This document shows positions 1-64,000 of a DNA stretch of 64,000 nucleotides, in pieces (within the stretch, counting starts at the first letter, position 1; every line of letters starts with the position of its first letter). A program made the translations under genes and the position numbers. Source of the stretch: Saccharothrix obliqua (GTDB taxonomy: Bacteria > Actinomycetota > Actinomycetes > Mycobacteriales > Pseudonocardiaceae); contig NZ_JAHXGQ010000005.1 in NCBI RefSeq assembly GCF_019375475.1, positions 1-64,000 on the forward strand, written 5' to 3'. A model generated the notes under the pieces. That model did not search any database, was not told the DNA's origin, and saw nothing but the letters and a program-made list of their open reading frames with translations.

Positions 1-190
1 CGAGATCCAGCCGGGGCAGATCATCATCACCGACGTCGAGGGCTGGGACGGCGAGTCCGAGGCCGACGACAAGGCCCGGTTCGTGTTCCGCGGCGAGACC
101 AAGCCGCTGAACGTGCCGGACGCCCCGCCGGTCGACCTGGCCGCCTCGTCCGGCGGTGACGCCGGCGAGTCGGACTCCGAGTCCGCCTGA
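1..190 (+). CDS. clpC: ClpC ATPase, C-terminal fragment (5' end outside window)
   Basis: The last 63 codons of a protein are present, ending at a TGA. The pattern VEGWDGE followed by KARFVFRG is the end of the second AAA+ module and D2 small domain of ClpC, the Hsp100 unfoldase that feeds substrates to ClpP in the cytoplasm. An acidic Ser/Asp/Glu-rich tail closes the protein. The neighbouring mhuD and mutY genes are also close to clpC1 in mycobacteria, which supports the call. The start and most of the gene lie off the left edge. Confidence 0.88.
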   Translation, partial: EIQPGQIIITDVEGWDGESEADDKARFVFRGETKPLNVPDAPPVDLAASSGGDAGESDSESA

Positions 191-210
191 GAGCGGTGAC
201 TGAGCGGTAG

Positions 211-246
211 CGAAAGCGCCCCCCGGGTTTCCGGGGGGCGCTTTCG
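211..246. terminator. Strong bidirectional terminator between clpC and pcp
   Basis: A perfect 16-bp inverted repeat (211-226 with 231-246) encloses a GTTT loop. Its outer arms begin CGAAAGC and end GCTTTCG. It lies exactly between two convergent genes, so it can serve both. Confidence 0.88.
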
Positions 247-250
247 CGTG

Positions 251-880
251 TCAGTGCAGGGAGCCGGCGGTGACGTGCAGGTCGGTGGTGCGGGTCAGCG
301 TCGTGCGGATGACGAGGTCCAGGGCGCGGGCCGTGGTGTCCAGGTCGAGGCTGGGCATGTCGTCGTGGCCCTGTTCGGGGGCGTACGGCACGTGCACGAA
401 GCCACCGCGGACCGTGGGGTGCTCCGTGGCGATGAGGTGCATGAGCCCGTAGAAGACGTGGTTGCAGACGAACGTCCCGGCGGTGTGGGACACGGACGCG
501 GGGATGCCCGCGTCGTGCAGCGCCGCCACGCACGCCTTCACCGGGAGGCTGCTGAAGTAGGCCGCGGGACCGCCCGGCACGACGGGTTCGTCGATCGGCC
601 GGCGGCCCGCGTTGTCCGGGATGCGGGCGTCGTCCAGGTTCACCGCGACCCGTTCGGGTGTCACCCCGGTCCGCCCGCCCGCCTGGCCGACGCAGACGAC
701 GGCGTCCGGCGCGTGCTCGGCGAGCAGACCCCGCAACGCGTCCAGCGACGCCCCGAACTCACACGGCAACTCCGCCGTCACCAACTCGTACCCGTCCGGC
801 ACGACCCGGCGCACCGCGTCCCAGGAGGGGTTGGTCGCCTCGCCACCGAACGGCGCGAAGCCCGTAAGCACGACTCTCAC
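251..880 (-). CDS. pcp: Pyroglutamyl-peptidase I (peptidase family C15)
   Basis: This 209-residue protein has the length typical of C15 cysteine peptidases, which remove N-terminal pyroglutamate from peptides in the cytoplasm. The N terminus shows the family motif LTGFAPFGG. The catalytic triad is visible as Glu76 (in TPERVAVN), Cys139 (in GTFVCNH) and His163 (in FVHVP). The start is GTG at 880, since the N-terminal strand begins at once with VRVVLTGF. The gene is monocistronic, convergent with clpC and separated from it by a strong hairpin. Confidence 0.93.
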   Translation of the reverse strand: MRVVLTGFAPFGGEATNPSWDAVRRVVPDGYELVTAELPCEFGASLDALRGLLAEHAPDAVVCVGQAGGRTGVTPERVAVNLDDARIPDNAGRRPIDEPVVPGGPAAYFSSLPVKACVAALHDAGIPASVSHTAGTFVCNHVFYGLMHLIATEHPTVRGGFVHVPYAPEQGHDDMPSLDLDTTARALDLVIRTTLTRTTDLHVTAGSLH

Positions 881-984
881 GAGAGTGAGACTAGAGGGCG
901 ACCTCGCGCCGAACCGGCGGAGCCGGACCGGAGCCGGTCGGTTCGGTCGGCGGCGCGGGCCGGTCCCCCCGGTGGTCGGCCGGG

Positions 985-1296
985 TCAGTCGTGCTTCGGC
1001 TCGGAGCTGAGCACCACCTCGAACTCCAGCAGGTCCGAGCCGGTGCCCACGGGCTTGGCCCGCTCACCCGCGTGCGCGGCGCGCCCGCTGCCCTCCAGCC
1101 AGTTCTTGAAGTCCTCGTCGGTCTGCCACTGGGTCACCACGAAGTACCGGTCGTCGCCGGCGACCGGGCGCAGGAGCTGGAAGCCCAGGAAACCGGGTGA
1201 CGAGTCCACCGCGCCGAGGCGCGCGGCGAACCGCTTCTCCAGCTCCGGACCGGAACCGTCGGGCACGTGGATCGCGTTGATCTTCACAACCGCCAT
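985..1296 (-). CDS. mhuD: MhuD-type heme-degrading monooxygenase
   Basis: This 103-residue ABM-fold protein matches mycobacterial MhuD, which cleaves heme to release iron without producing carbon monoxide. The functional residues fall at the same numbers as in MhuD: Asn7, Trp66 and His75. The stretches SPGFLGFQLLRPV and LLEFEVVL are also family signatures. I chose the ATG at 1296 because the protein then begins MAVVKINAI, aligning with MhuD. A longer frame upstream is only a shadow. Proximity to clpC is the same as in M. tuberculosis (Rv3592 near Rv3596c). Confidence 0.9.
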   Translation of the reverse strand: MAVVKINAIHVPDGSGPELEKRFAARLGAVDSSPGFLGFQLLRPVAGDDRYFVVTQWQTDEDFKNWLEGSGRAAHAGERAKPVGTGSDLLEFEVVLSSEPKHD

Positions 1297-1316
1297 GCCA
1301 CCGACGTTAGCAGCGC

Positions 1317-2789
1317 TCAGCGCCGCAGCGACCCGGGCCAGAGGTGCTCGTCGGACGGCCGCTCCGCGCCGCGGAACCACGCGGCGAAGAAACCGTCGAG
1401 GTCCTGGCCGGACACCTGCTCCACGTGGGCCTCGAACTCGGGCCACGCCGCGTTGCCGTCCCGGTGCTGCTCGAGCCACGTGCGCAGCGCCCGGTCGAAC
1501 GCGTCGTCACCGATCTGGCGGCGCAACGCGTGCACCGCGAGCTGCCCCTTGTCGTAGACACCGCGGAACTCGTTGCCGCGGCCCATGTCGTACAGGGGGC
1601 GCTTCCAGTAGCCGCCGGACTTCTCGGTGCGGGCCACCTCCGCGCGGTACCGGTCGTCCAGGTTCTCGCCGTCCTTCGCCTCTGCCCAGAGCCACTGCGC
1701 GTAACTGGCGAAGCACTCGTTCAGGCAGATGTCGGCCCACGACCGGAGGGAAACCGAATCACCGAACCACTGGTGCGCGTTCTCGTGCACCAACGTCTCC
1801 AGGTCGGCCCAACCGGCGTACACGGGCCGCGTCTGGGTCTCCAGCGAGAAGCCGATGTCGTCGGCCAGGAAGATGCCGCCCGCCGCCTGGAACGGGTACG
1901 GCCCGAACCGCCCGGCCAGGAAGTCCAGGATCTCCGGCAGCCGCCGCTGGTGCTCCCGGGCCCGTTCGGCGCCCGGCGCGTAGGCGTCCACGACGGGTGT
2001 GCCGTCGGCGAGCGCGGAGCGGTCGACGCTCCACCTGTCGATCGCGATCGTGGTCAGGTAGGTGGCCATCGGCTTGGCCGCCTGCCACCGGTACGTGGAC
2101 CACCCGTCCGCGTGAGTGGTGGCGCCCTCCACCCCGTTCGACACCACCGACCAGCCGTCCGGCACCCGCGCGGCGAGCTTGAACGCCGCCTTGTCGCGCG
2201 GGGTGTCGTTGGCCGGGAACCAGGTGGTCGCGGAGTGCGGCTGGCCCGCCGCGAACGCGCCGCCGGACGCCGACACCTGCCACCCGCTGCGGCCCAGCGC
2301 GCGGTCCTCGAACAACGTCGGCTCGCCGCCGTAGGTCACCGCGACGGTGAACTCCCGCCCGGCGCGCAACGGCTCGGCGGGCGTCACGACCAGCTCGTGC
2401 TCGCCCTCCTGCCGGAACTCGGCACGCCGGTCGCCCACCGCCACCTCGGACACCGCGAGCTGGTACAGGTCCAGGTTGAAGCGGCCCAGGTCGTCGGTCG
2501 CGACGGCGGTGACCAACGCCTTGCCGTCCAGGCGGCGGGTCGCCGGGTCGTAGCTGACGGAGATGTCGTACTCACGCACGTCGTACCCGGAGTTGCCGTC
2601 CTGCGGGTAGTACGGGTCGCCCGCGCCGTCCGCGCCCCGCGCGTCCACCACCGCCGGTGTGGTCGCGCTCGGGTCCGCCACGGGCCGCGGCTCGGGCGCA
2701 CCCGGCAGCTTGGCGACCAGCACGCCGGCGATCACCAGCACGACGGCGGCGATGGCCAGGTAGGGGCGGGCCTTGGGGCTGAGTGCCAT
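1317..2789 (-). CDS. Membrane-anchored M1-family zinc metallopeptidase
   Basis: This 490-residue protein has one N-terminal membrane segment (about residues 10-28), followed by a Pro/Ala-rich linker and an M1 aminopeptidase-like ectodomain. The zinc site is complete: His335, Glu336 and His339 in HENAH, and Glu358 in NECFASY. The exopeptidase GxMEN motif is replaced by GFSLETQ, so strict aminopeptidase activity is uncertain. The helical C-terminal domain of large M1 enzymes is missing, as in the short bacterial branch. The ATG at 2789 is chosen because it directly precedes the basic residues and the membrane helix. It is divergent from the hydrolase gene with only 17 bp between start codons. 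Confidence 0.87.
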   Translation of the reverse strand: MALSPKARPYLAIAAVVLVIAGVLVAKLPGAPEPRPVADPSATTPAVVDARGADGAGDPYYPQDGNSGYDVREYDISVSYDPATRRLDGKALVTAVATDDLGRFNLDLYQLAVSEVAVGDRRAEFRQEGEHELVVTPAEPLRAGREFTVAVTYGGEPTLFEDRALGRSGWQVSASGGAFAAGQPHSATTWFPANDTPRDKAAFKLAARVPDGWSVVSNGVEGATTHADGWSTYRWQAAKPMATYLTTIAIDRWSVDRSALADGTPVVDAYAPGAERAREHQRRLPEILDFLAGRFGPYPFQAAGGIFLADDIGFSLETQTRPVYAGWADLETLVHENAHQWFGDSVSLRSWADICLNECFASYAQWLWAEAKDGENLDDRYRAEVARTEKSGGYWKRPLYDMGRGNEFRGVYDKGQLAVHALRRQIGDDAFDRALRTWLEQHRDGNAAWPEFEAHVEQVSGQDLDGFFAAWFRGAERPSDEHLWPGSLRR

Positions 2790-2806
2790 GCGGACATGAT
2801 GCACGC

Positions 2807-3550
2807 ATGACCGTCGTGGAGTTCGGGGGAGAGGGGCCGGGCATCCTGCTGCTGCACGGCCTGATGAGCCGCGCCTCCACCTGGTGGACCGCGGCGCGGT
2901 GGCTGCGGGCTCACGGCCGGGTCGTCGCGCCCGACGCGCGCGGCCACGGCCGCAACCCGCGGCGCGGGCCGTTCCGGACGGAGGACTTCGTCGCGGACGC
3001 GGCCGAGGTGCTGGAGCGGTTCGACCTCGCGCCCGCCGTCGTCATCGGGCACTCCATGGGCGGCCTGCACGCGTGGGCGCTCGCCGCGTCCCGCCCGGAC
3101 CTGGTGCGTGCCGTGGTGGCGGAGGACGTGGTGCCGGACAACCGGGGCCGCTCGGTGGACGAGTGGCGCTGGTACTTCGACTCGTGGCCGGTGTTCGAAT
3201 CCCTCGCGCACGTGCGGTCGGTGGTGCCGGTGCCGCGGGTGGAGGAGATGTTCGAGGAACGCGCCGACGGCTGGCACCTGATCGCGCGGCTGGAGGACCT
3301 GTACGAGATCGCCGCGGAGTGGGGCGAGCGGTCCTACTGGGACTACGTGGACGCCATCCGCTGCCCCACGCTCACCATCGAGGCCGGCCGGGGCGGGTTG
3401 CGGCCGGGGCAGATGGCCGAGGTGGCGCGCCGCACCGGCGGCCACCACCTGCTGGTGCCCGAGTCGGGGCACGTCGTGCACGACGAGGCGCCGGACGTCT
3501 ACCGGGGCGCGGTGGAGGCGTTCCTCAGCGGGTCGATCCCGCCGGTCTGA
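2807..3550 (+). CDS. Alpha/beta-hydrolase (Rv3591c-like)
   Basis: This 247-residue alpha/beta-hydrolase has the oxyanion-hole HG motif at residues 17-18 (LLLHGLMSR), the nucleophile elbow GHSMGG with Ser83, and the catalytic His in ESGHVVHDE near the C terminus. An Asp/Glu in the TIEAGRGG stretch probably completes the triad. The substrate cannot be read from the sequence. A hydrolase at this position is conserved in mycobacteria. The ATG at 2807 gives the normal short N terminus. The last 52 bp overlap the 3' end of the convergent gene on the other strand. Confidence 0.85.
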   Translation: MTVVEFGGEGPGILLLHGLMSRASTWWTAARWLRAHGRVVAPDARGHGRNPRRGPFRTEDFVADAAEVLERFDLAPAVVIGHSMGGLHAWALAASRPDLVRAVVAEDVVPDNRGRSVDEWRWYFDSWPVFESLAHVRSVVPVPRVEEMFEERADGWHLIARLEDLYEIAAEWGERSYWDYVDAIRCPTLTIEAGRGGLRPGQMAEVARRTGGHHLLVPESGHVVHDEAPDVYRGAVEAFLSGSIPPV

Positions 3551-4008
3551 GTGTCGATCACGGCCACCTCGCGGACCTCGGCCCGGATCGGCTCCACCGG
3601 GTGCAGCTCGGCGAACGCGCGCGTGGTGGCCGCGGCGTCCGCACCGGGCAGCAACACGCAGTGCGGCACCCAGCTACCGGGCAGGTGGTGGGCGTTGGGG
3701 TGCTTCACCCGGCCGGCCAACACGTCGTGGACGGCCGAGTGCACGGCCAGCAGCTCGGCGTCCACGACCGCGCCGAGCTGGAGCACACCCTCCGCGCGGG
3801 CCGACGCGCCGAGGGTGTGCAGCCACAGGTCGGGCAGCCACAGCCGGGCCAGGTCGGTCCGCAGCTCGGCCCGGACCTTCGGGCCGATCACGCCCGCCGC
3901 CGCGTACGTCAGGTGCGGCGGGAACGGGAAGCTCGCGCCGACGCGCCGCCACAGCTCCCGGATGCGCGCGTCGGCGTCCTCGTCGAAGAAGGCCACCAAC
4001 GCGTGCAT
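3499..4008 (-). CDS. 2'-5' RNA ligase / phosphodiesterase-like protein
   Basis: This 169-residue protein carries the two HxT/V-type motifs of the 2H phosphoesterase superfamily: His32 in PPHLTYAA and His116 in VPHCVLLPG. These enzymes act on 2',3'-cyclic phosphates or 2'-5' linkages in RNA or nucleotides. The substrate here is unknown. The ATG at 4008 overlaps the mutY stop by one base (TGATG), so the two are translationally coupled and form an operon. The 3' end runs 52 bp into the convergent hydrolase gene. Confidence 0.8.
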   Translation of the reverse strand: MHALVAFFDEDADARIRELWRRVGASFPFPPHLTYAAAGVIGPKVRAELRTDLARLWLPDLWLHTLGASARAEGVLQLGAVVDAELLAVHSAVHDVLAGRVKHPNAHHLPGSWVPHCVLLPGADAAATTRAFAELHPVEPIRAEVREVAVIDTQTGGIDPLRNASTAPR

Positions 4009-4877
4009 CAGTGCTCGCCCGGCAACGCGAACCGGCCGTCGGCGGTCTGCTCGACCAACCCGTCCACCAGCAGCGAGTGCAGGCACCGGTCCCGCTGGCC
4101 CGCGTCCGACCACGCGGTGTCCAACCGGGCCTTGTCGACCGGCTCGGACGTGCCGCGCAGGACGTCCAACAGCCGTCCGCGCACCTGCCGGTCCGTGCCC
4201 GCGAACTTCTGCACGGCCTTCGCCGGACCGTCGTACGCGGGTCGCCCGTTGAGCTGCCACGCGCACGTGGCGAACACGGGGCAGTCGGCGCACTTGGGGG
4301 CGCGTGCCGTGCAGACGACCGCGCCCAGCTCCATCAGCGCGGCCGAGAACACGGCGGCGTTCTCGTCGGGCAGCAGGACGACCACGTCGTTCATGTCGCG
4401 CGTGGTCGACGGCGGCCCGGCGTCACCGGCGCCGTGCACGGCCCGTGCGACGACTCGCCGCACGTTGGTGTCCACGACGGGGCACCGCTGCCCGTAGGCG
4501 AACGCCGCCACCGCACGCGCCGTGTACGCGCCGATGCCCGGCAACGCCAGGAGCGTGTCCACGTCGTGCGGCACCACGTCGCCGTGGTCGTTCGCGATGG
4601 CCTGGGCGGCGGCGTGCAGCCGCAGCGCGCGTCGCGGGTAGCCGAGCTTGCCCCACGCGCGCAGCACCTCGCCCTGCGTGGCACGGGCCATCGCGGACGG
4701 CTTCGGCCACCGCTCCAGCCAGTCGCGCCACACCGGCTCCACGCGGGCCACGGGTGTCTGCTGCAACATGATCTCGCTGACCAGCACGCCCCAGGCGGTG
4801 CACTCGGGCCGTCGCCACGGCAGGTCGCGTGCGGTCTCGGCGAACCAGTCGATGAGGGTCTGCGCGTCCACGCTCAT
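4008..4877 (-). CDS. mutY: A/G-specific adenine DNA glycosylase MutY
   Basis: This 289-residue base-excision repair enzyme removes adenine mispaired with 8-oxoguanine. Visible features in order are catalytic Glu35 in SEIMLQQT, the helix-hairpin-helix LPGIGAYTARAV (residues 112-123), catalytic Asp136 in VVDTNVRR, and the 4Fe-4S ligands Cys189, Cys196, Cys199 and Cys205 with the canonical C-x6-C-x2-C-x5-C spacing. The C-terminal NUDIX-like domain that reads 8-oxoguanine in E. coli MutY is short or absent, as in other actinobacteria. It starts at ATG 4877 and is coupled to the downstream 2'-5' RNA ligase-like gene. Confidence 0.95.
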   Translation of the reverse strand: MSVDAQTLIDWFAETARDLPWRRPECTAWGVLVSEIMLQQTPVARVEPVWRDWLERWPKPSAMARATQGEVLRAWGKLGYPRRALRLHAAAQAIANDHGDVVPHDVDTLLALPGIGAYTARAVAAFAYGQRCPVVDTNVRRVVARAVHGAGDAGPPSTTRDMNDVVVLLPDENAAVFSAALMELGAVVCTARAPKCADCPVFATCAWQLNGRPAYDGPAKAVQKFAGTDRQVRGRLLDVLRGTSEPVDKARLDTAWSDAGQRDRCLHSLLVDGLVEQTADGRFALPGEH

Positions 4878-4945
4878 ATCGCCGCACAGTGTCCCAGAAA
4901 CGCGGGGACGACCGGACCGCCGGCCCGGCCGTCCCCGACCCCGCG

Positions 4946-5437
4946 CTAGACGACCTCGGTCAGCTCACCGGTGTGGACGTCGTAGACGAACCCGCGCACG
5001 TTGTCGCGGTGCGGCACGAACGGGCTGTGCCGCAGGCGGTTCATCGAGTTCCGCACGCTGTCCTTGACCTCGCGGAACGCCTCCACCGACCACGTGGGGC
5101 GCATACCCGCCTCCCGCTCCAGCTCGTCCTTGAAGTCGTCCTCGGTCACCAGCTCCAGACCGCAGTTGGTGTGGTGCACGAGCAGCACCTCGCGGGTGCC
5201 GAGCTTGCGCTGGCTCAGCGCCAGCGAGCGGAGCATGTCGTCGGTCACCACGCCGCCCGCGTTGCGGAGCACGTGCGCCTCACCCTGTTGCAACCCGAAG
5301 ATCTCGAACACGCGGATCCGGGAATCCATGCAGGTCAGGATCGCCACCTGCATGGACGGCTTGGGCGAGGACCGGTCACCGGGCACGATGTTGCCCAACT
5401 CGTGGTTGCGGCGCAGCAGCTCGTCGATAGACGTCAT
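4946..5437 (-). CDS. canB: Beta-class carbonic anhydrase
   Basis: This 163-residue beta-carbonic anhydrase interconverts carbon dioxide and bicarbonate. The zinc site is complete: Cys36, the Asp38/Arg40 dyad (CMDSR), and His89 with Cys92 in HHTNCG. It starts at ATG 5437, seven bases downstream of a strong GGAGGT ribosome-binding site. Its position beside mutY and the membrane-protein gene matches the mycobacterial order. It diverges from the next gene across 136 bp. Confidence 0.93.
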   Translation of the reverse strand: MTSIDELLRRNHELGNIVPGDRSSPKPSMQVAILTCMDSRIRVFEIFGLQQGEAHVLRNAGGVVTDDMLRSLALSQRKLGTREVLLVHHTNCGLELVTEDDFKDELEREAGMRPTWSVEAFREVKDSVRNSMNRLRHSPFVPHRDNVRGFVYDVHTGELTEVV

Positions 5438-5573
5438 GGGACACCTCCCTTTCCTTCGGATTGGAACCCGCGCCCCGAATGGCGGCAAGTCAAACGGACG
5501 CGGATCACGTTCATCACATCGGATTACCCACGCCTCACCCGCTTCCGGGGGCGGCTTGGCTACCTTCGGTCGG

Positions 5574-6254
5574 GTGATCGAGCCCACAGGCCCGCTCCCG
5601 CCGGCGGTGTACCGGCGGCGGCGCGTGCTGGCCGCCGCGGGCGCGGTGGTGTCGCTCGTGCTCGCGGTCTGGCTGGTGGGCGCGTTGATCGGGCGGGGCG
5701 ACCCGTCGACCACGTCGGCCGCCGCCTCGTCCGCCCCGCCGCCACCGCCGGAGCGGCCCGTGGTGGCCTCGTCGTCGGCGACCACGTCGCCCCCGCCGCC
5801 GGCGCCCGACCCGCCGCGGCCCACGGCCGCCGCGCCGCCGTCACCGGCGCCGCCGCCGGGCCCGCCGCCGCCGTGCGAGGACGCGCACCTGGTGGTGCGG
5901 GCGGAGGTGGAGCGGGCCGAGTTCCCGGCCGGGCAGCCCGTGCGGTTCCGGATCGCGGTGTCGAACGCGGGACCGCTGCCGTGCACGCGGGAGATCGGCC
6001 GCGCCGTGCGCGAGCTGGTGGTGACCGGCGCGGACGGCACGCGGCTGTGGTCGAGCAACGACTGCACGCCCGCCGAGGGCTCGGAGGTCCGGATCATCCA
6101 GCCGGGCGAGGTCTTCGAGTACGGCGTCAAGTGGCTCGGGAGCACGTCGGAACCGGGCTGCGCGAGCCCGAGCCGGCTCGGGCCGGGCGACTACCTGCTG
6201 ATCGCGCGGGTGGCCGGGAAGGCGGGTGACCCGGTCGTGTTCCGGATGACCTGA
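5574..6254 (+). CDS. Single-pass membrane protein with Pro-rich linker (Rv3587c-like)
   Basis: The protein has 226 residues. It has a short cytoplasmic N terminus, one membrane helix (about residues 18-40), a long Pro/Ala/Ser-rich linker (to about residue 105) and an extracytoplasmic beta-rich domain. Cysteines at both ends of that domain probably form disulfides. The start is GTG 5574, just upstream of the basic residues before the helix. Function is not known. The location next to canB matches M. tuberculosis Rv3587c. Confidence 0.75.
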   Translation: MIEPTGPLPPAVYRRRRVLAAAGAVVSLVLAVWLVGALIGRGDPSTTSAAASSAPPPPPERPVVASSSATTSPPPPAPDPPRPTAAAPPSPAPPPGPPPPCEDAHLVVRAEVERAEFPAGQPVRFRIAVSNAGPLPCTREIGRAVRELVVTGADGTRLWSSNDCTPAEGSEVRIIQPGEVFEYGVKWLGSTSEPGCASPSRLGPGDYLLIARVAGKAGDPVVFRMT

Positions 6255-6274
6255 CGCCCGGCCACCGCACGGCG

Positions 6275-7378
6275 TCACGGGCCGAACCAGCGCTCCTCGA
6301 CCGCGCCGCGCGGCGCGGCGGCGGTCGCGCCGACGACCAGTTCGGTGGACAGCGTGACCGACCGCGGCCGGGTGCGCTCCGCCGGGTCGAGCAGCAGCTT
6401 GCCCGCGGCGCGGCCCTTCTCCAGGACGGGCTGGCGGACCGTGGTGAGCCCCGCCTGCTCGGCCTCGCGGATGCCGTCGAACCCGGTGATCGTCAGGTCG
6501 TGCGGCACGTTGAGGCCGCGCTTGCGCGCCTCGCCGAGCGCGCCGAGCGCGAGGATGTCCGAGGTGCAGATGAGCGCCGTGATCTGCGGGTCGCGGTCGA
6601 GCACCTGGGCCGCCGCCGACGCGCCGGACGCGATGGTGTGGTCGAACCGCTCCACCACCGGCACCGCCGACCACTCCACGCCGACCTCCGCGAACGCCTC
6701 CGCGAGGCCCGCGAGCCGCGCCCGCTGCACGTGGAAGTGCGCCGAGCGCTGCCGCTCCCGGGTCACGTAGCCGTCGTTGCGGTCGCGGGCGAGGCGCATG
6801 CACACCACGCCGATCCGCCGGTGCCCCAACGCGATGAGGTGGCGGGCCAGCGAGTTCATCGCGGCCTGGTCGTCGATGCCGACCCGGTCGACGTTGCCCA
6901 GGTCCGGCTGGTCGCACACCACGGTGGGCACCGGCCGCTCCAGCACCGCCGCCAGGTGCGGGTCGTCGTCGGGCACCGAGTACACGACGAAACCGTCCAC
7001 GCCCGCGCGGTGCACGGCCGCCACGTCCTCGCGCTCGGGGTTCGCCGGCACCAGCAGCAGCCCGGTCCCGGCGTCCTCGCACGCCAGGGCCAGGCCCTCC
7101 AGGAACCCGATCGCGGCGGGGTCGCGGAACGCGTAGGACAGGTTCTCGGTGAGGAGCAGCCCCACCGCACCCGCCTTCCGCGTGCGCAGCGACCGCGCGA
7201 CCGGGTCGGGGCCCGGGTAGCCGAGTCGTCTCGCTGTCTCCAACACCCGGCGTCGCAGCTCCGGCGAGAGCTGGTCGGGACGGTTGTACGCGTTGGACAC
7301 CGTTGTCCGGGAAACACCCAGCTCCGCGGCCAATGAGGCCAGCGTCGCGGGGCGTCGCACATGCATCGACCGCGCCAT
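6275..7378 (-). CDS. LacI-family transcriptional regulator
   Basis: This 367-residue regulator has an N-terminal LacI helix-turn-helix (ATLASLAAELGVSRTTVSNA), the hinge-helix region ending in VARSLRTR, and a periplasmic-binding-protein-like effector domain with the GFDGI motif near the end. It starts at ATG 7378. A small palindrome (7393-7403) lies just upstream and may be an autoregulatory operator. It lies head-to-tail with a second LacI gene and near a sugar ABC transporter, so a sugar effector is likely. Confidence 0.9.
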   Translation of the reverse strand: MARSMHVRRPATLASLAAELGVSRTTVSNAYNRPDQLSPELRRRVLETARRLGYPGPDPVARSLRTRKAGAVGLLLTENLSYAFRDPAAIGFLEGLALACEDAGTGLLLVPANPEREDVAAVHRAGVDGFVVYSVPDDDPHLAAVLERPVPTVVCDQPDLGNVDRVGIDDQAAMNSLARHLIALGHRRIGVVCMRLARDRNDGYVTRERQRSAHFHVQRARLAGLAEAFAEVGVEWSAVPVVERFDHTIASGASAAAQVLDRDPQITALICTSDILALGALGEARKRGLNVPHDLTITGFDGIREAEQAGLTTVRQPVLEKGRAAGKLLLDPAERTRPRSVTLSTELVVGATAAAPRGAVEERWFGP

Positions 7379-7392
7379 GAAGTGACCGTAAC

Positions 7393-7403
7393 GGTTCAGA
7401 ACC
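7393..7403. promoter_or_regulatory. Candidate operator palindrome of the first LacI gene
   Basis: GGTTC-A-GAACC is a perfect 11-bp palindrome located 15 bp upstream of the LacI start codon. It is short, so it is only a candidate autoregulatory site. Confidence 0.3.
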
Positions 7404-7494
7404 AATTACTGAAGTGGGGGTGACCGGCGTCCCGTAAAAAAGACATCGCCGCAGGTAGGACTACGTTACATGCGTGGAACATGGTCCAGACCAA

Positions 7495-8544
7495 TCAGGA
7501 GGGTGGTGGCGGCGCGGTGGACTCCCGGACGACCAGCCGAGGGCGGAACACGCGCGTGTAGTTGCCCGCCGGCCGACGCCGCCGATCGGGGTCCAGGCGG
7601 TGCGCCAACTCGTCCACCGCGGCGGTGGCCATCTCCTCGATCGGCTGCGCCAGGGTGGTCAGCGCCGGCGAGCAGTACGACGCCAGCGGTATGTCGTCGA
7701 AACCCACCACCGACAGGTCGCGCGGCACGGCGAGACCCCGGCGGTGCGCCTCCCGCAGCACGCCGATCGCCATGTGGTCCGACGAGCAGATCACCGCGGT
7801 CGGCCGGACCGCGTCCAGCAACGCGGCCACCGCCGCCGCGCCGCCCTCCGGCCCGAACGGCGCGTGCGCCACGTACTCCGAGCCGGCCGGCAGCCCGTCC
7901 TCCTCCAGCGCCGCCGACCAGCCGGCGCGCTTGAGCCGCGACGGCAGCGACCGCGCCGGTCCCGACACGAAGCCGATCCGGCGGTGCCCCAGCTCCACCA
8001 GGTGCCGCGTCGCCGCGTACCCGGCGTGCTGCTCGTCCACCGTCACGTCCGGCACGTCCAGCGACGGCGTCGCGCCGTTGACGAACACCATCCGCACCCC
8101 GTCCGCGAGGAGCTTGGCGTAGTAGCTGGGGCGCGGCGCCCGGCCGAGCGGCACCTCGACGTTGGTGATCTCCGGTGACACGAAGACCATCCCCTCCACG
8201 CCACGCGCCAGCAGCATCCGGACGTACTCCTCCTCGCCCATCGCGGCCGAGCCGGTGGCGCGGGTGTTGCACAGCAGCGACGAGTAGCCCAGGCGCGCGG
8301 CACGCACCTCCAGCGCCTCGGCGAACGCCGGGAACACCGGGTTGGACAGCTCGGGCACCAGCAACCCGATCACGCCGGTCCGTTGCAGCGCGCCCAGGCC
8401 GCGCGGGGTGTAGGGCATCTCGCTGAGGACGGACAGCACGCGTTGGCGCGTCTCCTCGTTCACACCCGCCCGGCGGTTGAGCACCCGGCTCACCGTCGAG
8501 ATGCTCACCCCGGCGGCCCTGGCGATCTCGGCGAGCCCGGACAC
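7495..8544 (-). CDS. LacI-family regulator of the adjacent sugar transporter
   Basis: This 349-residue LacI-family repressor has a helix-turn-helix at the extreme N terminus (LAEIARAAGVSISTVSRVLN) and an effector domain ending with GFDDIPLA. The GTG start at 8544 is chosen because it follows an AGGAGG Shine-Dalgarno by 4 bases and gives the standard LacI N terminus. Longer frames lack such support. It is divergent from the binding-protein gene at 8777, so it most likely controls that transporter. Confidence 0.9.
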   Translation of the reverse strand: MSGLAEIARAAGVSISTVSRVLNRRAGVNEETRQRVLSVLSEMPYTPRGLGALQRTGVIGLLVPELSNPVFPAFAEALEVRAARLGYSSLLCNTRATGSAAMGEEEYVRMLLARGVEGMVFVSPEITNVEVPLGRAPRPSYYAKLLADGVRMVFVNGATPSLDVPDVTVDEQHAGYAATRHLVELGHRRIGFVSGPARSLPSRLKRAGWSAALEEDGLPAGSEYVAHAPFGPEGGAAAVAALLDAVRPTAVICSSDHMAIGVLREAHRRGLAVPRDLSVVGFDDIPLASYCSPALTTLAQPIEEMATAAVDELAHRLDPDRRRRPAGNYTRVFRPRLVVRESTAPPPPS

Positions 8545-8641
8545 CGCGCCTCCTCTCGTTCGACGCCGATCTTGCCTGTCATCGTCGCCGAGCGGTCGGG
8601 TGTGACACGCGGCGCGCCGCCGGTCGGCCCCGTCACGCCGG

Positions 8642-8706
8642 CAAGGTTTTGCGGTGACCGCCCGAACGGCCGCCACCCTTGGGGCCGAATTCCACGCGAA
8701 ACCTTG
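8642..8706. promoter_or_regulatory. Inverted pair of 12-bp sites in the transporter promoter
   Basis: CAAGGTTTTGCG at 8642-8653 recurs as its reverse complement with one mismatch at 8695-8706. The second copy overlaps the proposed -35 box (8704-8709). The arrangement suits binding of a dimeric or tetrameric LacI-type repressor. Confidence 0.42.
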
Positions 8707-8732
8707 ACCCGGCCCTGGTCGGGGTATGAAAT
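8704..8732 (+). promoter_or_regulatory. Probable promoter of the sugar transporter operon
   Basis: TTGACC at 8704-8709 is followed by TATGAA/TGAAAT at 8725-8732, with a 15-17 bp spacer depending on which hexamer is used. It lies 45 bp upstream of the binding-protein start codon. Confidence 0.42.
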
Positions 8733-8776
8733 CCGCGTCACCCGGTTCGCAACTCCTTGCCGATGGAGGGACGACG

Positions 8777-10027
8777 GTGCGACGCGAACTCCTCAGGACC
8801 GCGGTGGCGGTCGCCGCCGCCGGCCTGCTCGCCCTCACCGCGTGCGGTGGCGGTTCGACGGGCGGCACCGGCGAGGTGGTCTTCTGGGACACCAGCGGGC
8901 CCAACGAGGCGCCGGTGTTCGCCGCGGTCGCGCGGGAGTGCGCCGACCGGGGTGGTTTCCGGGTGCGGGTCGAGACCGTCGCCTTCGACGCCGCGTTGAA
9001 CAACTTCAAGACCGCCGCGCAGGGCGGCCAAGGGCCGGACGTGTTCCGCGCGGAGGTCGCGTGGGTGGCGCAGCTGGCGAAGCTGGGTTACCTGGTGGAC
9101 CTCGGCGGCACGGCCGCGGGCGGGGACACGGCGGACTTCCTGGCCACACCGCTGGGTTCCGCCAAGTACGACGGCCGGCTCTACGGCGTGCCGCAGGTGA
9201 CCGACTCGCTGGCGTTGTTCTACAACAAGAAGGCGCTGGCCGACGCGGGCGTCGAGCCGCCGAGGACGTGGGACGAGGTCAAGGCCGCGTCGACCAAGCT
9301 CGGAGGGGAGAAGGCGTTCTTCGTCAACAACGACGCCTACTACGCGTTGCCCTTCATCTACGGCGCGGGCGGCGACCTCGTGGACGCCGAGGCGAAGAAG
9401 ATCGTGGTCGACTCGCCGCAGAACGTGAAAGCACTGCGCACGGCCAAGGGCCTGCTCGACGCGAAGGCCGCGACGACCGCCCTCGACCCGGCCAACTCGT
9501 ACAACAACATGCAGGCCGCGTTCTCGTCCGGTGAGGTCGCGATGGTCGTCAACGGGCCGTGGTCGGTCGCCGACTACCTCAAGGGCGCCGCGTTCACCGA
9601 CCCCGCCAACCTGGGCATCGCGCCGGTCCCGGGTGAGACGGCGGGCAAGGGCGCGGCACCCGTCGGCGGGCACGACTACGTGGTCCGGCAGGGCACCAGG
9701 GCCAAGGACCCGGCGGTCGCGCTGGTCGCCTGCATGAGCGGGGTCGACGCGCAGGTCCGGGTCGCCCGGGAACTCGGCCTGCTGCCCACCCGCGCGTCGG
9801 CCTACGAGGACCCGGCCGTGCGGGCGCACCCGGTGGTGTCGGCGTTCCGGGAGGTGGCGCGGGACGCGCACCCGCGGCCCTGGATCCCCGAGGGCGGCCG
9901 GCTGTTCGACCCGCTGAAGACCGCCTACGCGGACGTGCTGGCGGGCGCGAAGGACGCCGAGGAGGCGCTGCGCGAGGTCGCCAGGGCGTACAAGGACCAG
10001 GTGGTCACCGACTACGCGCTCGGCTGA
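8777..10027 (+). CDS. Sugar ABC transporter, substrate-binding lipoprotein
   Basis: This 416-residue extracytoplasmic binding protein of the maltose/maltodextrin type has a lipoprotein signal with lipobox LTAC near residue 24 and a Gly-rich linker. In the mature domain, the pattern of aromatic residues and MVVNGPW is typical of MalE-like proteins. The GTG at 8777 is chosen because GGAGGG lies 6 bases upstream. A longer frame begins before the Shine-Dalgarno. It is the first gene of an operon with two permeases. A glucoside ligand is likely but not proven. Confidence 0.9.
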   Translation: MRRELLRTAVAVAAAGLLALTACGGGSTGGTGEVVFWDTSGPNEAPVFAAVARECADRGGFRVRVETVAFDAALNNFKTAAQGGQGPDVFRAEVAWVAQLAKLGYLVDLGGTAAGGDTADFLATPLGSAKYDGRLYGVPQVTDSLALFYNKKALADAGVEPPRTWDEVKAASTKLGGEKAFFVNNDAYYALPFIYGAGGDLVDAEAKKIVVDSPQNVKALRTAKGLLDAKAATTALDPANSYNNMQAAFSSGEVAMVVNGPWSVADYLKGAAFTDPANLGIAPVPGETAGKGAAPVGGHDYVVRQGTRAKDPAVALVACMSGVDAQVRVARELGLLPTRASAYEDPAVRAHPVVSAFREVARDAHPRPWIPEGGRLFDPLKTAYADVLAGAKDAEEALREVARAYKDQVVTDYALG

Positions 10028-10037
10028 GGAGGTGGCC

Positions 10038-10952
10038 GTGCGCAGGTTCCTCGACCGGTACTGGTACGCGTACGCGATGGTGTTGCCGGTGGTGCTGGTC
10101 ACCGGCGTGCTGGTGCTGATCCCGCTCGCCCAAGGGGTGTTCTTCACCTTCACGGACATCAACGAGGGCAACATCGCCAACCCGGTCCTGGACCGGCCCG
10201 CGACGTTCTCCGGCGTGGGCCTCGTGAACTACCTCCACGTGCTGTCCGGCGACCCGGCCTACGGCTCGTTCTGGTCGACCCTGGCACGCACGCTGGTCTG
10301 GACGTTCGGCTGCGTGCTCGCCCACTTCACCATCGGCCTCGGGCTGGCGGTGCTGCTCAACCGCCGGGTGCGTGGGCGGGCGGTCTACCGGGCGCTGCTG
10401 ATCCTGCCGTGGGCGGTGCCGTCGTTCATCAGCGCGTTCGCCTGGAAGTACATGTTCAACGCGCAGTACGGGGTCATCAACCAGGCGTTGCGCGTGGTCG
10501 GGCTGCCGGACCCGGTGTGGCTCGGCCAGTCGGACTGGGCGCTGGTGGCGGTCATGCTCGTGAACGTGTGGCTGGGGGTGCCGTTCATGATGGTGGCGTT
10601 GCTGGGCGGGCTCCAGGCGATACCCGCGGACCTGTACGAGGCGGCCGAGGTGGACGGGGCGTCGCCGTGGCAGCGGTTCCGCGACATCACCCTGCCCGGT
10701 CTCCGGGCGGTGTCGGGCACCGTGGTGCTGCTGGGCGTCATCTGGACGTTCAACATGTTCGCCGTCATCTACCTGGTCACCGGGGCGAACCCGAACACCC
10801 GCATCCTGGTGACCTACGCGTTCGAGCGGTTCTTCTCCGGCGCGTCGCGCGACTACGCGATCGCCTCCACGTACGGGGTGCTCATCCTGTCCGTGCTGCT
10901 CGTGTTCGTGGCCGGCTACCGACGCGCGTTGCGCGGGCAGGAGGCGGCGTGA
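10038..10952 (+). CDS. Sugar ABC transporter permease, MalF type
   Basis: This 304-residue inner-membrane permease has about six transmembrane helices and the EAA loop (EAAEVDGASPWQRF) that docks the ATPase. The GTG at 10038 is preferred over that at 10032 because it lies 5 bases after an AGGAGG motif that overlaps the earlier codon. It pairs with the following MalG-type permease and its stop overlaps that gene's ATG. Confidence 0.9.
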   Translation: MRRFLDRYWYAYAMVLPVVLVTGVLVLIPLAQGVFFTFTDINEGNIANPVLDRPATFSGVGLVNYLHVLSGDPAYGSFWSTLARTLVWTFGCVLAHFTIGLGLAVLLNRRVRGRAVYRALLILPWAVPSFISAFAWKYMFNAQYGVINQALRVVGLPDPVWLGQSDWALVAVMLVNVWLGVPFMMVALLGGLQAIPADLYEAAEVDGASPWQRFRDITLPGLRAVSGTVVLLGVIWTFNMFAVIYLVTGANPNTRILVTYAFERFFSGASRDYAIASTYGVLILSVLLVFVAGYRRALRGQEAA

Positions 10953-11794
10953 TGGCGGCACGTCGGTCGCGGCTCGCCAGCGTCGGGCTGCACGCCGCGT
11001 TGGTCGGCGCGTCGGTGATCGCGGTGTTCCCGGTGTTCTGGGTGCTCGTGACGTCCTTCAAACCGGACGCGCGGGCCGTGGAGACGACGCCGCGCCTGCT
11101 CAACGAGTCCAGCCTGGACAACTACGCACGCGTCCTGGCCGGGGAGAAGGGCGACTTCCTGGCCTGGTTCGGCAACTCGGTGCTGATCGCCCTGGGCACG
11201 ACCGCGCTCGCGGTGTTCCTGTCCGCCACCGCGGGCTACGCGGCGTCGCGGTTCCGGTTCCCCGGCAGGCGACCGCTGCTGCTGTCGTTCCTCCTGGTGC
11301 AGATGTTCCCGTTCGCGGTGCTGATCGTGCCGCTGTACAACGTGCTGCTGGCGCTGGGCCTCCAGGGCACCGGGTTCGGCCTGGTCCTGGTGTACTGCAC
11401 GACGGCCGTGCCGTTCTGCGCCTTCATGCTCAAGGGCTACTTCGACACCATCCCCGCCGACATCGACGAGGCGGGCCGGGTGGACGGCCTGTCGCCGTTC
11501 GGCGTGTTCTGGCGGCTGGTGCTGCCGCTGGCCCGGCCGGGTCTCGCGGTGACCGCGTTCTACGCCTTCCTCACCGCGTGGGGCGAGGTGGCGTTCGCGT
11601 CGGCGTTCCTGTCGGCGGCGGACGGGTCGAAGACGCTCGCGGTCGGGTTGCAGGTGTTCGTGCAGCAGAACCGGACCGAGTGGGGCCACCTGGCGGCGGC
11701 CTCGGTCCTGGTCGCCGTGCCGGCGGTCGCCGCGTTCTACCCGGTGCAGCGGTACCTCGTGGCCGGGCTGCCGTCCGGCGCGGTCAAGGGCTGA
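10952..11794 (+). CDS. Sugar ABC transporter permease, MalG type
   Basis: This 280-residue permease has six predicted helices and the EAA motif EAGRVDGLSPFGVF. The ATG at 10952 overlaps the preceding TGA (TGATG) and sits 7 bases after AGGAGG. It completes the binding protein-permease-permease operon. No ATPase gene follows directly, but an MsiK-like one lies 90 bp further on behind its own operator. Confidence 0.9.
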   Translation: MAARRSRLASVGLHAALVGASVIAVFPVFWVLVTSFKPDARAVETTPRLLNESSLDNYARVLAGEKGDFLAWFGNSVLIALGTTALAVFLSATAGYAASRFRFPGRRPLLLSFLLVQMFPFAVLIVPLYNVLLALGLQGTGFGLVLVYCTTAVPFCAFMLKGYFDTIPADIDEAGRVDGLSPFGVFWRLVLPLARPGLAVTAFYAFLTAWGEVAFASAFLSAADGSKTLAVGLQVFVQQNRTEWGHLAAASVLVAVPAVAAFYPVQRYLVAGLPSGAVKG

Positions 11795-11823
11795 CCGGAG
11801 GACTGGACCAATCGCCCTGTTCC

Positions 11824-11837
11824 CGTAAGCGCTTGCG
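11824..11837. promoter_or_regulatory. LacI-family operator upstream of the MsiK-like gene
   Basis: CGTAAGCGCTTGCG is a 14-bp near-perfect palindrome around the AAGCGCTT core, with one non-matching pair. This resembles cre/MalR-type LacI-family operators. It lies 47 bp upstream of the ATPase start codon. Confidence 0.55.
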
Positions 11838-11883
11838 ATGCCTAGCGTGGCGGGAAAGCTCGGTGGTGAAAGGTGCGTTACCC

Positions 11884-12984
<1,101 letters not shown>

Positions 12985-12998
12985 ACGACGCGGTGACG

Positions 12999-13028
12999 CG
13001 AGGGTCGCTCCGGTTGGGGCGGCCCTCG
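12999..13028 (+). terminator. Hairpin terminator after the MsiK-like gene
   Basis: A 13-bp stem (12999-13011 with 13016-13028) containing two G-U pairs encloses a GGTT loop, 15 bp past the stop codon. Confidence 0.6.
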
Positions 13029-13095
13029 ACGCGTTCCGGGCCACAAATACCCGGTCGGTGGACACGGCGACGGCGGAGCGTTCTAAACTGAACTC

Positions 13096-13110
13096 GACAA
13101 CGGTTTCCAT
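13096..13110. promoter_or_regulatory. Zur-like box upstream of the zinc transporter
   Basis: The 15-mer GACAACGGTTTCCAT, taken with the preceding C, resembles the actinobacterial Zur consensus (TGAAAAC-centred palindrome) at about 12 of 15 positions. It lies 33 bp upstream of the znuA-like start. The similarity is from memory of the consensus, so it is a candidate only. Confidence 0.4.
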
Positions 13111-13143
13111 TACCTCTGAATCAGCCTGTCGAGGAGTCAGCTC

Positions 13144-14082
13144 ATGACCGTCCGTAACGCGATGCTCGGCGCGGTGGCCGCCGTGACCGCCGTCGCCCTC
13201 ACCGCCTGCGGCGGGTCACCGGGCGGCGACGCCGGCGGCGACGGCAGGATCAAGGTCGTCGCCTCCACCAACGTGTGGGGCAGCGTCGTGAAGGCCGTCG
13301 GCGGTGACGACGTGGACGTCACGGCGATCATCAACGACCCGTCCGGCGACCCGCACTCCTACGAGAGCAAGCCCTCCGACGTGGCGGCCGTGCGGGACGC
13401 GCGCCTGGTGGTCTTCAACGGCGGCGGCTACGACGACTTCTTCGCCGGGCTGCTCACCGCGGAGACCGAGGGCGCGCGCAAGATCGAGGCGTTCCCGTTG
13501 TCCGGCAAGGCCGACGGCCACGGGGGGACCGAGGAGCCGCACTCCGCCGAGCCGCACGACCACGAGGTCAACGAGCACGTCTGGTACGACCTGCCGACCG
13601 TGCGCAAGGTCGCCGAGCAGGCCGCCGCCGACCTCGGCGGCATCGCGCCGGACAAGAAGGCCGCGTTCGAGGCGAACGCCGCCGACTTCGGCCGGCGGCT
13701 CGACGACCTGGCGAAGCGGGTCGACGGCGTCGGCCGGGGCAAGCGGGTGCTGGAGACCGAGGCGGTCGCGCACTACCTGCTGGACGCCGCGGGCGTGGAG
13801 AACGCGACGCCGGAGTCGTTCAGCAACGCCGTCGAGGCGGAGACCGACATCCCCGCCGCCGCACTGGCGGAGGTCACCCGACTGGTGGACGAGAAGCAGG
13901 TCGTGGCCATCGTGGACAACGTGCAGACCGAGAACAGCGCGGTCAAGCAGGTCGTGACCAAGGCGGGCCAGGCCGGTGTGCCCGTCGTGCAGGTCACCGA
14001 GACGTTGCCGGAAGGCGTGACGGGTTACCTTGACTGGATGACCAAGCAGGTGGACGCGTTGGCGGGGGCGCTTCGCGGATGA
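13144..14082 (+). CDS. znuA: Zinc/manganese ABC transporter, binding lipoprotein
   Basis: This 312-residue cluster A-I metal-binding lipoprotein has lipobox LTAC (Cys near residue 22) and metal-binding His residues in DPHSYE and in the EHVWYD segment. Between them is a His/Asp/Glu-rich stretch (SAEPHDHEVNEH), typical of zinc-type proteins. It starts at ATG 13144 with GAGGAG 7 bases upstream. The ATGA overlap with the ATPase gene indicates an operon. A possible Zur box precedes it. Confidence 0.88.
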   Translation: MTVRNAMLGAVAAVTAVALTACGGSPGGDAGGDGRIKVVASTNVWGSVVKAVGGDDVDVTAIINDPSGDPHSYESKPSDVAAVRDARLVVFNGGGYDDFFAGLLTAETEGARKIEAFPLSGKADGHGGTEEPHSAEPHDHEVNEHVWYDLPTVRKVAEQAAADLGGIAPDKKAAFEANAADFGRRLDDLAKRVDGVGRGKRVLETEAVAHYLLDAAGVENATPESFSNAVEAETDIPAAALAEVTRLVDEKQVVAIVDNVQTENSAVKQVVTKAGQAGVPVVQVTETLPEGVTGYLDWMTKQVDALAGALRG

Positions 14083-14897
14083 CCGCACAGCTGAGCGACA
14101 AATCCGTGCGCGGCGCGGTGGCGCTGCGTGGCGCACGGCTGTCCTACGGCGACCGCGTGCTGTGGGACGGGCTCGACCTGGACGTGGCGCCCGGCGAGTT
14201 CGTGGCCGTGCTGGGCCCCAACGGTTCGGGCAAGACCAGCCTGATGCGCGTGCTGCTCGGCCTCCAGCCGCTCTCGGCGGGCACCGTGCACGTGGCGGGC
14301 GGCAACCGGCGCATCGGCTACATCCCGCAGCAGCGCGCGGTGGACTCGTCGCTGACCCTGCGCGGGCGCGACCTCGTCGGGTTCGGGCTCGACGGGCACG
14401 AGTGGGGCATCGGCTGGCGCGGTCGCCGCGCCCGGCGGGCCAAGGTGGACGAGGCGTTGGCCGCGGTCGGCGCGACCCGGTACGCGGACGAGGCGGTCGG
14501 CCTGCTCTCCGGCGGCGAGCAGCAGCGGCTGCGGGTGGCGCAGGCGCTGGTCGGCGACCCGCGGGTGCTGCTGTGCGACGAACCGCTGCTGTCGCTGGAC
14601 ATCGCGCACCAGCGGGTGGTCAGCGACCTGATCGACCGGCGGCGGCGCGCGGCGGGCACCGCGGTGTTGTTCGTGACCCACGAGATCAACCCGGTCCTGC
14701 CGCTGGTCGACCGGGTGCTGTACCTGGTGGACGGTCGGTTCCGGGTCGGCACGCCCGCCGAGGTGATGACCTCCGCCACGCTGTCCGCGCTGTACCGCAC
14801 GAACGTCGAGGTGGTCCGCGTGCGCGACCAGATCCACGTGGTCGGCGCGCAGCACGTGTGCGAGGACGAGCCGCACCACGTGGCGGATGAGGACTGA
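14079..14897 (+). CDS. znuC: Zinc/manganese ABC transporter ATPase
   Basis: This 272-residue ATPase has Walker A GPNGSGKTS, signature LSGGEQQR, Walker B VLLCDEP and switch His in THEI. It is the size expected for ZnuC/MntB-type ATPases. It starts at ATG 14079, overlapping the end of the binding-protein gene by 4 bp. It ends one base into the permease start (TGATG). Confidence 0.88.
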   Translation: MTAQLSDKSVRGAVALRGARLSYGDRVLWDGLDLDVAPGEFVAVLGPNGSGKTSLMRVLLGLQPLSAGTVHVAGGNRRIGYIPQQRAVDSSLTLRGRDLVGFGLDGHEWGIGWRGRRARRAKVDEALAAVGATRYADEAVGLLSGGEQQRLRVAQALVGDPRVLLCDEPLLSLDIAHQRVVSDLIDRRRRAAGTAVLFVTHEINPVLPLVDRVLYLVDGRFRVGTPAEVMTSATLSALYRTNVEVVRVRDQIHVVGAQHVCEDEPHHVADED

Positions 14898-15736
14898 TGG
14901 AGAACTTCTTCGACCTGTCGCTGACGCTCGACCTGCTCGGGTACGGCTTCGTGCGGCAGATGCTGATCGCGGGCGCGGTGCTCGGCCTGGTGGCGGGCCT
15001 GCTCGGGCCGCTGGTGGTGACCCGCAAGATGGCGTTCGCCGTGCACGGCACGGCGGAACTGGCGTTCACCGGCGGCGCGGCGGCGTTGCTGGTCGGCGTC
15101 AGCGTCGGTTACGGCGCGCTGGCCGGTTCCGTGGTGGCCGCGCTGCTGCTCGGGCTGCTGTCCAGGCGGGACGCCGACCGCGACTCGGTGATCGGCGCGA
15201 TCCTCGCGTTCGGGCTCGGTCTCGGCGTGTTGTTCCTGTACCTCTACAAAGGCCGTTCGGCGAACAAGTTCGGCCTGCTGACCGGCCAGATCGTCAGCGT
15301 CGGCTCGACCGACCTGTGGCTGCTGATCGGGTCGTCGGTCGCGGTGCTGGTGGTGCTCGCGCTCATCTACCGGCCGCTGCACTTCGCGTCCGTGGACGTG
15401 GCGGTGGCGACCGCGCGCGGCGTGCCGGTGCGGACGCTGTCCGTGGTGTTCGCCGTGCTGGTCGGCGTGGCCACCGCCTTGAGCGTGCAGGTCGTCGGCG
15501 CGCTGCTGGTGCTGTCGTTGATGATCACACCCGCGGCGGCGGCGAGCCGGGTGACCGCGTCGCCGGTGAAGGCGACCGTCCTGGCGGTCGTGTTCGCCGA
15601 GGTGGCGGTGCTGCTGGGCATCCTGCTGTCGCTCGCGCCGGGCGTACCGGTGAGCGCGTTCGTCACGGCGGTGTCCTTCCTGATATACCTCGTGTGCAGA
15701 GCTTTCGGCGGCACGCGGAGCCGCGCGGGGGTCTGA
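14897..15736 (+). CDS. znuB: Zinc/manganese ABC transporter permease
   Basis: This 279-residue permease of the ABC-3 family has about eight transmembrane helices and the cytoplasmic loop ATARGVPVRTLS that contacts the ATPase. It is the third gene of the metal-uptake operon, coupled by TGATG to the ATPase gene. Confidence 0.88.
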   Translation: MENFFDLSLTLDLLGYGFVRQMLIAGAVLGLVAGLLGPLVVTRKMAFAVHGTAELAFTGGAAALLVGVSVGYGALAGSVVAALLLGLLSRRDADRDSVIGAILAFGLGLGVLFLYLYKGRSANKFGLLTGQIVSVGSTDLWLLIGSSVAVLVVLALIYRPLHFASVDVAVATARGVPVRTLSVVFAVLVGVATALSVQVVGALLVLSLMITPAAAASRVTASPVKATVLAVVFAEVAVLLGILLSLAPGVPVSAFVTAVSFLIYLVCRAFGGTRSRAGV

Positions 15737-15890
15737 CCACCGGGGTCCACCAGATGGGACGGGGCACCGGTGGCGGAACGGCTTGCGCGCGCACGCCCTC
15801 GTGCAGGTCAGCACGCACGTCACCGGCGGTTCGAGTGGCGTAACCCGCGCGTAACGACCCGTTCGCGGTCCGTGTCCCAGACTGTGCCGC

Positions 15891-16628
15891 ATGAGCAGCG
15901 CACCGGAGCGGCGACTGCGCGCCGACCGGGCGCGCCAGGCGGCCGACGTGATCCGCCGGCAGGTCGTGGACCGGGCCTACCCGGACGGCGTCCTGCCCGA
16001 CGAGCACTTCCTCGCCGTCGAGTTCGCCACGTCCCGCAACACCATCCGGGAGGCCCTCGACCTGTTGCGGGAGGAGGGCCTGATCGAACGCGTGCCCGGC
16101 GTCGGCACGCTGGTGGTCACCGAGAAGTACCCGCACGGCCTGGAGGAGCTGATGGGCCTCGCGGAAACCCTGCACGAGCACGGTGAGGTCACCAACGACG
16201 TCCGCGCCGCCGGACCCGTCAAGGCGCCGTCGTCGGTGGCCCGCCGGCTCGGGCTGGCCGAGGGCGAGCCCGTGCTCTACGTCGAGCGCCTGCGCCGCCT
16301 CAACGGCCTGCCGCTGTCGCTCGACCTGACCTACCTCGCGCCGGACGTCGGCGCGCCGCTGCTGACCCAGGACCTGCGCAACCGCGACATCTTCGCGTTG
16401 ATCGAGCAGACCTCCGGCCGGCGGCTCGGCACGGCCTCGGTGGCGTTGGAGGCGGTGAACGCCGACCTGCACTCGGCGACCGTGCTCGAAGTGCCCAGGG
16501 GCGCGGCCCTGCTGGTCGTGGAACGCCTGAGCCACTTCACCGACGGCCGACCCGTCGACCTGGAGTTCATCCGCATGAGGGGCGACCGCCTCACCATGAG
16601 CGCGGTCTGCCGCCGCACCCACCGCTGA
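15891..16628 (+). CDS. GntR/HutC-family regulator with UTRA domain
   Basis: This 245-residue regulator has a winged helix at residues 15-75 (EFATSRNTIREALDLLREEGLIERVPGVGT, shown here by its GntR pattern) and a UTRA effector domain (about 90-240). It starts at ATG 15891. It precedes the ferredoxin-ABC-flavoprotein cluster in the same direction, so it is the likely regulator of that cluster. The ligand is unknown. It has its own upstream region, and the gap to the ferredoxin gene holds a short tandem repeat. Confidence 0.87.
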   Translation: MSSAPERRLRADRARQAADVIRRQVVDRAYPDGVLPDEHFLAVEFATSRNTIREALDLLREEGLIERVPGVGTLVVTEKYPHGLEELMGLAETLHEHGEVTNDVRAAGPVKAPSSVARRLGLAEGEPVLYVERLRRLNGLPLSLDLTYLAPDVGAPLLTQDLRNRDIFALIEQTSGRRLGTASVALEAVNADLHSATVLEVPRGAALLVVERLSHFTDGRPVDLEFIRMRGDRLTMSAVCRRTHR

Positions 16629-16678
16629 ACCGACCGGCCCCGACCACGCCCGAGAGCACCGGGTGCGCTGCCGCGCGC

Positions 16679-16706
16679 CCGAAAAACCCCCGCCGAAAAA
16701 CCCCCG
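16679..16706 (+). repeat. Tandem 14-bp repeat before the ferredoxin gene
   Basis: CCGAAAAACCCCCG occurs twice in perfect tandem (16679-16692 and 16693-16706), directly before the GGAGGAG ribosome-binding site of the ferredoxin gene. It may be a regulator site or a simple slippage product. Confidence 0.6.
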
Positions 16707-16719
16707 GAGGAGACCGACG

Positions 16720-16947
16720 ATGCCCCTGGTCCACAACCGCGTCGACGTGCCGGTGACCATCGACGAGTCGCTGTGCATCGAAGGCTGCCGCCTGTGCGTG
16801 GACATGTGCCCGCTGGACTCGCTGGCCATCCACCCGGAGACCAACAAGGCGCACATGCACGTGGACGAGTGCTGGTACTGCGGCCCGTGCGCGGCGCGCT
16901 GCCCCACGGGCGCGGTCGAGATCAACATGCCCTACCTGCTGCGGTGA
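16720..16947 (+). CDS. Small 2[4Fe-4S] ferredoxin (AprB-like core)
   Basis: This 75-residue protein has two cluster motifs: Cys19-x3-Cys23-x2-Cys26-x3-Cys30-Pro and Cys51-x2-Cys54-x2-Cys57-x3-Cys61-Pro. It resembles the ferredoxin core of adenylylsulfate reductase beta subunits but lacks the C-terminal tail that wraps the alpha subunit in AprB. The ATG at 16720 follows GGAGG by about 9 bases. As first gene of the cluster with the AprA-like flavoprotein, it is the likely electron partner of that protein. Confidence 0.87.
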   Translation: MPLVHNRVDVPVTIDESLCIEGCRLCVDMCPLDSLAIHPETNKAHMHVDECWYCGPCAARCPTGAVEINMPYLLR

Positions 16948-16961
16948 GAGGACATCCGGCG

Positions 16962-18293
16962 ATGCGCGCACTCCTGGTCGCGGCACTGGCCGCGGGAACG
17001 CTGTCGGCGTGCGGCGGCGCGGCCTCGGACGAGGTCGCGGTGGTGGTCGGCTACCAGTCCAAGACGATCAACACGGTGACCGCGGGCACCCTGCTGCGGG
17101 AACTGGGCTACTTCGAGCGGCGGCTCGACGCCCTCGGGCAGCGCACCGGCACGCGGTACCGGGTCACGTGGCAGGACTACGACACCGGCGCGCCGATCAC
17201 CGCGCAGATGGTCGCGGGCCGGGTCGACATCGGCTCGATGGGTGATTTCCCGTTGCTCATCAACGGTTCCCGCACGCAGGACATGGGTGACGAAGGCACC
17301 CGGATGGTGTCGGTCACCGGCTACAACGCGCGCGGCGCGTTGAACATGGTCGTGGTGCGACCCGACTCGACCGCGAAGGCGTTGTCCGACCTGCGGGGGC
17401 AGAAGGTGTCCACGAGCGTCGGCTCCGCCGGGCACGGCACGCTGGTGCGCGCGCTCGACGGCACCGAGGTGGTCGTGGAGAACCAGCAGCCCTCCGTCGG
17501 CGCGTCCGCGCTCCAGGGCGGCGGGGTGGCGGCGTTGTCGCAGTTCGTGGCCTGGCCCGGCCAGCTCGTGTTCGCCGGGCAGGCCAAGCTGCTCTACGAC
17601 GGCGCGGCGCTGGACCACCCCACGCTGCACGGCGTGGTGGTGCGCAAGCCGTTCGCGGACGCGCGGCCCGAGGTGCTGGCGGAGTTCCTGCGCGCCCAGC
17701 TCGACGCGACCCGGTACCTGCACGCGAACCCGTTGGCGGCGGCGGAATCCGTCGCGGCGGCGACCGGCCTGCCGCCCGAGGTGGTGTACCTCTACAACGG
17801 TCCGAACGGGATCGCCACCTTCGACCTGTCGTTGAAGTCGGTGCTGCGCGAGGCTTTGCGGGACGACGTGCCGCTCCTCCGGTCCATCGGCGACATCGCG
17901 GAGCTGGACGTCGACCGGTTCATCGACGACGGTCCGCTCAAGGCGGTGTACGAGGGCACCGAGGACCTGGCGAACCCGGCCCGCATCACCGGTGAGGACC
18001 CCGTCTGCGGTGTCCCGGTCGCCGATCCCGCCGCGGCGGGCGAGGTGTGGTTCGCGGGCGAGTCGGCCACGCGGCCCGCCGCCACCCCGGACTGCCTGCT
18101 CAAGCAGGTGAAGCAGGCCGGGAAGCAGGTGCGTGCCGCGTACGTGCCGGACGCGGCGACCGGCACCCGGTGGTTCGCCGAGCACGCGCACTGGGTGCGG
18201 GACGGCGACCGGTTCCTGCCGTTCGCCACCGAGGCGGAGGCGGCGAAGCGGGGCGCGGTGCTGACCTACGCGCAGGCGTTGGCGGGCGCGTGA
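16962..18293 (+). CDS. ABC substrate-binding lipoprotein fused to a NosL-like domain
   Basis: The protein has 443 residues, longer than the usual 320-340 for SsuA/NrtA-type binding proteins. It has a lipobox LSAC (Cys17) and an SsuA/TauA-like fold at residues 25-335 (GSMGDFPLL and the SVGSAGHG loop are typical). A C-terminal domain at about 345-443 reads like NosL, the copper chaperone-like lipoprotein of nitrous oxide reductase: DPVCGVPVADP, PDCLLKQV, AATGTRWF and ATEAEAAKRGAVLTY. The NosL copper motif Cys-x-Met is altered to Cys349-Gly-Val, so copper binding is uncertain. It is coupled by TGATG to the permease gene. Confidence 0.82.
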   Translation: MRALLVAALAAGTLSACGGAASDEVAVVVGYQSKTINTVTAGTLLRELGYFERRLDALGQRTGTRYRVTWQDYDTGAPITAQMVAGRVDIGSMGDFPLLINGSRTQDMGDEGTRMVSVTGYNARGALNMVVVRPDSTAKALSDLRGQKVSTSVGSAGHGTLVRALDGTEVVVENQQPSVGASALQGGGVAALSQFVAWPGQLVFAGQAKLLYDGAALDHPTLHGVVVRKPFADARPEVLAEFLRAQLDATRYLHANPLAAAESVAAATGLPPEVVYLYNGPNGIATFDLSLKSVLREALRDDVPLLRSIGDIAELDVDRFIDDGPLKAVYEGTEDLANPARITGEDPVCGVPVADPAAAGEVWFAGESATRPAATPDCLLKQVKQAGKQVRAAYVPDAATGTRWFAEHAHWVRDGDRFLPFATEAEAAKRGAVLTYAQALAGA

Positions 18294-19063
18294 TGGCGCG
18301 GCGGTGGGTGTTGCGCGTGGTGTCGCTGGCGGCGGGGCTGCTGCTGTGGCAGGTGCTGACGGCCTCCGGGGTGCGGCTCTGGCTGCGGTTCGACCAGTTG
18401 CCGACCGCGGTGGAGGTGGCCGAGCGGTTCGCCCGGCAGCTCACGCGGGCGGAGTTCTACGGCGACCTGGGCAGCAGCCTGGCCCGCATCGGCCTGGGGT
18501 TCCTGCTCGCGGCGGTCGTCGGGACCGCGCTGGGCGTGGTGGTGGCGCGGTCGCGGGTGCTCGGCGACCTGGTGCAGCCGCTGCTGGAGGTGGTGCGGCC
18601 GATACCGGCGATCGCGCTGGTGCCGATCGCGATCCTGCTGTTCCCGACCGACGAGCAGGGGATCGTGTTCATCACGTTCGTGGCGGCGTTCTTCCCGATC
18701 CTGGTCAGCACCCGGCACGCGGTGCGCGCCCTGCCGACGACCTGGGAGGACGCGTTGCGCACCATGGGCGGCAGCCGCCGGCAGGTGCTGGTGAGGGTGG
18801 TGCTGCCGGGCGCGTTGCCCGGCGTGTTCGGCGGCCTGTCCGTCGGCATGGGCGTGGCCTGGATCTGCGTGATCTCCGCGGAGATGATCTCCGGCCGGTA
18901 CGGCGTCGGCTACCGCACCTGGCAGGCGTACACGGTGGTCGACTACCCCGGCGTGGTCGTCGGCATGGTGACCATCGGCCTGCTCGGCCGGGTGACGGCG
19001 GGCGTGGTCGAGCTGCTGGGCCGCCGCGCCACCCGGTGGCTGCCGGGGGAGGCGCGGTCGTGA
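18293..19063 (+). CDS. ABC transporter permease, SsuC/TauC type
   Basis: This 256-residue inner-membrane permease has about six helices and the ATPase-coupling loop EDALRTMGGSRRQVLVRVVLPGALP. It belongs to the nitrate/sulfonate/taurine permease family. Its ATG overlaps the preceding stop by one base and its stop overlaps the GTG of the ATPase gene by four bases, so the cluster is one transcript. Confidence 0.88.
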   Translation: MARRWVLRVVSLAAGLLLWQVLTASGVRLWLRFDQLPTAVEVAERFARQLTRAEFYGDLGSSLARIGLGFLLAAVVGTALGVVVARSRVLGDLVQPLLEVVRPIPAIALVPIAILLFPTDEQGIVFITFVAAFFPILVSTRHAVRALPTTWEDALRTMGGSRRQVLVRVVLPGALPGVFGGLSVGMGVAWICVISAEMISGRYGVGYRTWQAYTVVDYPGVVVGMVTIGLLGRVTAGVVELLGRRATRWLPGEARS

Positions 19064-19725
19064 GCGTGCGGATCGAGGGCCTGACCGCGGGGTACGGGCG
19101 GTCGGCGGTGCTGCGCGGCCTCGACCTGGTGGTCGCGGAGGGCGAGTTGCTGGTGGTGGTCGGGCCGTCCGGGTGCGGCAAGTCGACGCTGCTGCGCGTG
19201 GTCGCCGGGCTGCTGCCCGGCACCGCCGGGCGGGTGCTGGTGGACGGCGTCCCGGTGCGCGGCACGTCGCGGGACCGGGCCCTGGTGTTCCAGGACGACG
19301 GGCTGCTGCCGTGGCGTGACGCGCTGCGGAACGTGGAGCTGCCGCTCGCGTTGCGCGGTGTGCCGAGGGCGGAGCGCCGCGTGCGGGCACGCGGCTGGCT
19401 GGACCGGGTGGGGCTGGCGGGTTTCGAGCGCCACCTGCCGCGGGAGCTGTCCGGTGGCATGCGGCAGCGGGTGCAGCTCGCCCGCACCCTGGCGCAGGAG
19501 CCGCGACTGGTGTTGATGGACGAGCCGTTCGGCGCGCTGGACGCGCGGACGCGGTCGGCGATGCAGGAGTTGGTGATGGCGGTGCTGCGGGAGACCGGGA
19601 CGACGACGATCTTCGTCACGCACGACGTGGACGAGGCGGTGCGGTTGGGCGACCGGGTGGTGGTGCTCGGCGCGGGTGAGGTCGACGTGCGGCGGGAAGC
19701 GATCCTCGCGGCGGTGATGGGCTGA
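19060..19725 (+). CDS. ABC transporter ATPase, SsuB/TauB type
   Basis: This 221-residue ATPase has Walker A GPSGCGKST, the Q-loop FQDDGLLPW, signature LSGGMRQR, Walker B LVLMDEP and the H-loop THDVDEA, all typical of the nitrate/sulfonate/taurine group. GTG 19060 overlaps the permease stop (GTGA). The stop overlaps the next ATG (TGATG). Confidence 0.9.
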   Translation: MSVRIEGLTAGYGRSAVLRGLDLVVAEGELLVVVGPSGCGKSTLLRVVAGLLPGTAGRVLVDGVPVRGTSRDRALVFQDDGLLPWRDALRNVELPLALRGVPRAERRVRARGWLDRVGLAGFERHLPRELSGGMRQRVQLARTLAQEPRLVLMDEPFGALDARTRSAMQELVMAVLRETGTTTIFVTHDVDEAVRLGDRVVVLGAGEVDVRREAILAAVMG

Positions 19726-22352
19726 TGGAGGTCCCACCCCTGGCGGAGCGCACCGAACTGTCGTGCGACGTGCTGGTGGTCGGCGGTGGCACGGCCGGCT
19801 CGATGGCCGCGATCACCGCCGCCGAGCACGGGAAGTCCGTGCTGCTGCTGGAAAAGGCCCACGTGCGGCACTCCGGTGCGCTGGCCATGGGCATGGACGG
19901 CGTCAACAACGCCGTCATCCCAGGCAAGGCGTCGCCGGAGGACTACGTCGCCGAGATCACCCGTGCCAACGACGGGATCGTCAACCAGCGCACGGTGTTG
20001 CAGACCGCCACGCGCGGCTACGACATGGTGCGCCGCTTGGAGGGCTACGGCGTCAAGTTCGAGAAGGACGCGGCGGGGGAGTACCACGTCCGCCAGGTGC
20101 ACCGGTCCGGCTCGTACGTCCTGCCGATGCCCGAGGGCAAGGACGTCAAGAAGGTGCTGTACCGGGTGATGCGGGAGCGGTCGATGCGTGAGCGCATCCG
20201 CATCGAGAACCGGGTCATGCCCGTCCGCGTCCTGGTCGCCGGCGGGCGGGCCGTGGGCGCGGCCGGGTTCGACACGCGCACCGGCGGGTTCGTCACGGTC
20301 GCGGCGGGCGCGGTGGTCCTCGCGACCGGCGCGTGCGGTCGGCTCGGGCTGCCCGCCAGCGGCTACCTCTACGGCACGTACGAGAACCCGACCAACGCGG
20401 GCGACGGCTACTCGATGGCCTACCACGCGGGCGCGGAGCTGTCCGGGTTGGAGTGCTTCCAGATCAACCCGCTCATCAAGGACTACAACGGGCCGGCGTG
20501 CGCGTACGTCGGCAACCCGTTCGGCGCGTACCAGGTCAACGCGCTCGGCGAGCGGTTCGTGGACTGCGACTACTGGTCCGGCGAGATGATGGCCGAGGTG
20601 GCGGCCGAGATCGCCTCCGAGCGGGGACCGGTGTACCTGCGCACCACGCACCTGCCGGAGGAATCCGTGGCGGCGCTGGAGAACATCCTGCACACCACGG
20701 AACGCCCGACGCGCGGCACGTTCCACAGTGGACGCGGGCACGACTACCGGACGCACGACGTGGAGATGCACATCTCCGAGATCGGCCTGTGCGGCGGCCA
20801 CTCGGCGTCCGGGGTCTGGGTGGACGAGCACGGTCGCACCACGGTGCCCGGCCTCTACGCGGCGGGCGACCTGGCGTGCGTGCCGCACAACTACATGTTG
20901 GGCGCGTTCGTGTTCGGCGACCTGGCGGGCGCGGACGCGGCGCGGACCGCCGCACCGCTGACCGACCTCCCCGAGGACCAGGTGGCCGAGGCGCACGAGC
21001 TGGTGTACCGCCCGCTGCGCAACCCGGACGGGCCGCCGCAGCCGCAGGTCGAGTACAAGCTGCGGCGGTTCGTGAACGACTACGTCGCGCCGCCCAAGTC
21101 CGGCACCCGGCTGGAGCTGGCGCTGGAGGCGTTCGTCCGGATGAGCGCCGAGGTGGCCGGGATGGGCGCGCGCACGCCGCACGAGCTGATGCGGTGCGCG
21201 GAGGTGACGTTCATCCGGGACTGCGCGGAACTGGCCGCGCACGCGTCGCTGACCCGCACCGAGAGCCGCTGGGGCCTGTACCACGACCGGGTGGACCTGC
21301 CGGAGCGCGACGACGAGACCTGGTTCCACCACCTGAACCTGCGCAAGAACGCGGCCGGTGCGACGGAGTTCGTGAAGCGGCCGGTCGCGCCGTACCTGGT
21401 GCCGGTGGCCGGCCTCGTGCCGCCGGCGGGCGAGGTGGAGGTGCTGGCCGGCCGCGCGGTCGCGGTGGCCGCCGCGCCGGGTGCGGTGGCGGACCGGGCG
21501 GTGGGCGGTGGGTCGCCGAGGTTGCTGGAGCTGTTGGCGCTCACCGACGCGCGGCCCGACCTGGCGGCCGTGGACCCGTACCTGGCCGACCCGGACCCGG
21601 CGGTGCGGCGGGCCGCCGTGGCGTTGCTGACCGAGGCGGTGCCGGCGGGTTTCGAGTTCGCGCTCGTGCGGGCCATGGCCGACGGTGACGCGGACGTGCG
21701 CGCGGCGGCCGGCGCGGGGTTGCGCGAGCTGGTGGAGGTCGTGCCGCCGAGCGAGGAGTTGCGGGAGGCGTTGGAGCGCTCGCCCTCGCGGGTCGCCGCG
21801 CTGGACGTGCTGTGGGCGTTGAAGCTGGGTCGGGCGGAGGTGTACGCGGCGGCGCTGGCGGACCGTTCGGTCGCGGTCCGTTCGAGTGGTGTGCGCGGGT
21901 TGCGCGCGTTGCGGTCGGCGGACCTGCTGGCGTCGGCGGCGGACGACCCGGCACGCGAGCTGCGGGTGCTGGTGGCGGAGGGGTTGGGCGCGTTGCGGGC
22001 CCGGCCGGACGTGCTGCTGACCCTGGCGCACGACCCGGACCCGCTGGTCCGCGCCGCGGCGTTGGAGTCGGGTGCGGGTTTCGCGGAGCTGCGGGACGTG
22101 GCGGCGCGTGCGCTGGCGGACCCGGCGTGGCAGGTGCGGGTCGGCGCGGTGTGGGCGGCGGACGACCCCGTCGCGGCGGTCGGGTGCCTCGCGGACGCCA
22201 ACCTGGACGTTAGGAAGGCCGCCACGCGGGTACTCGCCAGGTGGGTCGACCGGCCCGAGGTGGCGGCTGCGCTGGAACGGGCGCTCGATGACACGGATGC
22301 CGACGTGCGGGCGTACGCACGGCAGGCTCTTCGCGACGCCGGGGAGCGGTGA
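19725..22352 (+). CDS. AprA-like FAD oxidoreductase with C-terminal HEAT repeats
   Basis: The protein has 875 residues. Residues 12-410 form a fumarate reductase/adenylylsulfate reductase-type flavoprotein: dinucleotide motif VVGGGTAGSMAA (18-29), the RHSGALAMG flavin loop (48-56), VVLATGACG, and LYAAGDLA (377-384). The GGHSASG motif with His359 aligns with the active-site region of AprA. A helical region follows (about 415-560). HEAT repeats then fill residues 595-875, seen as recurring DPDPxVRRAA / DxDVRAAA units. Known AprA proteins are about 600-670 residues without such repeats. It is the last gene of the cluster and its partner is probably the small ferredoxin. The substrate is unknown. 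Confidence 0.85.
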   Translation: MEVPPLAERTELSCDVLVVGGGTAGSMAAITAAEHGKSVLLLEKAHVRHSGALAMGMDGVNNAVIPGKASPEDYVAEITRANDGIVNQRTVLQTATRGYDMVRRLEGYGVKFEKDAAGEYHVRQVHRSGSYVLPMPEGKDVKKVLYRVMRERSMRERIRIENRVMPVRVLVAGGRAVGAAGFDTRTGGFVTVAAGAVVLATGACGRLGLPASGYLYGTYENPTNAGDGYSMAYHAGAELSGLECFQINPLIKDYNGPACAYVGNPFGAYQVNALGERFVDCDYWSGEMMAEVAAEIASERGPVYLRTTHLPEESVAALENILHTTERPTRGTFHSGRGHDYRTHDVEMHISEIGLCGGHSASGVWVDEHGRTTVPGLYAAGDLACVPHNYMLGAFVFGDLAGADAARTAAPLTDLPEDQVAEAHELVYRPLRNPDGPPQPQVEYKLRRFVNDYVAPPKSGTRLELALEAFVRMSAEVAGMGARTPHELMRCAEVTFIRDCAELAAHASLTRTESRWGLYHDRVDLPERDDETWFHHLNLRKNAAGATEFVKRPVAPYLVPVAGLVPPAGEVEVLAGRAVAVAAAPGAVADRAVGGGSPRLLELLALTDARPDLAAVDPYLADPDPAVRRAAVALLTEAVPAGFEFALVRAMADGDADVRAAAGAGLRELVEVVPPSEELREALERSPSRVAALDVLWALKLGRAEVYAAALADRSVAVRSSGVRGLRALRSADLLASAADDPARELRVLVAEGLGALRARPDVLLTLAHDPDPLVRAAALESGAGFAELRDVAARALADPAWQVRVGAVWAADDPVAAVGCLADANLDVRKAATRVLARWVDRPEVAAALERALDDTDADVRAYARQALRDAGER

Positions 22353-22392
22353 TCGCGCGGGCGGGTTCGACGCGGTTCGGCCCCGCGCGGGG

Positions 22393-23850
22393 TCAGGCGG
22401 AGCGGGTGATCTCCGGTTCGTCCACGCGGGGCGCGGGGAGGCGGCGGGCGTGGATGTCCGTGCCCGCCACGCGGACCTGGTTGCGGCCGTTCTCCTTGGC
22501 GGCGTAGAGGGCCGAGTCCGCGCTGTGCTGCGCGGCCAGCAGGCAGTCGCCGTTGTCCGGCACGACCGCCACGCCGATGGACGCGGAGATCGCCCGCACC
22601 TCCGGACCGTCCTCGGTGAGCGGCAGGTTGCGCCCGCGCAGGGTTACCGTGTTGCGGTGCTTGTCGGTCGTCACCACCGACATCTCCGCGATCGCCTCGC
22701 GCACCCGCTCGGCGATGGCCGCGCCCTGCGCGAGACCGGTGTCGGCGAGCACGACGACGAACTCCTCACCGCCGTCGCGCCCCGCCACGTCGCCGGGCCG
22801 CAGCTTCTCCCGCAGGATGCGCCCGACCTCGGCCAGCACGGCGTTGCCCGCCGGGTGGCCCCACGTGTCGTTGATCCGCTTGAAGTGGTCGAGGTCGATC
22901 GCGAGCACGGCCACCGGCCTGCCCTCGTGCTTGCACCGCTCGGTGAGCCGCCCGGCGTGCTCGCTCAACCCGTTGGTGTTGAACAGCCCCGTCCGGTAGT
23001 CGGTGTGGGCGTCCTTGGTCAGTTGCAGGTGCGCCTTGTGCTGCTCGGCGACCAGCCGCTCCAGGTGCGCCTGCCGCTCCGACGCGCGGTGCAGCAGCGC
23101 GTTCACCAGGATCACCGGCACGACGAGCAGCAGCGGCGCGACCCAGTGCGTCGCGGTGAGCATCCCGAGCATCGCGCCGACGCCCAGCGTGGACATCTCC
23201 AGCATGTTGTCGTTGCGGGTGCCCAGGCTGTCCACGAACCGGGTCTGCGGGTTGACGATCTTCAACGCGACGGTCATCAGGATGACCTGGACGAACCAGT
23301 ACAGCCCGGCCACCAGGACCAGCACCCCGAGCAGCGCCAGGTCGGTCAGCACGCGCCCGGACGCCGAGAGCGAGAACCCCGACAGGTGGACGGCCGCGTT
23401 CGCGAGCAACGTGCTCGCCACGATGTGCGCGGAGGTGAAGACGAACCGGTACGGCTGCCGCCGCGCGATCGGCCACAGCACGATCCGCAGCCAGACGGCG
23501 ACCAGGACGGCCATCCCGGCGGGCAGCACGATGGCCGCCGCGAACGTCCACACGGAGGTCAGGTCGAAGTACGGCCCGGCGGATTCGTCCCGTCGGGACT
23601 CCTCGGCCCGGCGCACGGTCGTCAGGTGGACGGTGACGGCGAGTACCAGCGCACCGAACCGGAGCCAATCGGTGCTCGCCGCGGAGCCGAGCGCGGTCAG
23701 CAGCCAAACGGCCGCACCGGTGACGACCATTTCGACGGAGAGGATGTAGGCGATCGCGGTGCGGCGCAGCGACCAAAGGTCCCAGTTCCGACTCAGACGC
23801 CACGTGACTGTCGCGGACGGCTCGTGGTCAGGCAAACTGTTCTTCACCAC
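22393..23850 (-). CDS. Membrane-bound diguanylate cyclase (GGDEF)
   Basis: This 485-residue protein has about seven to eight membrane helices (residues 30-255), a short coiled linker and a C-terminal GGDEF domain. The active-site motif is intact as GGEEF (360-364), and an RxxD inhibitory site (RPGD, 351-354) lies at the standard distance. It should make cyclic di-GMP under product inhibition. The start is GTG 23850, and a second in-frame GTG follows at once. No phosphodiesterase lies nearby. Confidence 0.9.
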   Translation of the reverse strand: MVKNSLPDHEPSATVTWRLSRNWDLWSLRRTAIAYILSVEMVVTGAAVWLLTALGSAASTDWLRFGALVLAVTVHLTTVRRAEESRRDESAGPYFDLTSVWTFAAAIVLPAGMAVLVAVWLRIVLWPIARRQPYRFVFTSAHIVASTLLANAAVHLSGFSLSASGRVLTDLALLGVLVLVAGLYWFVQVILMTVALKIVNPQTRFVDSLGTRNDNMLEMSTLGVGAMLGMLTATHWVAPLLLVVPVILVNALLHRASERQAHLERLVAEQHKAHLQLTKDAHTDYRTGLFNTNGLSEHAGRLTERCKHEGRPVAVLAIDLDHFKRINDTWGHPAGNAVLAEVGRILREKLRPGDVAGRDGGEEFVVVLADTGLAQGAAIAERVREAIAEMSVVTTDKHRNTVTLRGRNLPLTEDGPEVRAISASIGVAVVPDNGDCLLAAQHSADSALYAAKENGRNQVRVAGTDIHARRLPAPRVDEPEITRSA

Positions 23851-24085
23851 GTCCCCCTACACTCATGCCGCCGCCGCGCGGCCACTCACCGGCGCGGCGA
23901 CGGCCTCACGGCCCCCCTCGGTACCCCAGTCGCGAGTAGAGGAGCGTCTACCATGCGTAACCGCGAGTGGTGACCCCATCGCTCTCCTTGAGCCAGGTCC
24001 GGAAGCCCCACCCCACGTGCGTGTCTTCTCGCGGAGTGCGCACGAACGCCTCATCATGAGAATCGCCAATCGTGGTGAGTCCGTT

Positions 24086-25312
24086 TCATGTGGTCACCGC
24101 GTTCGGGTCGGTCCTCGACCGCGCCCGGTTCCAGGCTACGGTCGCCTGCCCGGCGAGCAGCAGCCCGATGGCGCCCGCACCCGCGAGGGTCGCCGTCACC
24201 GAGCCGATGGCGTGTGCGACGACGCCCGCCAAGGCCATCCCGCCGCCCTGGCTGGAGCGCAGCGCCGTGCGCGCGATCCCGTACGCCCGCCCGCGGTACT
24301 CGTCGGGCAGGATGCGCATCCACGCCGACCGCGCCGGCGTGTGGTACGCCCCGGCCATGCCGGCCAGCACGAGCAGCGCGATCGTCCAGGTCAGGTTCGG
24401 GTTGAAGGCGAACATGACCAGCGGCGCGACCGACAGCACGGCCAGCGGCCCGATCAGCCGCTCCCGCTTCGCCGGGTCGCGCACCACCCGGAACAACACC
24501 GCCACCCCCAACACGTTCGCCGCCGGTTCGATGGCGAGGATGAGCCCGACGGCCCACACCGCGCCCAGGTCCGCGGCCAGTGGCACGGCGAGGCCCTCGG
24601 GGACCATCGCGATGCCCGCCAACATCCGCATACCCATGAGACTGCGCAGACGCGGATCCGTGACGAGCAGCGCGAAAGCTCCCTTGCGGTCTTCGGCATC
24701 CCGATGCCGGGCGCCGAGCGGGTCGGCGGCCGGGCGGAACCGGACGGAGAACTGGACCATGATCGCGACCAGCACGAACGTGGCGGCGTCGAGCGCGAGC
24801 GCCCAGTTGGCGCCGGCGGTGGTGACCAGGAAGCCCGCGCCCGCCAGCCCGGCCATCTGCGCGACGTCCACGGACGTCCCGAACAGGGCCACGCCGTCGT
24901 CGTAACGCTTCTCCGGCAGCACGTGCGGCAGGCTCGCCTCCTGGGCCGCGAGGAACGGGGAGGCGACCATCAGCACGGTGACCAGGAGGACTATCATGAT
25001 CCACAGCGGCACGCCGGGCACGGCCATCAGGCCGACCAGCGCCGCTTGGAGCCAGGCGCAGCAGACCATCACGGTGCGTCGGGGGAACCGGTCGGCGACC
25101 CAGCCCAGCAGCGGTCCCGACACCAGCGACGGGAGCAGCGTCAGCGACCACGTGAGAGCGGTCCAGGCGGGGGAGTTCGTGCGCTCGAACACCAGGAGTG
25201 ACAACGCCACGGCCGCGAGCTGGTCGCCCACGGTGGACACGGTCGAACCGAGCCACATGGCGCGGAACTCGCGGTTGCCCACGAGCGCGCGCACGGTCCC
25301 CCCGGAAGTCAC
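24086..25312 (-). CDS. MFS transporter, EntS/MFS_3-like
   Basis: This 408-residue major facilitator has about 12 membrane helices and the loop motif GWVADRFPRRTVM between helices 2 and 3. It resembles exporters of siderophores or drugs, but the substrate cannot be inferred. The start is GTG 25312, supported by GGAGG four bases upstream. It has its own long upstream region. Confidence 0.85.
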   Translation of the reverse strand: MTSGGTVRALVGNREFRAMWLGSTVSTVGDQLAAVALSLLVFERTNSPAWTALTWSLTLLPSLVSGPLLGWVADRFPRRTVMVCCAWLQAALVGLMAVPGVPLWIMIVLLVTVLMVASPFLAAQEASLPHVLPEKRYDDGVALFGTSVDVAQMAGLAGAGFLVTTAGANWALALDAATFVLVAIMVQFSVRFRPAADPLGARHRDAEDRKGAFALLVTDPRLRSLMGMRMLAGIAMVPEGLAVPLAADLGAVWAVGLILAIEPAANVLGVAVLFRVVRDPAKRERLIGPLAVLSVAPLVMFAFNPNLTWTIALLVLAGMAGAYHTPARSAWMRILPDEYRGRAYGIARTALRSSQGGGMALAGVVAHAIGSVTATLAGAGAIGLLLAGQATVAWNRARSRTDPNAVTT

Positions 25313-25671
25313 CGCTCCTCCAGGTTCGTCGGCCCCGATGAGTGAGTCACGTTACCCCCACCCCGAAGTAACAATTAGCTCGGTTAGCACGGTAGAAGCT
25401 GCCGGTTCGGCAATCTCTGTCCTACCACAGTGTGTACCCGATCGGAGCAGGTCGGTTACATAAAGTAGTTACACAGTAGGAAAATCCGGCACCTATTCTT
25501 GACAGTTGACCGTAGGTGGCTCGCCGCGGGCAAAGTCCGCCTACTGTGGGTCAGGGCGACCTCCATTGGTCCGCGCGGGGCTGGGCCGACCGGTCGAGCC
25601 GGTTCGCGCGAGCACGCCGGCCCGCGCCCGCCACGCGTCCGGCAATTGTCGCCGGGACGGTTCGTCGATCA
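25313..25671. other. 359-bp non-coding stretch upstream of the MFS gene
   Basis: No credible gene is seen here. The left 200 bp are clearly less GC-rich than the surroundings and probably hold the promoter of the leftward MFS gene. Two imperfect direct repeats (TTACA-TAAA-GTAG and TTACA-CA-GTAG) lie at 25456-25479 and may be a regulator site. A TTGACA at 25499 has no matching -10 on the + strand. Confidence 0.5.
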
Positions 25672-27093
25672 TCAGAACTGGTAGTACAGGAACGGGCTGA
25701 ACGTGCCGCTCGCGACCAGGACCGCCGCGTAGAGGACGCCCACCGTCATCAGGGACACCCTAGCCGCTACCGCGACCTTCCCGCGCGAGGACTCCAGGTA
25801 GGGACCGCTCACCGGGTGCGCGGGCAGCAGGACGATCAGCGAGGCGAGCAGCAGCAGGACGATCCGCTGATTGGTGGCCGCCGCCGCGACGGTGTCGCCG
25901 AGACCGCCGAAATCGGGCACCAGGAGATGGCCGATCATTGTGCCCGCCGCACCGAGATCGGCCGCGCGGAAGAAGACCCAGCCGATTACCACGAGGAGCG
26001 CGGTGAGCGCCCGGCGACCAATTCGGGCGAACCGGCCGGCGGGCGCGGAATCCCAGTGGAAACGCCGTTCCACGATCAACAGCGCGCCGTGGAACAAACC
26101 CCACACGAGGAACGTCCAGTTCGCGCCGTGCCAGAAACCGGTCAACACGAAAACGATCCCCAGGTTCCGGTACGTGCGCAGCACGCCGGTCCGGTTGCCG
26201 CCCAGCGGGATGTAGACGTAGTCCCGGAACCAGCGGGACAACGACATGTGCCAGCGCCGCCAGAACTCGGTGACGGTCACCGACGAGTACGGGCGGGCGA
26301 AGTTCTCCGGCAGCCGGAAGCCGAGCATCCGGCCCAGTCCGATCGCCATGTCCGAGTAACCGGAGAAGTCGAAGTACAGTTGCAGCGTGTAACCAATGGC
26401 GCCGAGCCACGCGATCGCGGACGTCATCTGGTCGGCGGGCGTCGCGAAGCACGCGTCCACCATCGGGGCCAGCGAGTCGGCGATGACGACCTTCTTGCAC
26501 AGGCCGAGCGCGAACCGCGGGAAACCCGCCGCGACGTCGTCCCACCGGTGCATCCGCTGCTGCGGCAACTGGTCCGCGATCTCGCGGAACCGGACGATCG
26601 GCCCGGCCACCAGTTGCGGGAACATCGCGATGTAGGTGATGAACGCGACCGGCTCGCGCAGCGCGGGCCGCTCGCCCCGGTACACGTCCACCACGTACGA
26701 GATGTGGTGGAACGTGTAGAACGAGATGCCGATCGGCAGCGCCAGGTGGACCACCGGCAGGTCCGCGCCGATCAACGACGCGATGGCGTGCAGCTGCTCG
26801 GTGGCGAAACCCAGGTACTTCCAGACCAGCAGCACGCCCAGGTTCACGCAGATCGCGCCGACCAGGACCAGCCGCCGGTCACCGGGTGTCCCGGGCTCCA
26901 GCCGCCGCCCCGCCAGGTAGTTCACCAGCATCGCGCCGAGCAGCAGGAACGTCGTGCCGCCCGCACCGGTCGCGTAGAACGCCAGGCTCGCCACGGCCAC
27001 CACGACGTTGCGCCGGTTCCTGGGCGCGACGAGGACGGCCGCGAGCACGACCGGCAGGAAGAACCACAGGAAGAGTGGTGTGGCGAAGGACAT
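25672..27093 (-). CDS. MBOAT O-acyltransferase, AlgI-like
   Basis: This 473-residue polytopic protein of the membrane-bound O-acyltransferase family has about 10-12 helices, the conserved stretch YFDFSGYSDMAIG, and the catalytic His in FWHGANW (near residue 330). Such proteins carry acetyl groups across the membrane to polysaccharides or other acceptors. No AlgJ/AlgX or SGNH transferase partner is adjacent, and the nearest SGNH protein is 27 kb away. It starts at ATG 27093. Confidence 0.88.
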   Translation of the reverse strand: MSFATPLFLWFFLPVVLAAVLVAPRNRRNVVVAVASLAFYATGAGGTTFLLLGAMLVNYLAGRRLEPGTPGDRRLVLVGAICVNLGVLLVWKYLGFATEQLHAIASLIGADLPVVHLALPIGISFYTFHHISYVVDVYRGERPALREPVAFITYIAMFPQLVAGPIVRFREIADQLPQQRMHRWDDVAAGFPRFALGLCKKVVIADSLAPMVDACFATPADQMTSAIAWLGAIGYTLQLYFDFSGYSDMAIGLGRMLGFRLPENFARPYSSVTVTEFWRRWHMSLSRWFRDYVYIPLGGNRTGVLRTYRNLGIVFVLTGFWHGANWTFLVWGLFHGALLIVERRFHWDSAPAGRFARIGRRALTALLVVIGWVFFRAADLGAAGTMIGHLLVPDFGGLGDTVAAAATNQRIVLLLLASLIVLLPAHPVSGPYLESSRGKVAVAARVSLMTVGVLYAAVLVASGTFSPFLYYQF

Positions 27094-27130
27094 CGCCGGG
27101 AACCTTATCCGGCGACTGCCCGGGAAACAG

Positions 27131-27170
27131 CCGATCGGGTGACAAAAAGCGTTGCGTCACACCCGACCGG
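27131..27170 (-). terminator. Probable terminator of the cysS-rlmB transcript
   Basis: An 11-bp stem with one G-U pair (27131-27141 with 27160-27170) lies 7 bp past the rlmB stop. The loop contains a T-run on the coding strand. Confidence 0.5.
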
Positions 27171-27176
27171 CCCCGG

Positions 27177-28139
27177 TCACACCGCCAGCCGCCGCCTGCG
27201 CGCCACCTCGGCGAGCACCACGCCCGCCGCCACGGACGCGTTGAGCGACTCCACGCCGCCCGCCATCGGGATCGACACCGTCTGGTCGCACGTCTCCCGC
27301 ACGAGCCGCGACAGCCCGCGCCCCTCGGAACCCACCACGACCACCAGCGGCCCCGTGGCGAGGTCCAGCCCGTCCACGTCGACCGTGCCGTCCGCGTCCA
27401 GCCCGACCACCATCAGGCCCTCTTCGGCCCACTCCCGGAGCTGCCGGGTGAGGTTCGTGGCGATCCCGATCGGCATCCGCGCCGCCGTGCCCGCGCTGGT
27501 GCGCCACGCGACGGCCGTGATGCCCGCCGAACGCCGCTGCGGCAGCACGACGCCGTGCGCGCCGAACGCCGCCGCCGAGCGCACCACGGCGCCCAGGTTC
27601 CGCGGGTCCGTCACGCCGTCCAACGCCACCAGCAGCGGCGGCAGGCCGGACCGGCGGGCGATCGGCAGCAGGTCGCGCGGGTCGGTGTACTCGTACGGCG
27701 GCACCTGGAGGCCGAGGCCCTGGTGCACCGCGCCACCCGTGATGCGGTCCAGCTCGCCGCGCTGCACCTCCAGCACCGAGATGCCGCGGTCGGCGGCGAG
27801 CTGCACGGCCTCCGCCACCCGGTCGTCCGCGTCGATGCCCAGCGCCACGTACAGCGCCGTCGCCGGGATGCCCGCGCGCAGGCACTCCACCACCGGGTTG
27901 CGGCCCGCGACCGTCTCCGGCGCGTTCTCGGCGGCCTTGCGGCGTTGCGCGCGCTGCTGCTCGGTGCGCGCCGTCGCCTGCGCCCGCTTGTAGGCGGGGT
28001 GGTTCGGCCGGTCCGCGGCCTTCGGCGTGGGGCCCTTGCCCTGCAAGCCCTTCGACTTCTGCCCGCCGGAACCGACGACCGCGCCCTTCTTGGAGCCCGG
28101 GTTGCGCATCGCACCCCGGCGCTTGGAGTTGCCTGCCAC
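27177..28139 (-). CDS. rlmB: 23S rRNA 2'-O-methyltransferase RlmB (TrmH/SpoU family)
   Basis: This 320-residue protein has a long basic Lys/Arg/Gly/Gln-rich N-terminal extension (1-75), a substrate-binding domain beginning at GRNPVVECL, and the knotted SpoU catalytic domain with [27 protein letters not shown] and [11 protein letters not shown]. It methylates G2251-equivalent ribose in 23S rRNA. The GTG at 28139 lies 2 bp after the cysS stop, so both are cotranscribed. The same pair is Rv3579c-Rv3580c in M. tuberculosis. Confidence 0.92.
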
Positions 28140-28141
28140 GG

Positions 28142-29530
28142 CTAGTCGTCCTTCAACGTCCACTGCGGACCGTCGGGGGTGTCCTCGACGGCGATCCCGG
28201 CCTGGAGGAGGCGGTCGCGCAACGCGTCGGCACGCGCGAAGTCCTTCTCCTTGCGGGCTTTCACGCGCTCTTCCAGCACGTGCTCGACCAGTGCGGTGAG
28301 CGCCTTGCGGCTGCCCGAGCCGCCCGCCGGCGCGTCCGTCCACTTGAGCGGGTCCACGCCGAGCACGTCGGCCATGGCGCGCACCGACTCGGCCGCCGCG
28401 CGGGCGGCCAGGTCGTCCGCCGCCTCCAGCGCCGTGTTGCCCTCGCGGACCCGGCGGTGGATCGCGGCCAGCGCGCCCGGCGTGCCCAGGTCGTCGTCCA
28501 GCGCCGCGACGAACGCGTCGGGCAGCGCCCCCCGGTCGCCGACCGCACCGGTGCGCTCCACGACGCGGCGCAGGAACGACTCGATCCGGCGGTAGGCCGA
28601 CACCGCCTCGTCCAGCGCCTCGCGGGAGAACTCGATGGTGGACCGGTAGTGCGGCCCCACCAGGTAGTACCGCAGCTCGGCCGCGCGGACCTGCTCCAGC
28701 AGGGTCGGGATGGCGACCGTGTTGCCCAGCGACTTCGACATCTTCTCGCCGCTGAGGGTCACCCACGCGTTGTGCATCCAGTACCGCGCGAACCCGTCGC
28801 CCGCCGCGCGCGACTGCGCCTGCTCGTTCTCGTGGTGCGGGAAGATCAGGTCGATGCCGCCGCCGTGGACGTCGAACGTGCCGCCCAGGTACTCGGTGGC
28901 CATGGCCGAGCACTCCAGGTGCCAGCCCGGCCGGCCCGGACCCCACGGCGTCGGCCACGACGGCTCGCCGGGTTTCGCGGCCTTCCACAGCGTGAAGTCA
29001 CGCGGGTCGCGCTTGCCGGTGGCCGCCGACTCGCCCTGGTGCACCTCGTCCGGCTTCTGCCCGGACAACGCGCCGTACTCGGGGAACGAGGTGACGGAGA
29101 AGTACACGTCGCCGTTCGCCGCGTAGGCGTGGCCGCGGTCGATCAGCCGCCGCATCAGGTCGACCATCTGCGTCACGTGACCGGTCGCGCGGGGCGCGTA
29201 GGACGGCGGCAGGCAGCCCAGCGCCGTGTACGCGTCCTCGAACGCGCGCTCGTGCGCGTACGCCCACTCCCACCACGGGCGGCCGTGGTCGGCGGCCTTG
29301 GTGAGGATCTTGTCGTCGATGTCCGTGACGTTGCGCACCAGCCGGACGTCCTCGTACGTGCGCTGGAGCCAGCGGCGCAGCACGTCGAAGTTCAGGCCGC
29401 TGCGCACGTGGCCGATGTGCGGCACGCCCTGCACGGTCGCCCCGCACACGTAGATCGACGCCGTTCCGGAGACCTGCGGGACGAACTCCCGCATGGACCG
29501 GCTCGCGGTGTCGTACAAGTGGAGGCTCAC
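28142..29530 (-). CDS. cysS: Cysteinyl-tRNA synthetase
   Basis: This 462-residue class I synthetase has the HIGH motif in VPHIGHVR, the KMSKS motif intact, and zinc ligands in IYVCGAT, HLECSAM and FPHHENE. A C-terminal helical anticodon-binding region follows. The start is GTG 29530, giving the standard N terminus [11 protein letters not shown] longer frame fuses into the upstream gene and is not real. Confidence 0.95.
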
Positions 29531-29601
29531 GTGAGAATGGTACGGGCGCGGGCCGGGCGGGGTTGACACACCCGCCCGGTCGCCTGTGCGGGGTGCCGGA
29601 G

Positions 29602-30216
29602 CTACCCGGCGTGCTCGCGCAGCACCCGGAGCAACGCGTCCGGCCGTTCGGCGGTCTCCAGGGGCGGCACGATCGCGACCCGGCAGCCCACCGCCGCCGC
29701 GCCGCCGTCCGCCTCCGCGGAGTCGCCCACCATCAGCACCTCGTCGGGCCGCACGCCGAGCCGGTCGCAGGCGATGCGGAAGATCTCCGGGTCCGGCTTC
29801 ACGTGGCCCACCTCGTAGGACAGCACGTACTCGTCCACCAGGTCCACCACGCCGTGCCGCTCGAAGACGGCCCGGATGTCCCACGCGATGTTGCTCACCA
29901 CGGCGGTCGGCAACCCGGTGCCCAGCGCCGCCGCCGTGTCCGGGTACGGCTGCCAGAACGGCGGCGACACCAGGCGGGTGTAGAAGTCGTCCGGGTCGTC
30001 GGCGCCCGCCGCCCGGAGCGCCTTCACGTGCAGGTCCCGGTGGAGGTCGCCGTCGAGGTCGCGGCGCTCCCACTGGTCCGGGTCGATGTCGAGGCCGGCG
30101 GCGATCCCGACCGGCGCGGTCAGCGCCCGCATCAGGTCGGCGTGCTCGACGAGGGAGTCGTGCTCGAGGCGGAAGAGCGTGCCGGAGAAGTCGAAGAGGA
30201 CGGCGCGGATCGTCAC
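29602..30216 (-). CDS. HAD-family hydrolase with a DxS motif
   Basis: This 204-residue HAD-superfamily protein has motif I DFSGTL, motif II in VVSNIAWD, Lys in HVKPDPEIF and motif IV GDSAEAD. The usual general acid/base Asp at DxD is Ser here, so ordinary phosphatase chemistry may be impaired or different. The start is GTG 30216. It lies 71 bp upstream of cysS in the same direction and could be cotranscribed with it. The substrate is unknown. Confidence 0.8.
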
Positions 30217-30284
30217 ATCCGCACGTTACGTGGTCTGGACCTCTCCGCTGAAGGTCCCCGCGCCGCGACGCACGCCACACCTCG

Positions 30285-30452
30285 GGCCGCGTTGCCGGTG
30301 ATCTTCGTGAGGGTCGGTCGCGGCGCGTCGTGCTCGCTCAGGCCGCGTTTGCCGATGATGTTGGTCGGGGTCGGCCGCGGTACGCGCGCTCGCTCAGGCC
30401 GCGTTGCCGGTGATCTTCGTCGGGGTCAGCCGCAGCACGACGCGCTCCACCG
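30285..30452 (-). repeat. Three tandem 56-bp repeats spanning the 3' end of the PPOX gene
   Basis: Units start at 30285, 30341 and 30397, exactly 56 bp apart. Each begins GGCCGCG and the first two end GCTCGCTCA. The third unit is the end of the PPOX coding sequence. The other two lie beyond its stop codon as diverged copies (about 80% alike by eye). The rest of the gap between the HAD and PPOX genes holds nothing else recognisable. Confidence 0.82.
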
Positions 30453-30789
30453 ACGGGTCCTCCGGCGGGTACGGCTCGCCGAGGTACTTGAGCGCCAGCG
30501 ACTCCACCAGGGCGCGCCCCTCGTCGTCGGTGATGGCGACGGTGCCCCGGAACTCCACGTAGGTCTCCGGGTTCTCCTTGTCCCACAACGTGACGCTCGC
30601 CCGCGGGTCGCGGGCGAGGTTGCGCTCCTTCACCCGGCCGCGCACGGTCGAGAACAGCAGGTCGTCGCCGTCGCGGGCGATCCACATGACGCAGCTGTGC
30701 GGGCTGCCGTCCTTGTTCAGCGTGGAGATCGTGGCGTAGTTCCGCCCGTCCACCAGGGCCCGCGTGACCTCGTTGAGGTTGATCGCCAT
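30394..30789 (-). CDS. PPOX-class (FMN/F420) oxidoreductase-like split-barrel protein
   Basis: This 131-residue split-barrel protein of the pyridoxamine-phosphate-oxidase/F420 reductase group shows NYATISTLNKDGSPHS, MWIARDGDDLLFSTVRGR (cofactor phosphate-binding Arg/Lys) and VEFRGTVAI. In actinobacteria such proteins reduce diverse substrates with F420H2 or FMN. The cofactor cannot be fixed here. It starts at ATG 30789. Its last codons and stop lie in the third unit of a 56-bp tandem repeat. Confidence 0.85.
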   Translation of the reverse strand: MAINLNEVTRALVDGRNYATISTLNKDGSPHSCVMWIARDGDDLLFSTVRGRVKERNLARDPRASVTLWDKENPETYVEFRGTVAITDDEGRALVESLALKYLGEPYPPEDPSVERVVLRLTPTKITGNAA

Positions 30790-30811
30790 GGCGGTCAGGC
30801 TAGCGCCGTGA

Positions 30812-31279
30812 TCACCCCAGCGGCACGACGAGCGCGGTCGCGACGGCCGCGATGCCCTCACCCCGGCCGGTGAGGCCCAGGCCGTCCGTGGTCGTCCCGC
30901 TGACCGAGACGGGGCCGCCGACGGCGTCGGACAGCACCCGCTGCGCCTCCGCCCGGCGCTTGCCGACCTTGGGCGCGTTGCCGATCACCTGGACGGCCGC
31001 GTTGCCCACCCGCAGGCCCTCCGCGGCGAGCAGCACGCGCACCTCCGCCAGGAACTCCACGCCGTGCCTGCCCGCCCAGCGCGGGTCGCCGGTGCCGAAC
31101 ACCGCGCCCAGGTCGCCGAGCCCGCCCGCCGACAGCAGGGCGTCGCACAACGCGTGTGCCGCGACGTCGCCGTCCGAGTGGCCGGCGCAGCCCGCCACGC
31201 CCTCCCAGAACAACCCGGCGAGCCAGCAGTCCCGGCCCGGCTCGACCTGGTGGACGTCGGTGCCGATGCCGACCCTCAC
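30812..31279 (-). CDS. ispF: 2-C-methyl-D-erythritol 2,4-cyclodiphosphate synthase
   Basis: This 155-residue MEP-pathway enzyme cyclises CDP-methylerythritol phosphate. The zinc ligands are visible as DVH (residues 8-10) and His in AGHSDGD. The C-terminal [14 protein letters not shown] motif is complete. The GTG at 31279 overlaps the ispD stop by four bases. It forms the carD-ispD-ispF operon on this strand. Confidence 0.94.
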
Positions 31280-31968
31280 GCGCGACCTCCCACGAGCAGC
31301 GCCTCCGCGACCGCGAGGTCGAACGGGGTGGTGATCTTCAAGGCGTCCTGGTGGCCGGGCACGGTGGCGACCCGCACGCCGAGGCGTTCCACCAGGCCCG
31401 CGTCGTCCGTGGCGAGCAGGCCCGACTCGTGCGCGCGCAGCAACACCGACGCGGCGAAGCCCTGCGGCGTCTGCACGACCCGCAGCGCGGCGCGGTCCGG
31501 TGTCGCCACCACGACGCCGTCGGCGTCGACCTGCTTCACGGTGTCCACCACCGGCAGCACCGGCACGACGGCCTCGTGACCCGCTTCGACGGCGTCCACC
31601 ACGGCCGCGACCACGTCCGGCGGGGTGAACGCCCGTGCCGCGTCGTGCACCAGCACCGTCGTGGTGCCCGGCAGCTCGCGCAACGCGTGGACCAGGGCCA
31701 ACCGGACCGAATCGGACCGCTCGGCACCGCCCGCCAGCACGAGCACCGCCCCGCCGGCCGGGGCCAACGGGGCGGTGACAGCACGAACTTCGTCCACATC
31801 GGACACCGGAGCGGCGATCACCACGTGCCGCACGCGGCCCGAGGCGAACAGGCCGCGCACCGCGCGCACCAGCAGCGGAACGCCGCCGACGGGCACGAGT
31901 GCCTTGGGCAACCCGTAACCCAGCCGCTCTCCCCGGCCCGCCGCGGGCACGAGCGCGACCACACCCAT
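31276..31968 (-). CDS. ispD: 2-C-methyl-D-erythritol 4-phosphate cytidylyltransferase
   Basis: This 230-residue nucleotidyltransferase has the CTP-binding loop [19 protein letters not shown], the conserved HDAARAF motif and the C-terminal [13 protein letters not shown] stretch. It makes CDP-methylerythritol in isoprenoid synthesis. It lies 27 bp downstream of carD and overlaps ispF. Confidence 0.94.
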
Positions 31969-31995
31969 GTTCGCGGTCTTCTCTTGTGTCGGTGC

Positions 31996-32484
31996 TCAGG
32001 ACGCGGTGGCGAGAACCTCGTCGAGGAGGACCTCGGCCTTGTCCTCGTCGGTGCCCTCGGCGAGCGCCAGTTCGCTGACCAGTATCTGTCGAGCCTTCGC
32101 CAGCATCCGCTTCTCACCAGCGGACAGTCCGCGGTCCTTCTCGCGCCGCCAGAGGTCGCGCACCACTTCGGCCACCTTGTTCACGTCACCGGACGCGAGC
32201 TTCTCCAGGTTGGCCTTGTACCGCCGGGACCAGTTGGTCGGCTCCTCCGTGTGAGGAGCGCGCAAGACCTCGAAGACCCGGTCGAGACCCTCCTGGCCGA
32301 CGACGTCGCGCACGCCGACGATCTCGGCGTTGTCGGCGGGGACGCGGACCGTCAGGTCGCCCTGGGCGACCTTGAGGACGAGGTACTTCTTCTCCTCGCC
32401 CTTGATCACACGGGTCTCGATCGCTTCGATGAGAGCGGCACCGTGGTGCGGGTAGACGACGGTCTCTCCGACCTTGAAAACCAT
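31996..32484 (-). CDS. carD: RNA polymerase-binding transcription factor CarD
   Basis: This 162-residue protein begins [17 protein letters not shown], the Tudor-like RNA-polymerase beta-subunit interaction domain. A helical DNA-interacting domain follows, containing the conserved Trp in [15 protein letters not shown]. It stabilises open promoter complexes, notably at rRNA promoters. It starts at ATG 32484 with AGAGGA upstream. It is the first gene of the carD-ispD-ispF operon and divergent from the lpqE-like gene. Confidence 0.95.
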
Positions 32485-32774
32485 GTGTCCTCTGCCCCTT
32501 TCGCTAACCCCATCCTAACACGCCGAGCAATCCCCTCTTCGGTGTGCGGAGATCAGTTCGCGCTGGTCAGGGCCGCGCGGGGGGTTGACAAACCACCTGT
32601 TCGCGTGCAACGGGCGAGGTCGATCTTGCTCCACAGTGGACGGCCCGGAGTGCTGCGGGGCACCACGTGAGGCCGTTGATCGGCGGCCCGGTTAGGCTCC
32701 TGGACTGGTGGCCGACCCGCTACTACCGGGGTAGGGCGCCGCCAGGTCAGCACACCGGAAGGATCCGAGCAGCC

Positions 32775-33521
32775 GTGGGTCGCGCACAGCACAAGTCCCC
32801 AGCGCCTCGCCGCCTGGCCGTCGTGGCCGCACTCGCGGCGGGCCTCGGCCTGGCCGTCGCAGGCTGTAGCGCAGGTCAGATCACCCAGACCGACACCCAG
32901 GTCGCGGCGGTGAACGGTGCGAGCGGCACGGTCGGCGACATCGCCGTCCGCGACGCCCAGCTCCTGTTCCCGGTCGCGGAGGGTTACTACCGGCAGGGCG
33001 ACGACGCGCCCGTGGTGGTGCTGATCGCCAACAACGCCGCCGAGCAGGCGGACAAGCTGCTCTCCGTGACGGCGGACATCGCCGGTGGTGGGGAGTTGTC
33101 GGGTGACGTCGAGCTGGAGCCGTTCACGGCCATCCAGAGCGGCACCGACCAGGACGACGCGGGCAGCCACCCGACCGGTTCCTCCGCCCCGACGACCTCG
33201 GCGACGACCGGCTCGGCGACGACCACCGGCTCGGCGACCACCGGTTCGGTGACGCCGACGTCCGGCGGGACGACGACCACCGGCTCCCCGGTGCCGCCCG
33301 GTGACGCCTCGGCCCTGCCGACGACCACCAAGCTCCCCGCGTCGGCCGCGCCGACCGAGCCGGGCAAGGTGAAGATCACCCTCAAGGGCCTCACCCAGGA
33401 CCTGCGCCCCGGCCAGACGCTGCGGATGACGTTCCTGTTCGAGAAGGCCGGCCCGCTGGTGCTGGACGTGCCGATCGGCGCGTCGCCCGAGCCGCGCGCG
33501 GAGCCCGAAGCCGGGCACTGA
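32775..33521 (+). CDS. LpqE-like lipoprotein with Thr/Ser/Gly linker
   Basis: This 248-residue lipoprotein has the lipobox VAGC (Cys near residue 32), a beta-sandwich-like domain split by a Thr/Ser/Gly low-complexity stretch (about 135-195, with repeated TTGSA units), and a final strand-rich part. The position between carD and radA matches M. tuberculosis LpqE. The function is not established. The start is GTG 32775 after GGAAGGA. The 290 bp before it, shared with carD, hold both promoters but no clear hexamers. Confidence 0.8.
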   Translation: MGRAQHKSPAPRRLAVVAALAAGLGLAVAGCSAGQITQTDTQVAAVNGASGTVGDIAVRDAQLLFPVAEGYYRQGDDAPVVVLIANNAAEQADKLLSVTADIAGGGELSGDVELEPFTAIQSGTDQDDAGSHPTGSSAPTTSATTGSATTTGSATTGSVTPTSGGTTTTGSPVPPGDASALPTTTKLPASAAPTEPGKVKITLKGLTQDLRPGQTLRMTFLFEKAGPLVLDVPIGASPEPRAEPEAGH

Positions 33522-33531
33522 GTCCGGTTCT

Positions 33532-33569
33532 GATCGAAGACCCGTCCCGCCAGGGGCGGGTCTTCGATC
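33532..33569 (+). terminator. Rho-independent terminator after the lpqE-like gene
   Basis: A 17-bp stem with one T-G pair (33532-33548 with 33553-33569) and a GCCA loop is followed by GTTTT. It lies 11 bp past the stop codon. Confidence 0.88.
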
Positions 33570-33600
33570 GTTTTCGGGTTCTCTTGTCCCCGGATGTGTG

Positions 33601-33626
33601 AGACCCGTCCCGCCAGGGGCGGGTCT
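33601..33626 (+). promoter_or_regulatory. Second, identical hairpin in the radA leader region
   Basis: An 11-bp stem (33601-33611 with 33616-33626) repeats the inner part of the preceding terminator. A 29-nt stretch starting at 33538 recurs unchanged at 33601. It lies 64 bp before the radA start. It may be a duplicated terminator or an attenuator for radA. Confidence 0.6.
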
Positions 33627-33689
33627 TCGCGTTTCCCGGCCGCCCGGTGCCCGCCGCCGCTGTCGGTGCCGGTCGTTAGCCTGCGTGCC

Positions 33690-35060
33690 GTGGCGAAGAA
33701 CGGGCGGGCGGTGGTCGCGTACCGGTGCGCGGAGTGCGGGCACGAGGTGGCGAAGTGGGTGGGGCGCTGCCCCGAGTGCCAGGCGTGGGGCACCGTCGAG
33801 GAACGCGGCGTGCCCAGGTCGGCAGGCACCCGGCTGGTGGCGGGCGCGCCGAGTTCACCCGCGCGCCCCATCGGCGAGGTGGACGTGGAGTCCGCCCGCG
33901 CCCGCCGCACCGGCGTGTCCGAGCTGGACCGCGTGCTCGGCGGCGGCCTGGTGCCGGGCGCGGTGGTGCTGCTCGCGGGCGAGCCCGGCGTGGGCAAGTC
34001 GACCCTGCTGCTGGAGGTCGCCTACCAGTGGGCGGCCAAGGGCGGCGTCCCGTCGCTGTACATCACCGGCGAGGAGTCGGCCGGCCAGGTGCGGCTGCGT
34101 GCCGAGCGCACCGGCAACATCCACGGCCAGATGTACCTCGCCGCGGAGAGCGACCTGGGCGCCGTGCTCGGGCACGTGGAGGCCGTGCGGCCGGGCGTGC
34201 TGATCGTGGACTCGGTGCAGACCATGCTCTCGCCCGAGGTCGACGGCACGCCGGGCGGCGTCACGCAGGTGCGTGCCGTCACGGCGAGCCTGGTCGCGCT
34301 GGCCAAGGAGCGCGGGCTGCCGATCGTGCTGGTCGGCCACGTCACCAAGGACGGCTCGGTGGCCGGGCCGCGGGTGCTGGAGCACCTGGTGGACGTGGTG
34401 CTCCAGTTCGAGGGCGACCGGCACTCCAGCCTGCGCCTGGTGCGCGGCATCAAGAACCGGTACGGGCCCGCCGACGAGGTGGGCTGCTTCGAGCTGCGCG
34501 ACGACGGCATCGTGGGCGTGCCGGACCCGTCCGGCCTGTTCCTCAACCGGCGCGACCAGGACGTCACCGGCACGGCCGTGTCCGTGGTGGTGGAGGGCAA
34601 GCGGCCGATGCTGGGCGAGGTGCAGGCGCTGGTGACACCGACCAACCTGCCGTCGCCGCGCCGCGCGGTCAGCGGCCTGGACTCGGCGCGGGTCGCGATG
34701 GCGCTCGCCGTGCTGGAGAAGCGCGGCCGGCTGGCGCTGCACAACAAGGACGTGTTCACCGCCACGGTCGGCGGCATGAGGCTGGTGGAACCCGCCGTGG
34801 ACCTGGCGCTGGCCCTGGCGGTCGCCTCCGCGGCCGTGGACCAGCCCCTGCCGCACGACCTCGTGGTGGTCGGCGAGGTGGGCCTGTCGGGCGAGCTGCG
34901 CCGCGTGAACGGGGTCGGGCGCAGGCTCACCGAGGCCGCCCGCCTCGGCTACACCAAGGCCCTGGTGCCGCCGGACGCCGGGCCGCTGCCGCCGGACACG
35001 CGGGCCCTCGTCGCGCACGACCTGCTGGAAGCCCTCCAGCTCCTCAAGCTGCACAAGTAG
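33690..35060 (+). CDS. radA: DNA repair protein RadA/Sms
   Basis: This 456-residue RecA-like branch-migration protein has an N-terminal C4 zinc finger (CAEC and CPEC), Walker [10 protein letters not shown], Walker [11 protein letters not shown], the RadA-specific KNRYG motif, and a C-terminal Lon-like domain ([12 protein letters not shown]). The start is GTG 33690. Upstream lie a terminator and a duplicated hairpin. In most actinobacteria disA follows radA. Here the next gene is a convergent trehalose-phosphatase fusion. Confidence 0.95.
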
Positions 35061-35093
35061 CGGGGGCGCGGCCGGCTGCCGCGCCCCGTCCGG

Positions 35094-37625
35094 CTACTTC
35101 GCCGCGAGCAGCTGCGCGCAGCGGATCAGCCCCAGGTGGCTGTACGCCTGCGGGTGGTTGCCCAGCGAGCGCTCCGCGATCGGGTCGTACTCCTCGGGCA
35201 GCAGACCCGTCGGCCCGGCCGCGTCCACCATCTGGGCGAACAGCTCCTCCGCCTCGGTGCGGCGGCCGGTCAGCAGGTACGCCTCGATCATCCACGCCGC
35301 GCACAGGTGGAAGCCGCCCTCGTCACCGGGCAGGCCGTCGTCCCGCCGGTAGCGGTAGACGGTCGAGCCCGAGCGCAGCTCCGCCTCGATCGCCGTCACG
35401 GTCGCCTGGAACCGGTCGTCCGCCGGGTCGATCAACCCGGACAGGCCCACGTGCAGGGACGCGGCGTCGAGGTCGTCGCCGTCGTACGCCGTGGTGAACG
35501 CCTGCGCCTCCTCGCTCCAGCCGTGCTTGAGCACGTCGTTGGCGATGGTGTCGCGCAGCACCGGCCACGAGGGGTCGATGACCCGCCCGTACGCCTCCGC
35601 CAACGCGACCGCCCGGTCCAGCGTCACCCAGCACATAACCTTCGAGTACACGTGGTGACGAGGCGCGTGACGCTCCTCCCAGATGCCGTGGTCCGGCTCG
35701 TGCCAGCGGCGGGCGACCGCCTCGGCCATCGCGCGCACCATGGCCCAGTCCGGGTCGGTCAGCGAGCCGCGCGCGTGCGCGAGCTGCACCACCAGGTCCA
35801 CCACCGGACCGAACACGTCGAGCTGGACCTGCTGGTTGGCCAGGTTGCCGACGCGCACGGGGCGTGAGCCCGCGTAGCCCGGCAGGGTGTCGATGACGGC
35901 CTCCGCGCCCAGCATGGTGCCCTGGAGCGTGTACAGCGGGTGCAGCCGCTCCGGGCCGGGCAGCGTGCCGAGCACGCCGTGCACCCAGCCGAGGAACGAC
36001 TCGGCCTCGCCCGTCGAGCCCACCGACACCAGCGCCTGCGCGGTCAGCGCCGCGTCACGCAGCCAGCAGTACCGGTAGTCCCAGTTGCGGATGCCGCCGA
36101 TCTCCTCGGGCAGCGACGTGGTGGCCGCCGCCATGATCGCGCCGGTCTCGTGGTGCACCAGGCCCTTGAGGGTCAGCGCCGAGCGCAGCACCAGCTCCGA
36201 CTCCACGGGCGGCAGCCGCAGCGTCGCCGCCCAGTCCGACCAGAACGCGCCCGCGCGGGCCCGCCGCTCCGCCTCGCCCAGCGTGGCCTCGGACAGGTCG
36301 TCCGTGCCGCACCGCAGCTCCAGCACGATGGGCGCGCCCTCACGCGGCCGGACCACCGCGGTGGCCGTCTCCTGGAGGCCGTCGCTGGTGATCTCCCAGT
36401 CGACGCCCGGCGCGCGCAGCACCATCGGGTCGGACGTGCCGACCACCCGCAGGCCGTCCCGCTCGCGCAGCAGGCGCACCGGCACCTGGCCGAACTCGGG
36501 GCGCGGCGCGAACGTGATCACGGCGTTCGTGGAACCGGACACGCGCCGCACCAGGTCGGTCCGGTGCGAGGCCAGGTCGTGGTCCAGGTAGTCCGTGACC
36601 AGCAGCCGCGACCAGCGGGTCTCCACGATCATCGTGCCCGGCACGTAGCGCTGGCCCAGCGGCAGCGAGCCGTGCTCCGGCTTGATCGAGAAGTGGCCCG
36701 CGGACGGGCCGCCGAGCAGGTCGGCGAACACGGCCGCCGAGTCCGGCTCGGGGTGGCACAGCCAGTTGACCCGGGCGTCCGGGGTGAGCAGCGCGACGGA
36801 GCGCTCGTTGGCGAGCATCGTCATGCGCTCGATCGGCACCGCCTGGTCGCCGTGCAGCCACGCCCGGCGCTCCTCCAGCAGGAACGCCAGCACGGTCGCC
36901 ACGTCCACGGTGTCGTCGATGTGGTAGCCGGCCAGCGTCTCGCCGTCGCCGACCTTGATGCCCACGTCGGGGCCGGTCAGCCGGGCGAACGCCTTCTCGT
37001 CGGTCACGTCGTCGCCGACGAACACGGCGGCGGTCGCCGACACGCGGTGCCGCAGCACGTCGAGGGCGTGGCCCTTGTCGGTCTGGACGACGGCCAGCTC
37101 CACGACGGCCTTGCCCTCGGTCACCTGCACGCCTTCCCAGGTGCAGGGTCCACCGCGCACGGCCTCCAGAACCCGCTCCCCCACGGGGGGTTCCGCACGG
37201 CGCACGTGCACCGCGATGCTCGCGGGCTTCACCTCCAGGGTCACGCCCCCGTGACCCTCGACGATCCCTTCCAGCTCGGCTTCCAGCCGGCGGTGCAGCG
37301 CGCGCGCTTCCGCGTCGAGCGCGTGCACGAAGCCGACGTCGAACTCCGATCCGTGCGAACCGACGAGGTGCACCTCGGACGGCAGCCGGGACAGGGTCGC
37401 CAGGTCGCGCAGCGCGCGCCCGGAGATCACGGCGGTGGTCGTCTCGTGCAGCCCGGCCAGCGAGCGCAGCGCGCCCACCGACTCGGGCAGCGGGCGGGCG
37501 TCCTCAGGGTTGGCCACGATCGGAGCCAGTGTCCCGTCGTAATCGCAGGCGACCAGCAGGCGCGGTGTGCGCGCGAGCTGGACGATCGCACGGCGAAGTT
37601 CGGCGGGGAGGGCCTCGGCGGTCAA
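35094..37625 (-). CDS. otsB: Trehalose-6-phosphate phosphatase fused to GH15 glucoamylase/trehalase-like domain
   Basis: This 843-residue two-domain protein has residues 1-255 as OtsB, a HAD phosphatase with nucleophile Asp28 and Asp30 in DYDGTL, the VISGR motif and GDDVTDE. Residues 262-843 are a GH15-type domain with an N-terminal beta-sandwich and an (alpha/alpha) barrel. NWDYRYCWLRD and the catalytic Glu pair in LLPEEYDP (about 811-812) are visible. The start is TTG at 37625, supported by a GAGGAGGGG ribosome-binding site. It lies downstream of otsA. Fusion of a trehalose-making and a potential trehalose-cleaving domain is notable. Confidence 0.88.
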   Translation of the reverse strand: MTAEALPAELRRAIVQLARTPRLLVACDYDGTLAPIVANPEDARPLPESVGALRSLAGLHETTTAVISGRALRDLATLSRLPSEVHLVGSHGSEFDVGFVHALDAEARALHRRLEAELEGIVEGHGGVTLEVKPASIAVHVRRAEPPVGERVLEAVRGGPCTWEGVQVTEGKAVVELAVVQTDKGHALDVLRHRVSATAAVFVGDDVTDEKAFARLTGPDVGIKVGDGETLAGYHIDDTVDVATVLAFLLEERRAWLHGDQAVPIERMTMLANERSVALLTPDARVNWLCHPEPDSAAVFADLLGGPSAGHFSIKPEHGSLPLGQRYVPGTMIVETRWSRLLVTDYLDHDLASHRTDLVRRVSGSTNAVITFAPRPEFGQVPVRLLRERDGLRVVGTSDPMVLRAPGVDWEITSDGLQETATAVVRPREGAPIVLELRCGTDDLSEATLGEAERRARAGAFWSDWAATLRLPPVESELVLRSALTLKGLVHHETGAIMAAATTSLPEEIGGIRNWDYRYCWLRDAALTAQALVSVGSTGEAESFLGWVHGVLGTLPGPERLHPLYTLQGTMLGAEAVIDTLPGYAGSRPVRVGNLANQQVQLDVFGPVVDLVVQLAHARGSLTDPDWAMVRAMAEAVARRWHEPDHGIWEERHAPRHHVYSKVMCWVTLDRAVALAEAYGRVIDPSWPVLRDTIANDVLKHGWSEEAQAFTTAYDGDDLDAASLHVGLSGLIDPADDRFQATVTAIEAELRSGSTVYRYRRDDGLPGDEGGFHLCAAWMIEAYLLTGRRTEAEELFAQMVDAAGPTGLLPEEYDPIAERSLGNHPQAYSHLGLIRCAQLLAAK

Positions 37626-37692
37626 CGCCCCTCCTCAAGACTCGGTGGGACAGGTCGGGTGCGTGGTCTGAACCGATTCCGAAAAGTCCCGG

Positions 37693-39129
37693 TCAGACCG
37701 CAGTCTGCGTACCCAAGGCGTCAAGGAACGAGCGAGCCCATCGGTCGACGTCGTGCGTGAGGACTTGGCGGCGCAGCGCGCGCATCCTACGGCGACCTTC
37801 CGCCGGATCCAGCGTGAGGGCCGCTTCCAGCGCGTTCTTCACGCCGTCGAGGTCGTGCGGGTTGACCAGGAAAGCGCTCGTCAGCTCCGCCGCCGCGCCC
37901 GCGAACTCGGACAGCACCAGCGCGCCGCCCAGGTCGTAGCGGGACGCCACGTACTCCTTGCAGACGAGGTTCATGCCGTCCCGGACGGGTGTCACGACCA
38001 TGACGTCGGCGGCCGACATGAACGCCGTCAGCTCGCGTCGGTCGACCGATTGGTGCAGGTAGTGCACGACCGGGTGGCCCACGGTGGAGAACTCGCCGTT
38101 GATCCGGCCGACGGCCTGCTCGATCTCGCCACGCATCTGCTTGTAGTGGTCGACGCGCTCGCGGCTCGGCGTCGCGAGCTGCACCATGGTCACCTCGGTC
38201 GGGTCCACCCGGCCGTCGGCGATCAGCTCGTACAGCGCGCGCAGCCGGACGTCGATGCCCTTGGTGTAGTCCAGCCGGTCCACGCCGAGCAGGATCTTCT
38301 TCGGGTTCCCGAGGTCTTCGCGGATCTGCCGCGCGTGCTGCTGGACGTCCTTGCTGCGGGCCAGCGCGTCCAGGCCCGCCGAGTCGATGGAGATCGGGAA
38401 CGCGCCCACCCGCACCGTGCGGTCGCCGACCTGCACCACGCCGGGCCGCGTGCGCACGCCGACCGCGCCCCGGCTCGGCTCCAGGCCCACCAGGCGGCGG
38501 GCCAGCCACAGGAAGTTCTGCGCGCCACCCGGCCGGTGGAAGCCGACCAGGTCGGCGCCGAGCAGGCCGCGGATGATCTCCGTCCGCCACGGCAGCTGCA
38601 TGAACAGCTCGACCGGCGGGAACGGGATGTGCAGGAAGAAGCCGATCCGCAGGTCCGGCCGCAGCTCGCGCAGCATGGCGGGCACCAGCTGGAGCTGGTA
38701 GTCCTGCACCCACACCGTCGCGCCCTGCGCCGCGACCTTCGCCGTCACGTCCGCGAACCGCTGGTTCACCCGCACGTAGGTGTTCCACCAGCGGCGGTGG
38801 AACGCGGGCGGCGCCACCACGTCGTGGTAGAGCGGCCACAGCGTGCCGTTGGAGAAGCCCTCGTAGTAGTCCCGGACCTCCGCCGAGCTGAGCGACACCG
38901 GGTGCAGCTGGAGGCCGTCCTCCTCGAACGCCTCCACCTCGGCGTCCGCGATGCCCGGCCACCCGACCCACGCGCCGCTGTGCGAGCGCAGGAACGGCTC
39001 CAGCGCGCTCACCAGGCCGCCGGGGCTGTGCTTCCAGCGCTGGGTGCCGTCCTCCAAGCGCTCCAGGTCGACCGGCAGGCGGTTCGCCACGACCAGGAAG
39101 TCCGCGCCGTGCTCGCCAATGCTGCTCAC
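37693..39129 (-). CDS. otsA: Trehalose-6-phosphate synthase
   Basis: This 478-residue GT20 enzyme joins UDP- or GDP-glucose to glucose 6-phosphate. Motifs include [44 protein letters not shown] and [12 protein letters not shown], covering both substrate sites. The start is GTG 39129. The otsB-GH15 gene lies 67 bp downstream on the same strand, so the pair probably forms an operon for trehalose metabolism. Confidence 0.93.
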
Positions 39130-39263
39130 CGGGTAACGCCTCCTATGGGATTCGTCTCGCCCGCACCCGAGGTTAACGGGAACGCTCGTTCCGGATGCCC
39201 CGGCGTCATCGCCGTCACACCGCGTTCAACCAGGTTGGACGTACGTCACGGCCGTCCGGGTGC

Positions 39264-40658
39264 TCAGTGCCCCCGGCGCCTGGCTGGACGCGGTAGGCCG
39301 GACAACCTCGACCCTGCCAGCTTCCGCTCCAGCCTGCTGAGGCCCGACCGGACCGGCCTGCCCAGGAACTCGCCCAGCACCACCCCGCTGGCCAGCGCCA
39401 ACGCCGTGCCGGCGGCCAGCACGAGGGTCGACAGGCCGCTGCCGTCACCCTCCACGGTGAGCTGGTAAAGACCGCGGTAGGTGGTCCAACCGGGCAGCAG
39501 CGGCACCATCCCGGCCACGGACACCACGAGCGCCGGCGTCCGCAGCCGCCGGGACATCACCGCGCCGCCGAAGCCCACCACCGTCGCCGCGACCGCCGCG
39601 CACGTGATGGTGTTCGTGCCGGTGAGCGCCAGCAGGCCGTAGGTGGCCGTGCCCACCGCGCCCGCCGCCGCGGCGATCGGCAGCGCCCGCAGCGGCGCGT
39701 AGCTGGCCAGCGCGAAGAACAGCGAGGTCACGCCGCCGGCCGCGAACTGCATCGGCACGACCGAGATCAGCGGCGGCAGCGGGTCCGCGATCGTCGTCTG
39801 CACACCCAGCTGCACGCCCGCGCGCAGGGTGAGCGTGATGCCGGTGATCAGGCCCGCCGTCAGCAGGCCGATCTCGATGGACCGGCCGGCGGCCGTCACG
39901 TGGTAGCCGGTTATCGCGTCCTGCACCGCGCCGACCAGGGACAACCCGGACAGCAGCACCACGATGCCGGTCGACACCAGCAGCGACGGTCGCAGGCCGG
40001 GCAGCAGGTCCGTCGCGTAGAGCCCGAGCGCGGCGGTCGCCGCCAGCGCGCCGCCGACCACCTGCTGGAAGAAGAACGGGACCTCGCGCCGGTTGAGCAT
40101 CCGGCCCACCCGGTCGACCACCGCCGTCACCAGGGCCGCCGACAGGGCGATGAACGGGCCACCACCCACCAGGAACGCCACCGCCGCCGCCATGCCCGCC
40201 CACGCGCACGTCGCCACCCACCGCCGGTAGGGGTGGGGCTGCCGGGTGATGCGGTCCAGCTCCGCGTACGCGTCGGGCGCCTTGATCTCGTCCGCCACGA
40301 TCCGGCGGATCAGGTCCTCCAGCACGGCCAGCCGCGTGTAGTCGGTGCTCCGGGAGCGCACCACGCGCAACGACGTGATCGGTGCCGCCTCCCGGCCGCG
40401 GTGCCACGAGATCGTGATCGAGGTGTACGTCACGTCCACCTCGGTGCGCGGCAACCCGTAGGCGTCCGCGACGGCCATCACGGTGGCCGTGACATCAGCC
40501 GCCCCCGCGCCGCTCGCGAGCTGGACCTCACCCACCCGCAGCGCGAGGTCGATCACCAGGTGGACGGTCGAGTCGTCCGGGAGGGACGGTCCCTCGATCG
40601 GTTGCCACAGGCCGGGAGCGGTCCTCGGGTCGCGGTAACGCCTGCGCCGCAGCCACAC
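39264..40658 (-). CDS. Threonine/serine exporter family protein (ThrE)
   Basis: The protein has 464 residues. The N-terminal part (about 20-135) is the cytoplasmic ThrE domain with EVDVTYTSITISW. It is followed by about ten membrane helices covering the ThrE and ThrE_2 regions. The family exports threonine and serine. I chose GTG 40658 because GGAGGG sits 6 bases upstream. The in-frame ATG at 40664 directly abuts that ribosome-binding site and is less likely. The basic C-terminal tail is Arg/Pro-rich. Confidence 0.83.
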   Translation of the reverse strand: MWLRRRRYRDPRTAPGLWQPIEGPSLPDDSTVHLVIDLALRVGEVQLASGAGAADVTATVMAVADAYGLPRTEVDVTYTSITISWHRGREAAPITSLRVVRSRSTDYTRLAVLEDLIRRIVADEIKAPDAYAELDRITRQPHPYRRWVATCAWAGMAAAVAFLVGGGPFIALSAALVTAVVDRVGRMLNRREVPFFFQQVVGGALAATAALGLYATDLLPGLRPSLLVSTGIVVLLSGLSLVGAVQDAITGYHVTAAGRSIEIGLLTAGLITGITLTLRAGVQLGVQTTIADPLPPLISVVPMQFAAGGVTSLFFALASYAPLRALPIAAAAGAVGTATYGLLALTGTNTITCAAVAATVVGFGGAVMSRRLRTPALVVSVAGMVPLLPGWTTYRGLYQLTVEGDGSGLSTLVLAAGTALALASGVVLGEFLGRPVRSGLSRLERKLAGSRLSGLPRPARRRGH

Positions 40659-40785
40659 GTGCATCCCTCCTCGGTGATCGGTCCCAGCGCCACGCCCGAC
40701 GGTGTCACATTCGCCGCTGTGTCATGCGCCACCCCTGGTAGGGGTACCCGGAACGAGTGAGTCGATCACATTGAGTTCAGCTCTG

Positions 40786-40814
40786 TTGAAACCCCTGGCC
40801 AGCGCCTTTACGCT
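40786..40814 (+). promoter_or_regulatory. Candidate sigma-70 promoter upstream of tRNA-Thr
   Basis: TTGAAA (40786-40791) and TACGCT (40809-40814) are separated by 17 bp. They lie 126 bp before the tRNA. A closer TACGAT at 40915-40920 could be an alternative -10. Confidence 0.4.
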
Positions 40815-40939
40815 CCTCCTGACCCACTCGGACGGGCAGCCCGCCTCCGGATGGACCAACGGCGGAACACCGTGAGCAGACCGTTCGCCGCAGGTAGCAC
40901 CCGGTGCGGGCGCTTACGATGTTCCCGTCCGACGGCCGC

Positions 40940-41015
40940 GCCGGTGTAGCTCAATTGGCAGAGCACTCGCCTTGTAAGCGAAAGGTTAGGGGTTCAAGTC
41001 CCCTCACCGGCTCCA
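40940..41015 (+). tRNA. tRNA-Thr (anticodon TGT), CCA encoded
   Basis: The cloverleaf can be drawn by hand. The acceptor GCCGGTG pairs with CACCGGC, the D arm is GCTC/GAGC, the anticodon loop is CTTGTAA, the T arm is AGGGG/CCCCT with TTCAAGT, and CCA is encoded at 41013-41015. The anticodon stem has a C-A mismatch at its outer pair (27-43). The 266 bp after it hold no recognisable gene. Confidence 0.93.
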
Positions 41016-41281
41016 AGCGCAGCGCCACCCCTGCCCGGGTCGCCACCAGCCAGGGGTGCCGGGCGGGTCGGTTTCCCGCCTTCGCCCACCGAGTTCGGGG
41101 CGTCGTCTGTTCGGGAGCCGCCGGCATGTGGCGGTACCGGACCGCCGCCGAGACCGCCCATTGATCGGGTTGCGGCCGTGCGCACTGGTTCCGGGACCGA
41201 TGCGCAGGCCGACTGCGAGTCGGCTCGTCGCGGAGCGCCCAGGGAATCCCGGTGCCGGTCCGCCTGTTGTCAGCCCGGGGG

Positions 41282-42097
41282 CTACTGGCCGGGGTCGTAC
41301 GGGCAATTAGGCGCAGCTACAGGGCACACATATGCGTCGTAAGGGGTGTCCAGTGAATCCAGGAACTCCTTGTGGCCTGTCCAGTCGTCCCGGCACCATC
41401 GGGCAACGCACAAGATGGTGACCTTGGCAGCACCGGCGTCGTGCAACGTGATGGCGGCTGACTGAGCCTTCGAGCCCGTCACCCAAGTGTCTTCGACGAG
41501 GAGTACGTGCTTCCCTTCGACCCGGTCCCGGTACCGGTCTTCGACGGTGAAGCGGTCTGCTCGCACCGCCCGGTCCGGCAACTCGTGGAAGTTGTCGGCC
41601 AGGGAGAGGAGGAAGCGACCTGATCTCGGAACTCCGCGGACCGTTCTGGCCAATTCGGCGACCGGGTGGCTCGCGCCCGGAGTTTTCGCCGATGGCACGA
41701 ACGTGATGCTCTCCCAACGGGAGCCCAGGACCGCCGGAATGCAGTGTTCATGGATGGTGCTGGCGGCAGCCACCATGTACGCCAAGTCCTGTGCGCACTT
41801 CTGTGCGGGCGGCGTGGCCTTGTACGCCCGCATGGTGTGCGCGGACTGGTCGACTCGTTTCGTCGTCGACCACCCTCGGACATATGTCAGGATGAGGGCG
41901 ACATCGGCGAGGCGTGCGCCGAACTCGGACTTATGCGTCAAGCACCTCGAGCACAAGCCGGCCGTCTCGGTCTCGGGCTGGCGACATACGCGACAAGTTC
42001 TCCCCACAACGTGGCGTGCATTCCGGAAGAACCCACCCACTCGTTGGACGAGTTCTTGCCGGGTTGCGTAGAAGAGCGGATCCGGCGAACCGGTCAT
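41282..42097 (-). CDS. ComF-like phosphoribosyltransferase, partner of the DprA-like protein
   Basis: The protein has 271 residues. An N-terminal zinc-finger-like pair (Cys35/Cys38 and Cys49/Cys52) precedes a type I phosphoribosyltransferase fold with the PRPP loop VLLVEDTWVTGSKA (198-211) and the strand ITFVPSAKTPG. The overall layout resembles ComF. Its ATG overlaps the DprA-like stop by four bases (ATGA), so both are made together. Composition is visibly less GC-rich than neighbours, suggesting acquisition. Substrate and role are unknown. Its operon has an SOS box, pointing to DNA damage or defence. Confidence 0.82.
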   Translation of the reverse strand: MTGSPDPLFYATRQELVQRVGGFFRNARHVVGRTCRVCRQPETETAGLCSRCLTHKSEFGARLADVALILTYVRGWSTTKRVDQSAHTMRAYKATPPAQKCAQDLAYMVAAASTIHEHCIPAVLGSRWESITFVPSAKTPGASHPVAELARTVRGVPRSGRFLLSLADNFHELPDRAVRADRFTVEDRYRDRVEGKHVLLVEDTWVTGSKAQSAAITLHDAGAAKVTILCVARWCRDDWTGHKEFLDSLDTPYDAYVCPVAAPNCPYDPGQ

Positions 42098-43086
42098 CCC
42101 TTGGCCAGGGCGAGGATCCCGGCTGCCGGGTTGTCGCTGCTCGTAATCCGCTTTACGTGGTCGATCGCCTCATCGGGCGTCTCGGCCTGGTACACCCCGG
42201 GCTTCCCCACCAGTGCGCGGCCCCAGTTGGTGCCGCGGACAACCGCGCCCATGAGGATCACCGGGCGACCATGGGCCACGGCGGACCGGGCCTGGATCCG
42301 AGTGCCGCTCAACTCGCCGGCTTCGACGATGATCGTGACACGGCCGTATGCGCTCATTGTTGCGTTCCGCATGGGAAAAGAGGACTTGCTGGGCGGGGAA
42401 TCCGGCCAGAACTGCGACATGACCAGCCCCTCGGCTGCGATTCTGTCCTGCAGTGAGCGGTTGGCCGCCGGGTAGTATTTCTGAATTCCCGTGCCAATCA
42501 CCGCCACGGTTCGCCCCCCGCGGTCGAGTGCGGTCACGTGGGCGGCCGTGTCGATTCCCTCGGCCAGACCGGACAGTACCGTGATCCCGCGGTCCACCAG
42601 TCGTTCCGCCAGGCTGACGGCCATCCGAAGTGCTCGTTCGGAAGCTCGCCGGGAGCCGACGACCGAGACAGCGTTCTCGCCAGGCAGCAACGTGCCGCGG
42701 GTGAACAGCACGGGCGGCACCTGATGCACATCGCGGAGTTGAGCGGGGTACTGGTCGTCCCGGAAGGTGTGGAACCGGAAGTCGGCATCCCTCCAGGTGT
42801 CGATCTCGCGTGCGGCTTCGACGAGCGCATCGGTGCCCAGTTCGGCCGCGAGCATTTCGGTGAACAGCGTGGGCGGGCGGTGCTGTTCCCAGAGCTTTCG
42901 TGCGCTCCCGATCTCCGTCACCTGCGCGGTGATCTGCGACCACGTCATGCCTTCGGGTCGCGTTCGCAGCAGCGCGACCAGCGCGGCTCGTTCCTCGGCG
43001 TCCCAGGTGTCCACGCCCGACAGCGTAGGGCGTGGCGAGATGTGGGTGCAGGTCGCGAGCAAGGTGCGGTGTTGGCCGGAAATCAC
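42094..43086 (-). CDS. DprA/Smf-like (SLOG superfamily) protein under SOS control
   Basis: The protein has 330 residues. A helical N-terminal part (about 25-110) precedes a DprA-type Rossmann domain: SVVGSRRAS (141-149), LSGLAEGIDTAAHVTAL (171-187), VAVIGTG, FPMRNATMSAYG and VEAGELSGTRIQARSA. It lacks the C-terminal winged helix of true DprA. The GTG at 43086 follows AGGGGG by 6 bases. GTG 43014 is an alternative, giving 306 residues. It is cotranscribed with the phosphoribosyltransferase. True DprA loads RecA on single-stranded DNA, whereas this stand-alone paralogue with a PRTase looks like a conflict or stress system. Confidence 0.84.
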   Translation of the reverse strand: MISGQHRTLLATCTHISPRPTLSGVDTWDAEERAALVALLRTRPEGMTWSQITAQVTEIGSARKLWEQHRPPTLFTEMLAAELGTDALVEAAREIDTWRDADFRFHTFRDDQYPAQLRDVHQVPPVLFTRGTLLPGENAVSVVGSRRASERALRMAVSLAERLVDRGITVLSGLAEGIDTAAHVTALDRGGRTVAVIGTGIQKYYPAANRSLQDRIAAEGLVMSQFWPDSPPSKSSFPMRNATMSAYGRVTIIVEAGELSGTRIQARSAVAHGRPVILMGAVVRGTNWGRALVGKPGVYQAETPDEAIDHVKRITSSDNPAAGILALAKG

Positions 43087-43111
43087 GCATCGCCCCCTTC
43101 GCGGCTGTGGA

Positions 43112-43127
43112 TCGAACGCATGTTCGA
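43112..43127 (-). promoter_or_regulatory. LexA (SOS) box
   Basis: TCGAAC-GCAT-GTTCGA fits the actinobacterial LexA consensus CGAACRNRYGTTYG at every fixed position on both strands. It lies 26 bp upstream of the DprA-like start and just downstream of the proposed -10, where a repressor would block initiation. Confidence 0.87.
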
Positions 43128-43133
43128 TGGTCG

Positions 43134-43162
43134 ATGTTAGGTCGCTGATGTTGCTGGTACAA
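43134..43162 (-). promoter_or_regulatory. Promoter of the DprA-PRTase operon
   Basis: On the minus strand, -35 TTGTAC (43157-43162) and -10 TAACAT (43134-43139) are separated by exactly 17 bp. The LexA box begins about 7 bp downstream of the -10. Confidence 0.62.
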
Positions 43163-43233
43163 GCCGTGTCATGTGGGCCACCCCGTGGTGGACGAGCCGG
43201 AACCCAGATGCCGGGGGTCAGGCGTCTCCGGGC

Positions 43234-44052
43234 TCAGCCCGAACGCCCGACGCGGGACACTCGCGTGGTGAGGCGCAGGAGTCGACCCTCCGCCGGCACG
43301 ACCACCAGGTGCGGCGGACGCCCGCCCGCCACCACGGGTTGCTCACCGACCCGCGACCCGCGTGCCTTGAGCACCGCCCCGTTCGGGAACGTGACGAGCA
43401 GGCTCGGCGGCGCACCCGGCACGTCCGCCGTGCTCAGCACCGCCCGCCGCCACCCCGCGTCGGCCACCGACCGGAACCACCGCCGCCACCCCAGCACGCG
43501 CCTGCCCTGCGCCAGCAGGCCCGCGCCGGCCGCCACCGCCACGAGCACGCAGCCGACGATCGTCAACGGGTCCCGGTTGGCCATGTCGGCGGTGCGCACC
43601 CGTCCCGGGTCGGCCGGGTCGTAGAACACCTCCACCGCGTCACCGACCGAGTACGGCTCGTACCCGTGGATCACCACGGTCCGCCGCGAGAACTCCACCT
43701 CGATGCTCGGCATACCCCGAGACGGGTGGTGCACGGCGGTGACCGTGGCAGTCGTCCGAGCACCGTGGTCGAGCAGCCACTGGGCGTCCCGTGCCTGCAT
43801 CACGAACAGCATGGCGCTGAACACCCCGAAGGCCACCCAGCACCCCAAGAGCAGCACCGAGTACCCCAGCCGCCGTCGCATCTTCGCGTGCAACGGCCCC
43901 GGGTCCAGCGTCTCGTCCGGCAACGACAGCACGTCCCGCGCCAGCACCGTGCCCACGGCGAGACCACGGCCGGCACGACGTCGAACCCGGCGCACGGCGT
44001 ACACGAGCGCCCCGCACCCGACGACGAGCACGAGCCAGCCGACCGCTCCCAC
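43234..44052 (-). CDS. DUF3592 membrane protein
   Basis: This 272-residue protein has membrane helices near the N terminus (3-20), at about 62-84 and about 165-185. A DUF3592-like beta domain (ATVTAVHH, GDAVEVFYDPADPGRVR) sits between the last two, and a cytoplasmic or outer tail follows. The start is GTG 44052. The function is unknown. It is monocistronic and returns to the high GC of the chromosome after the preceding island-like operon. Confidence 0.75.
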   Translation of the reverse strand: MGAVGWLVLVVGCGALVYAVRRVRRRAGRGLAVGTVLARDVLSLPDETLDPGPLHAKMRRRLGYSVLLLGCWVAFGVFSAMLFVMQARDAQWLLDHGARTTATVTAVHHPSRGMPSIEVEFSRRTVVIHGYEPYSVGDAVEVFYDPADPGRVRTADMANRDPLTIVGCVLVAVAAGAGLLAQGRRVLGWRRWFRSVADAGWRRAVLSTADVPGAPPSLLVTFPNGAVLKARGSRVGEQPVVAGGRPPHLVVVPAEGRLLRLTTRVSRVGRSG

Positions 44053-44117
44053 GCGCGATGCCTACCACGGCACGAGTAGACGCGGCTACGCCCACGGGGC
44101 GCAGCCGCGTCACACGG

Positions 44118-45743
44118 CTACTCCTTGTCCACGATCACCTGATAACCGACGCCGCCGATGTCCTGCCCGTTGACGGTCTGGACGACGTGCTGCACGTAGG
44201 TGCCCGGCGTGCCGCCGATGAACGTCAGCTCGGCGGTGAAGCGCTCACCCGGCTTGATCGGCAGCCCGGCCAGGGTGGCGTGCTTCGGGTCCGCGATCTC
44301 GACGGCCGTGCCGCCCGCCTGCTTCACGCCCTCGCCCTGGGCGCCCGTGGAGCGCCACAGCTCGAACAGGCGCGGACCCAGGTCCACGATCACGCGACCG
44401 TTGGACACCAGCGGCCGTTCGGGGCTGGTGATGACCAGGTCCGTCTTGACCGCGCGCTCCGTGGCGTTGCCGACCGCGAACCAGGACTTGCCCGGCGTGC
44501 CGGGCTTCACCCGGACGGTCTGGAAGTTGCGCCACGCGATGTTGTTGTTGCGCTTGGTGTTCAGCGCGGTGTCGGAGACCTCGGGGTACGTCATCGGGTC
44601 GCTCGCCGACACCCACCGGGCGAGGAGGCAGAAGTGGCCGGGGCCGGGCACCGGGTTCCACAGCACCTTCGCCACCGTCACGCCACCCGCGGGCACGGTC
44701 AGGGTCTGCTCGCCGATGTACGTCCAGTCGCCGTTGGTGACGGGGTTCCAGTTGGTCGACCCGCCCGGCGTGGTCCGGTAGACCTTGAGCGTGCCGTGGC
44801 CGTCGGCCGTCGCGTTCGGGCCCGGGTTGGTCAGGCGCACGTGGACCCAGTTCGCCTGGCCCACCACCGGCTGGATGCCGGGACCGCAGTCCGCCGTGGT
44901 CGGGCAGACCTTGATGTCCGGGCTGTTCCAGAACAGGCTGCCGGGGTTCGGTTCGACGCCCGTGTCGGTCACCTGGTCGCGGATGAAGACGTCGCTGCGC
45001 TTGCAGTCGCGCAGGAACTCGACGATCGCCGTGCTGACGCCGTTGCCGTCGGCCTGCGCCTGCGTGTAGAGGCCGCCGGTGGTGTTGGCGTAGTTCTGCA
45101 TGATCGGCACGATCGGCGTGGTGTACGCGCCCGACGTCGGCACGTAGACGGACGAGATCTTGATGCCGTTGCCCAGCGCCTGGTTCGCGCGCAGCGCCGC
45201 GTTGGTGTTGTCGGCCGCGGTGTAGGTGTCGTCGAAGCCGCCGGGGCGGGCGTCGGTGATCAGCACGGTGAGCCGGGTCGCGTTGGAGCGCCAGCCCGCG
45301 GTGAAGTCCGCGTTCTGCGGGCGGCCCGCGGCCGGGAGGCTGTTCACCACCGTGTTCAACGCCTCGTCCGACGCCTCCGGCTCCCCGCCGCCACCGCTCA
45401 CGGTCAGCGCGTTGACGCTCGCCACGACGGCCGCCTTGTTGTTGGCCGCGAAGTTGTTGACGACGGTGATGTTGTCCTTGAACGTGACCAGGCTCAGCCG
45501 GTAGTCGGAACCGGTCAGGTTCTCGACCTCCTGCGCGATCTGGTTGATGCCGGTCTTCAGGTTGGTGATCGCGCCGCCCATGCTGCCCGTGTCGTCCACC
45601 ACGAAGGCGACGTCCATCGGGCCGCACTTGCGCGGCGCGGGCGGCAGGGGCGCGGCGCCGGCGGGGCCGGTCGCCTGGGCGACGGACGCGGCCAGCGCCA
45701 ACGCGGCCAGGGCCGCCAGCGCCGGTCTCCGGAAGCGATGCAT
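44118..45743 (-). CDS. Secreted VWA-domain protein
   Basis: This 541-residue exported protein has a Sec signal peptide (residues 1-31, Ala-rich h-region, AGA-AP cleavage region). A von Willebrand A domain follows with a MIDAS motif in variant form DDTGSMG, then a metal-coordinating TxD region (ITDARPGGFDD). The C-terminal half is beta-rich with paired cysteines, probably an adhesion-type sandwich. The start is ATG 45743. The role is unknown. A dyad element shared with another secreted-protein locus lies 252 bp upstream. Confidence 0.82.
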   Translation of the reverse strand: MHRFRRPALAALAALALAASVAQATGPAGAAPLPPAPRKCGPMDVAFVVDDTGSMGGAITNLKTGINQIAQEVENLTGSDYRLSLVTFKDNITVVNNFAANNKAAVVASVNALTVSGGGGEPEASDEALNTVVNSLPAAGRPQNADFTAGWRSNATRLTVLITDARPGGFDDTYTAADNTNAALRANQALGNGIKISSVYVPTSGAYTTPIVPIMQNYANTTGGLYTQAQADGNGVSTAIVEFLRDCKRSDVFIRDQVTDTGVEPNPGSLFWNSPDIKVCPTTADCGPGIQPVVGQANWVHVRLTNPGPNATADGHGTLKVYRTTPGGSTNWNPVTNGDWTYIGEQTLTVPAGGVTVAKVLWNPVPGPGHFCLLARWVSASDPMTYPEVSDTALNTKRNNNIAWRNFQTVRVKPGTPGKSWFAVGNATERAVKTDLVITSPERPLVSNGRVIVDLGPRLFELWRSTGAQGEGVKQAGGTAVEIADPKHATLAGLPIKPGERFTAELTFIGGTPGTYVQHVVQTVNGQDIGGVGYQVIVDKE

Positions 45744-45994
45744 CAGGGACTCTTCTCGCTCGGGCGCCCGTCCGGGTGGGCGGGCGCGGTCCGGGTGCGG
45801 ACCGGAAACCGGTCCACACCTGGCGGAACCACGCGCGTCCCGACGCGTACTGCTCGATTCGGCCTGATTACCCCTGCGCCGACCGGGTGCCACCACACCA
45901 CCGGCCGCGCTAGGGGGCCGGCCGCGGAGCCGAAGCCCGGCCCGGACCACCCCCGCCGGCGCGGGAAGGCGGCGGTCGGGCGGGGCGGTAATTA

Positions 45995-46018
45995 TCAGGC
46001 AGGCTTCCTGAAAGTTTC
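45995..46018 (-). promoter_or_regulatory. 24-bp element shared with 55522-55545
   Basis: On the minus strand this element begins GAAACTTTCAGG and ends GCCTGCCTGA. It differs by one base from the copy at 55522-55545. TGATAAT follows at its end and could be a -10. It lies in the 306-bp gap before the VWA gene, in which I see nothing else recognisable. Confidence 0.55.
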
Positions 46019-46049
46019 GCCGGCGGCACACCGGCCTCGAGGACAGGCC

Positions 46050-47456
46050 CTAGTGCCGCGGGATGCGGATGGTGAACGTGGTCGCGCCGGGTCGGCTGTC
46101 CAGCTCGATGGCACCGCCGTGCGCCGCGACCAGCGAGTGCGCCACGGCCAGGCCGAGGCCGCTGCCGCCCCGGTCGCGGGTGCGCGAGTCGTCCACGCGG
46201 TAGAACCGGTCGAAGACGCGGGCCTGCTCGGCGGGCGGGATGCCCGGACCGGCGTCGCTCACGCGCACGGTCGCGTGGCCGTTCTCCACGCCGACGTCCA
46301 GCGACACCGTCGTGCCCGGCGGCGTGTGCAGGGCCGCGTTGGTGAGCAGGTTGTCCACCACCTGGCGCAGGCGCAGGGCGTCGAAGCGCAGGCGCAGCGG
46401 CTGACCGACTTCGGCGACCCGCAGCGGGTGGTCGGGGCGGGCCGCCTGGAACGCGTCGGCGGCCTCGCGCACCAGCTCCGACAGGTCGTGCTCGGCGGGC
46501 CGCAGGGGCGTCTCCGACTCGGCCGAGTCCAGCCGCGCCAGCAGCAGCAGGTCGTCCAGCAGCACGCTCATCCGCGCCGCCTCCGACCGCAGCCGCTCCA
46601 GGTGCGCCTCGCGTTCCTCCGGCGCGTTCGCGGCGGCGTAGCGGAACAGGTCCGCGTAACCGCGGATGGACGTCAGCGGCGTGCGCAACTCGTGCGAGGC
46701 GTCCGCGATGAACCGGCGCAGGCGTTGCTCGGCGGCCGTCCGGGCGGCCAGCGAGGAGTCGATGTGCTCCAGCATCTTGTTGAACGCCGAGCGCAGTTCC
46801 TCCACCTCCACGCCGCCGTTGCGGCCCTCCGCGCGCACCGCCAGCCGCGCCGAGTCGGTCAGGTCGTGCGACGTGATGTCGTGCGCGGTCTTCGCCATGT
46901 CGCTCAACGGCTGGAGGCCGCGCCGCAGCACCGCACGCCCGATCACCACGAACGCGATCAACGCCAGCACGAACGTGCCCACGACCACCATCACGAGCTG
47001 CCGCACGGTGGTGTTCAGGTCGTTCATCGGCGCGGCGCTCACCAGGACCGTGCCGTCACCCGACGGGCAGCCGCGCAGGCGGTAGGTCGAGCCGTTCAGC
47101 TGCGCCGTGCGGAACACCGGCTCGTCCCCGGTCACCTCCGCCGCGACCTCGGCCAGCTCGGTCGCGTCGGCGGGGAGCTGCGCGGGCAGCCGCGGCGTCG
47201 CCCGGCCGTCCCGCACGTCGTAGACCGCCGCGTACCAGCCGTAGATCTTGTTCAGCCTGCCGGACGCGACGAGGTCCTTCTCCAGCGCGATCTGGGACTG
47301 CTTCATCTGGTCGTCGAGCTTGCCGGCGAGGTAGTTCTCCATGCTGCTGACCATCACGTAGCCGACGGCCGCGAACACGCCCAGCGCCAGCGCGCCCAGG
47401 CCGAGGGCGAGCCGGGTGCCCAGCCGCGGTTTGCGCCGGTCGGGCAGGCGGGTCAC
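46050..47456 (-). CDS. Two-component sensor histidine kinase
   Basis: The protein has 468 residues. A first membrane helix (about 15-38), an extracytoplasmic sensor region with one cysteine (to about 160), a second helix and a HAMP linker (to about 235) are followed by DHp with the phospho-acceptor His in ADASHELRTPLTSIRG. The ATPase domain shows VDNLLTNAALHT (N box), DAGPGIP (G1) and GGSGLGLAV (G2). GTG 47456 overlaps the regulator stop by four bases. The signal is unknown. Confidence 0.92.
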   Translation of the reverse strand: MTRLPDRRKPRLGTRLALGLGALALGVFAAVGYVMVSSMENYLAGKLDDQMKQSQIALEKDLVASGRLNKIYGWYAAVYDVRDGRATPRLPAQLPADATELAEVAAEVTGDEPVFRTAQLNGSTYRLRGCPSGDGTVLVSAAPMNDLNTTVRQLVMVVVGTFVLALIAFVVIGRAVLRRGLQPLSDMAKTAHDITSHDLTDSARLAVRAEGRNGGVEVEELRSAFNKMLEHIDSSLAARTAAEQRLRRFIADASHELRTPLTSIRGYADLFRYAAANAPEEREAHLERLRSEAARMSVLLDDLLLLARLDSAESETPLRPAEHDLSELVREAADAFQAARPDHPLRVAEVGQPLRLRFDALRLRQVVDNLLTNAALHTPPGTTVSLDVGVENGHATVRVSDAGPGIPPAEQARVFDRFYRVDDSRTRDRGGSGLGLAVAHSLVAAHGGAIELDSRPGATTFTIRIPRH

Positions 47457-48151
47457 TCGGGCGCCTTGCGCAACACGTACCCGACGCCGCGCACGGTGTG
47501 GATCAGCGGTTGCGCGCCGTCGTCCAGCTTGCGGCGCAGGTGCGACACGACCAGCTCCACGACGTTCGACCGGCCGCCGAAGTCGTACTCCCACACGTGG
47601 TCCAGGATCTGCGCCTTGGTCAGCACCGCGGGCGAGCGGCGCATGAGGTAGCGCAGCAGCTCGTACTCGGTGGGCGTGAGGGTGACCAGCCGACCGGCCC
47701 GCCGCACCTCGCGGGTGTCCTCGTCCAGGGCGAGGTCGGCGACCTTCAGCACGGACCGCTTCCACTGCGGTCCCGTGGAGCGGCGCAGCACGGCCCGCAG
47801 CCGCGCCATCAGCTCCTCCACCGAGAACGGCTTGACGAGGTAGTCGTCACCACCGCGGGTCAGGCCCGCGATCCGGTCGGCGGTGCCGTCACGCGCGGTG
47901 AGGAACACCACGGGCACCATCGCGCCGGACGACCGCAGCCGGTCCAGCACGGTGAAGCCGTCCAGGTCGGGCAGCATGAGGTCGAGCACCACGATGTCGG
48001 GGTGGAACTCGGCGGCGGCGGTGAGCGCCGCCTCGCCGCTGCCCGCCGTCGCGGCCTGCCAGCCCTCGTACCGCGCGACCGTCGCGACCAGGTCCGCGAT
48101 GTGCGGTTCGTCGTCCACGACGAGGAGTCGAACGGCGTTGGCGTTGTCCAC
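47453..48151 (-). CDS. OmpR/PhoB-family response regulator
   Basis: This 232-residue regulator has a receiver domain with VVDDEPH and the phospho-acceptor Asp in VVLDLMLPDLDG, the conserved Lys in VKPFS, and a winged-helix DNA-binding domain with VVELVVSHLRRKLDDG and IHTVRGVGYVLR. The start is GTG 48151. It is transcribed first and coupled to its kinase. Confidence 0.93.
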   Translation of the reverse strand: MDNANAVRLLVVDDEPHIADLVATVARYEGWQAATAGSGEAALTAAAEFHPDIVVLDLMLPDLDGFTVLDRLRSSGAMVPVVFLTARDGTADRIAGLTRGGDDYLVKPFSVEELMARLRAVLRRSTGPQWKRSVLKVADLALDEDTREVRRAGRLVTLTPTEYELLRYLMRRSPAVLTKAQILDHVWEYDFGGRSNVVELVVSHLRRKLDDGAQPLIHTVRGVGYVLRKAPE

Positions 48152-48368
48152 GGGTCCATGGTGCGGTACTACGCGCGTGCGAGGGAAACCCCGCCCTTGA
48201 TCCACAGGTAACCAACAGGGAGGCGACAGGTCTTCCCGGTGAGCTGGACTCGCCGCGCCGGCGCCCCGTCGCGGACGCCGCGTGACGGGGCACCGGCGCG
48301 CGGATGTCGCCGGGTCCCGGACCGAGGTGGCCGTGTGCCGGGGGCCGGGCCATGCCTGGGGTGTCGGC

Positions 48369-48588
48369 GGTATCGCGGGTCGGCCCGGAGCTGTCGGGAG
48401 GCGTGGGGTCGGGTCGGCGCGGGAATTGGAGACCGGTGGCGTGGGGTCGGGTCGGCGCGGAGCTGTTGGGAGGCGTGGGGCCGGGTCGGCGCGGGAGTCG
48501 GAGGCTGGTCGCGTGGGGCCGGGTCGGCGCGGGAGTCGGAGGCTGGTCGCGTGGGGCCGGGTCAGCGCGGGAGCCGGAGGCCGGTGGC
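48369..48588 (-). repeat. Minisatellite of 34-38-bp units at the 3' end of a TPR gene
   Basis: About six units occur, with starts at 48369 (partial), 48403, 48441, 48475, 48513 and 48551. The two at 48475 and 48513 are identical over 38 bp. The unit at 48551 contains the stop codon and last codons of the TPR gene, and the other units lie past the stop. The rest of the gap to the response-regulator gene (48152-48368) holds nothing recognisable. Confidence 0.85.
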
Positions 48589-49275
48589 GGTGCGGGTGGC
48601 GCGGGGGCTGGTGAAGGTCGGCGGCGGGCCGGGCCACTCGCCCAGCGCGCGCAACGTGCGGTACCGCATCGCGCCCACGACCTCCCGGAACCGGAGCTGG
48701 TCGGCGGACGGGAACGTGGCCGCCGCCTCCTCCAGCCGGCCGAGGTTCGCGAGCACCGCCGCCCGGTGGGCCGCCAGCTCGGTCTCGTCCACCCACCACG
48801 CCCACGGCGGCGCGGTGGGGTCGTGTGCCGGGGCGTCCCGAGCGCGGTCGAGCGCGGCCAGGGCTTCCCGTGCACGGCCCGCCCGCGAGTGCGCACGAGC
48901 CGCCCGCAACGCGAACATGGCCCGCACCTTCGGTGAACGCGCCATCGCCTCACCGCGGTCGGCCAACGCCAACGCCTCCGCGAGCCGACCGACGTGGGCG
49001 CGCTGCATGGACGCGTTGAGCAGCGTGAGCACGTGCACGTCCCCACCGGGCCGGGCGAGGGCGAGCGCCGCCAGGTTGTGCGCGTGCGCCAACCGCTGGT
49101 GCTCCTCCTCGAACAACACCCACGCGGTCACCTCGGCCAGCTCCGCCAACGCCTCCCGGTCCGCCGCGGGCGCGGCGCGGAACAGCCGCACGGCCAGCGG
49201 ACCCAGGTCGCGGGTCCCCGGCAGGCCGTCGAGCGAGACCAGCAGCCGCGTCACCGCCCGCACGCCCGCCGGCAC
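48562..49275 (-). CDS. TPR-like protein resembling the C-terminal half of an XRE regulator
   Basis: This 237-residue all-helical protein carries stretches typical of the TPR part of actinobacterial XRE-type regulators: AWVLFEEEHQRLAHAHNLAALALARPGGD (described by its pattern, about 50-78), LLNASMQRAHVGR and ARAHSRAGRAREALAAL. Those proteins are usually about 400 residues with an N-terminal helix-turn-helix. None is encoded upstream of GTG 49275 here. It may therefore be a truncated remnant. The stop lies inside a tandem repeat. No function is assigned. Confidence 0.6.
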   Translation of the reverse strand: MPAGVRAVTRLLVSLDGLPGTRDLGPLAVRLFRAAPAADREALAELAEVTAWVLFEEEHQRLAHAHNLAALALARPGGDVHVLTLLNASMQRAHVGRLAEALALADRGEAMARSPKVRAMFALRAARAHSRAGRAREALAALDRARDAPAHDPTAPPWAWWVDETELAAHRAAVLANLGRLEEAAATFPSADQLRFREVVGAMRYRTLRALGEWPGPPPTFTSPRATRTATGLRLPR

Positions 49276-49482
49276 CGGCCCACCCCCCGTCCACGATCAC
49301 GCCGACCCGGGGCCGGGCGTGATGCCTCACACGCGCTCTGCTACGGTCTCGCGCACGGGTTTCCCCGCTCCACGCAGGTCAGCCGGGTTTCGCGCTCGGG
49401 GCGTGCTCCGGCGCCGGCCGCGTGGAGAGCCGGCTTCGGTCGCACGCTTTCGGGAACGTGCGGCCGAGGCCGTCTGCTACCC

Positions 49483-50508
49483 CTACCCGTACCGCGCGTA
49501 GTCGAACTCCGCACCCACCACGGAGTGCCCCAGGTCGCTGCCGAGCCGGGTCAGCAGGTCCACCAGCTCCAGCCCGGCCAACCAGTCCCGGGGCAACGCG
49601 GCCGTGCCGTGCAACGCGCCCAGGATGTTGCCGGTGAGCGCGGCCGTGGCGTCACTGCCGCCGGAGTGGTTGGCGGCGGCACGCACCGCGTCCACGAACT
49701 CGGCACGCCGCGGGTGCACCAGCACGGTGTGCACGGCGATCGCCAGCGCCTCCGGCCCCGTCCAGCCGCTGCCCAGCCGGTCCACGCGCACCGACTCGAA
49801 GCCCAGCGCCCGGTGCTCCTCGGCGAACACCACGGCCCGGTTCAGCGTGTTCGCCGTGTACGGGTCGTCCCGCAGCACCCGCCCGATCACCTGGTCCACG
49901 GCTTCCCGCAGCGGTCGGCCGCGCACCGCGAGCAGGTGGATGAGCAGGGCGAACGCGCCACCGGACACCCAACCCCCGGTGCCGCCGTGGGTGAGCGCCG
50001 CGAACCGGCACCCGAGGTCGTAGGCGATCTCGGCGCTCGGCGCGAAGCCCGCGGGCGCGGTCCTGGTCACGCCGTTGCAGCCGGACGACTCGTTCTGCGG
50101 CGCCTCCGGGGTCGGCGCGGTGTCCGACGCCAGCGCGCGCAGGCAGGTCAGGCCGGGTGAGCGGCTGGAGTACAGGCGCTCGTCACCCGCCAGACCGGTC
50201 GTGCCGGGCTCCGGTGCCGCGAACTGCTGCGTCATCAGCCACTGGCGGTAGCTGTGCCACACGGTCTCCACGGGCGCCCACTCGCCGGTGTTGCGCCCAC
50301 GCACCCACGCCCGCAGGTAGCCCTCGGCGGTGAACAGGGTGAGCTGGGTGTCGTCGGTCACCAGGGCGGGTCGCGGCGGTTCCAGCACACCTTCCGGGCC
50401 GTGGTCTCGTTGGATATCGGTCCAACCCAGGTACTGGACGGGCGCGCCAAGGGCATCGCCCAGTGCGCCGCCCAGCAGGCAGGCGGCGCCACGGTCGACC
50501 ACGCTCAT
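49483..50508 (-). CDS. ADP-ribosylglycohydrolase family protein
   Basis: This 341-residue protein of the DraG/ARH fold has the N-terminal motif GALGDALGAP, the metal-binding TDDTQLTL motif and the C-terminal metal motif SGGSDATAALTGNILGA. Such enzymes remove ADP-ribose from proteins or small molecules. The target is unknown. ATG 50508 is chosen as the first Met before the conserved GGALGD. A longer frame to 50556 has no clear ribosome-binding site. It is divergent from the SARP regulator across about 210 bp. Confidence 0.87.
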   Translation of the reverse strand: MSVVDRGAACLLGGALGDALGAPVQYLGWTDIQRDHGPEGVLEPPRPALVTDDTQLTLFTAEGYLRAWVRGRNTGEWAPVETVWHSYRQWLMTQQFAAPEPGTTGLAGDERLYSSRSPGLTCLRALASDTAPTPEAPQNESSGCNGVTRTAPAGFAPSAEIAYDLGCRFAALTHGGTGGWVSGGAFALLIHLLAVRGRPLREAVDQVIGRVLRDDPYTANTLNRAVVFAEEHRALGFESVRVDRLGSGWTGPEALAIAVHTVLVHPRRAEFVDAVRAAANHSGGSDATAALTGNILGALHGTAALPRDWLAGLELVDLLTRLGSDLGHSVVGAEFDYARYG

Positions 50509-50719
50509 CGGCTCGCGCGGCACTTGCCCTCCTGCACTGCGTCGTCCGGGGGCCAAAACCCTAGCCGTCGCGGGCCCGTCCGGTCATGGGAGCACGCCTA
50601 GTTGAGGAAGCAACATCTACTCGCAGGTATCTCAGGGTGCACCCGGCGCACCTGATCCAGTGCCGGACGCGGTGGACCGGACGCGACCGAGCGGGCACGT
50701 ACCGGAGCGGGGGAGGGGC

Positions 50720-53545
50720 ATGGCCGAGCGGGGCAGGAACGGACTGGAGTTCGGCGTCCTCGGGCCGTTGCAGGTGCTCGCCGACGGCCGCCGGCTCGTC
50801 ATCGGCCGCAAGGGGATGCGCGGCCTGCTCGCGATGCTGGTGCTGGCCGCGAACCGGGTCGTGCCCATCGACGAGATCGTGGACAGCCTGTGGGCCGACG
50901 ACCCGCCCGCCACCGCGCGGACCATCGTGCACGGCTACGTGTCGCGCCTGCGGCGGATGCTGGACCAGGCCGACCCGGCGGGTTCCGCCCGCATCCTCAC
51001 CACGCCACCCGGCTACCAGCTCGCCGTCGACCCGTGGCGGCTGGACTTCCACCGGGCCCGCCGGCTGGTGTCGTCCGCACGCGGCAAACCCGCGCCGATC
51101 CGGGCGCAGCTGCTGCGCGAGTCGCTCGGCCTGTGGCGCGGCCAGGTGCTGTCCGACGTGCCCGGCGACCCCATCACCACCGACCTGGAGGAGCTGCGGC
51201 TCGCCGCGCTGGAGGAGCGCATCGAGGCCGAGCTGGAGCTGGGCAGGCACCTGGAACTCGTCGGCGAGCTGCGGCAGCTCGTCGGCGAGCACCCGTTCCG
51301 GGAGCGGCTGGTCGGCCACATCATGCGCGCGCTGTACCGGTCCGGGCAGCGGGCCGACGCGTTGGAGGCGTACCAGCGGTTCCACCGCCTGGTCGTGGAC
51401 GAACTCGGCATCGACCCCGGCCCCGAGCTGCGCGTGCTGCACGAGCAGGTGCTGCGGGACGACCCGGCGCTCAGCTCGCCCGGCCTGGCGGAGCCCGCCG
51501 TGCCGGTGCCGCCGCGACCCGGCGTCGTGGTGCCCGCGCAGCTGCCCGCCGCGGCCAGCGGGTTCATCGGGCGGGACGAGGAGCTGGCCTGGCTGGACCG
51601 CCTGTGCGACGGGCGCGACCCGACCACCACGACCGTCGCCGTCGTCAACGGCGCGCCCGGCATCGGGAAGTCGGAGCTGGCGGTGACCTGGGGGCACCGC
51701 CGGGCCGAGCAGTTCCCGGACGGCCTGCTGTTCGCGGCGCTGCACGGGTTCGCGCCCGACCGGGAGCCGGTGCGGCCCGCCGAGGTGCTGGCGCGGTTCC
51801 TGCTGGCGCTGGGCGTGCCCGCCGACGGCGTGCCGCGCGACCTGGACGACCGGGTCGGCCTGTACCGGTCGGTGCTCGCGAAGCGGCGGGTGCTGGTGGT
51901 GCTGGACGACGCGCGCGACCCCGAGCAGGTCCGGTTGCTGCTGCCGCCGGGCGCGGGCTCGGTGGTGCTGGTGACCAGCCGCCGCAAGCTGGAGTCGCTG
52001 GTGGTCAGCAACGGCGCGCGGATGCTGACGCTGGACACGCTGCACGAGGACGAGTCGGTGCGGCTGGTGGACGAGGTGGTCGGCAAACCGCTGTCCGAAC
52101 AGGAACCGGTGGCCACCCGGATGCTCGCCGAGCTGTGCGGCAACCTGCCGCTGGCGTTGCGGATCGCCGCGGCCAAGCTGGTGTTCAGTCCCGAGTGGAC
52201 GGTCGAGGCGCTGGTGGCGCAGCTCTCCGACGACGACGCCCGGCTGCGCGCGCTGGACCTCGCCGACAGCGGGGTGGGCGTGGCGCGGGCGCTCGCGGTG
52301 TCCTACCGCAACCTGCCGCCGGAGCTGGCGGAGGCGTTCCGCGCCGCCGGGCTGGTGCCCGGCCGGTGGGTGAGCCCGCACGCGGTCGCCGCGCTGTGCC
52401 GCACCGACCTCGGCACCGCCGCCGGCCGCCTGGCCGACCTCGCCGACGCCCACCTGCTGGTGGAGCAGTGGCGTGGCGGGTTCGTGCTGCACGACCTGGT
52501 CCGGCTGTACGCGCGGGAGGTGCTGGGCGCGGAGCGGCCGGAACGCCGCACCGCCGCGCTGCGCCGCCTGATGGACCACTACCTGGCGGCGTGCGACCAC
52601 GCCCGCCGGCTGCTCCGGCCGACCGACGACGCGTTGGACTTCACCTCCGTCAAGCACGCCGAGCACAGCACCGCGCCCCGCCCCGCGACACCCGGCCAGG
52701 CGTTGTCCTGGTTCGACAAGGAGTGGCCGAACCTGATCGCCCTGGTGCACGCGGGCGCGGAAGCCGGTCTGCACCAGCAGGTCTGGCAGTTGGTCCGGTT
52801 GGTGTACCCGTACTGCGTGGTGCGGCTGGTCGGGCGGGAGTGGCAGGCCGCCGCCGAGTTCGGCCTCGCGTCGGCACGCGTGATCGGCGACCGGCGCGGT
52901 GAGATGCTGGTGCTGCACGCGATGCACGCCATCGACCTGTGGGTCGGCGACGTGCGCGGCAAGCTGCCGGAAGCCGAGCGGGCGCACGGGATCGCCGTGG
53001 CGCTGGGCGACCCGAGGTACCTGGTGATGACGCTGGACCAGGTGGCGTGCGTGTTGTCGGCGGAGGACCGCCACGAGGAGGCCCTGGCCCGCTACCGGGA
53101 GGCGCTGGAGATCGCGCGGCGCGAGGGCGACGCGCTCGGCGAGGCGACCGTGCTGAACAACATGGCGCAGGTGGAGCAACGCGTGGGGCACCTGGAAACG
53201 GCGGTGCAGCACCAGTTCCAGGCCATGGAGATCCACCACCGGCACGGGCACGAGCGGGCGTACGTGCTGGCGTTGAACAACCTCGCCGAGCTGTACGCCG
53301 AACTCGGGTTGCTCGCCGAGGCGGAGGAGAACGCGCGGCAGGGCGTCGAGCTGGCGCGGGGTGGATCGCTCCAGGTGGAGGAGGCGTGCGGCAGGCACGT
53401 GCTCGGCTCGGTGCTCGCCAAGCGCGGAGAAACCGTTGCGGCGCAAGCGGAGCTGGCGGAATCGCTGCGGTTGTTCGAACGGCTCGGCTCGCCGCGGGCG
53501 ATGTTGGTCCGAACGGCCCTTGAAGCGTTGACCACCGGGGTTTAG
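50720..53545 (+). CDS. AfsR/SARP-family transcriptional regulator with NB-ARC and TPR domains
   Basis: The protein has 941 residues. The OmpR-type winged helix (8-100) and bacterial transcriptional activation domain (about 105-250) form the SARP part. An NB-ARC ATPase follows with P-loop GAPGIGKS (311-318), LVVLDDARD and GNLPLALRI. C-terminal TPR repeats complete it (from about 600). AfsR-type proteins activate secondary metabolism or development. ATG 50720 lies very close to a GGAGGGG. No biosynthetic cluster is visible in the window, so its targets lie elsewhere. Confidence 0.9.
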   Translation: MAERGRNGLEFGVLGPLQVLADGRRLVIGRKGMRGLLAMLVLAANRVVPIDEIVDSLWADDPPATARTIVHGYVSRLRRMLDQADPAGSARILTTPPGYQLAVDPWRLDFHRARRLVSSARGKPAPIRAQLLRESLGLWRGQVLSDVPGDPITTDLEELRLAALEERIEAELELGRHLELVGELRQLVGEHPFRERLVGHIMRALYRSGQRADALEAYQRFHRLVVDELGIDPGPELRVLHEQVLRDDPALSSPGLAEPAVPVPPRPGVVVPAQLPAAASGFIGRDEELAWLDRLCDGRDPTTTTVAVVNGAPGIGKSELAVTWGHRRAEQFPDGLLFAALHGFAPDREPVRPAEVLARFLLALGVPADGVPRDLDDRVGLYRSVLAKRRVLVVLDDARDPEQVRLLLPPGAGSVVLVTSRRKLESLVVSNGARMLTLDTLHEDESVRLVDEVVGKPLSEQEPVATRMLAELCGNLPLALRIAAAKLVFSPEWTVEALVAQLSDDDARLRALDLADSGVGVARALAVSYRNLPPELAEAFRAAGLVPGRWVSPHAVAALCRTDLGTAAGRLADLADAHLLVEQWRGGFVLHDLVRLYAREVLGAERPERRTAALRRLMDHYLAACDHARRLLRPTDDALDFTSVKHAEHSTAPRPATPGQALSWFDKEWPNLIALVHAGAEAGLHQQVWQLVRLVYPYCVVRLVGREWQAAAEFGLASARVIGDRRGEMLVLHAMHAIDLWVGDVRGKLPEAERAHGIAVALGDPRYLVMTLDQVACVLSAEDRHEEALARYREALEIARREGDALGEATVLNNMAQVEQRVGHLETAVQHQFQAMEIHHRHGHERAYVLALNNLAELYAELGLLAEAEENARQGVELARGGSLQVEEACGRHVLGSVLAKRGETVAAQAELAESLRLFERLGSPRAMLVRTALEALTTGV

Positions 53546-53670
53546 CGGACGTTTAGCACGTTATCGGCGGTTCGTGGGAACTTGGTGACGTGCGCTGATC
53601 AACGCTCTTGCGGATCGGCGCGCAGGGTGGCTCTTGGAGGGGGGAATCCAGGGGGGAAGCCACCCGACCG

Positions 53671-53710
53671 CCGGCCGGCCGGCATTCGGGGGAGAGTGCC
53701 GGCCGGCCGG
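53671..53710. terminator. Terminator between the SARP gene and the SGNH gene
   Basis: A perfect 14-bp stem of CCGG repeats (53671-53684 with 53697-53710) has a 12-nt loop. It lies between convergent genes, 12 bp past the SGNH stop. Confidence 0.7.
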
Positions 53711-53721
53711 CCCGTCCCGGC

Positions 53722-54492
53722 TCAGTTCTCGGCGGTCACCGGCAGCAGCTCCGGCCGCTTCGGCGCCACCCCGTCACCCATCGACTCGCCACGCAGCTGG
53801 CGTGCGATCCACGGCACCACGTGCTCACGGGCCCACTTCAGGTCGTGGCGGCGCTGCGTCATCCAGTCCTCGCTGTGCAGCGGCGGCCACGGCGTGCTCC
53901 AGTCCTCCTCGGGCTGGAAGCCCAGCACCTGGGCCGCGCGCAGCGCGACCCGGCGGTGGCCGTCCGGCGACAGGTGCAGCCGGTCCTCGCTCCACGCGCG
54001 ACGGTCGTGCAGCACCGTCATGGACCACAGGTCGACCACGCGGCAGTGGTAGCGCTCGGCCACCGACCACAGGTGGCTGTTGTAGATCGCGATCTTCCCG
54101 CGCAGCGACCGCAGGAACGGCGTGTGCTTCGGGTCGAACCCGGTGAAGATGACCACCTCGGACCCGGCGGCCCGCAGGTCGGCCACCGCGATCTCGTACA
54201 CCTCGGCCAGCGCGTCCGGGTCGGAACCGGGCACCAGCAGGTCGTTGCCGCCGCCGCAGAACGTGGCGAGCCGCGGCTTCAGCTCCACCGCCAGCGGCAG
54301 CTGCTCGTCCACGATCTCCTGGAGCATCTTGCCGCGCACCGCGAAGTTCGCGTAGCGGAAACCCCGCTGGCGCGCGGAGATCATCGCCGCCAGGCGGTCG
54401 GCCCACCCGAGGTACGTGCCGTTCGGGCCGGGGTCGTCCATCCCCTCGGTGAAGCTGTCCCCCAGTGCGACGTAACTGTCCAAGCCGTCCAT
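53722..54492 (-). CDS. SGNH/GDSL-family hydrolase
   Basis: This 256-residue esterase or lipase of the SGNH fold has block I GDSFTEG with Ser13, the Gly in VRGKMLQ, Asn in GGGNDLL, and the Asp-x2-His of block V in SEDRLHLSPDGH. No signal peptide is seen, so it is probably cytoplasmic. The ATG at 54492 gives the usual spacing before the catalytic Ser. The substrate is unknown. Confidence 0.9.
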   Translation of the reverse strand: MDGLDSYVALGDSFTEGMDDPGPNGTYLGWADRLAAMISARQRGFRYANFAVRGKMLQEIVDEQLPLAVELKPRLATFCGGGNDLLVPGSDPDALAEVYEIAVADLRAAGSEVVIFTGFDPKHTPFLRSLRGKIAIYNSHLWSVAERYHCRVVDLWSMTVLHDRRAWSEDRLHLSPDGHRRVALRAAQVLGFQPEEDWSTPWPPLHSEDWMTQRRHDLKWAREHVVPWIARQLRGESMGDGVAPKRPELLPVTAEN

Positions 54493-54660
54493 GCGACTGC
54501 TCCCCTCCGTACTCGCGGCACCCCCGTGACCGCGCCCATCAGGATGCCTCCCGAGGTCCGTCCCGCGCCAGCGCCGGTGGGTCCGGTGCGTCACCCGATG
54601 GTGGGGAGTGGTGTCGGCTTAGGGCGTTTCGTTCCCTCACCCGCCGTAACGTGGCGAGCC

Positions 54661-55029
54661 GTGTCGCGTGTACCCCTCTCGCTGCTGACGTTCGGCGCGC
54701 TGGCGATGCTGGCGGGCGTGGTCGCGGGCGTCACCCCGCTCGGCGGTGGCCCGGAACCACGCCCCGAGCAGGGCGTCGGCACGGTCCCGGGCTCGACCCC
54801 CGCCCCCGCCGGCGACGGCCCGCCGATGGACCGCGGCGGGGGAGAGCCCCCGACCGACCCGGTGTCGAGCCAGGCGACGACCCCGACCCCGGCTACCGTT
54901 CCGACACGGGTGGATACGGTGCAAATCACGCCCACACCACCGGTGCCGGTCCCACGCTCCGCACCCGACCCGACACCGACCGTGGGCATTCCCGCGGTCG
55001 AGGTGTCGCGGCCGGGCTTCCGTCCCTGA
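54661..55029 (+). CDS. Small membrane-anchored Pro/Thr-rich protein
   Basis: This 122-residue protein has an N-terminal hydrophobic segment (about residues 5-24) and then a Pro/Thr/Gly-rich, probably extracytoplasmic and disordered tail with no recognisable domain. The start is GTG 54661. The function is unknown, and the coding potential is moderate because the sequence is low in complexity. Confidence 0.5.
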   Translation: MSRVPLSLLTFGALAMLAGVVAGVTPLGGGPEPRPEQGVGTVPGSTPAPAGDGPPMDRGGGEPPTDPVSSQATTPTPATVPTRVDTVQITPTPPVPVPRSAPDPTPTVGIPAVEVSRPGFRP

Positions 55030-55521
55030 GCGGCTTGGCCCGGGCGCGCCCCGACGTTCGCCACTGGGCCGGTCGGATCTGTGACGGAGCGCCCTCCCGG
55101 CGGTATGGGCGTTCCGGCCCATTGCGGCGTCCTTTCGGGGCGGGCATGAGGGCCGGTCGGTGCCGGGCCCCCAGTGATCGGCCGTGAAGGTGCAGGCGGC
55201 CCCGGGCGTCCGACCCGCCCTGCCCGTGGTCCCCGACGGGAGACGCGACCCGCGGCGACGGGAGCACCCGATGCCCCGCCCGGTCGAAACGAGGTTGCCT
55301 CGACCACCACTCCCACGAGCCGAGGACCGCGGTCGTGCGGCGATCAGGCGTCCCGGGTGCCGCGTCGACCTGTCACCCGCGGGGTTCCCTGGCCGGCTCG
55401 TCTACAGCCCGGACTCACGCTCACGGTCATCGACGCCGGCGGCACCGGCCAGGCCAACCTCTCCGGCACCAGCTCCGGTGACACGGCATCGGCCTGTTCC
55501 CTGCCGAGCCCTCGCTCCTCG
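55030..55521. other. Non-coding or decayed stretch before the RTX-like remnant
   Basis: No intact gene is seen. A short frame near 55415-55500 reads LTLTVIDAGGTGQANLSGT, which could be a decayed beta-sandwich fragment of the same family as the pseudogene that follows. Confidence 0.4.
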
Positions 55522-55550
55522 GAAACTTTCAGGGAGCCTGCCTGAAAGTT
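55522..55550 (+). promoter_or_regulatory. Dyad element, second copy of the 24-bp motif
   Basis: Arms AACTTTCAGG (55524-55533) and CCTGAAAGTT (55541-55550) form a perfect 10-bp inverted repeat with a 7-bp spacer. Positions 55522-55545 match the element at 45995-46018 (opposite strand) at 23 of 24 bases. Confidence 0.6.
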
Positions 55551-55573
55551 CCGGGCGGTTCTCGGGCGGCACG

Positions 55574-56006
55574 GTGGTCGGGTTCGGGAACAGCACCGGC
55601 CTCGTGGTGGTGAACGCCGAAGGCGCCGGCCGGACCTCGATCCACACCGGGCCCGCCACCAAACGGCGACCGGGTCACCGGACCGGCCGGGGCGGACGTG
55701 TCGGTCGCCGACTTCCCTGACCCGGTGTCGCTGGGCGGTGGCTGCGCCTACACCGCCACCGTGGCCAACGCCGGCCCCGCGGTGGACAACGCCCTGGGCT
55801 GCACCATCGTCGGCACCAACGCGGGCGAGACCATCACCGGCACCAACGGCGACGACGTGATCTGCGCCCTGGGCAGCAACGACACCCTCATCGACCACGA
55901 CGGCACCGACACGCTGACCGGCGGCGTCGGCAACGACACCGCCCATGGCGGCCTCGGCACCGACACCTGCACCGTTGACGCCGGCGACACCACCACCGGC
56001 TGCTGA
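55574..56006 (+). pseudogene. Frameshifted remnant of a secreted RTX-like calcium-binding protein
   Basis: Two frames join into one sensible protein if one A is removed from the AAA at 55661-55663. The upstream frame reads VVGFGNSTGLVVVNAEGAG and ends SIHTGPAT. The downstream frame continues NGDRVTGPAG and then CAYTATVANAGPA, a DUF11-like strand. RTX-type nonapeptide repeats follow (TGTNGDDVI, TGGVGNDTAHGG) with terminal cysteines. No signal peptide remains. The frame from 55698 alone would give 102 residues. It is most likely decayed, though the downstream part could still be translated. Confidence 0.55.
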
Positions 56007-56027
56007 CGGTCCCGTGCCGGCGAAGGG

Positions 56028-56065
56028 CCCCGCGGCGACGTCGGGCGCATGACGTCGCCGCGGGG
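56028..56065. terminator. Terminator between the RTX remnant and the kinase operon
   Basis: A perfect 15-bp stem (56028-56042 with 56051-56065) has an 8-nt loop. A second hairpin (56073-56084 with 56107-56118) follows next to the kinase stop. The genes on either side converge. Confidence 0.72.
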
Positions 56066-56125
56066 GTCAGGGCCCGCTGCCCGGCGGAGCCGCCGCCGAA
56101 CATCCCCCGGGCAGCGGGGGTCTCG

Positions 56126-57121
56126 CTAACCCCCGGCAGCCACGTCCAGGGGTTCGTACGCGGTGCGCAGCCGCAGCTCCGCGGCCGGGGCGGCGCCGAG
56201 GGCGTCCAGCCCGAGCAGCGCCGCGCCGACGACCGGCGGCACGTCGACCACGCGCACCCGCGCGTGCGGCGCGATGTCGCTCAACCGGTCGCGCACGGCG
56301 TCCACCACGACACCGCCGGTGTTGGTCAGCACGCCGCCGCCGAGGACCACGTCCACCTCCTCGTCCAGCAGCGCGAGCCGCCGCAACGACACGGACGCGA
56401 GCAGCGTCACCTCCTCGACCAGCCGCGCCACCACCTCGCCCGCCACGGCGTCGCCCGCCGCGGCGACCCGGAACAGCAGGGGGCACAGCACGTGCGGGTC
56501 GAACTCCACCTCCTCGAAGTGCAGCCGCTCCACGGCCTCGGCGAGGGTGCGCGTGCCGTAGTGCTCGACCAGCGCGGGCAGCAGCGCCGTCGCCGGCCCG
56601 CGCCCGTCCTCGGCCCGCACCGCGAGCCACAGGGCCTCGCTGCCGATGTGCCCGCCGCCGCCCCAGTCACCGGAGATCCGGCCGAGCGCGGGGAACCGGT
56701 GGGTCCGCCCGTCCCGCGCCACGGCGACGCAGTTGATGCCCGCACCGCACACCACGGCCACCCCGACGCCGTCCGACGTGCCCGCGCGGAGCAGGGCGAA
56801 CGTGTCGTTGCCGACGACGGTCGTCCTCGACCACCCGTGCCGCTCGATCGCGGCACGCAGGTCCTCCTCCTCCTTGGGCAGGTCCGCGCCCGCCAGGTAC
56901 GCGGCGGTGTGCGTGGCGATCGGCTCGTCGGCGGCCAGCCCGGCCTGCCCGGCCGCCGCGCGGGCCAGTTCCTCGAACACCTCCAGGCTGCGCGCCAGGC
57001 CGACGTTCTGCGGTGACGCGCCCGGCCCGCGGACCTGGGCGAGCACGCGCCCCTCCACGTCGACCAGCGCCACGGCGGTCTTGCTGTTGCCGCCGTCGAT
57101 GGCGAGCACGCGGTCCGCCAT
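56126..57121 (-). CDS. BadF/BadG-type ATPase, probable N-acetylglucosamine kinase
   Basis: This 331-residue protein of the ASKHA fold has phosphate-1 motif AIDGGNSKTAVALVD, the middle GAGINCVAVA motif, the ISGDWGGGG loop and the adenosine motif VVLGGGVLT. The family includes eukaryotic-type GlcNAc kinases. It is the last gene of the operon and its ATG overlaps the GH4 stop by one base. With the GH4 glycosidase this suggests phosphorylation of an amino sugar or glucose released from a disaccharide. Confidence 0.85.
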   Translation of the reverse strand: MADRVLAIDGGNSKTAVALVDVEGRVLAQVRGPGASPQNVGLARSLEVFEELARAAAGQAGLAADEPIATHTAAYLAGADLPKEEEDLRAAIERHGWSRTTVVGNDTFALLRAGTSDGVGVAVVCGAGINCVAVARDGRTHRFPALGRISGDWGGGGHIGSEALWLAVRAEDGRGPATALLPALVEHYGTRTLAEAVERLHFEEVEFDPHVLCPLLFRVAAAGDAVAGEVVARLVEEVTLLASVSLRRLALLDEEVDVVLGGGVLTNTGGVVVDAVRDRLSDIAPHARVRVVDVPPVVGAALLGLDALGAAPAAELRLRTAYEPLDVAAGG

Positions 57122-58395
57122 CAAGCACCCCGGCCCGTCGCCCACGGCAGGAAGTCGCGGTTGCGCGACACCAGCTCGTCGGCGAGCTTCTCGGCAACGG
57201 CGTGCTGACCCACCAGCGGGTGCGCGAGCAACGCGTCCGCGACGCGGTCGCGGCCACCGCGCACCGCCGCGTCCAGCGCCAGGTGCTCGTACGCCGTGAC
57301 GTGCGAGATCAGCCCGGAGATCGCGGGACCCACCGGCTCGACCGGCAACGCGCGCGCACCCTGCGGGGTGACCACGGCCGGCGCCTCGATCACGGCGTCG
57401 TCGGGCAGGAACGGCAGCGTGCCGTTGTTGCGCACGTTCACCACGTGCTGCTCCGCACCCGAGCCACCGGTCAACGCGTGCACCAGCTGCACGGCCGCCT
57501 CGGAGTAGTACGCCCCGCCGCGCTGGGACAGCTGCTCCGGCTTGGTGACGACGTCGACGTCGCGGTAGATGCCCAGCAGCTCCTTCTCCACGTTGGCCAC
57601 GACCTCGGCGCGCGGTGGTTCGGTCTTCTGCTTCCGCACGACGTCGTCGTGGTCGTAGAAATACTTCAGGTAGTACGACGGGACCATGCCGAGCCGGCGC
57701 ATCAGGTCCGCCGGCAGGCCGATGTGCTCGGCGAGCGCGTCGCCGTGCCGCTCCAGCAGCTCCGGCAGGCGGTCGACGCCGTCGACGAACACACCGCGCT
57801 CCCACGACAGGTGGTTGAGCCCGACGTGCTCCAGCCGCACGGCCGCCGGGTCCACGTCGAGCAACGCGGACGTCCAGCGCTGGAACGTGATCGCCACGTT
57901 GCACAGCCCGACGGCGCGGTGCCCCTCCTGGAGCAGGGCGCGGGTGACGATGCCGACCGGGTTGGTGAAGTTGACGATCCACGTGTCGTCACCGGCGATC
58001 CGCCGCACCCGCTCGGCGATGTCGAGCACCACCGGCACGGTCCGCAACGCCTTGGCGAGGCCGCCCGCGCCGGTCGTCTCCTGGCCGACGCAGTCGCACA
58101 CCAGCGGGAACGTCTCGTCCTGGGCGCGGGCCGCCTGGCCGCCGACGCGGAGCTGGAGCAGGACGGCGGACGCGTCGGCCACGCCCTCCTCCAGGTCCGC
58201 GGTGGTGCGGACGCGTGCCGGGTGCCCGGCGTGCGCGAGCAGCCGCTGCGCGAACGCGCCGACCACGGCCAGGCGCTGCTCGTCGGGATCGACCAGGACG
58301 ATCTCGTCCACGGCGAGGCTGGTGCGCCGCCCCGCGATCCCGTCGACCAGCTCCGGGGTGTAGGTCGAGCCGCCCCCGACCACGGTGAGCTTCAT
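57121..58395 (-). CDS. GH4 family 6-phospho-beta-glucosidase
   Basis: This 424-residue NAD- and metal-dependent glycosidase has the Rossmann motif VVGGGSTYTPELVDG, the metal-binding CNVAITFQ and GLNHLSW motifs, and NFTNPVGIVTRA, all typical of GH4. Members hydrolyse phosphorylated or free beta-glucosides or chitobiosides by an oxidation-elimination mechanism. It overlaps the permease stop by four bases and the kinase start by one. Confidence 0.9.
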   Translation of the reverse strand: MKLTVVGGGSTYTPELVDGIAGRRTSLAVDEIVLVDPDEQRLAVVGAFAQRLLAHAGHPARVRTTADLEEGVADASAVLLQLRVGGQAARAQDETFPLVCDCVGQETTGAGGLAKALRTVPVVLDIAERVRRIAGDDTWIVNFTNPVGIVTRALLQEGHRAVGLCNVAITFQRWTSALLDVDPAAVRLEHVGLNHLSWERGVFVDGVDRLPELLERHGDALAEHIGLPADLMRRLGMVPSYYLKYFYDHDDVVRKQKTEPPRAEVVANVEKELLGIYRDVDVVTKPEQLSQRGGAYYSEAAVQLVHALTGGSGAEQHVVNVRNNGTLPFLPDDAVIEAPAVVTPQGARALPVEPVGPAISGLISHVTAYEHLALDAAVRGGRDRVADALLAHPLVGQHAVAEKLADELVSRNRDFLPWATGRGA

Positions 58396-59276
58396 CCTTT
58401 GACTCCAGTGAAAGTGATGCCCTTGACGAAGGATCGCTGGGCGAAGGCGAACAGCACCACGGCCGGGATCATGGTCAGCAGGGTCACCGCCATGGCGAGG
58501 TTCCACTGCACGTGGTGCATCCCCTTGAACGACGACAGGGCGAGCGAGAGCGTCCACTGGTCCGGCTTCTCACCGGTGTAGAGCAGCGGACCGAAGTAGT
58601 CGTTCCAGGTGTACAGGAAGCAGAACAGGGCGGTCGCCGCGATGCCGGGCCGGGCCATCGGCACGACGATCCGCACCAGGGTCTGGAACTCCGAGCAGCC
58701 GTCCACCCGCGCCGCGTCCACGTAGGACTGCGGGATGGTGAGGATGAACTGGCGCAGCAGGAAGATGCTGAACGCGTCGAACAGGAAGTAGGGCGCGATC
58801 AGCGGCCACAGCGACCCGGTCAGGCCGAGGCTGGACCACGAGTCGTACAGCGGCACCGCGACCACCTGCGGCGGCAGCATCATCGCGCCGACCACGAGCA
58901 GGAACACCACGTTGCGCCCGCGCCACCGCAGCTTCGCCAACGCGTACGCGGCGGGGATGGAGGACAGCAGCATCCCGGCGGTGGCCAGCAGCGAGTACAG
59001 CATGCTGTTGCCGAGGTACTTCAGCAGCGGCGCCTTGTCGAACGCCTCCAGGAAGTTGCCCCAGTGCCACTCGCGCGGCCACAGCTCCGACGTGAACGCC
59101 TGCGAGTCCGACATCACGGCGGTCAGGAACACGAACACGATGGGCAGCGCGAACATCAGCGCCAGCGCGAGGCCGATGCTGTGCACGGCCACCCAGTCCA
59201 GCACCGCGCGCCAGTTGCGGCGGGGTCCGCGGTCCGCCGCCGGTTCGCGGGTCGGCCGGTCGAGCACGGCGGTCAT
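58392..59276 (-). CDS. Sugar ABC transporter permease, MalG type (ROK operon)
   Basis: This 294-residue permease has six helices and the EAA-type loop DAARVDGCSEFQTLVRIVVPMARPG. ATG 59276 overlaps the preceding permease stop by four bases. The operon holds no ATPase gene. Confidence 0.9.
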   Translation of the reverse strand: MTAVLDRPTREPAADRGPRRNWRAVLDWVAVHSIGLALALMFALPIVFVFLTAVMSDSQAFTSELWPREWHWGNFLEAFDKAPLLKYLGNSMLYSLLATAGMLLSSIPAAYALAKLRWRGRNVVFLLVVGAMMLPPQVVAVPLYDSWSSLGLTGSLWPLIAPYFLFDAFSIFLLRQFILTIPQSYVDAARVDGCSEFQTLVRIVVPMARPGIAATALFCFLYTWNDYFGPLLYTGEKPDQWTLSLALSSFKGMHHVQWNLAMAVTLLTMIPAVVLFAFAQRSFVKGITFTGVKG

Positions 59277-60265
59277 GCGCCCGGACCCCCTTCCTCCTGG
59301 TGGCTGGCCCGGCGCATCCGCTGCACGAGGAACGCGGTGGCGATGAACGAGATGACGAACAGCACGGTCGCCATGGCCGCCGCGTAACCCATGTCGAAGT
59401 ACCGGAAACCCTGGGTGTAGAGCCACACCGGGAACGTCAGCGTCGAGTTCTCCGGGAAGCCCAGGTACTTGGTGTTGCCGGTGAGGTCCGCCGCGCCGCT
59501 GGCCGCCGAGCCGGCGACCACCGCCTGCGTGAACAGCTGCAACGCCAGGATGATCGAGTTCACCACGCCGAACATCAGCACCGGCGAGATCGACGGCAGC
59601 GTGATGTGCCACCACCGCCGCAGCGGACCGGCGCCGTCCAGCTCGGCCGCCTCGTACTGCTCCTGCGGCACGTCCAGCACCGCCGCCAGGATGATGATCA
59701 TCAGGTCGCCGGACACCCACAGCATGACCGCCGTGATGCCCGCCTTGGACCACGCCGGGTCCGCGAACCACAGCGGGCTCTGGATGCCGAACCACCCGAG
59801 CACCACGTCCAGCGGCCCGTCGTTCGGGCGCATCACCAGGAAGAACACCAGGGTGGCGGCGACCGGCGGCGCGAGCGACGGCAGGTAGCACAGCGTGCGC
59901 ACCAGGCCCACGCCGGACTTGAGGCGGGCGATCACCGACGCGACGCCCAGCGCGAACACCACGCGGGCGAACGTCAGCACGACCACGAACCACAGCGTGT
60001 TGGTGACGGCGGTGAGGAACAGCTTGTCGCCGAACATGTACGCGTAGTTCTCCAGCCCGATCCACTCGGGCGGGTTGATCAGGTCGTACCGGGTGAACGA
60101 GAACACGACCGTGGCGATCAGCGGGTAGCCGAAGAACAGGGCGAACCCGATCGCCGCCGGGGCCAGGAAGGCCAGCACGGTCAGCCGGTGCCGGGCGCGG
60201 GCCCGGGACCGCCCCCGCGCGGGGGCGGTCCGGGGCACGTCCACGCGGTCGAGCGTGGCGGTCAT
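59273..60265 (-). CDS. Sugar ABC transporter permease, MalF type (ROK operon)
   Basis: This 330-residue permease has a basic N-terminal tail, six helices and the coupling motif EAAELDGAGPLRRWWHITLPSISP. The start at 60265 (ATG) lies 2 bp after the binding-protein stop. It pairs with the MalG-type permease downstream. Confidence 0.9.
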   Translation of the reverse strand: MTATLDRVDVPRTAPARGRSRARARHRLTVLAFLAPAAIGFALFFGYPLIATVVFSFTRYDLINPPEWIGLENYAYMFGDKLFLTAVTNTLWFVVVLTFARVVFALGVASVIARLKSGVGLVRTLCYLPSLAPPVAATLVFFLVMRPNDGPLDVVLGWFGIQSPLWFADPAWSKAGITAVMLWVSGDLMIIILAAVLDVPQEQYEAAELDGAGPLRRWWHITLPSISPVLMFGVVNSIILALQLFTQAVVAGSAASGAADLTGNTKYLGFPENSTLTFPVWLYTQGFRYFDMGYAAAMATVLFVISFIATAFLVQRMRRASHQEEGGPGA

Positions 60266-60267
60266 GG

Positions 60268-61596
60268 CTACTTGCCGCTCTTCGCGATCTGGTCGTCGAT
60301 CTGCTTGTCGACTTCCTTCAGGCCGCCCATCAGGTCGGACACCTTGCCGCTCTGCCAGGACGTCGCGAAGTCGCCGATCAGCTTGATGTGCGCGTCACCG
60401 ATCGGCGTCACCGGGTTGCCCTGGAGCTTGGTGCTCTTGGCCAGGTCGATGAACGTCTTGAAGTTCTCGTCGACCTCCAGGCCGGGGTCCGCCAGCGCCG
60501 CCTTGGTGCTCGGGATGTTCTTGATCCCGTTGGCCAGCGACACCACGGTCGGGGTGTCGAACGACAGGTGCTTGATCAGCTCCCACGCCGCGCCGGGGTT
60601 CTTCGCGCCCTTCGGCACACCCATGATCGTGCCGGTGGTGAAGCCGGTGCCGTACAGGTCGGGCCGCACGGTGGGGAACGGCGCGGTGCCGAACTTGACG
60701 TTCGGCGCCTGGTCCTTGAGGAACGCGGTCCGGTACTCGCCGTCGATCATCATGGCGATCTTCTGCTGGTGGAACGCGTGGTCCGTGGAGTATTCCTGGC
60801 CGAGCCCGGCGCGGAACCGCTCCAGGTTGTCGAAGCCGTAGAAGTCCACGAGTTCCTTCTGGAACTTCAGCATCTCCGCCCACTCGGGCGTCGCCAGCGA
60901 CGACTTGCCGTCCGGGCCCTCCCACTTGGCGCCGAAGTTCGGCGCCCAGATCGGCGGGCGGTTGGCGTAGAACAGCATGTTGGGCAGGAAGCCCGCGACC
61001 TCGATCGAACCGTCGGCGGCCTTCTTGGTGGTGCGCTTGGCGAAGTCCAGCAGCTCGGCCGTCGTCTTCGGCGGCGTGGTGATGCCGGCCGCGGCGAGCA
61101 GTTCCTTGTTGTAGTACAGGCCGTAGATGTCGCTCAGCAGCGGCATGGCGCAGCGGTTGCCCTTGTACTCGGTGTACGAGCGGACCGCGTCGGTGATCTG
61201 GTTGAGGTCGACCTTGTCCCGGTCGATGTAGGGCTTGAGGTCCTGGAACGAGCCGGACGAGCAGAACTGGCCGATGTTGTCGGTGGTGAACGACATCGCG
61301 ACGTCCGGCGGGTTGCCGCCGCGGATGCTCGCGGTGATCTTGTCGTCGTCCTGGCTGCCCTCGTGCTTGATCTCGGCGTTGGGGTACTTCTTCTTGAACG
61401 TCTCCAGCGCCTTGGTGACCTCCTCCTGCTCGCGGGCGGAGTAGTTGCTCCAGACGGTGAGCGTGAACTTGTCGTCCTTGCCGGGCGCGGCGCCGAGGCC
61501 GCCCGGCTGGTCGGACTTGCCCGCGCCTGCCGCGCAGGCGGACAGGGAAACCGCGGCGGCCACGCACAACAACACTGCGCGGGGGACCTTGCGCAT
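60268..61596 (-). CDS. Sugar ABC transporter substrate-binding lipoprotein (ROK operon)
   Basis: This 442-residue CUT1-type binding protein has lipobox LSAC (Cys near residue 21) and the mature fold of NgcE/MalE-like proteins. ATG 61596 is chosen because AAGGAG lies 5 bases upstream. Together with the GH4 and kinase genes the ligand is likely a beta-glucoside or chito-oligosaccharide. The gap to the ROK gene is only 72 bp, so both may be cotranscribed. Confidence 0.9.
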   Translation of the reverse strand: MRKVPRAVLLCVAAAVSLSACAAGAGKSDQPGGLGAAPGKDDKFTLTVWSNYSAREQEEVTKALETFKKKYPNAEIKHEGSQDDDKITASIRGGNPPDVAMSFTTDNIGQFCSSGSFQDLKPYIDRDKVDLNQITDAVRSYTEYKGNRCAMPLLSDIYGLYYNKELLAAAGITTPPKTTAELLDFAKRTTKKAADGSIEVAGFLPNMLFYANRPPIWAPNFGAKWEGPDGKSSLATPEWAEMLKFQKELVDFYGFDNLERFRAGLGQEYSTDHAFHQQKIAMMIDGEYRTAFLKDQAPNVKFGTAPFPTVRPDLYGTGFTTGTIMGVPKGAKNPGAAWELIKHLSFDTPTVVSLANGIKNIPSTKAALADPGLEVDENFKTFIDLAKSTKLQGNPVTPIGDAHIKLIGDFATSWQSGKVSDLMGGLKEVDKQIDDQIAKSGK

Positions 61597-61668
61597 GTGC
61601 TCTCCTTCTCTCAACGTGCGGTCGGGGACGTTGCGGCCGGCGGGACGCCCGGGTCGTGGCGGGACGGC

Positions 61669-62865
61669 TCAGGCGTGGCGCGGGCCTCGGAAGGGTTCGG
61701 TCGTGGCGGCGGGTAGGCCGAACACCTGTTCCCTGACGACCGACAGCGCTGCGTGCAGCGCACCGGAGCGCACCGGTTTCCCGGTCACCAGGGCGAGTTG
61801 GACGGGGGTGCGGGGCACCACGAGCCGGCGCAGCTCGGCGGCGACCAGGTCGGCCAGCGCCGAACCGCCCGCCTGCGCGATGTCGCCGGAGAGCAGCACC
61901 AGCTCCGGGTCGAGGACGGTGATCACGTTCGCCGCGCCGGTCGCGATCCGGCGGGCCAGGTCGACCAGGAACTCCCGGCCGGCCGTGCCCGCGCCGAGCG
62001 CCTTGCGCACGGCCGAGCCGGCGGTGCGCGCGGAGACGCCGTGGGCGCGGGCGAGCTTCACGATGGCGGCCGAGTCGAGCAGGTCGCCGTAGCGGCTGCC
62101 GGACCGGGTCGTGCCGGTGTCGGCGGTCGCGTGGTCGGGGACCTGCATGGCGTCGATCTCGCCCGCGCCGCCGGTCGCGCCGCGCAGCAGGACGCCGTTC
62201 ACGACGACCGCCGCGCCGACCGCGTCGGCGGGCCACAGCAGCACGAAGTCCTTCACGTCGGTGGCCCGCCCGGCGACCATCTCCTCCAGGGCGACCAGGT
62301 TGACGTCGTTCTCCACGGTGACCGTCGTGCCGAGCAGGGCGCGCAGCGTGCCGGGGATGTCGAAGCCCTCCCAGCCGGGCATGTGCGGCGCGTAGTTCAT
62401 GCGGCCGGTGTTCGGGTCGACCGCGCCGGGTGAGCCGATCACCACGTGGTGCAGCGCGTCGGGCGTCAGGCCGGCCTGGTTGGCGGCCTTGGTGACCGCG
62501 CTGTGGAACGCCTCCAGCACGTCGGTGCGCGGCATGGGCGCGCTGTGCTCGGTGAGCAGCGCGCCGGAGATGTCGGCGATCGCGACGTCCACCGCGTCCG
62601 GGGCGAGGTCGATGGCGGCGACGTGGGCGAGCGCCCCGTTCACCGTCCAGAGCTGGGCCCGCGGCCCGCGCCCGCCGCCGCGCAAGCCGTTGCGCAGCAC
62701 CGTGCCGTCGGTCTCCAGGCGGGTCAGCAGCTGGGCGGTCGCGGGTTTGGACAACCCGATGATGCCTTCCAGCTCCGAACGCGTCAGCGGGCCGTTGCGG
62801 AGCAGTGCCTCGATCGCCGCGCGGTCGTTGATCTCGCGCAGCAGGCGGGGGCTGCCGGCTCGCAT
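61669..62865 (-). CDS. ROK-family transcriptional regulator
   Basis: The protein has 398 residues. A MarR-like winged helix (1-85, with LTRSELEGIIGLSKPATAQLL) is followed by a ROK domain with AIDLAPDAVD, VIGSPGAVD, ENDVNLVALEEM and GATGGAGEI. The usual ROK zinc motif Cys-x-Cys-Gly-x2-Gly-Cys is absent after GAGEI. It starts at ATG 62865 with AGGAGA upstream. It is the local regulator of the sugar operon downstream. Confidence 0.9.
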   Translation of the reverse strand: MRAGSPRLLREINDRAAIEALLRNGPLTRSELEGIIGLSKPATAQLLTRLETDGTVLRNGLRGGGRGPRAQLWTVNGALAHVAAIDLAPDAVDVAIADISGALLTEHSAPMPRTDVLEAFHSAVTKAANQAGLTPDALHHVVIGSPGAVDPNTGRMNYAPHMPGWEGFDIPGTLRALLGTTVTVENDVNLVALEEMVAGRATDVKDFVLLWPADAVGAAVVVNGVLLRGATGGAGEIDAMQVPDHATADTGTTRSGSRYGDLLDSAAIVKLARAHGVSARTAGSAVRKALGAGTAGREFLVDLARRIATGAANVITVLDPELVLLSGDIAQAGGSALADLVAAELRRLVVPRTPVQLALVTGKPVRSGALHAALSVVREQVFGLPAATTEPFRGPRHA

Positions 62866-62876
62866 CGGTTCTCCTG

Positions 62877-62893
62877 TCTGTTAACTTTCCAGA
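62877..62893. promoter_or_regulatory. Candidate ROK operator
   Basis: TCTG-TTAACTTTC-CAGA lies 12 bp upstream of the ROK start, with 4-bp inverted arms. Its GAAAGTT core (minus strand) resembles the core of the dyads at 46.0 and 55.5 kb. Confidence 0.3.
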
Positions 62894-62989
62894 CGATTTC
62901 GGCCACGGTAGTGACGGGGCTCACCTGTGGTCAATGCTCCGAGACGGGTCTGTTACCTCGGTTAGGTTTGCCTAAGGCACCCTGGAGGC

Positions 62990-63625
62990 ATGACCGACAC
63001 GCGTCCTGACTCGCTGGCCCGGTTGCTCGGCGGGCGGGGAGGTGCGCTGGACGCCTCCCTGCCACCGCTGGCGTTCGCGCTGGGTTGGGTGTTCAGCGGG
63101 CAGTCCATCGCCGTCGGTGCGGTCGCCGCGGTGGTGTGCGGTGTCGTGATCGGCGTGGTCCGGCTGGTGCGCGGCGAGCGCCCGCGGGCCGTCGTGGTCA
63201 GCGTGGCGCTGGTCGTGCTGGCGGCGTACGTCGCGTTGCAGACGGGGAGGGCCGAGGACTTCTTCCTGTTGCAGATCTTCTTGAACGCCGCGTCGGCCCT
63301 CGTGTGGGCGGCCAGCATCGTCGTGCGGTGGCCGTTGCTGGGCGTGGTGGTCGGTCTGATCACCGGCCAGAAGTTCCGCTGGCGCCGTGACCCGGACCTG
63401 ATGCGGGCCTACCGGGTGGCGAGCTGGGCGTGGGTCGGGCAGTACGTGCTGCGGGTGGTCGTGTTCGGCGCGCTGTGGCTGGCCGGGCAGGTGGTCCTGC
63501 TGGGCCTCATGAGGGCCGCGATGACGTGGCCGTTGCAGGTGGTGTGCATCGCGGTGAGCTGGTGGCTGATCCGCCGCACCCTGCCCGCGGACCACCCCGG
63601 CCTCCGCCACCCGCGCACGACCTGA
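62990..63625 (+). CDS. DUF3159 membrane protein
   Basis: This 211-residue protein has about five to six membrane helices and the conserved GGRGGALDASLPPLAF start and GLITGQKFRWRRDPDLMRAY loop of the DUF3159 family, common in actinobacteria. The function is unknown. It starts at ATG 62990 and is divergent from the ROK gene. Confidence 0.85.
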   Translation: MTDTRPDSLARLLGGRGGALDASLPPLAFALGWVFSGQSIAVGAVAAVVCGVVIGVVRLVRGERPRAVVVSVALVVLAAYVALQTGRAEDFFLLQIFLNAASALVWAASIVVRWPLLGVVVGLITGQKFRWRRDPDLMRAYRVASWAWVGQYVLRVVVFGALWLAGQVVLLGLMRAAMTWPLQVVCIAVSWWLIRRTLPADHPGLRHPRTT

Positions 63626-63678
63626 GACCACGCCACCGCTTTCGCGCCGGCCCACCGCCGGCCGTCGTCGCGTACCGC

Positions 63679-64000
63679 TCAGGCCGGGCGGGGTGCGGTG
63701 TCGCCGAGCAGGTCCACCGCCGCCAACCACGCCGCGCCCGCCGCGGCCTCCGTCGCGATCCGCACCGGTGCCGGCGTGCGCGCGGCCAGCTCGCCCCGCA
63801 GCCGCGTGCCGAGCGGGTGGGCCTGGACGAGGCTGCCGACCAGCACGATGGGCGTCCGGTCGGCCGGGTCGCGGTCGGCGAGGGTCAGGTCAGCCAGGAC
63901 GTCCACCGCCTCGGCGATGATCCCCGCCGCCGACGGCGCGGTGTGGTGCGCCGTCACCAGCGGCGCGTAGCGGGCCAGGTTGATCGGCGCCAGGTGGTTC
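63679..64000 (-). CDS. BadF-type kinase, C-terminal fragment (5' end outside window)
   Basis: The last 107 codons of a protein resembling BadF/GlcNAc-kinase-type ATPases are present: LAPINLARYAPLVTAHH, the adenosine-motif region PIVLVGSLVQA and an Ala-rich C-terminal helix. It is a second member of the family within 8 kb of the kinase at 56.1 kb but is not closely similar in this part. The start lies beyond the right edge. Confidence 0.6.
   Translation of the reverse strand, partial: NHLAPINLARYAPLVTAHHTAPSAAGIIAEAVDVLADLTLADRDPADRTPIVLVGSLVQAHPLGTRLRGELAARTPAPVRIATEAAAGAAWLAAVDLLGDTAPRPA

Follow-up and report, generated by a model that had tools for sequence, protein, structure and literature searches.

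A LexA-box-preceded pair of DprA-like and zinc-ribbon phosphoribosyltransferase genes behind a tRNA-Thr gene of Saccharothrix obliqua, and its likeness to known toxin-antitoxin and defence pairs

The gene pair and its LexA operator

The window, by which we mean the whole 64,000-nucleotide stretch analysed (positions 1 to 64,000 of contig NZ_JAHXGQ010000005.1 of Saccharothrix obliqua), contains two adjacent minus-strand genes, of which the first encodes a DprA-like protein and the second a phosphoribosyltransferase (PRTase) (Table 1). The two-gene operon with an ATGA overlap that was proposed in a preliminary description is borne out by the sequence, and the overlap probably couples translation of the two genes. 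The lower GC content noted there also holds: in 500-base steps it is 0.65-0.68 in the operon, 0.67-0.69 in the tRNA region on the left and mostly 0.70-0.80 further out. The tRNA-Thr gene, which was the sole match of an Rfam scan, indeed adjoins the operon, but it sits past the operon 3' end and not upstream, as had been described.

Table 1. Features of the locus, in positions of the window
Feature	Position	Strand	Remarks
tRNA-Thr(tgt)	40940-41015	plus	left edge of the variable interval
Strain-specific interval, pair and DUF3592-like gene	41016-44115		from synteny breaks versus relatives
Zinc-ribbon ComF-type PRTase gene	41282-42097	minus	271 aa; PRPP loop, four Cys
ATGA stop/start overlap	42094-42097	minus	plus strand 'tcat'
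DprA-like (SLOG/Rossmann) gene	42094-43086	minus	330 aa, GTG start; Pfam PF02481
LexA operator, perfect palindrome TCGAAC-N4-GTTCGA	43112-43127		pattern search
Weak promoter-like hexamers TTGTAC (43157-43162) and TAACAT (43134-43139)	43134-43162	minus	by eye
DUF3592-like gene	43234-44052	minus	outside the conserved pair, within the strain-specific interval

The perfect LexA box reported earlier is confirmed. The operator TCGAACGCATGTTCGA ends 25 bp before the GTG start of the DprA-like gene and has one exact copy in the 64-kb window, compared with none in 100 shuffles. The same pattern occurs at 23 sites genome-wide and its reversed control pattern at none. It agrees with the LexA consensus tCGAAC-N4-GNNCGa given for S. 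venezuelae (PMC9380542). Exact cores of the box also lie upstream of lexA and recA in the same genome, and the operator stands at the start of the operon as it does at these two genes, while the canonical dprA locus of this genome has no box within one mismatch. The -35/-10 pair of the preliminary description stands only in part: hexamers TTGTAC-17-TAACAT are present with the 17-nt spacing, but by eye they agree with the consensus at no more than 7 of 12 bases, and a promoter scan found none. A TAnnnT hexamer follows the box directly in 11 of 31 compared sequences, the window being one of the 31; in the window itself there is none behind the box, and TAACAT lies just ahead of it instead. The genome also carries a second LexA-family gene (G000:C48:370662-371264), whose 3.6-kb locus (L169) contains no exact SOS box and one site with one mismatch.

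The DprA-like protein matches Pfam DNA_processg_A (1.4e-56) and the PADLOC model of ShosA (2.5e-62). The latter model also scores the genome's own canonical DprA (4.1e-52), which is encoded by a separate DNA_processg_A gene elsewhere, and matches in 185 of 200 genomes of the order at E <= 1e-30. Since it also matches canonical DprA, the name ShosA is not diagnostic for the window protein. The closest solved relative is canonical DprA 3uqz (8e-35), which we take to be DprA of S. pneumoniae, followed by ShosA 9vzo (7e-22). At 163.2 bits the protein, the only one scored in this comparison, falls below the NCBIfam DprA equivalog cut-off of 191.15. A quick tree set the DprA-like proteins of the pairs apart from canonical DprA and from the ShosA of E. 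coli phage with an SH-aLRT value of 98, to be read with the very long branches of these two outgroups, for which the tool raised a warning. A missing winged helix, as described earlier, would agree with the short C-terminal tail, as about 50 residues follow the Rossmann domain versus about 96 in the canonical DprA of the genome; the Pfam comparison does not add to this, since no winged helix was reported in canonical DprA either. By analogy, we propose that the DprA-like protein may be a guard or antitoxin and a DNA sensor.

The second protein had been described as a ComF-like PRTase with a zinc finger. Its PRTase and zinc-ribbon Pfam matches all remain under the Pfam cut-offs, the GntX/ComF models (2.9e-6 and 4.8e-4) remain under their curated cut-offs, and the PADLOC ShosT model matches residues 188-238 alone (5.5e-4). 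No HAD match at E <= 0.5 and no helicase match was found with Pfam in its 271 residues. Despite the weak family matches the description holds up, as four cysteines (C35, C38, C49 and C52) and the PRPP-loop motif (VLLVEDTWVTG in the window) are invariant in 22 aligned sequences, window included. This alignment also keeps, among others, Y92-K93, H116, C119, R176 and D203 of the PRPP loop, and in a set of 52 sequences C49, C52, Y92, K93, H116, C119, D203, T204, W205 and G208 are among the residues kept. PADLOC model PDLC03962 matches 18 of the 22 aligned PRTases at E <= 0.01 (best 9.8e-8). We read the second protein as a probably active zinc-ribbon PRTase of the ComF type and, by analogy, as a candidate effector or toxin. 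A weak second ComF-like match lies elsewhere in the genome.

Pairing, operator conservation and genomic sites

In a survey of 297 genomes of the family (PRTase at E <= 1e-5, best place per genome), the PRTase was found in 53 and adjoined a DprA-like gene in 51 of these. The two unpaired places lie at a contig end (G011) and beside a DprA-like gene in two pieces (G158). Conversely, 51 of 63 DprA-like places (E <= 1e-45) adjoin this PRTase. Eleven of the other 12 were inspected, the one left out being a second copy in G211. Four of them precede another, double-zinc-ribbon ComF-type PRTase (ribbons by eye), in one case in two frames; one has a partial PRTase match (G180), three have no PRTase match (G177, G134 and G039), one contains pieces of both genes (G188), one has no PRTase match and part of the DprA-like gene in one frame (G145), and one runs into a contig edge (G104). 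The pairs with the second PRTase (L214-L216 in G021, G283 and G288, and L218 in G076) have related DprA-like proteins that are 42-47% identical to that of the window. Pairing was seen in all 30 best family loci, window included, and in the best 80 of 169 relatives, all titled as Actinobacteria (hereafter the named loci), a DprA-like gene lies directly upstream of the PRTase gene in 75. The remaining five comprise a pair with a broken PRTase (L133), three loci without a DprA-like gene and one with an unlike DprA on the opposite strand. In 36 of the 75 paired loci the PRTase start overlaps the DprA stop by 4 or 1 nt. The co-occurrence of the two genes across genomes is thereby documented in both surveys and, judged by this arrangement, the DprA-like and PRTase genes form a unit.

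A third conserved gene was considered and rejected. The 133 immediate neighbours of the 75 paired loci, called with a coding heuristic, have matches at E <= 1e-5 to 135 Pfam families, and the most frequent family occurs in six proteins; integrase occurs in two. PADLOC families, including BREX, restriction-modification and PD-T4-6, were found in one protein each and one family in two. By these raw counts the neighbours are diverse, and enrichment in defence islands is not claimed.

Breakage seems to be uneven between the two genes. A broken PRTase gene next to an intact DprA-like gene was found at L088, L099, L108, L110 and L133, which makes five against one for the reverse among the 80 named loci, and a larger table gives 10 against one (109 rows, with some genomes counted twice). 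This excess is suggestive of toxin-like decay and no more than suggestive. The three PRTases without a DprA-like gene and the one with the unlike opposite-strand gene speak against a strict toxin.

For the SOS box, 69 of the 80 named loci were usable; the other 11 were dropped because they had no adjacent DprA-like gene, less than 300 bp upstream or a late profile start. The core CGAAC-N4-GTTCG was found within about 300 bp upstream exactly at 14 of the 69 loci and within one mismatch at 33, which leaves 36 without such a box. Random segments of the same loci (200 sets) gave means of 0.13 for the exact core and 2.36 for a core within one mismatch, with maxima of 2 and 7. Among 60 permuted palindromes the runner-up reached 3, and with other spacers the counts did not exceed 4 for exact cores and 6 for those within one mismatch. 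The family loci, counted separately, show an exact core upstream in 14 of 30, a number that overlaps with the named loci and is not independent of them. When mapped on the DprA tree the presence of the box required 15 changes versus 24.4 in shuffles, at least 6 of them forced by well-supported branches. The box is thus clustered but does not mark one clade, which implies that it was lost or gained repeatedly. The three pairs with the second PRTase in the genus of the window have boxes with 0, 0 and 1 mismatch, 37-52 bp before the start of the DprA alignment. An exact box is also present in G158 and G180. No box within one mismatch precedes the four DprA-like genes of G177, G134, G039 and G188, which lack an intact PRTase; the numbers in this last comparison are small. 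Judged by these boxes, about half of the pairs share the SOS control.

The pair lies at a variable site. The gene left of the tRNA-Thr gene is common to 23 of 25 genomes of the genus, window included, and the right side was read in 20 of 22 relatives. In these, homology breaks off at the 3' end of the tRNA or slightly beyond it and, in 17 of 20, starts again at 44113-44147 of the window, after a gap of about 120-330 bp in seven, 0.7-1.0 kb in four, about 2 kb in two and 5-6 kb in four. The gene at 44118, presumably VWA-like (by eye), is missing or a fragment in two of the 20. One relative (G283) has no right flank within 12 kb and carries an integrase gene directly behind the tRNA gene with an FtsK/SpoIIIE-like gene further on. 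In the window the interval is about 3.1 kb long and holds the pair and the DUF3592-like gene, which scores 24.5 bits against the Pfam DUF3592 cut-off of 25.3 and has no match at E <= 1e-10 in the 24 other genomes of the genus. No integrase was found among these three genes. An intact integrative element carrying the pair was considered and rejected, since a repeat of the tRNA end was sought near this copy and none was found. More generally, the stretch behind tRNA-Thr(tgt) (41016-44115; L068-L087) is a hotspot of gene turnover in the genus, and relatives carry there an integrase with an FtsK/SpoIIIE-like gene, an AAA-ATPase with a phosphotransferase, in some cases chemotaxis-like genes (by eye), or almost nothing. 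One hotspot protein (L084:425-1438, G261) looks TIR-like at its start when read by eye; Pfam gave no match for it and PADLOC a short, weak one.

Matches to the PRTase were also found in 11 of 72,556 plasmid records, 8 of them spanning 80% or more of the protein. Among 50,697 phage records 4 have a match, and these represent two Gordonia phages that were each deposited twice. Thirteen pattern matches in viral contigs contained no confirmed relative. In both phages the pair lies within a few kb of an integrase gene. In phage Vasanti an exact box core precedes the DprA-like gene by 43 bp, and the best site in phage Bosnia has 3 mismatches. A Mycolicibacterium plasmid (NZ_CP122995.1, L175) has the pair beside a restriction-modification set, and in a Mycobacterium plasmid (NZ_CP097321.1, L177) DNA methyltransferase, Vsr and GIY-YIG nuclease genes lie between the DprA gene and a partial PRTase gene. 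Judged by its distribution and sites, the pair is patchy, acquired and mobile. Its presence in 53 of 297 genomes and the variable tRNA-Thr site are not those of a core-genome gene.

This distribution bears on two alternative readings. Firstly, the family names DprA and ComF and the weak ComF match recall an ordinary competence pair, but the genome has a separate canonical dprA without a LexA box, the distribution is patchy and mobile, and both proteins score under the NCBIfam curated cut-offs. A role as competence genes is therefore very improbable and was rejected. Secondly, the pair could be a selfish or exclusion module (addiction or superinfection exclusion) that was left at tRNA-Thr by an integrative element and whose SOS control serves the cycle of that element. 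The variable site with the integrase and FtsK/SpoIIIE-like genes of G283 would suit this, as would the phage and plasmid copies, one phage copy having a box. Given that neither a tRNA-end repeat nor an integrase accompanies the copy in the window, we consider this origin rather improbable; in any case it differs mainly in the beneficiary from the defence module that we propose below.

Relation to characterised DprA-PRTase pairs

Several pairs of this composition have been characterised. A P2-borne DprA-PRTase pair is reported to protect E. coli from T7 and lambda, and DprA homologues are described as the antitoxins in shosTA, syrTA and rqlHI (PMC9122126). In a review that covers the work of Pu et al. 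(2025) on the ShosTA mechanism, ShosT is summarized as a PRTase and pyrophosphatase that disturbs purine metabolism, with ShosA as DNA-binding antitoxin and T7 Gp0.7 as trigger (PMC12593503). The ShosTA triggers named so far in the literature consulted are phage proteins, Gp0.7 and, from a listing, a single-stranded DNA-binding protein. Tool-based reports place ShosTA in Actinobacteria, their prophages and plasmids (PMC10023795, PMC10482375). The preliminary description had suggested that the PRTase makes a nucleotide or DNA-end signal that is sensed by the SLOG protein. The characterised pairs, as described in these sources, point the other way, with the PRTase as toxin and the DprA-like protein as antitoxin or sensor (PMC9122126, PMC4670107, PMC12593503). 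The broader idea of an acquired, LexA-box-controlled DprA-PRTase module that is kin to known defence or toxin-antitoxin pairs is supported.

The pair was compared with ShosTA, of which ShosT (8zvb, 9w2p and 9w2q) and ShosA (9vzo) have solved structures. ShosTA of the P2 type has the same order, with the DprA-like gene first and the adjacent PRTase gene second, and is also phage-borne; a DprA-like gene lies beside the PRTase gene in the window and in most relatives. ShosA and the window DprA-like protein align over 193 columns (hhalign probability 99.4), but ShosT aligns with the window PRTase over 47 columns around the PRPP loop (probability 81). At 424 aa, the ShosT of the P2-like phage 10W has HAD and PRTase matches under the Pfam cut-offs and a PADLOC ShosT score of 3.4e-294, in contrast to the zinc-ribbon PRTase of 271 aa in the window, which lacks the N-terminal HAD of the P2 type. 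It also lacks a whole-protein ShosT match, and the pair is therefore kept outside ShosTA. In the 147 bp that precede ShosA in one P2 record, no LexA box of the E. coli type was found at up to 2 mismatches. Burkholderia phage Mana (PDLC03961/03962) resembles the window in having a short PRTase and an upstream DprA-like gene, but by eye its PRTase has no four-Cys ribbon and it matches ShosT at 1.2e-41, versus 5.5e-4 for the window PRTase. At 225 aa this ShosT-type PRTase looks too short for a HAD domain, so HAD may not be universal, and its absence alone is not unique to the window. By analogy, the pair would most likely work like ShosTA.

In RqlHI the PRTase domain of RqlH is genotoxic, RqlH expression induces the SOS response, and the DprA-homologous RqlI restrains RqlH (PMC4670107). 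The RqlH PRTase is fused to a RecQ-like helicase, which the window PRTase lacks. PsyrT has the same RecQ-like helicase-PRTase layout, and PRTases of the ComF/GntX type combine a zinc ribbon with a PRTase. The latter match the window PRTase weakly, and the window family differs from them in its regular DprA-like partner and frequent LexA box. The Caulobacter higBA operon is also LexA-repressed, with a toxin and antitoxin unrelated to those of the window, and provides a precedent for LexA-controlled toxin-antitoxin operons (PMC13384398). No report of LexA control of DprA-PRTase pairs was found in the literature searched. As ShosTA-type pairs in Actinobacteria are already known, the new element would be the LexA control.

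LexA control would equally suit a repair gene. DprA-like proteins are reported to bind single-stranded DNA and to interact with RecA (PMC9122126), and ComF/GntX models are among the best matches of the PRTase. The pair could thus be an SOS-induced repair module, with the DprA-like protein as a loader of RecA onto single-stranded DNA and with a PRTase that aids repair or nucleotide salvage and is not toxic. This seems unlikely, since the pair is too patchy in the family for a core repair gene and also occurs in phages and on plasmids, a separate dprA and a weak second ComF-like match are present elsewhere in the genome, and DprA-PRTase relatives are described as toxin-antitoxin or defence pairs.

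Proposed mode of action

We propose that the pair is probably a mobile, two-gene, toxin-antitoxin-like module for abortive defence under SOS control, with the guard and effector roles of the DprA-like protein and the PRTase inferred from the characterised pairs. LexA would keep expression of the operon low. Phage replication or damage would expose single-stranded DNA, on which RecA filaments would trigger LexA cleavage, and both proteins would then be made together. The DprA-like protein would bind the PRTase and keep it inactive until it engages abnormal single-stranded DNA or protein-DNA complexes, upon which the PRTase would be released. The freed PRTase may consume PRPP, disturb the nucleotide pool and stall replication, and as the cell stops, the phage or plasmid would be stopped too. 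Since the related toxin RqlH itself is reported to induce the SOS response, LexA control could make this a feed-forward switch. Several observations weigh against the defence module, among them these: the DprA-like protein is closer to the solved canonical DprA 3uqz than to ShosA 9vzo, the window PRTase is marginally ShosT-like, and the 36 named loci mentioned above and phage Bosnia lack a close box.

If the module works in this way, the LexA operator at many relatives would tie this kind of immunity to the SOS response directly and in a testable way, and a zinc-ribbon PRTase that has no HAD domain would show the minimum activity needed. More tentatively, Actinobacteria and some of their phages may have in common a class of LexA-gated DprA/zinc-ribbon-PRTase immune modules that is large and so far unrecognised. 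In such modules the SOS response would arm the system, the DprA-like protein would sense single-stranded DNA, and damage by the PRTase would feed back on SOS as a commit-to-die switch. Related DprA-like genes behind an operator of this kind have at least two different ComF-type PRTases as partners.
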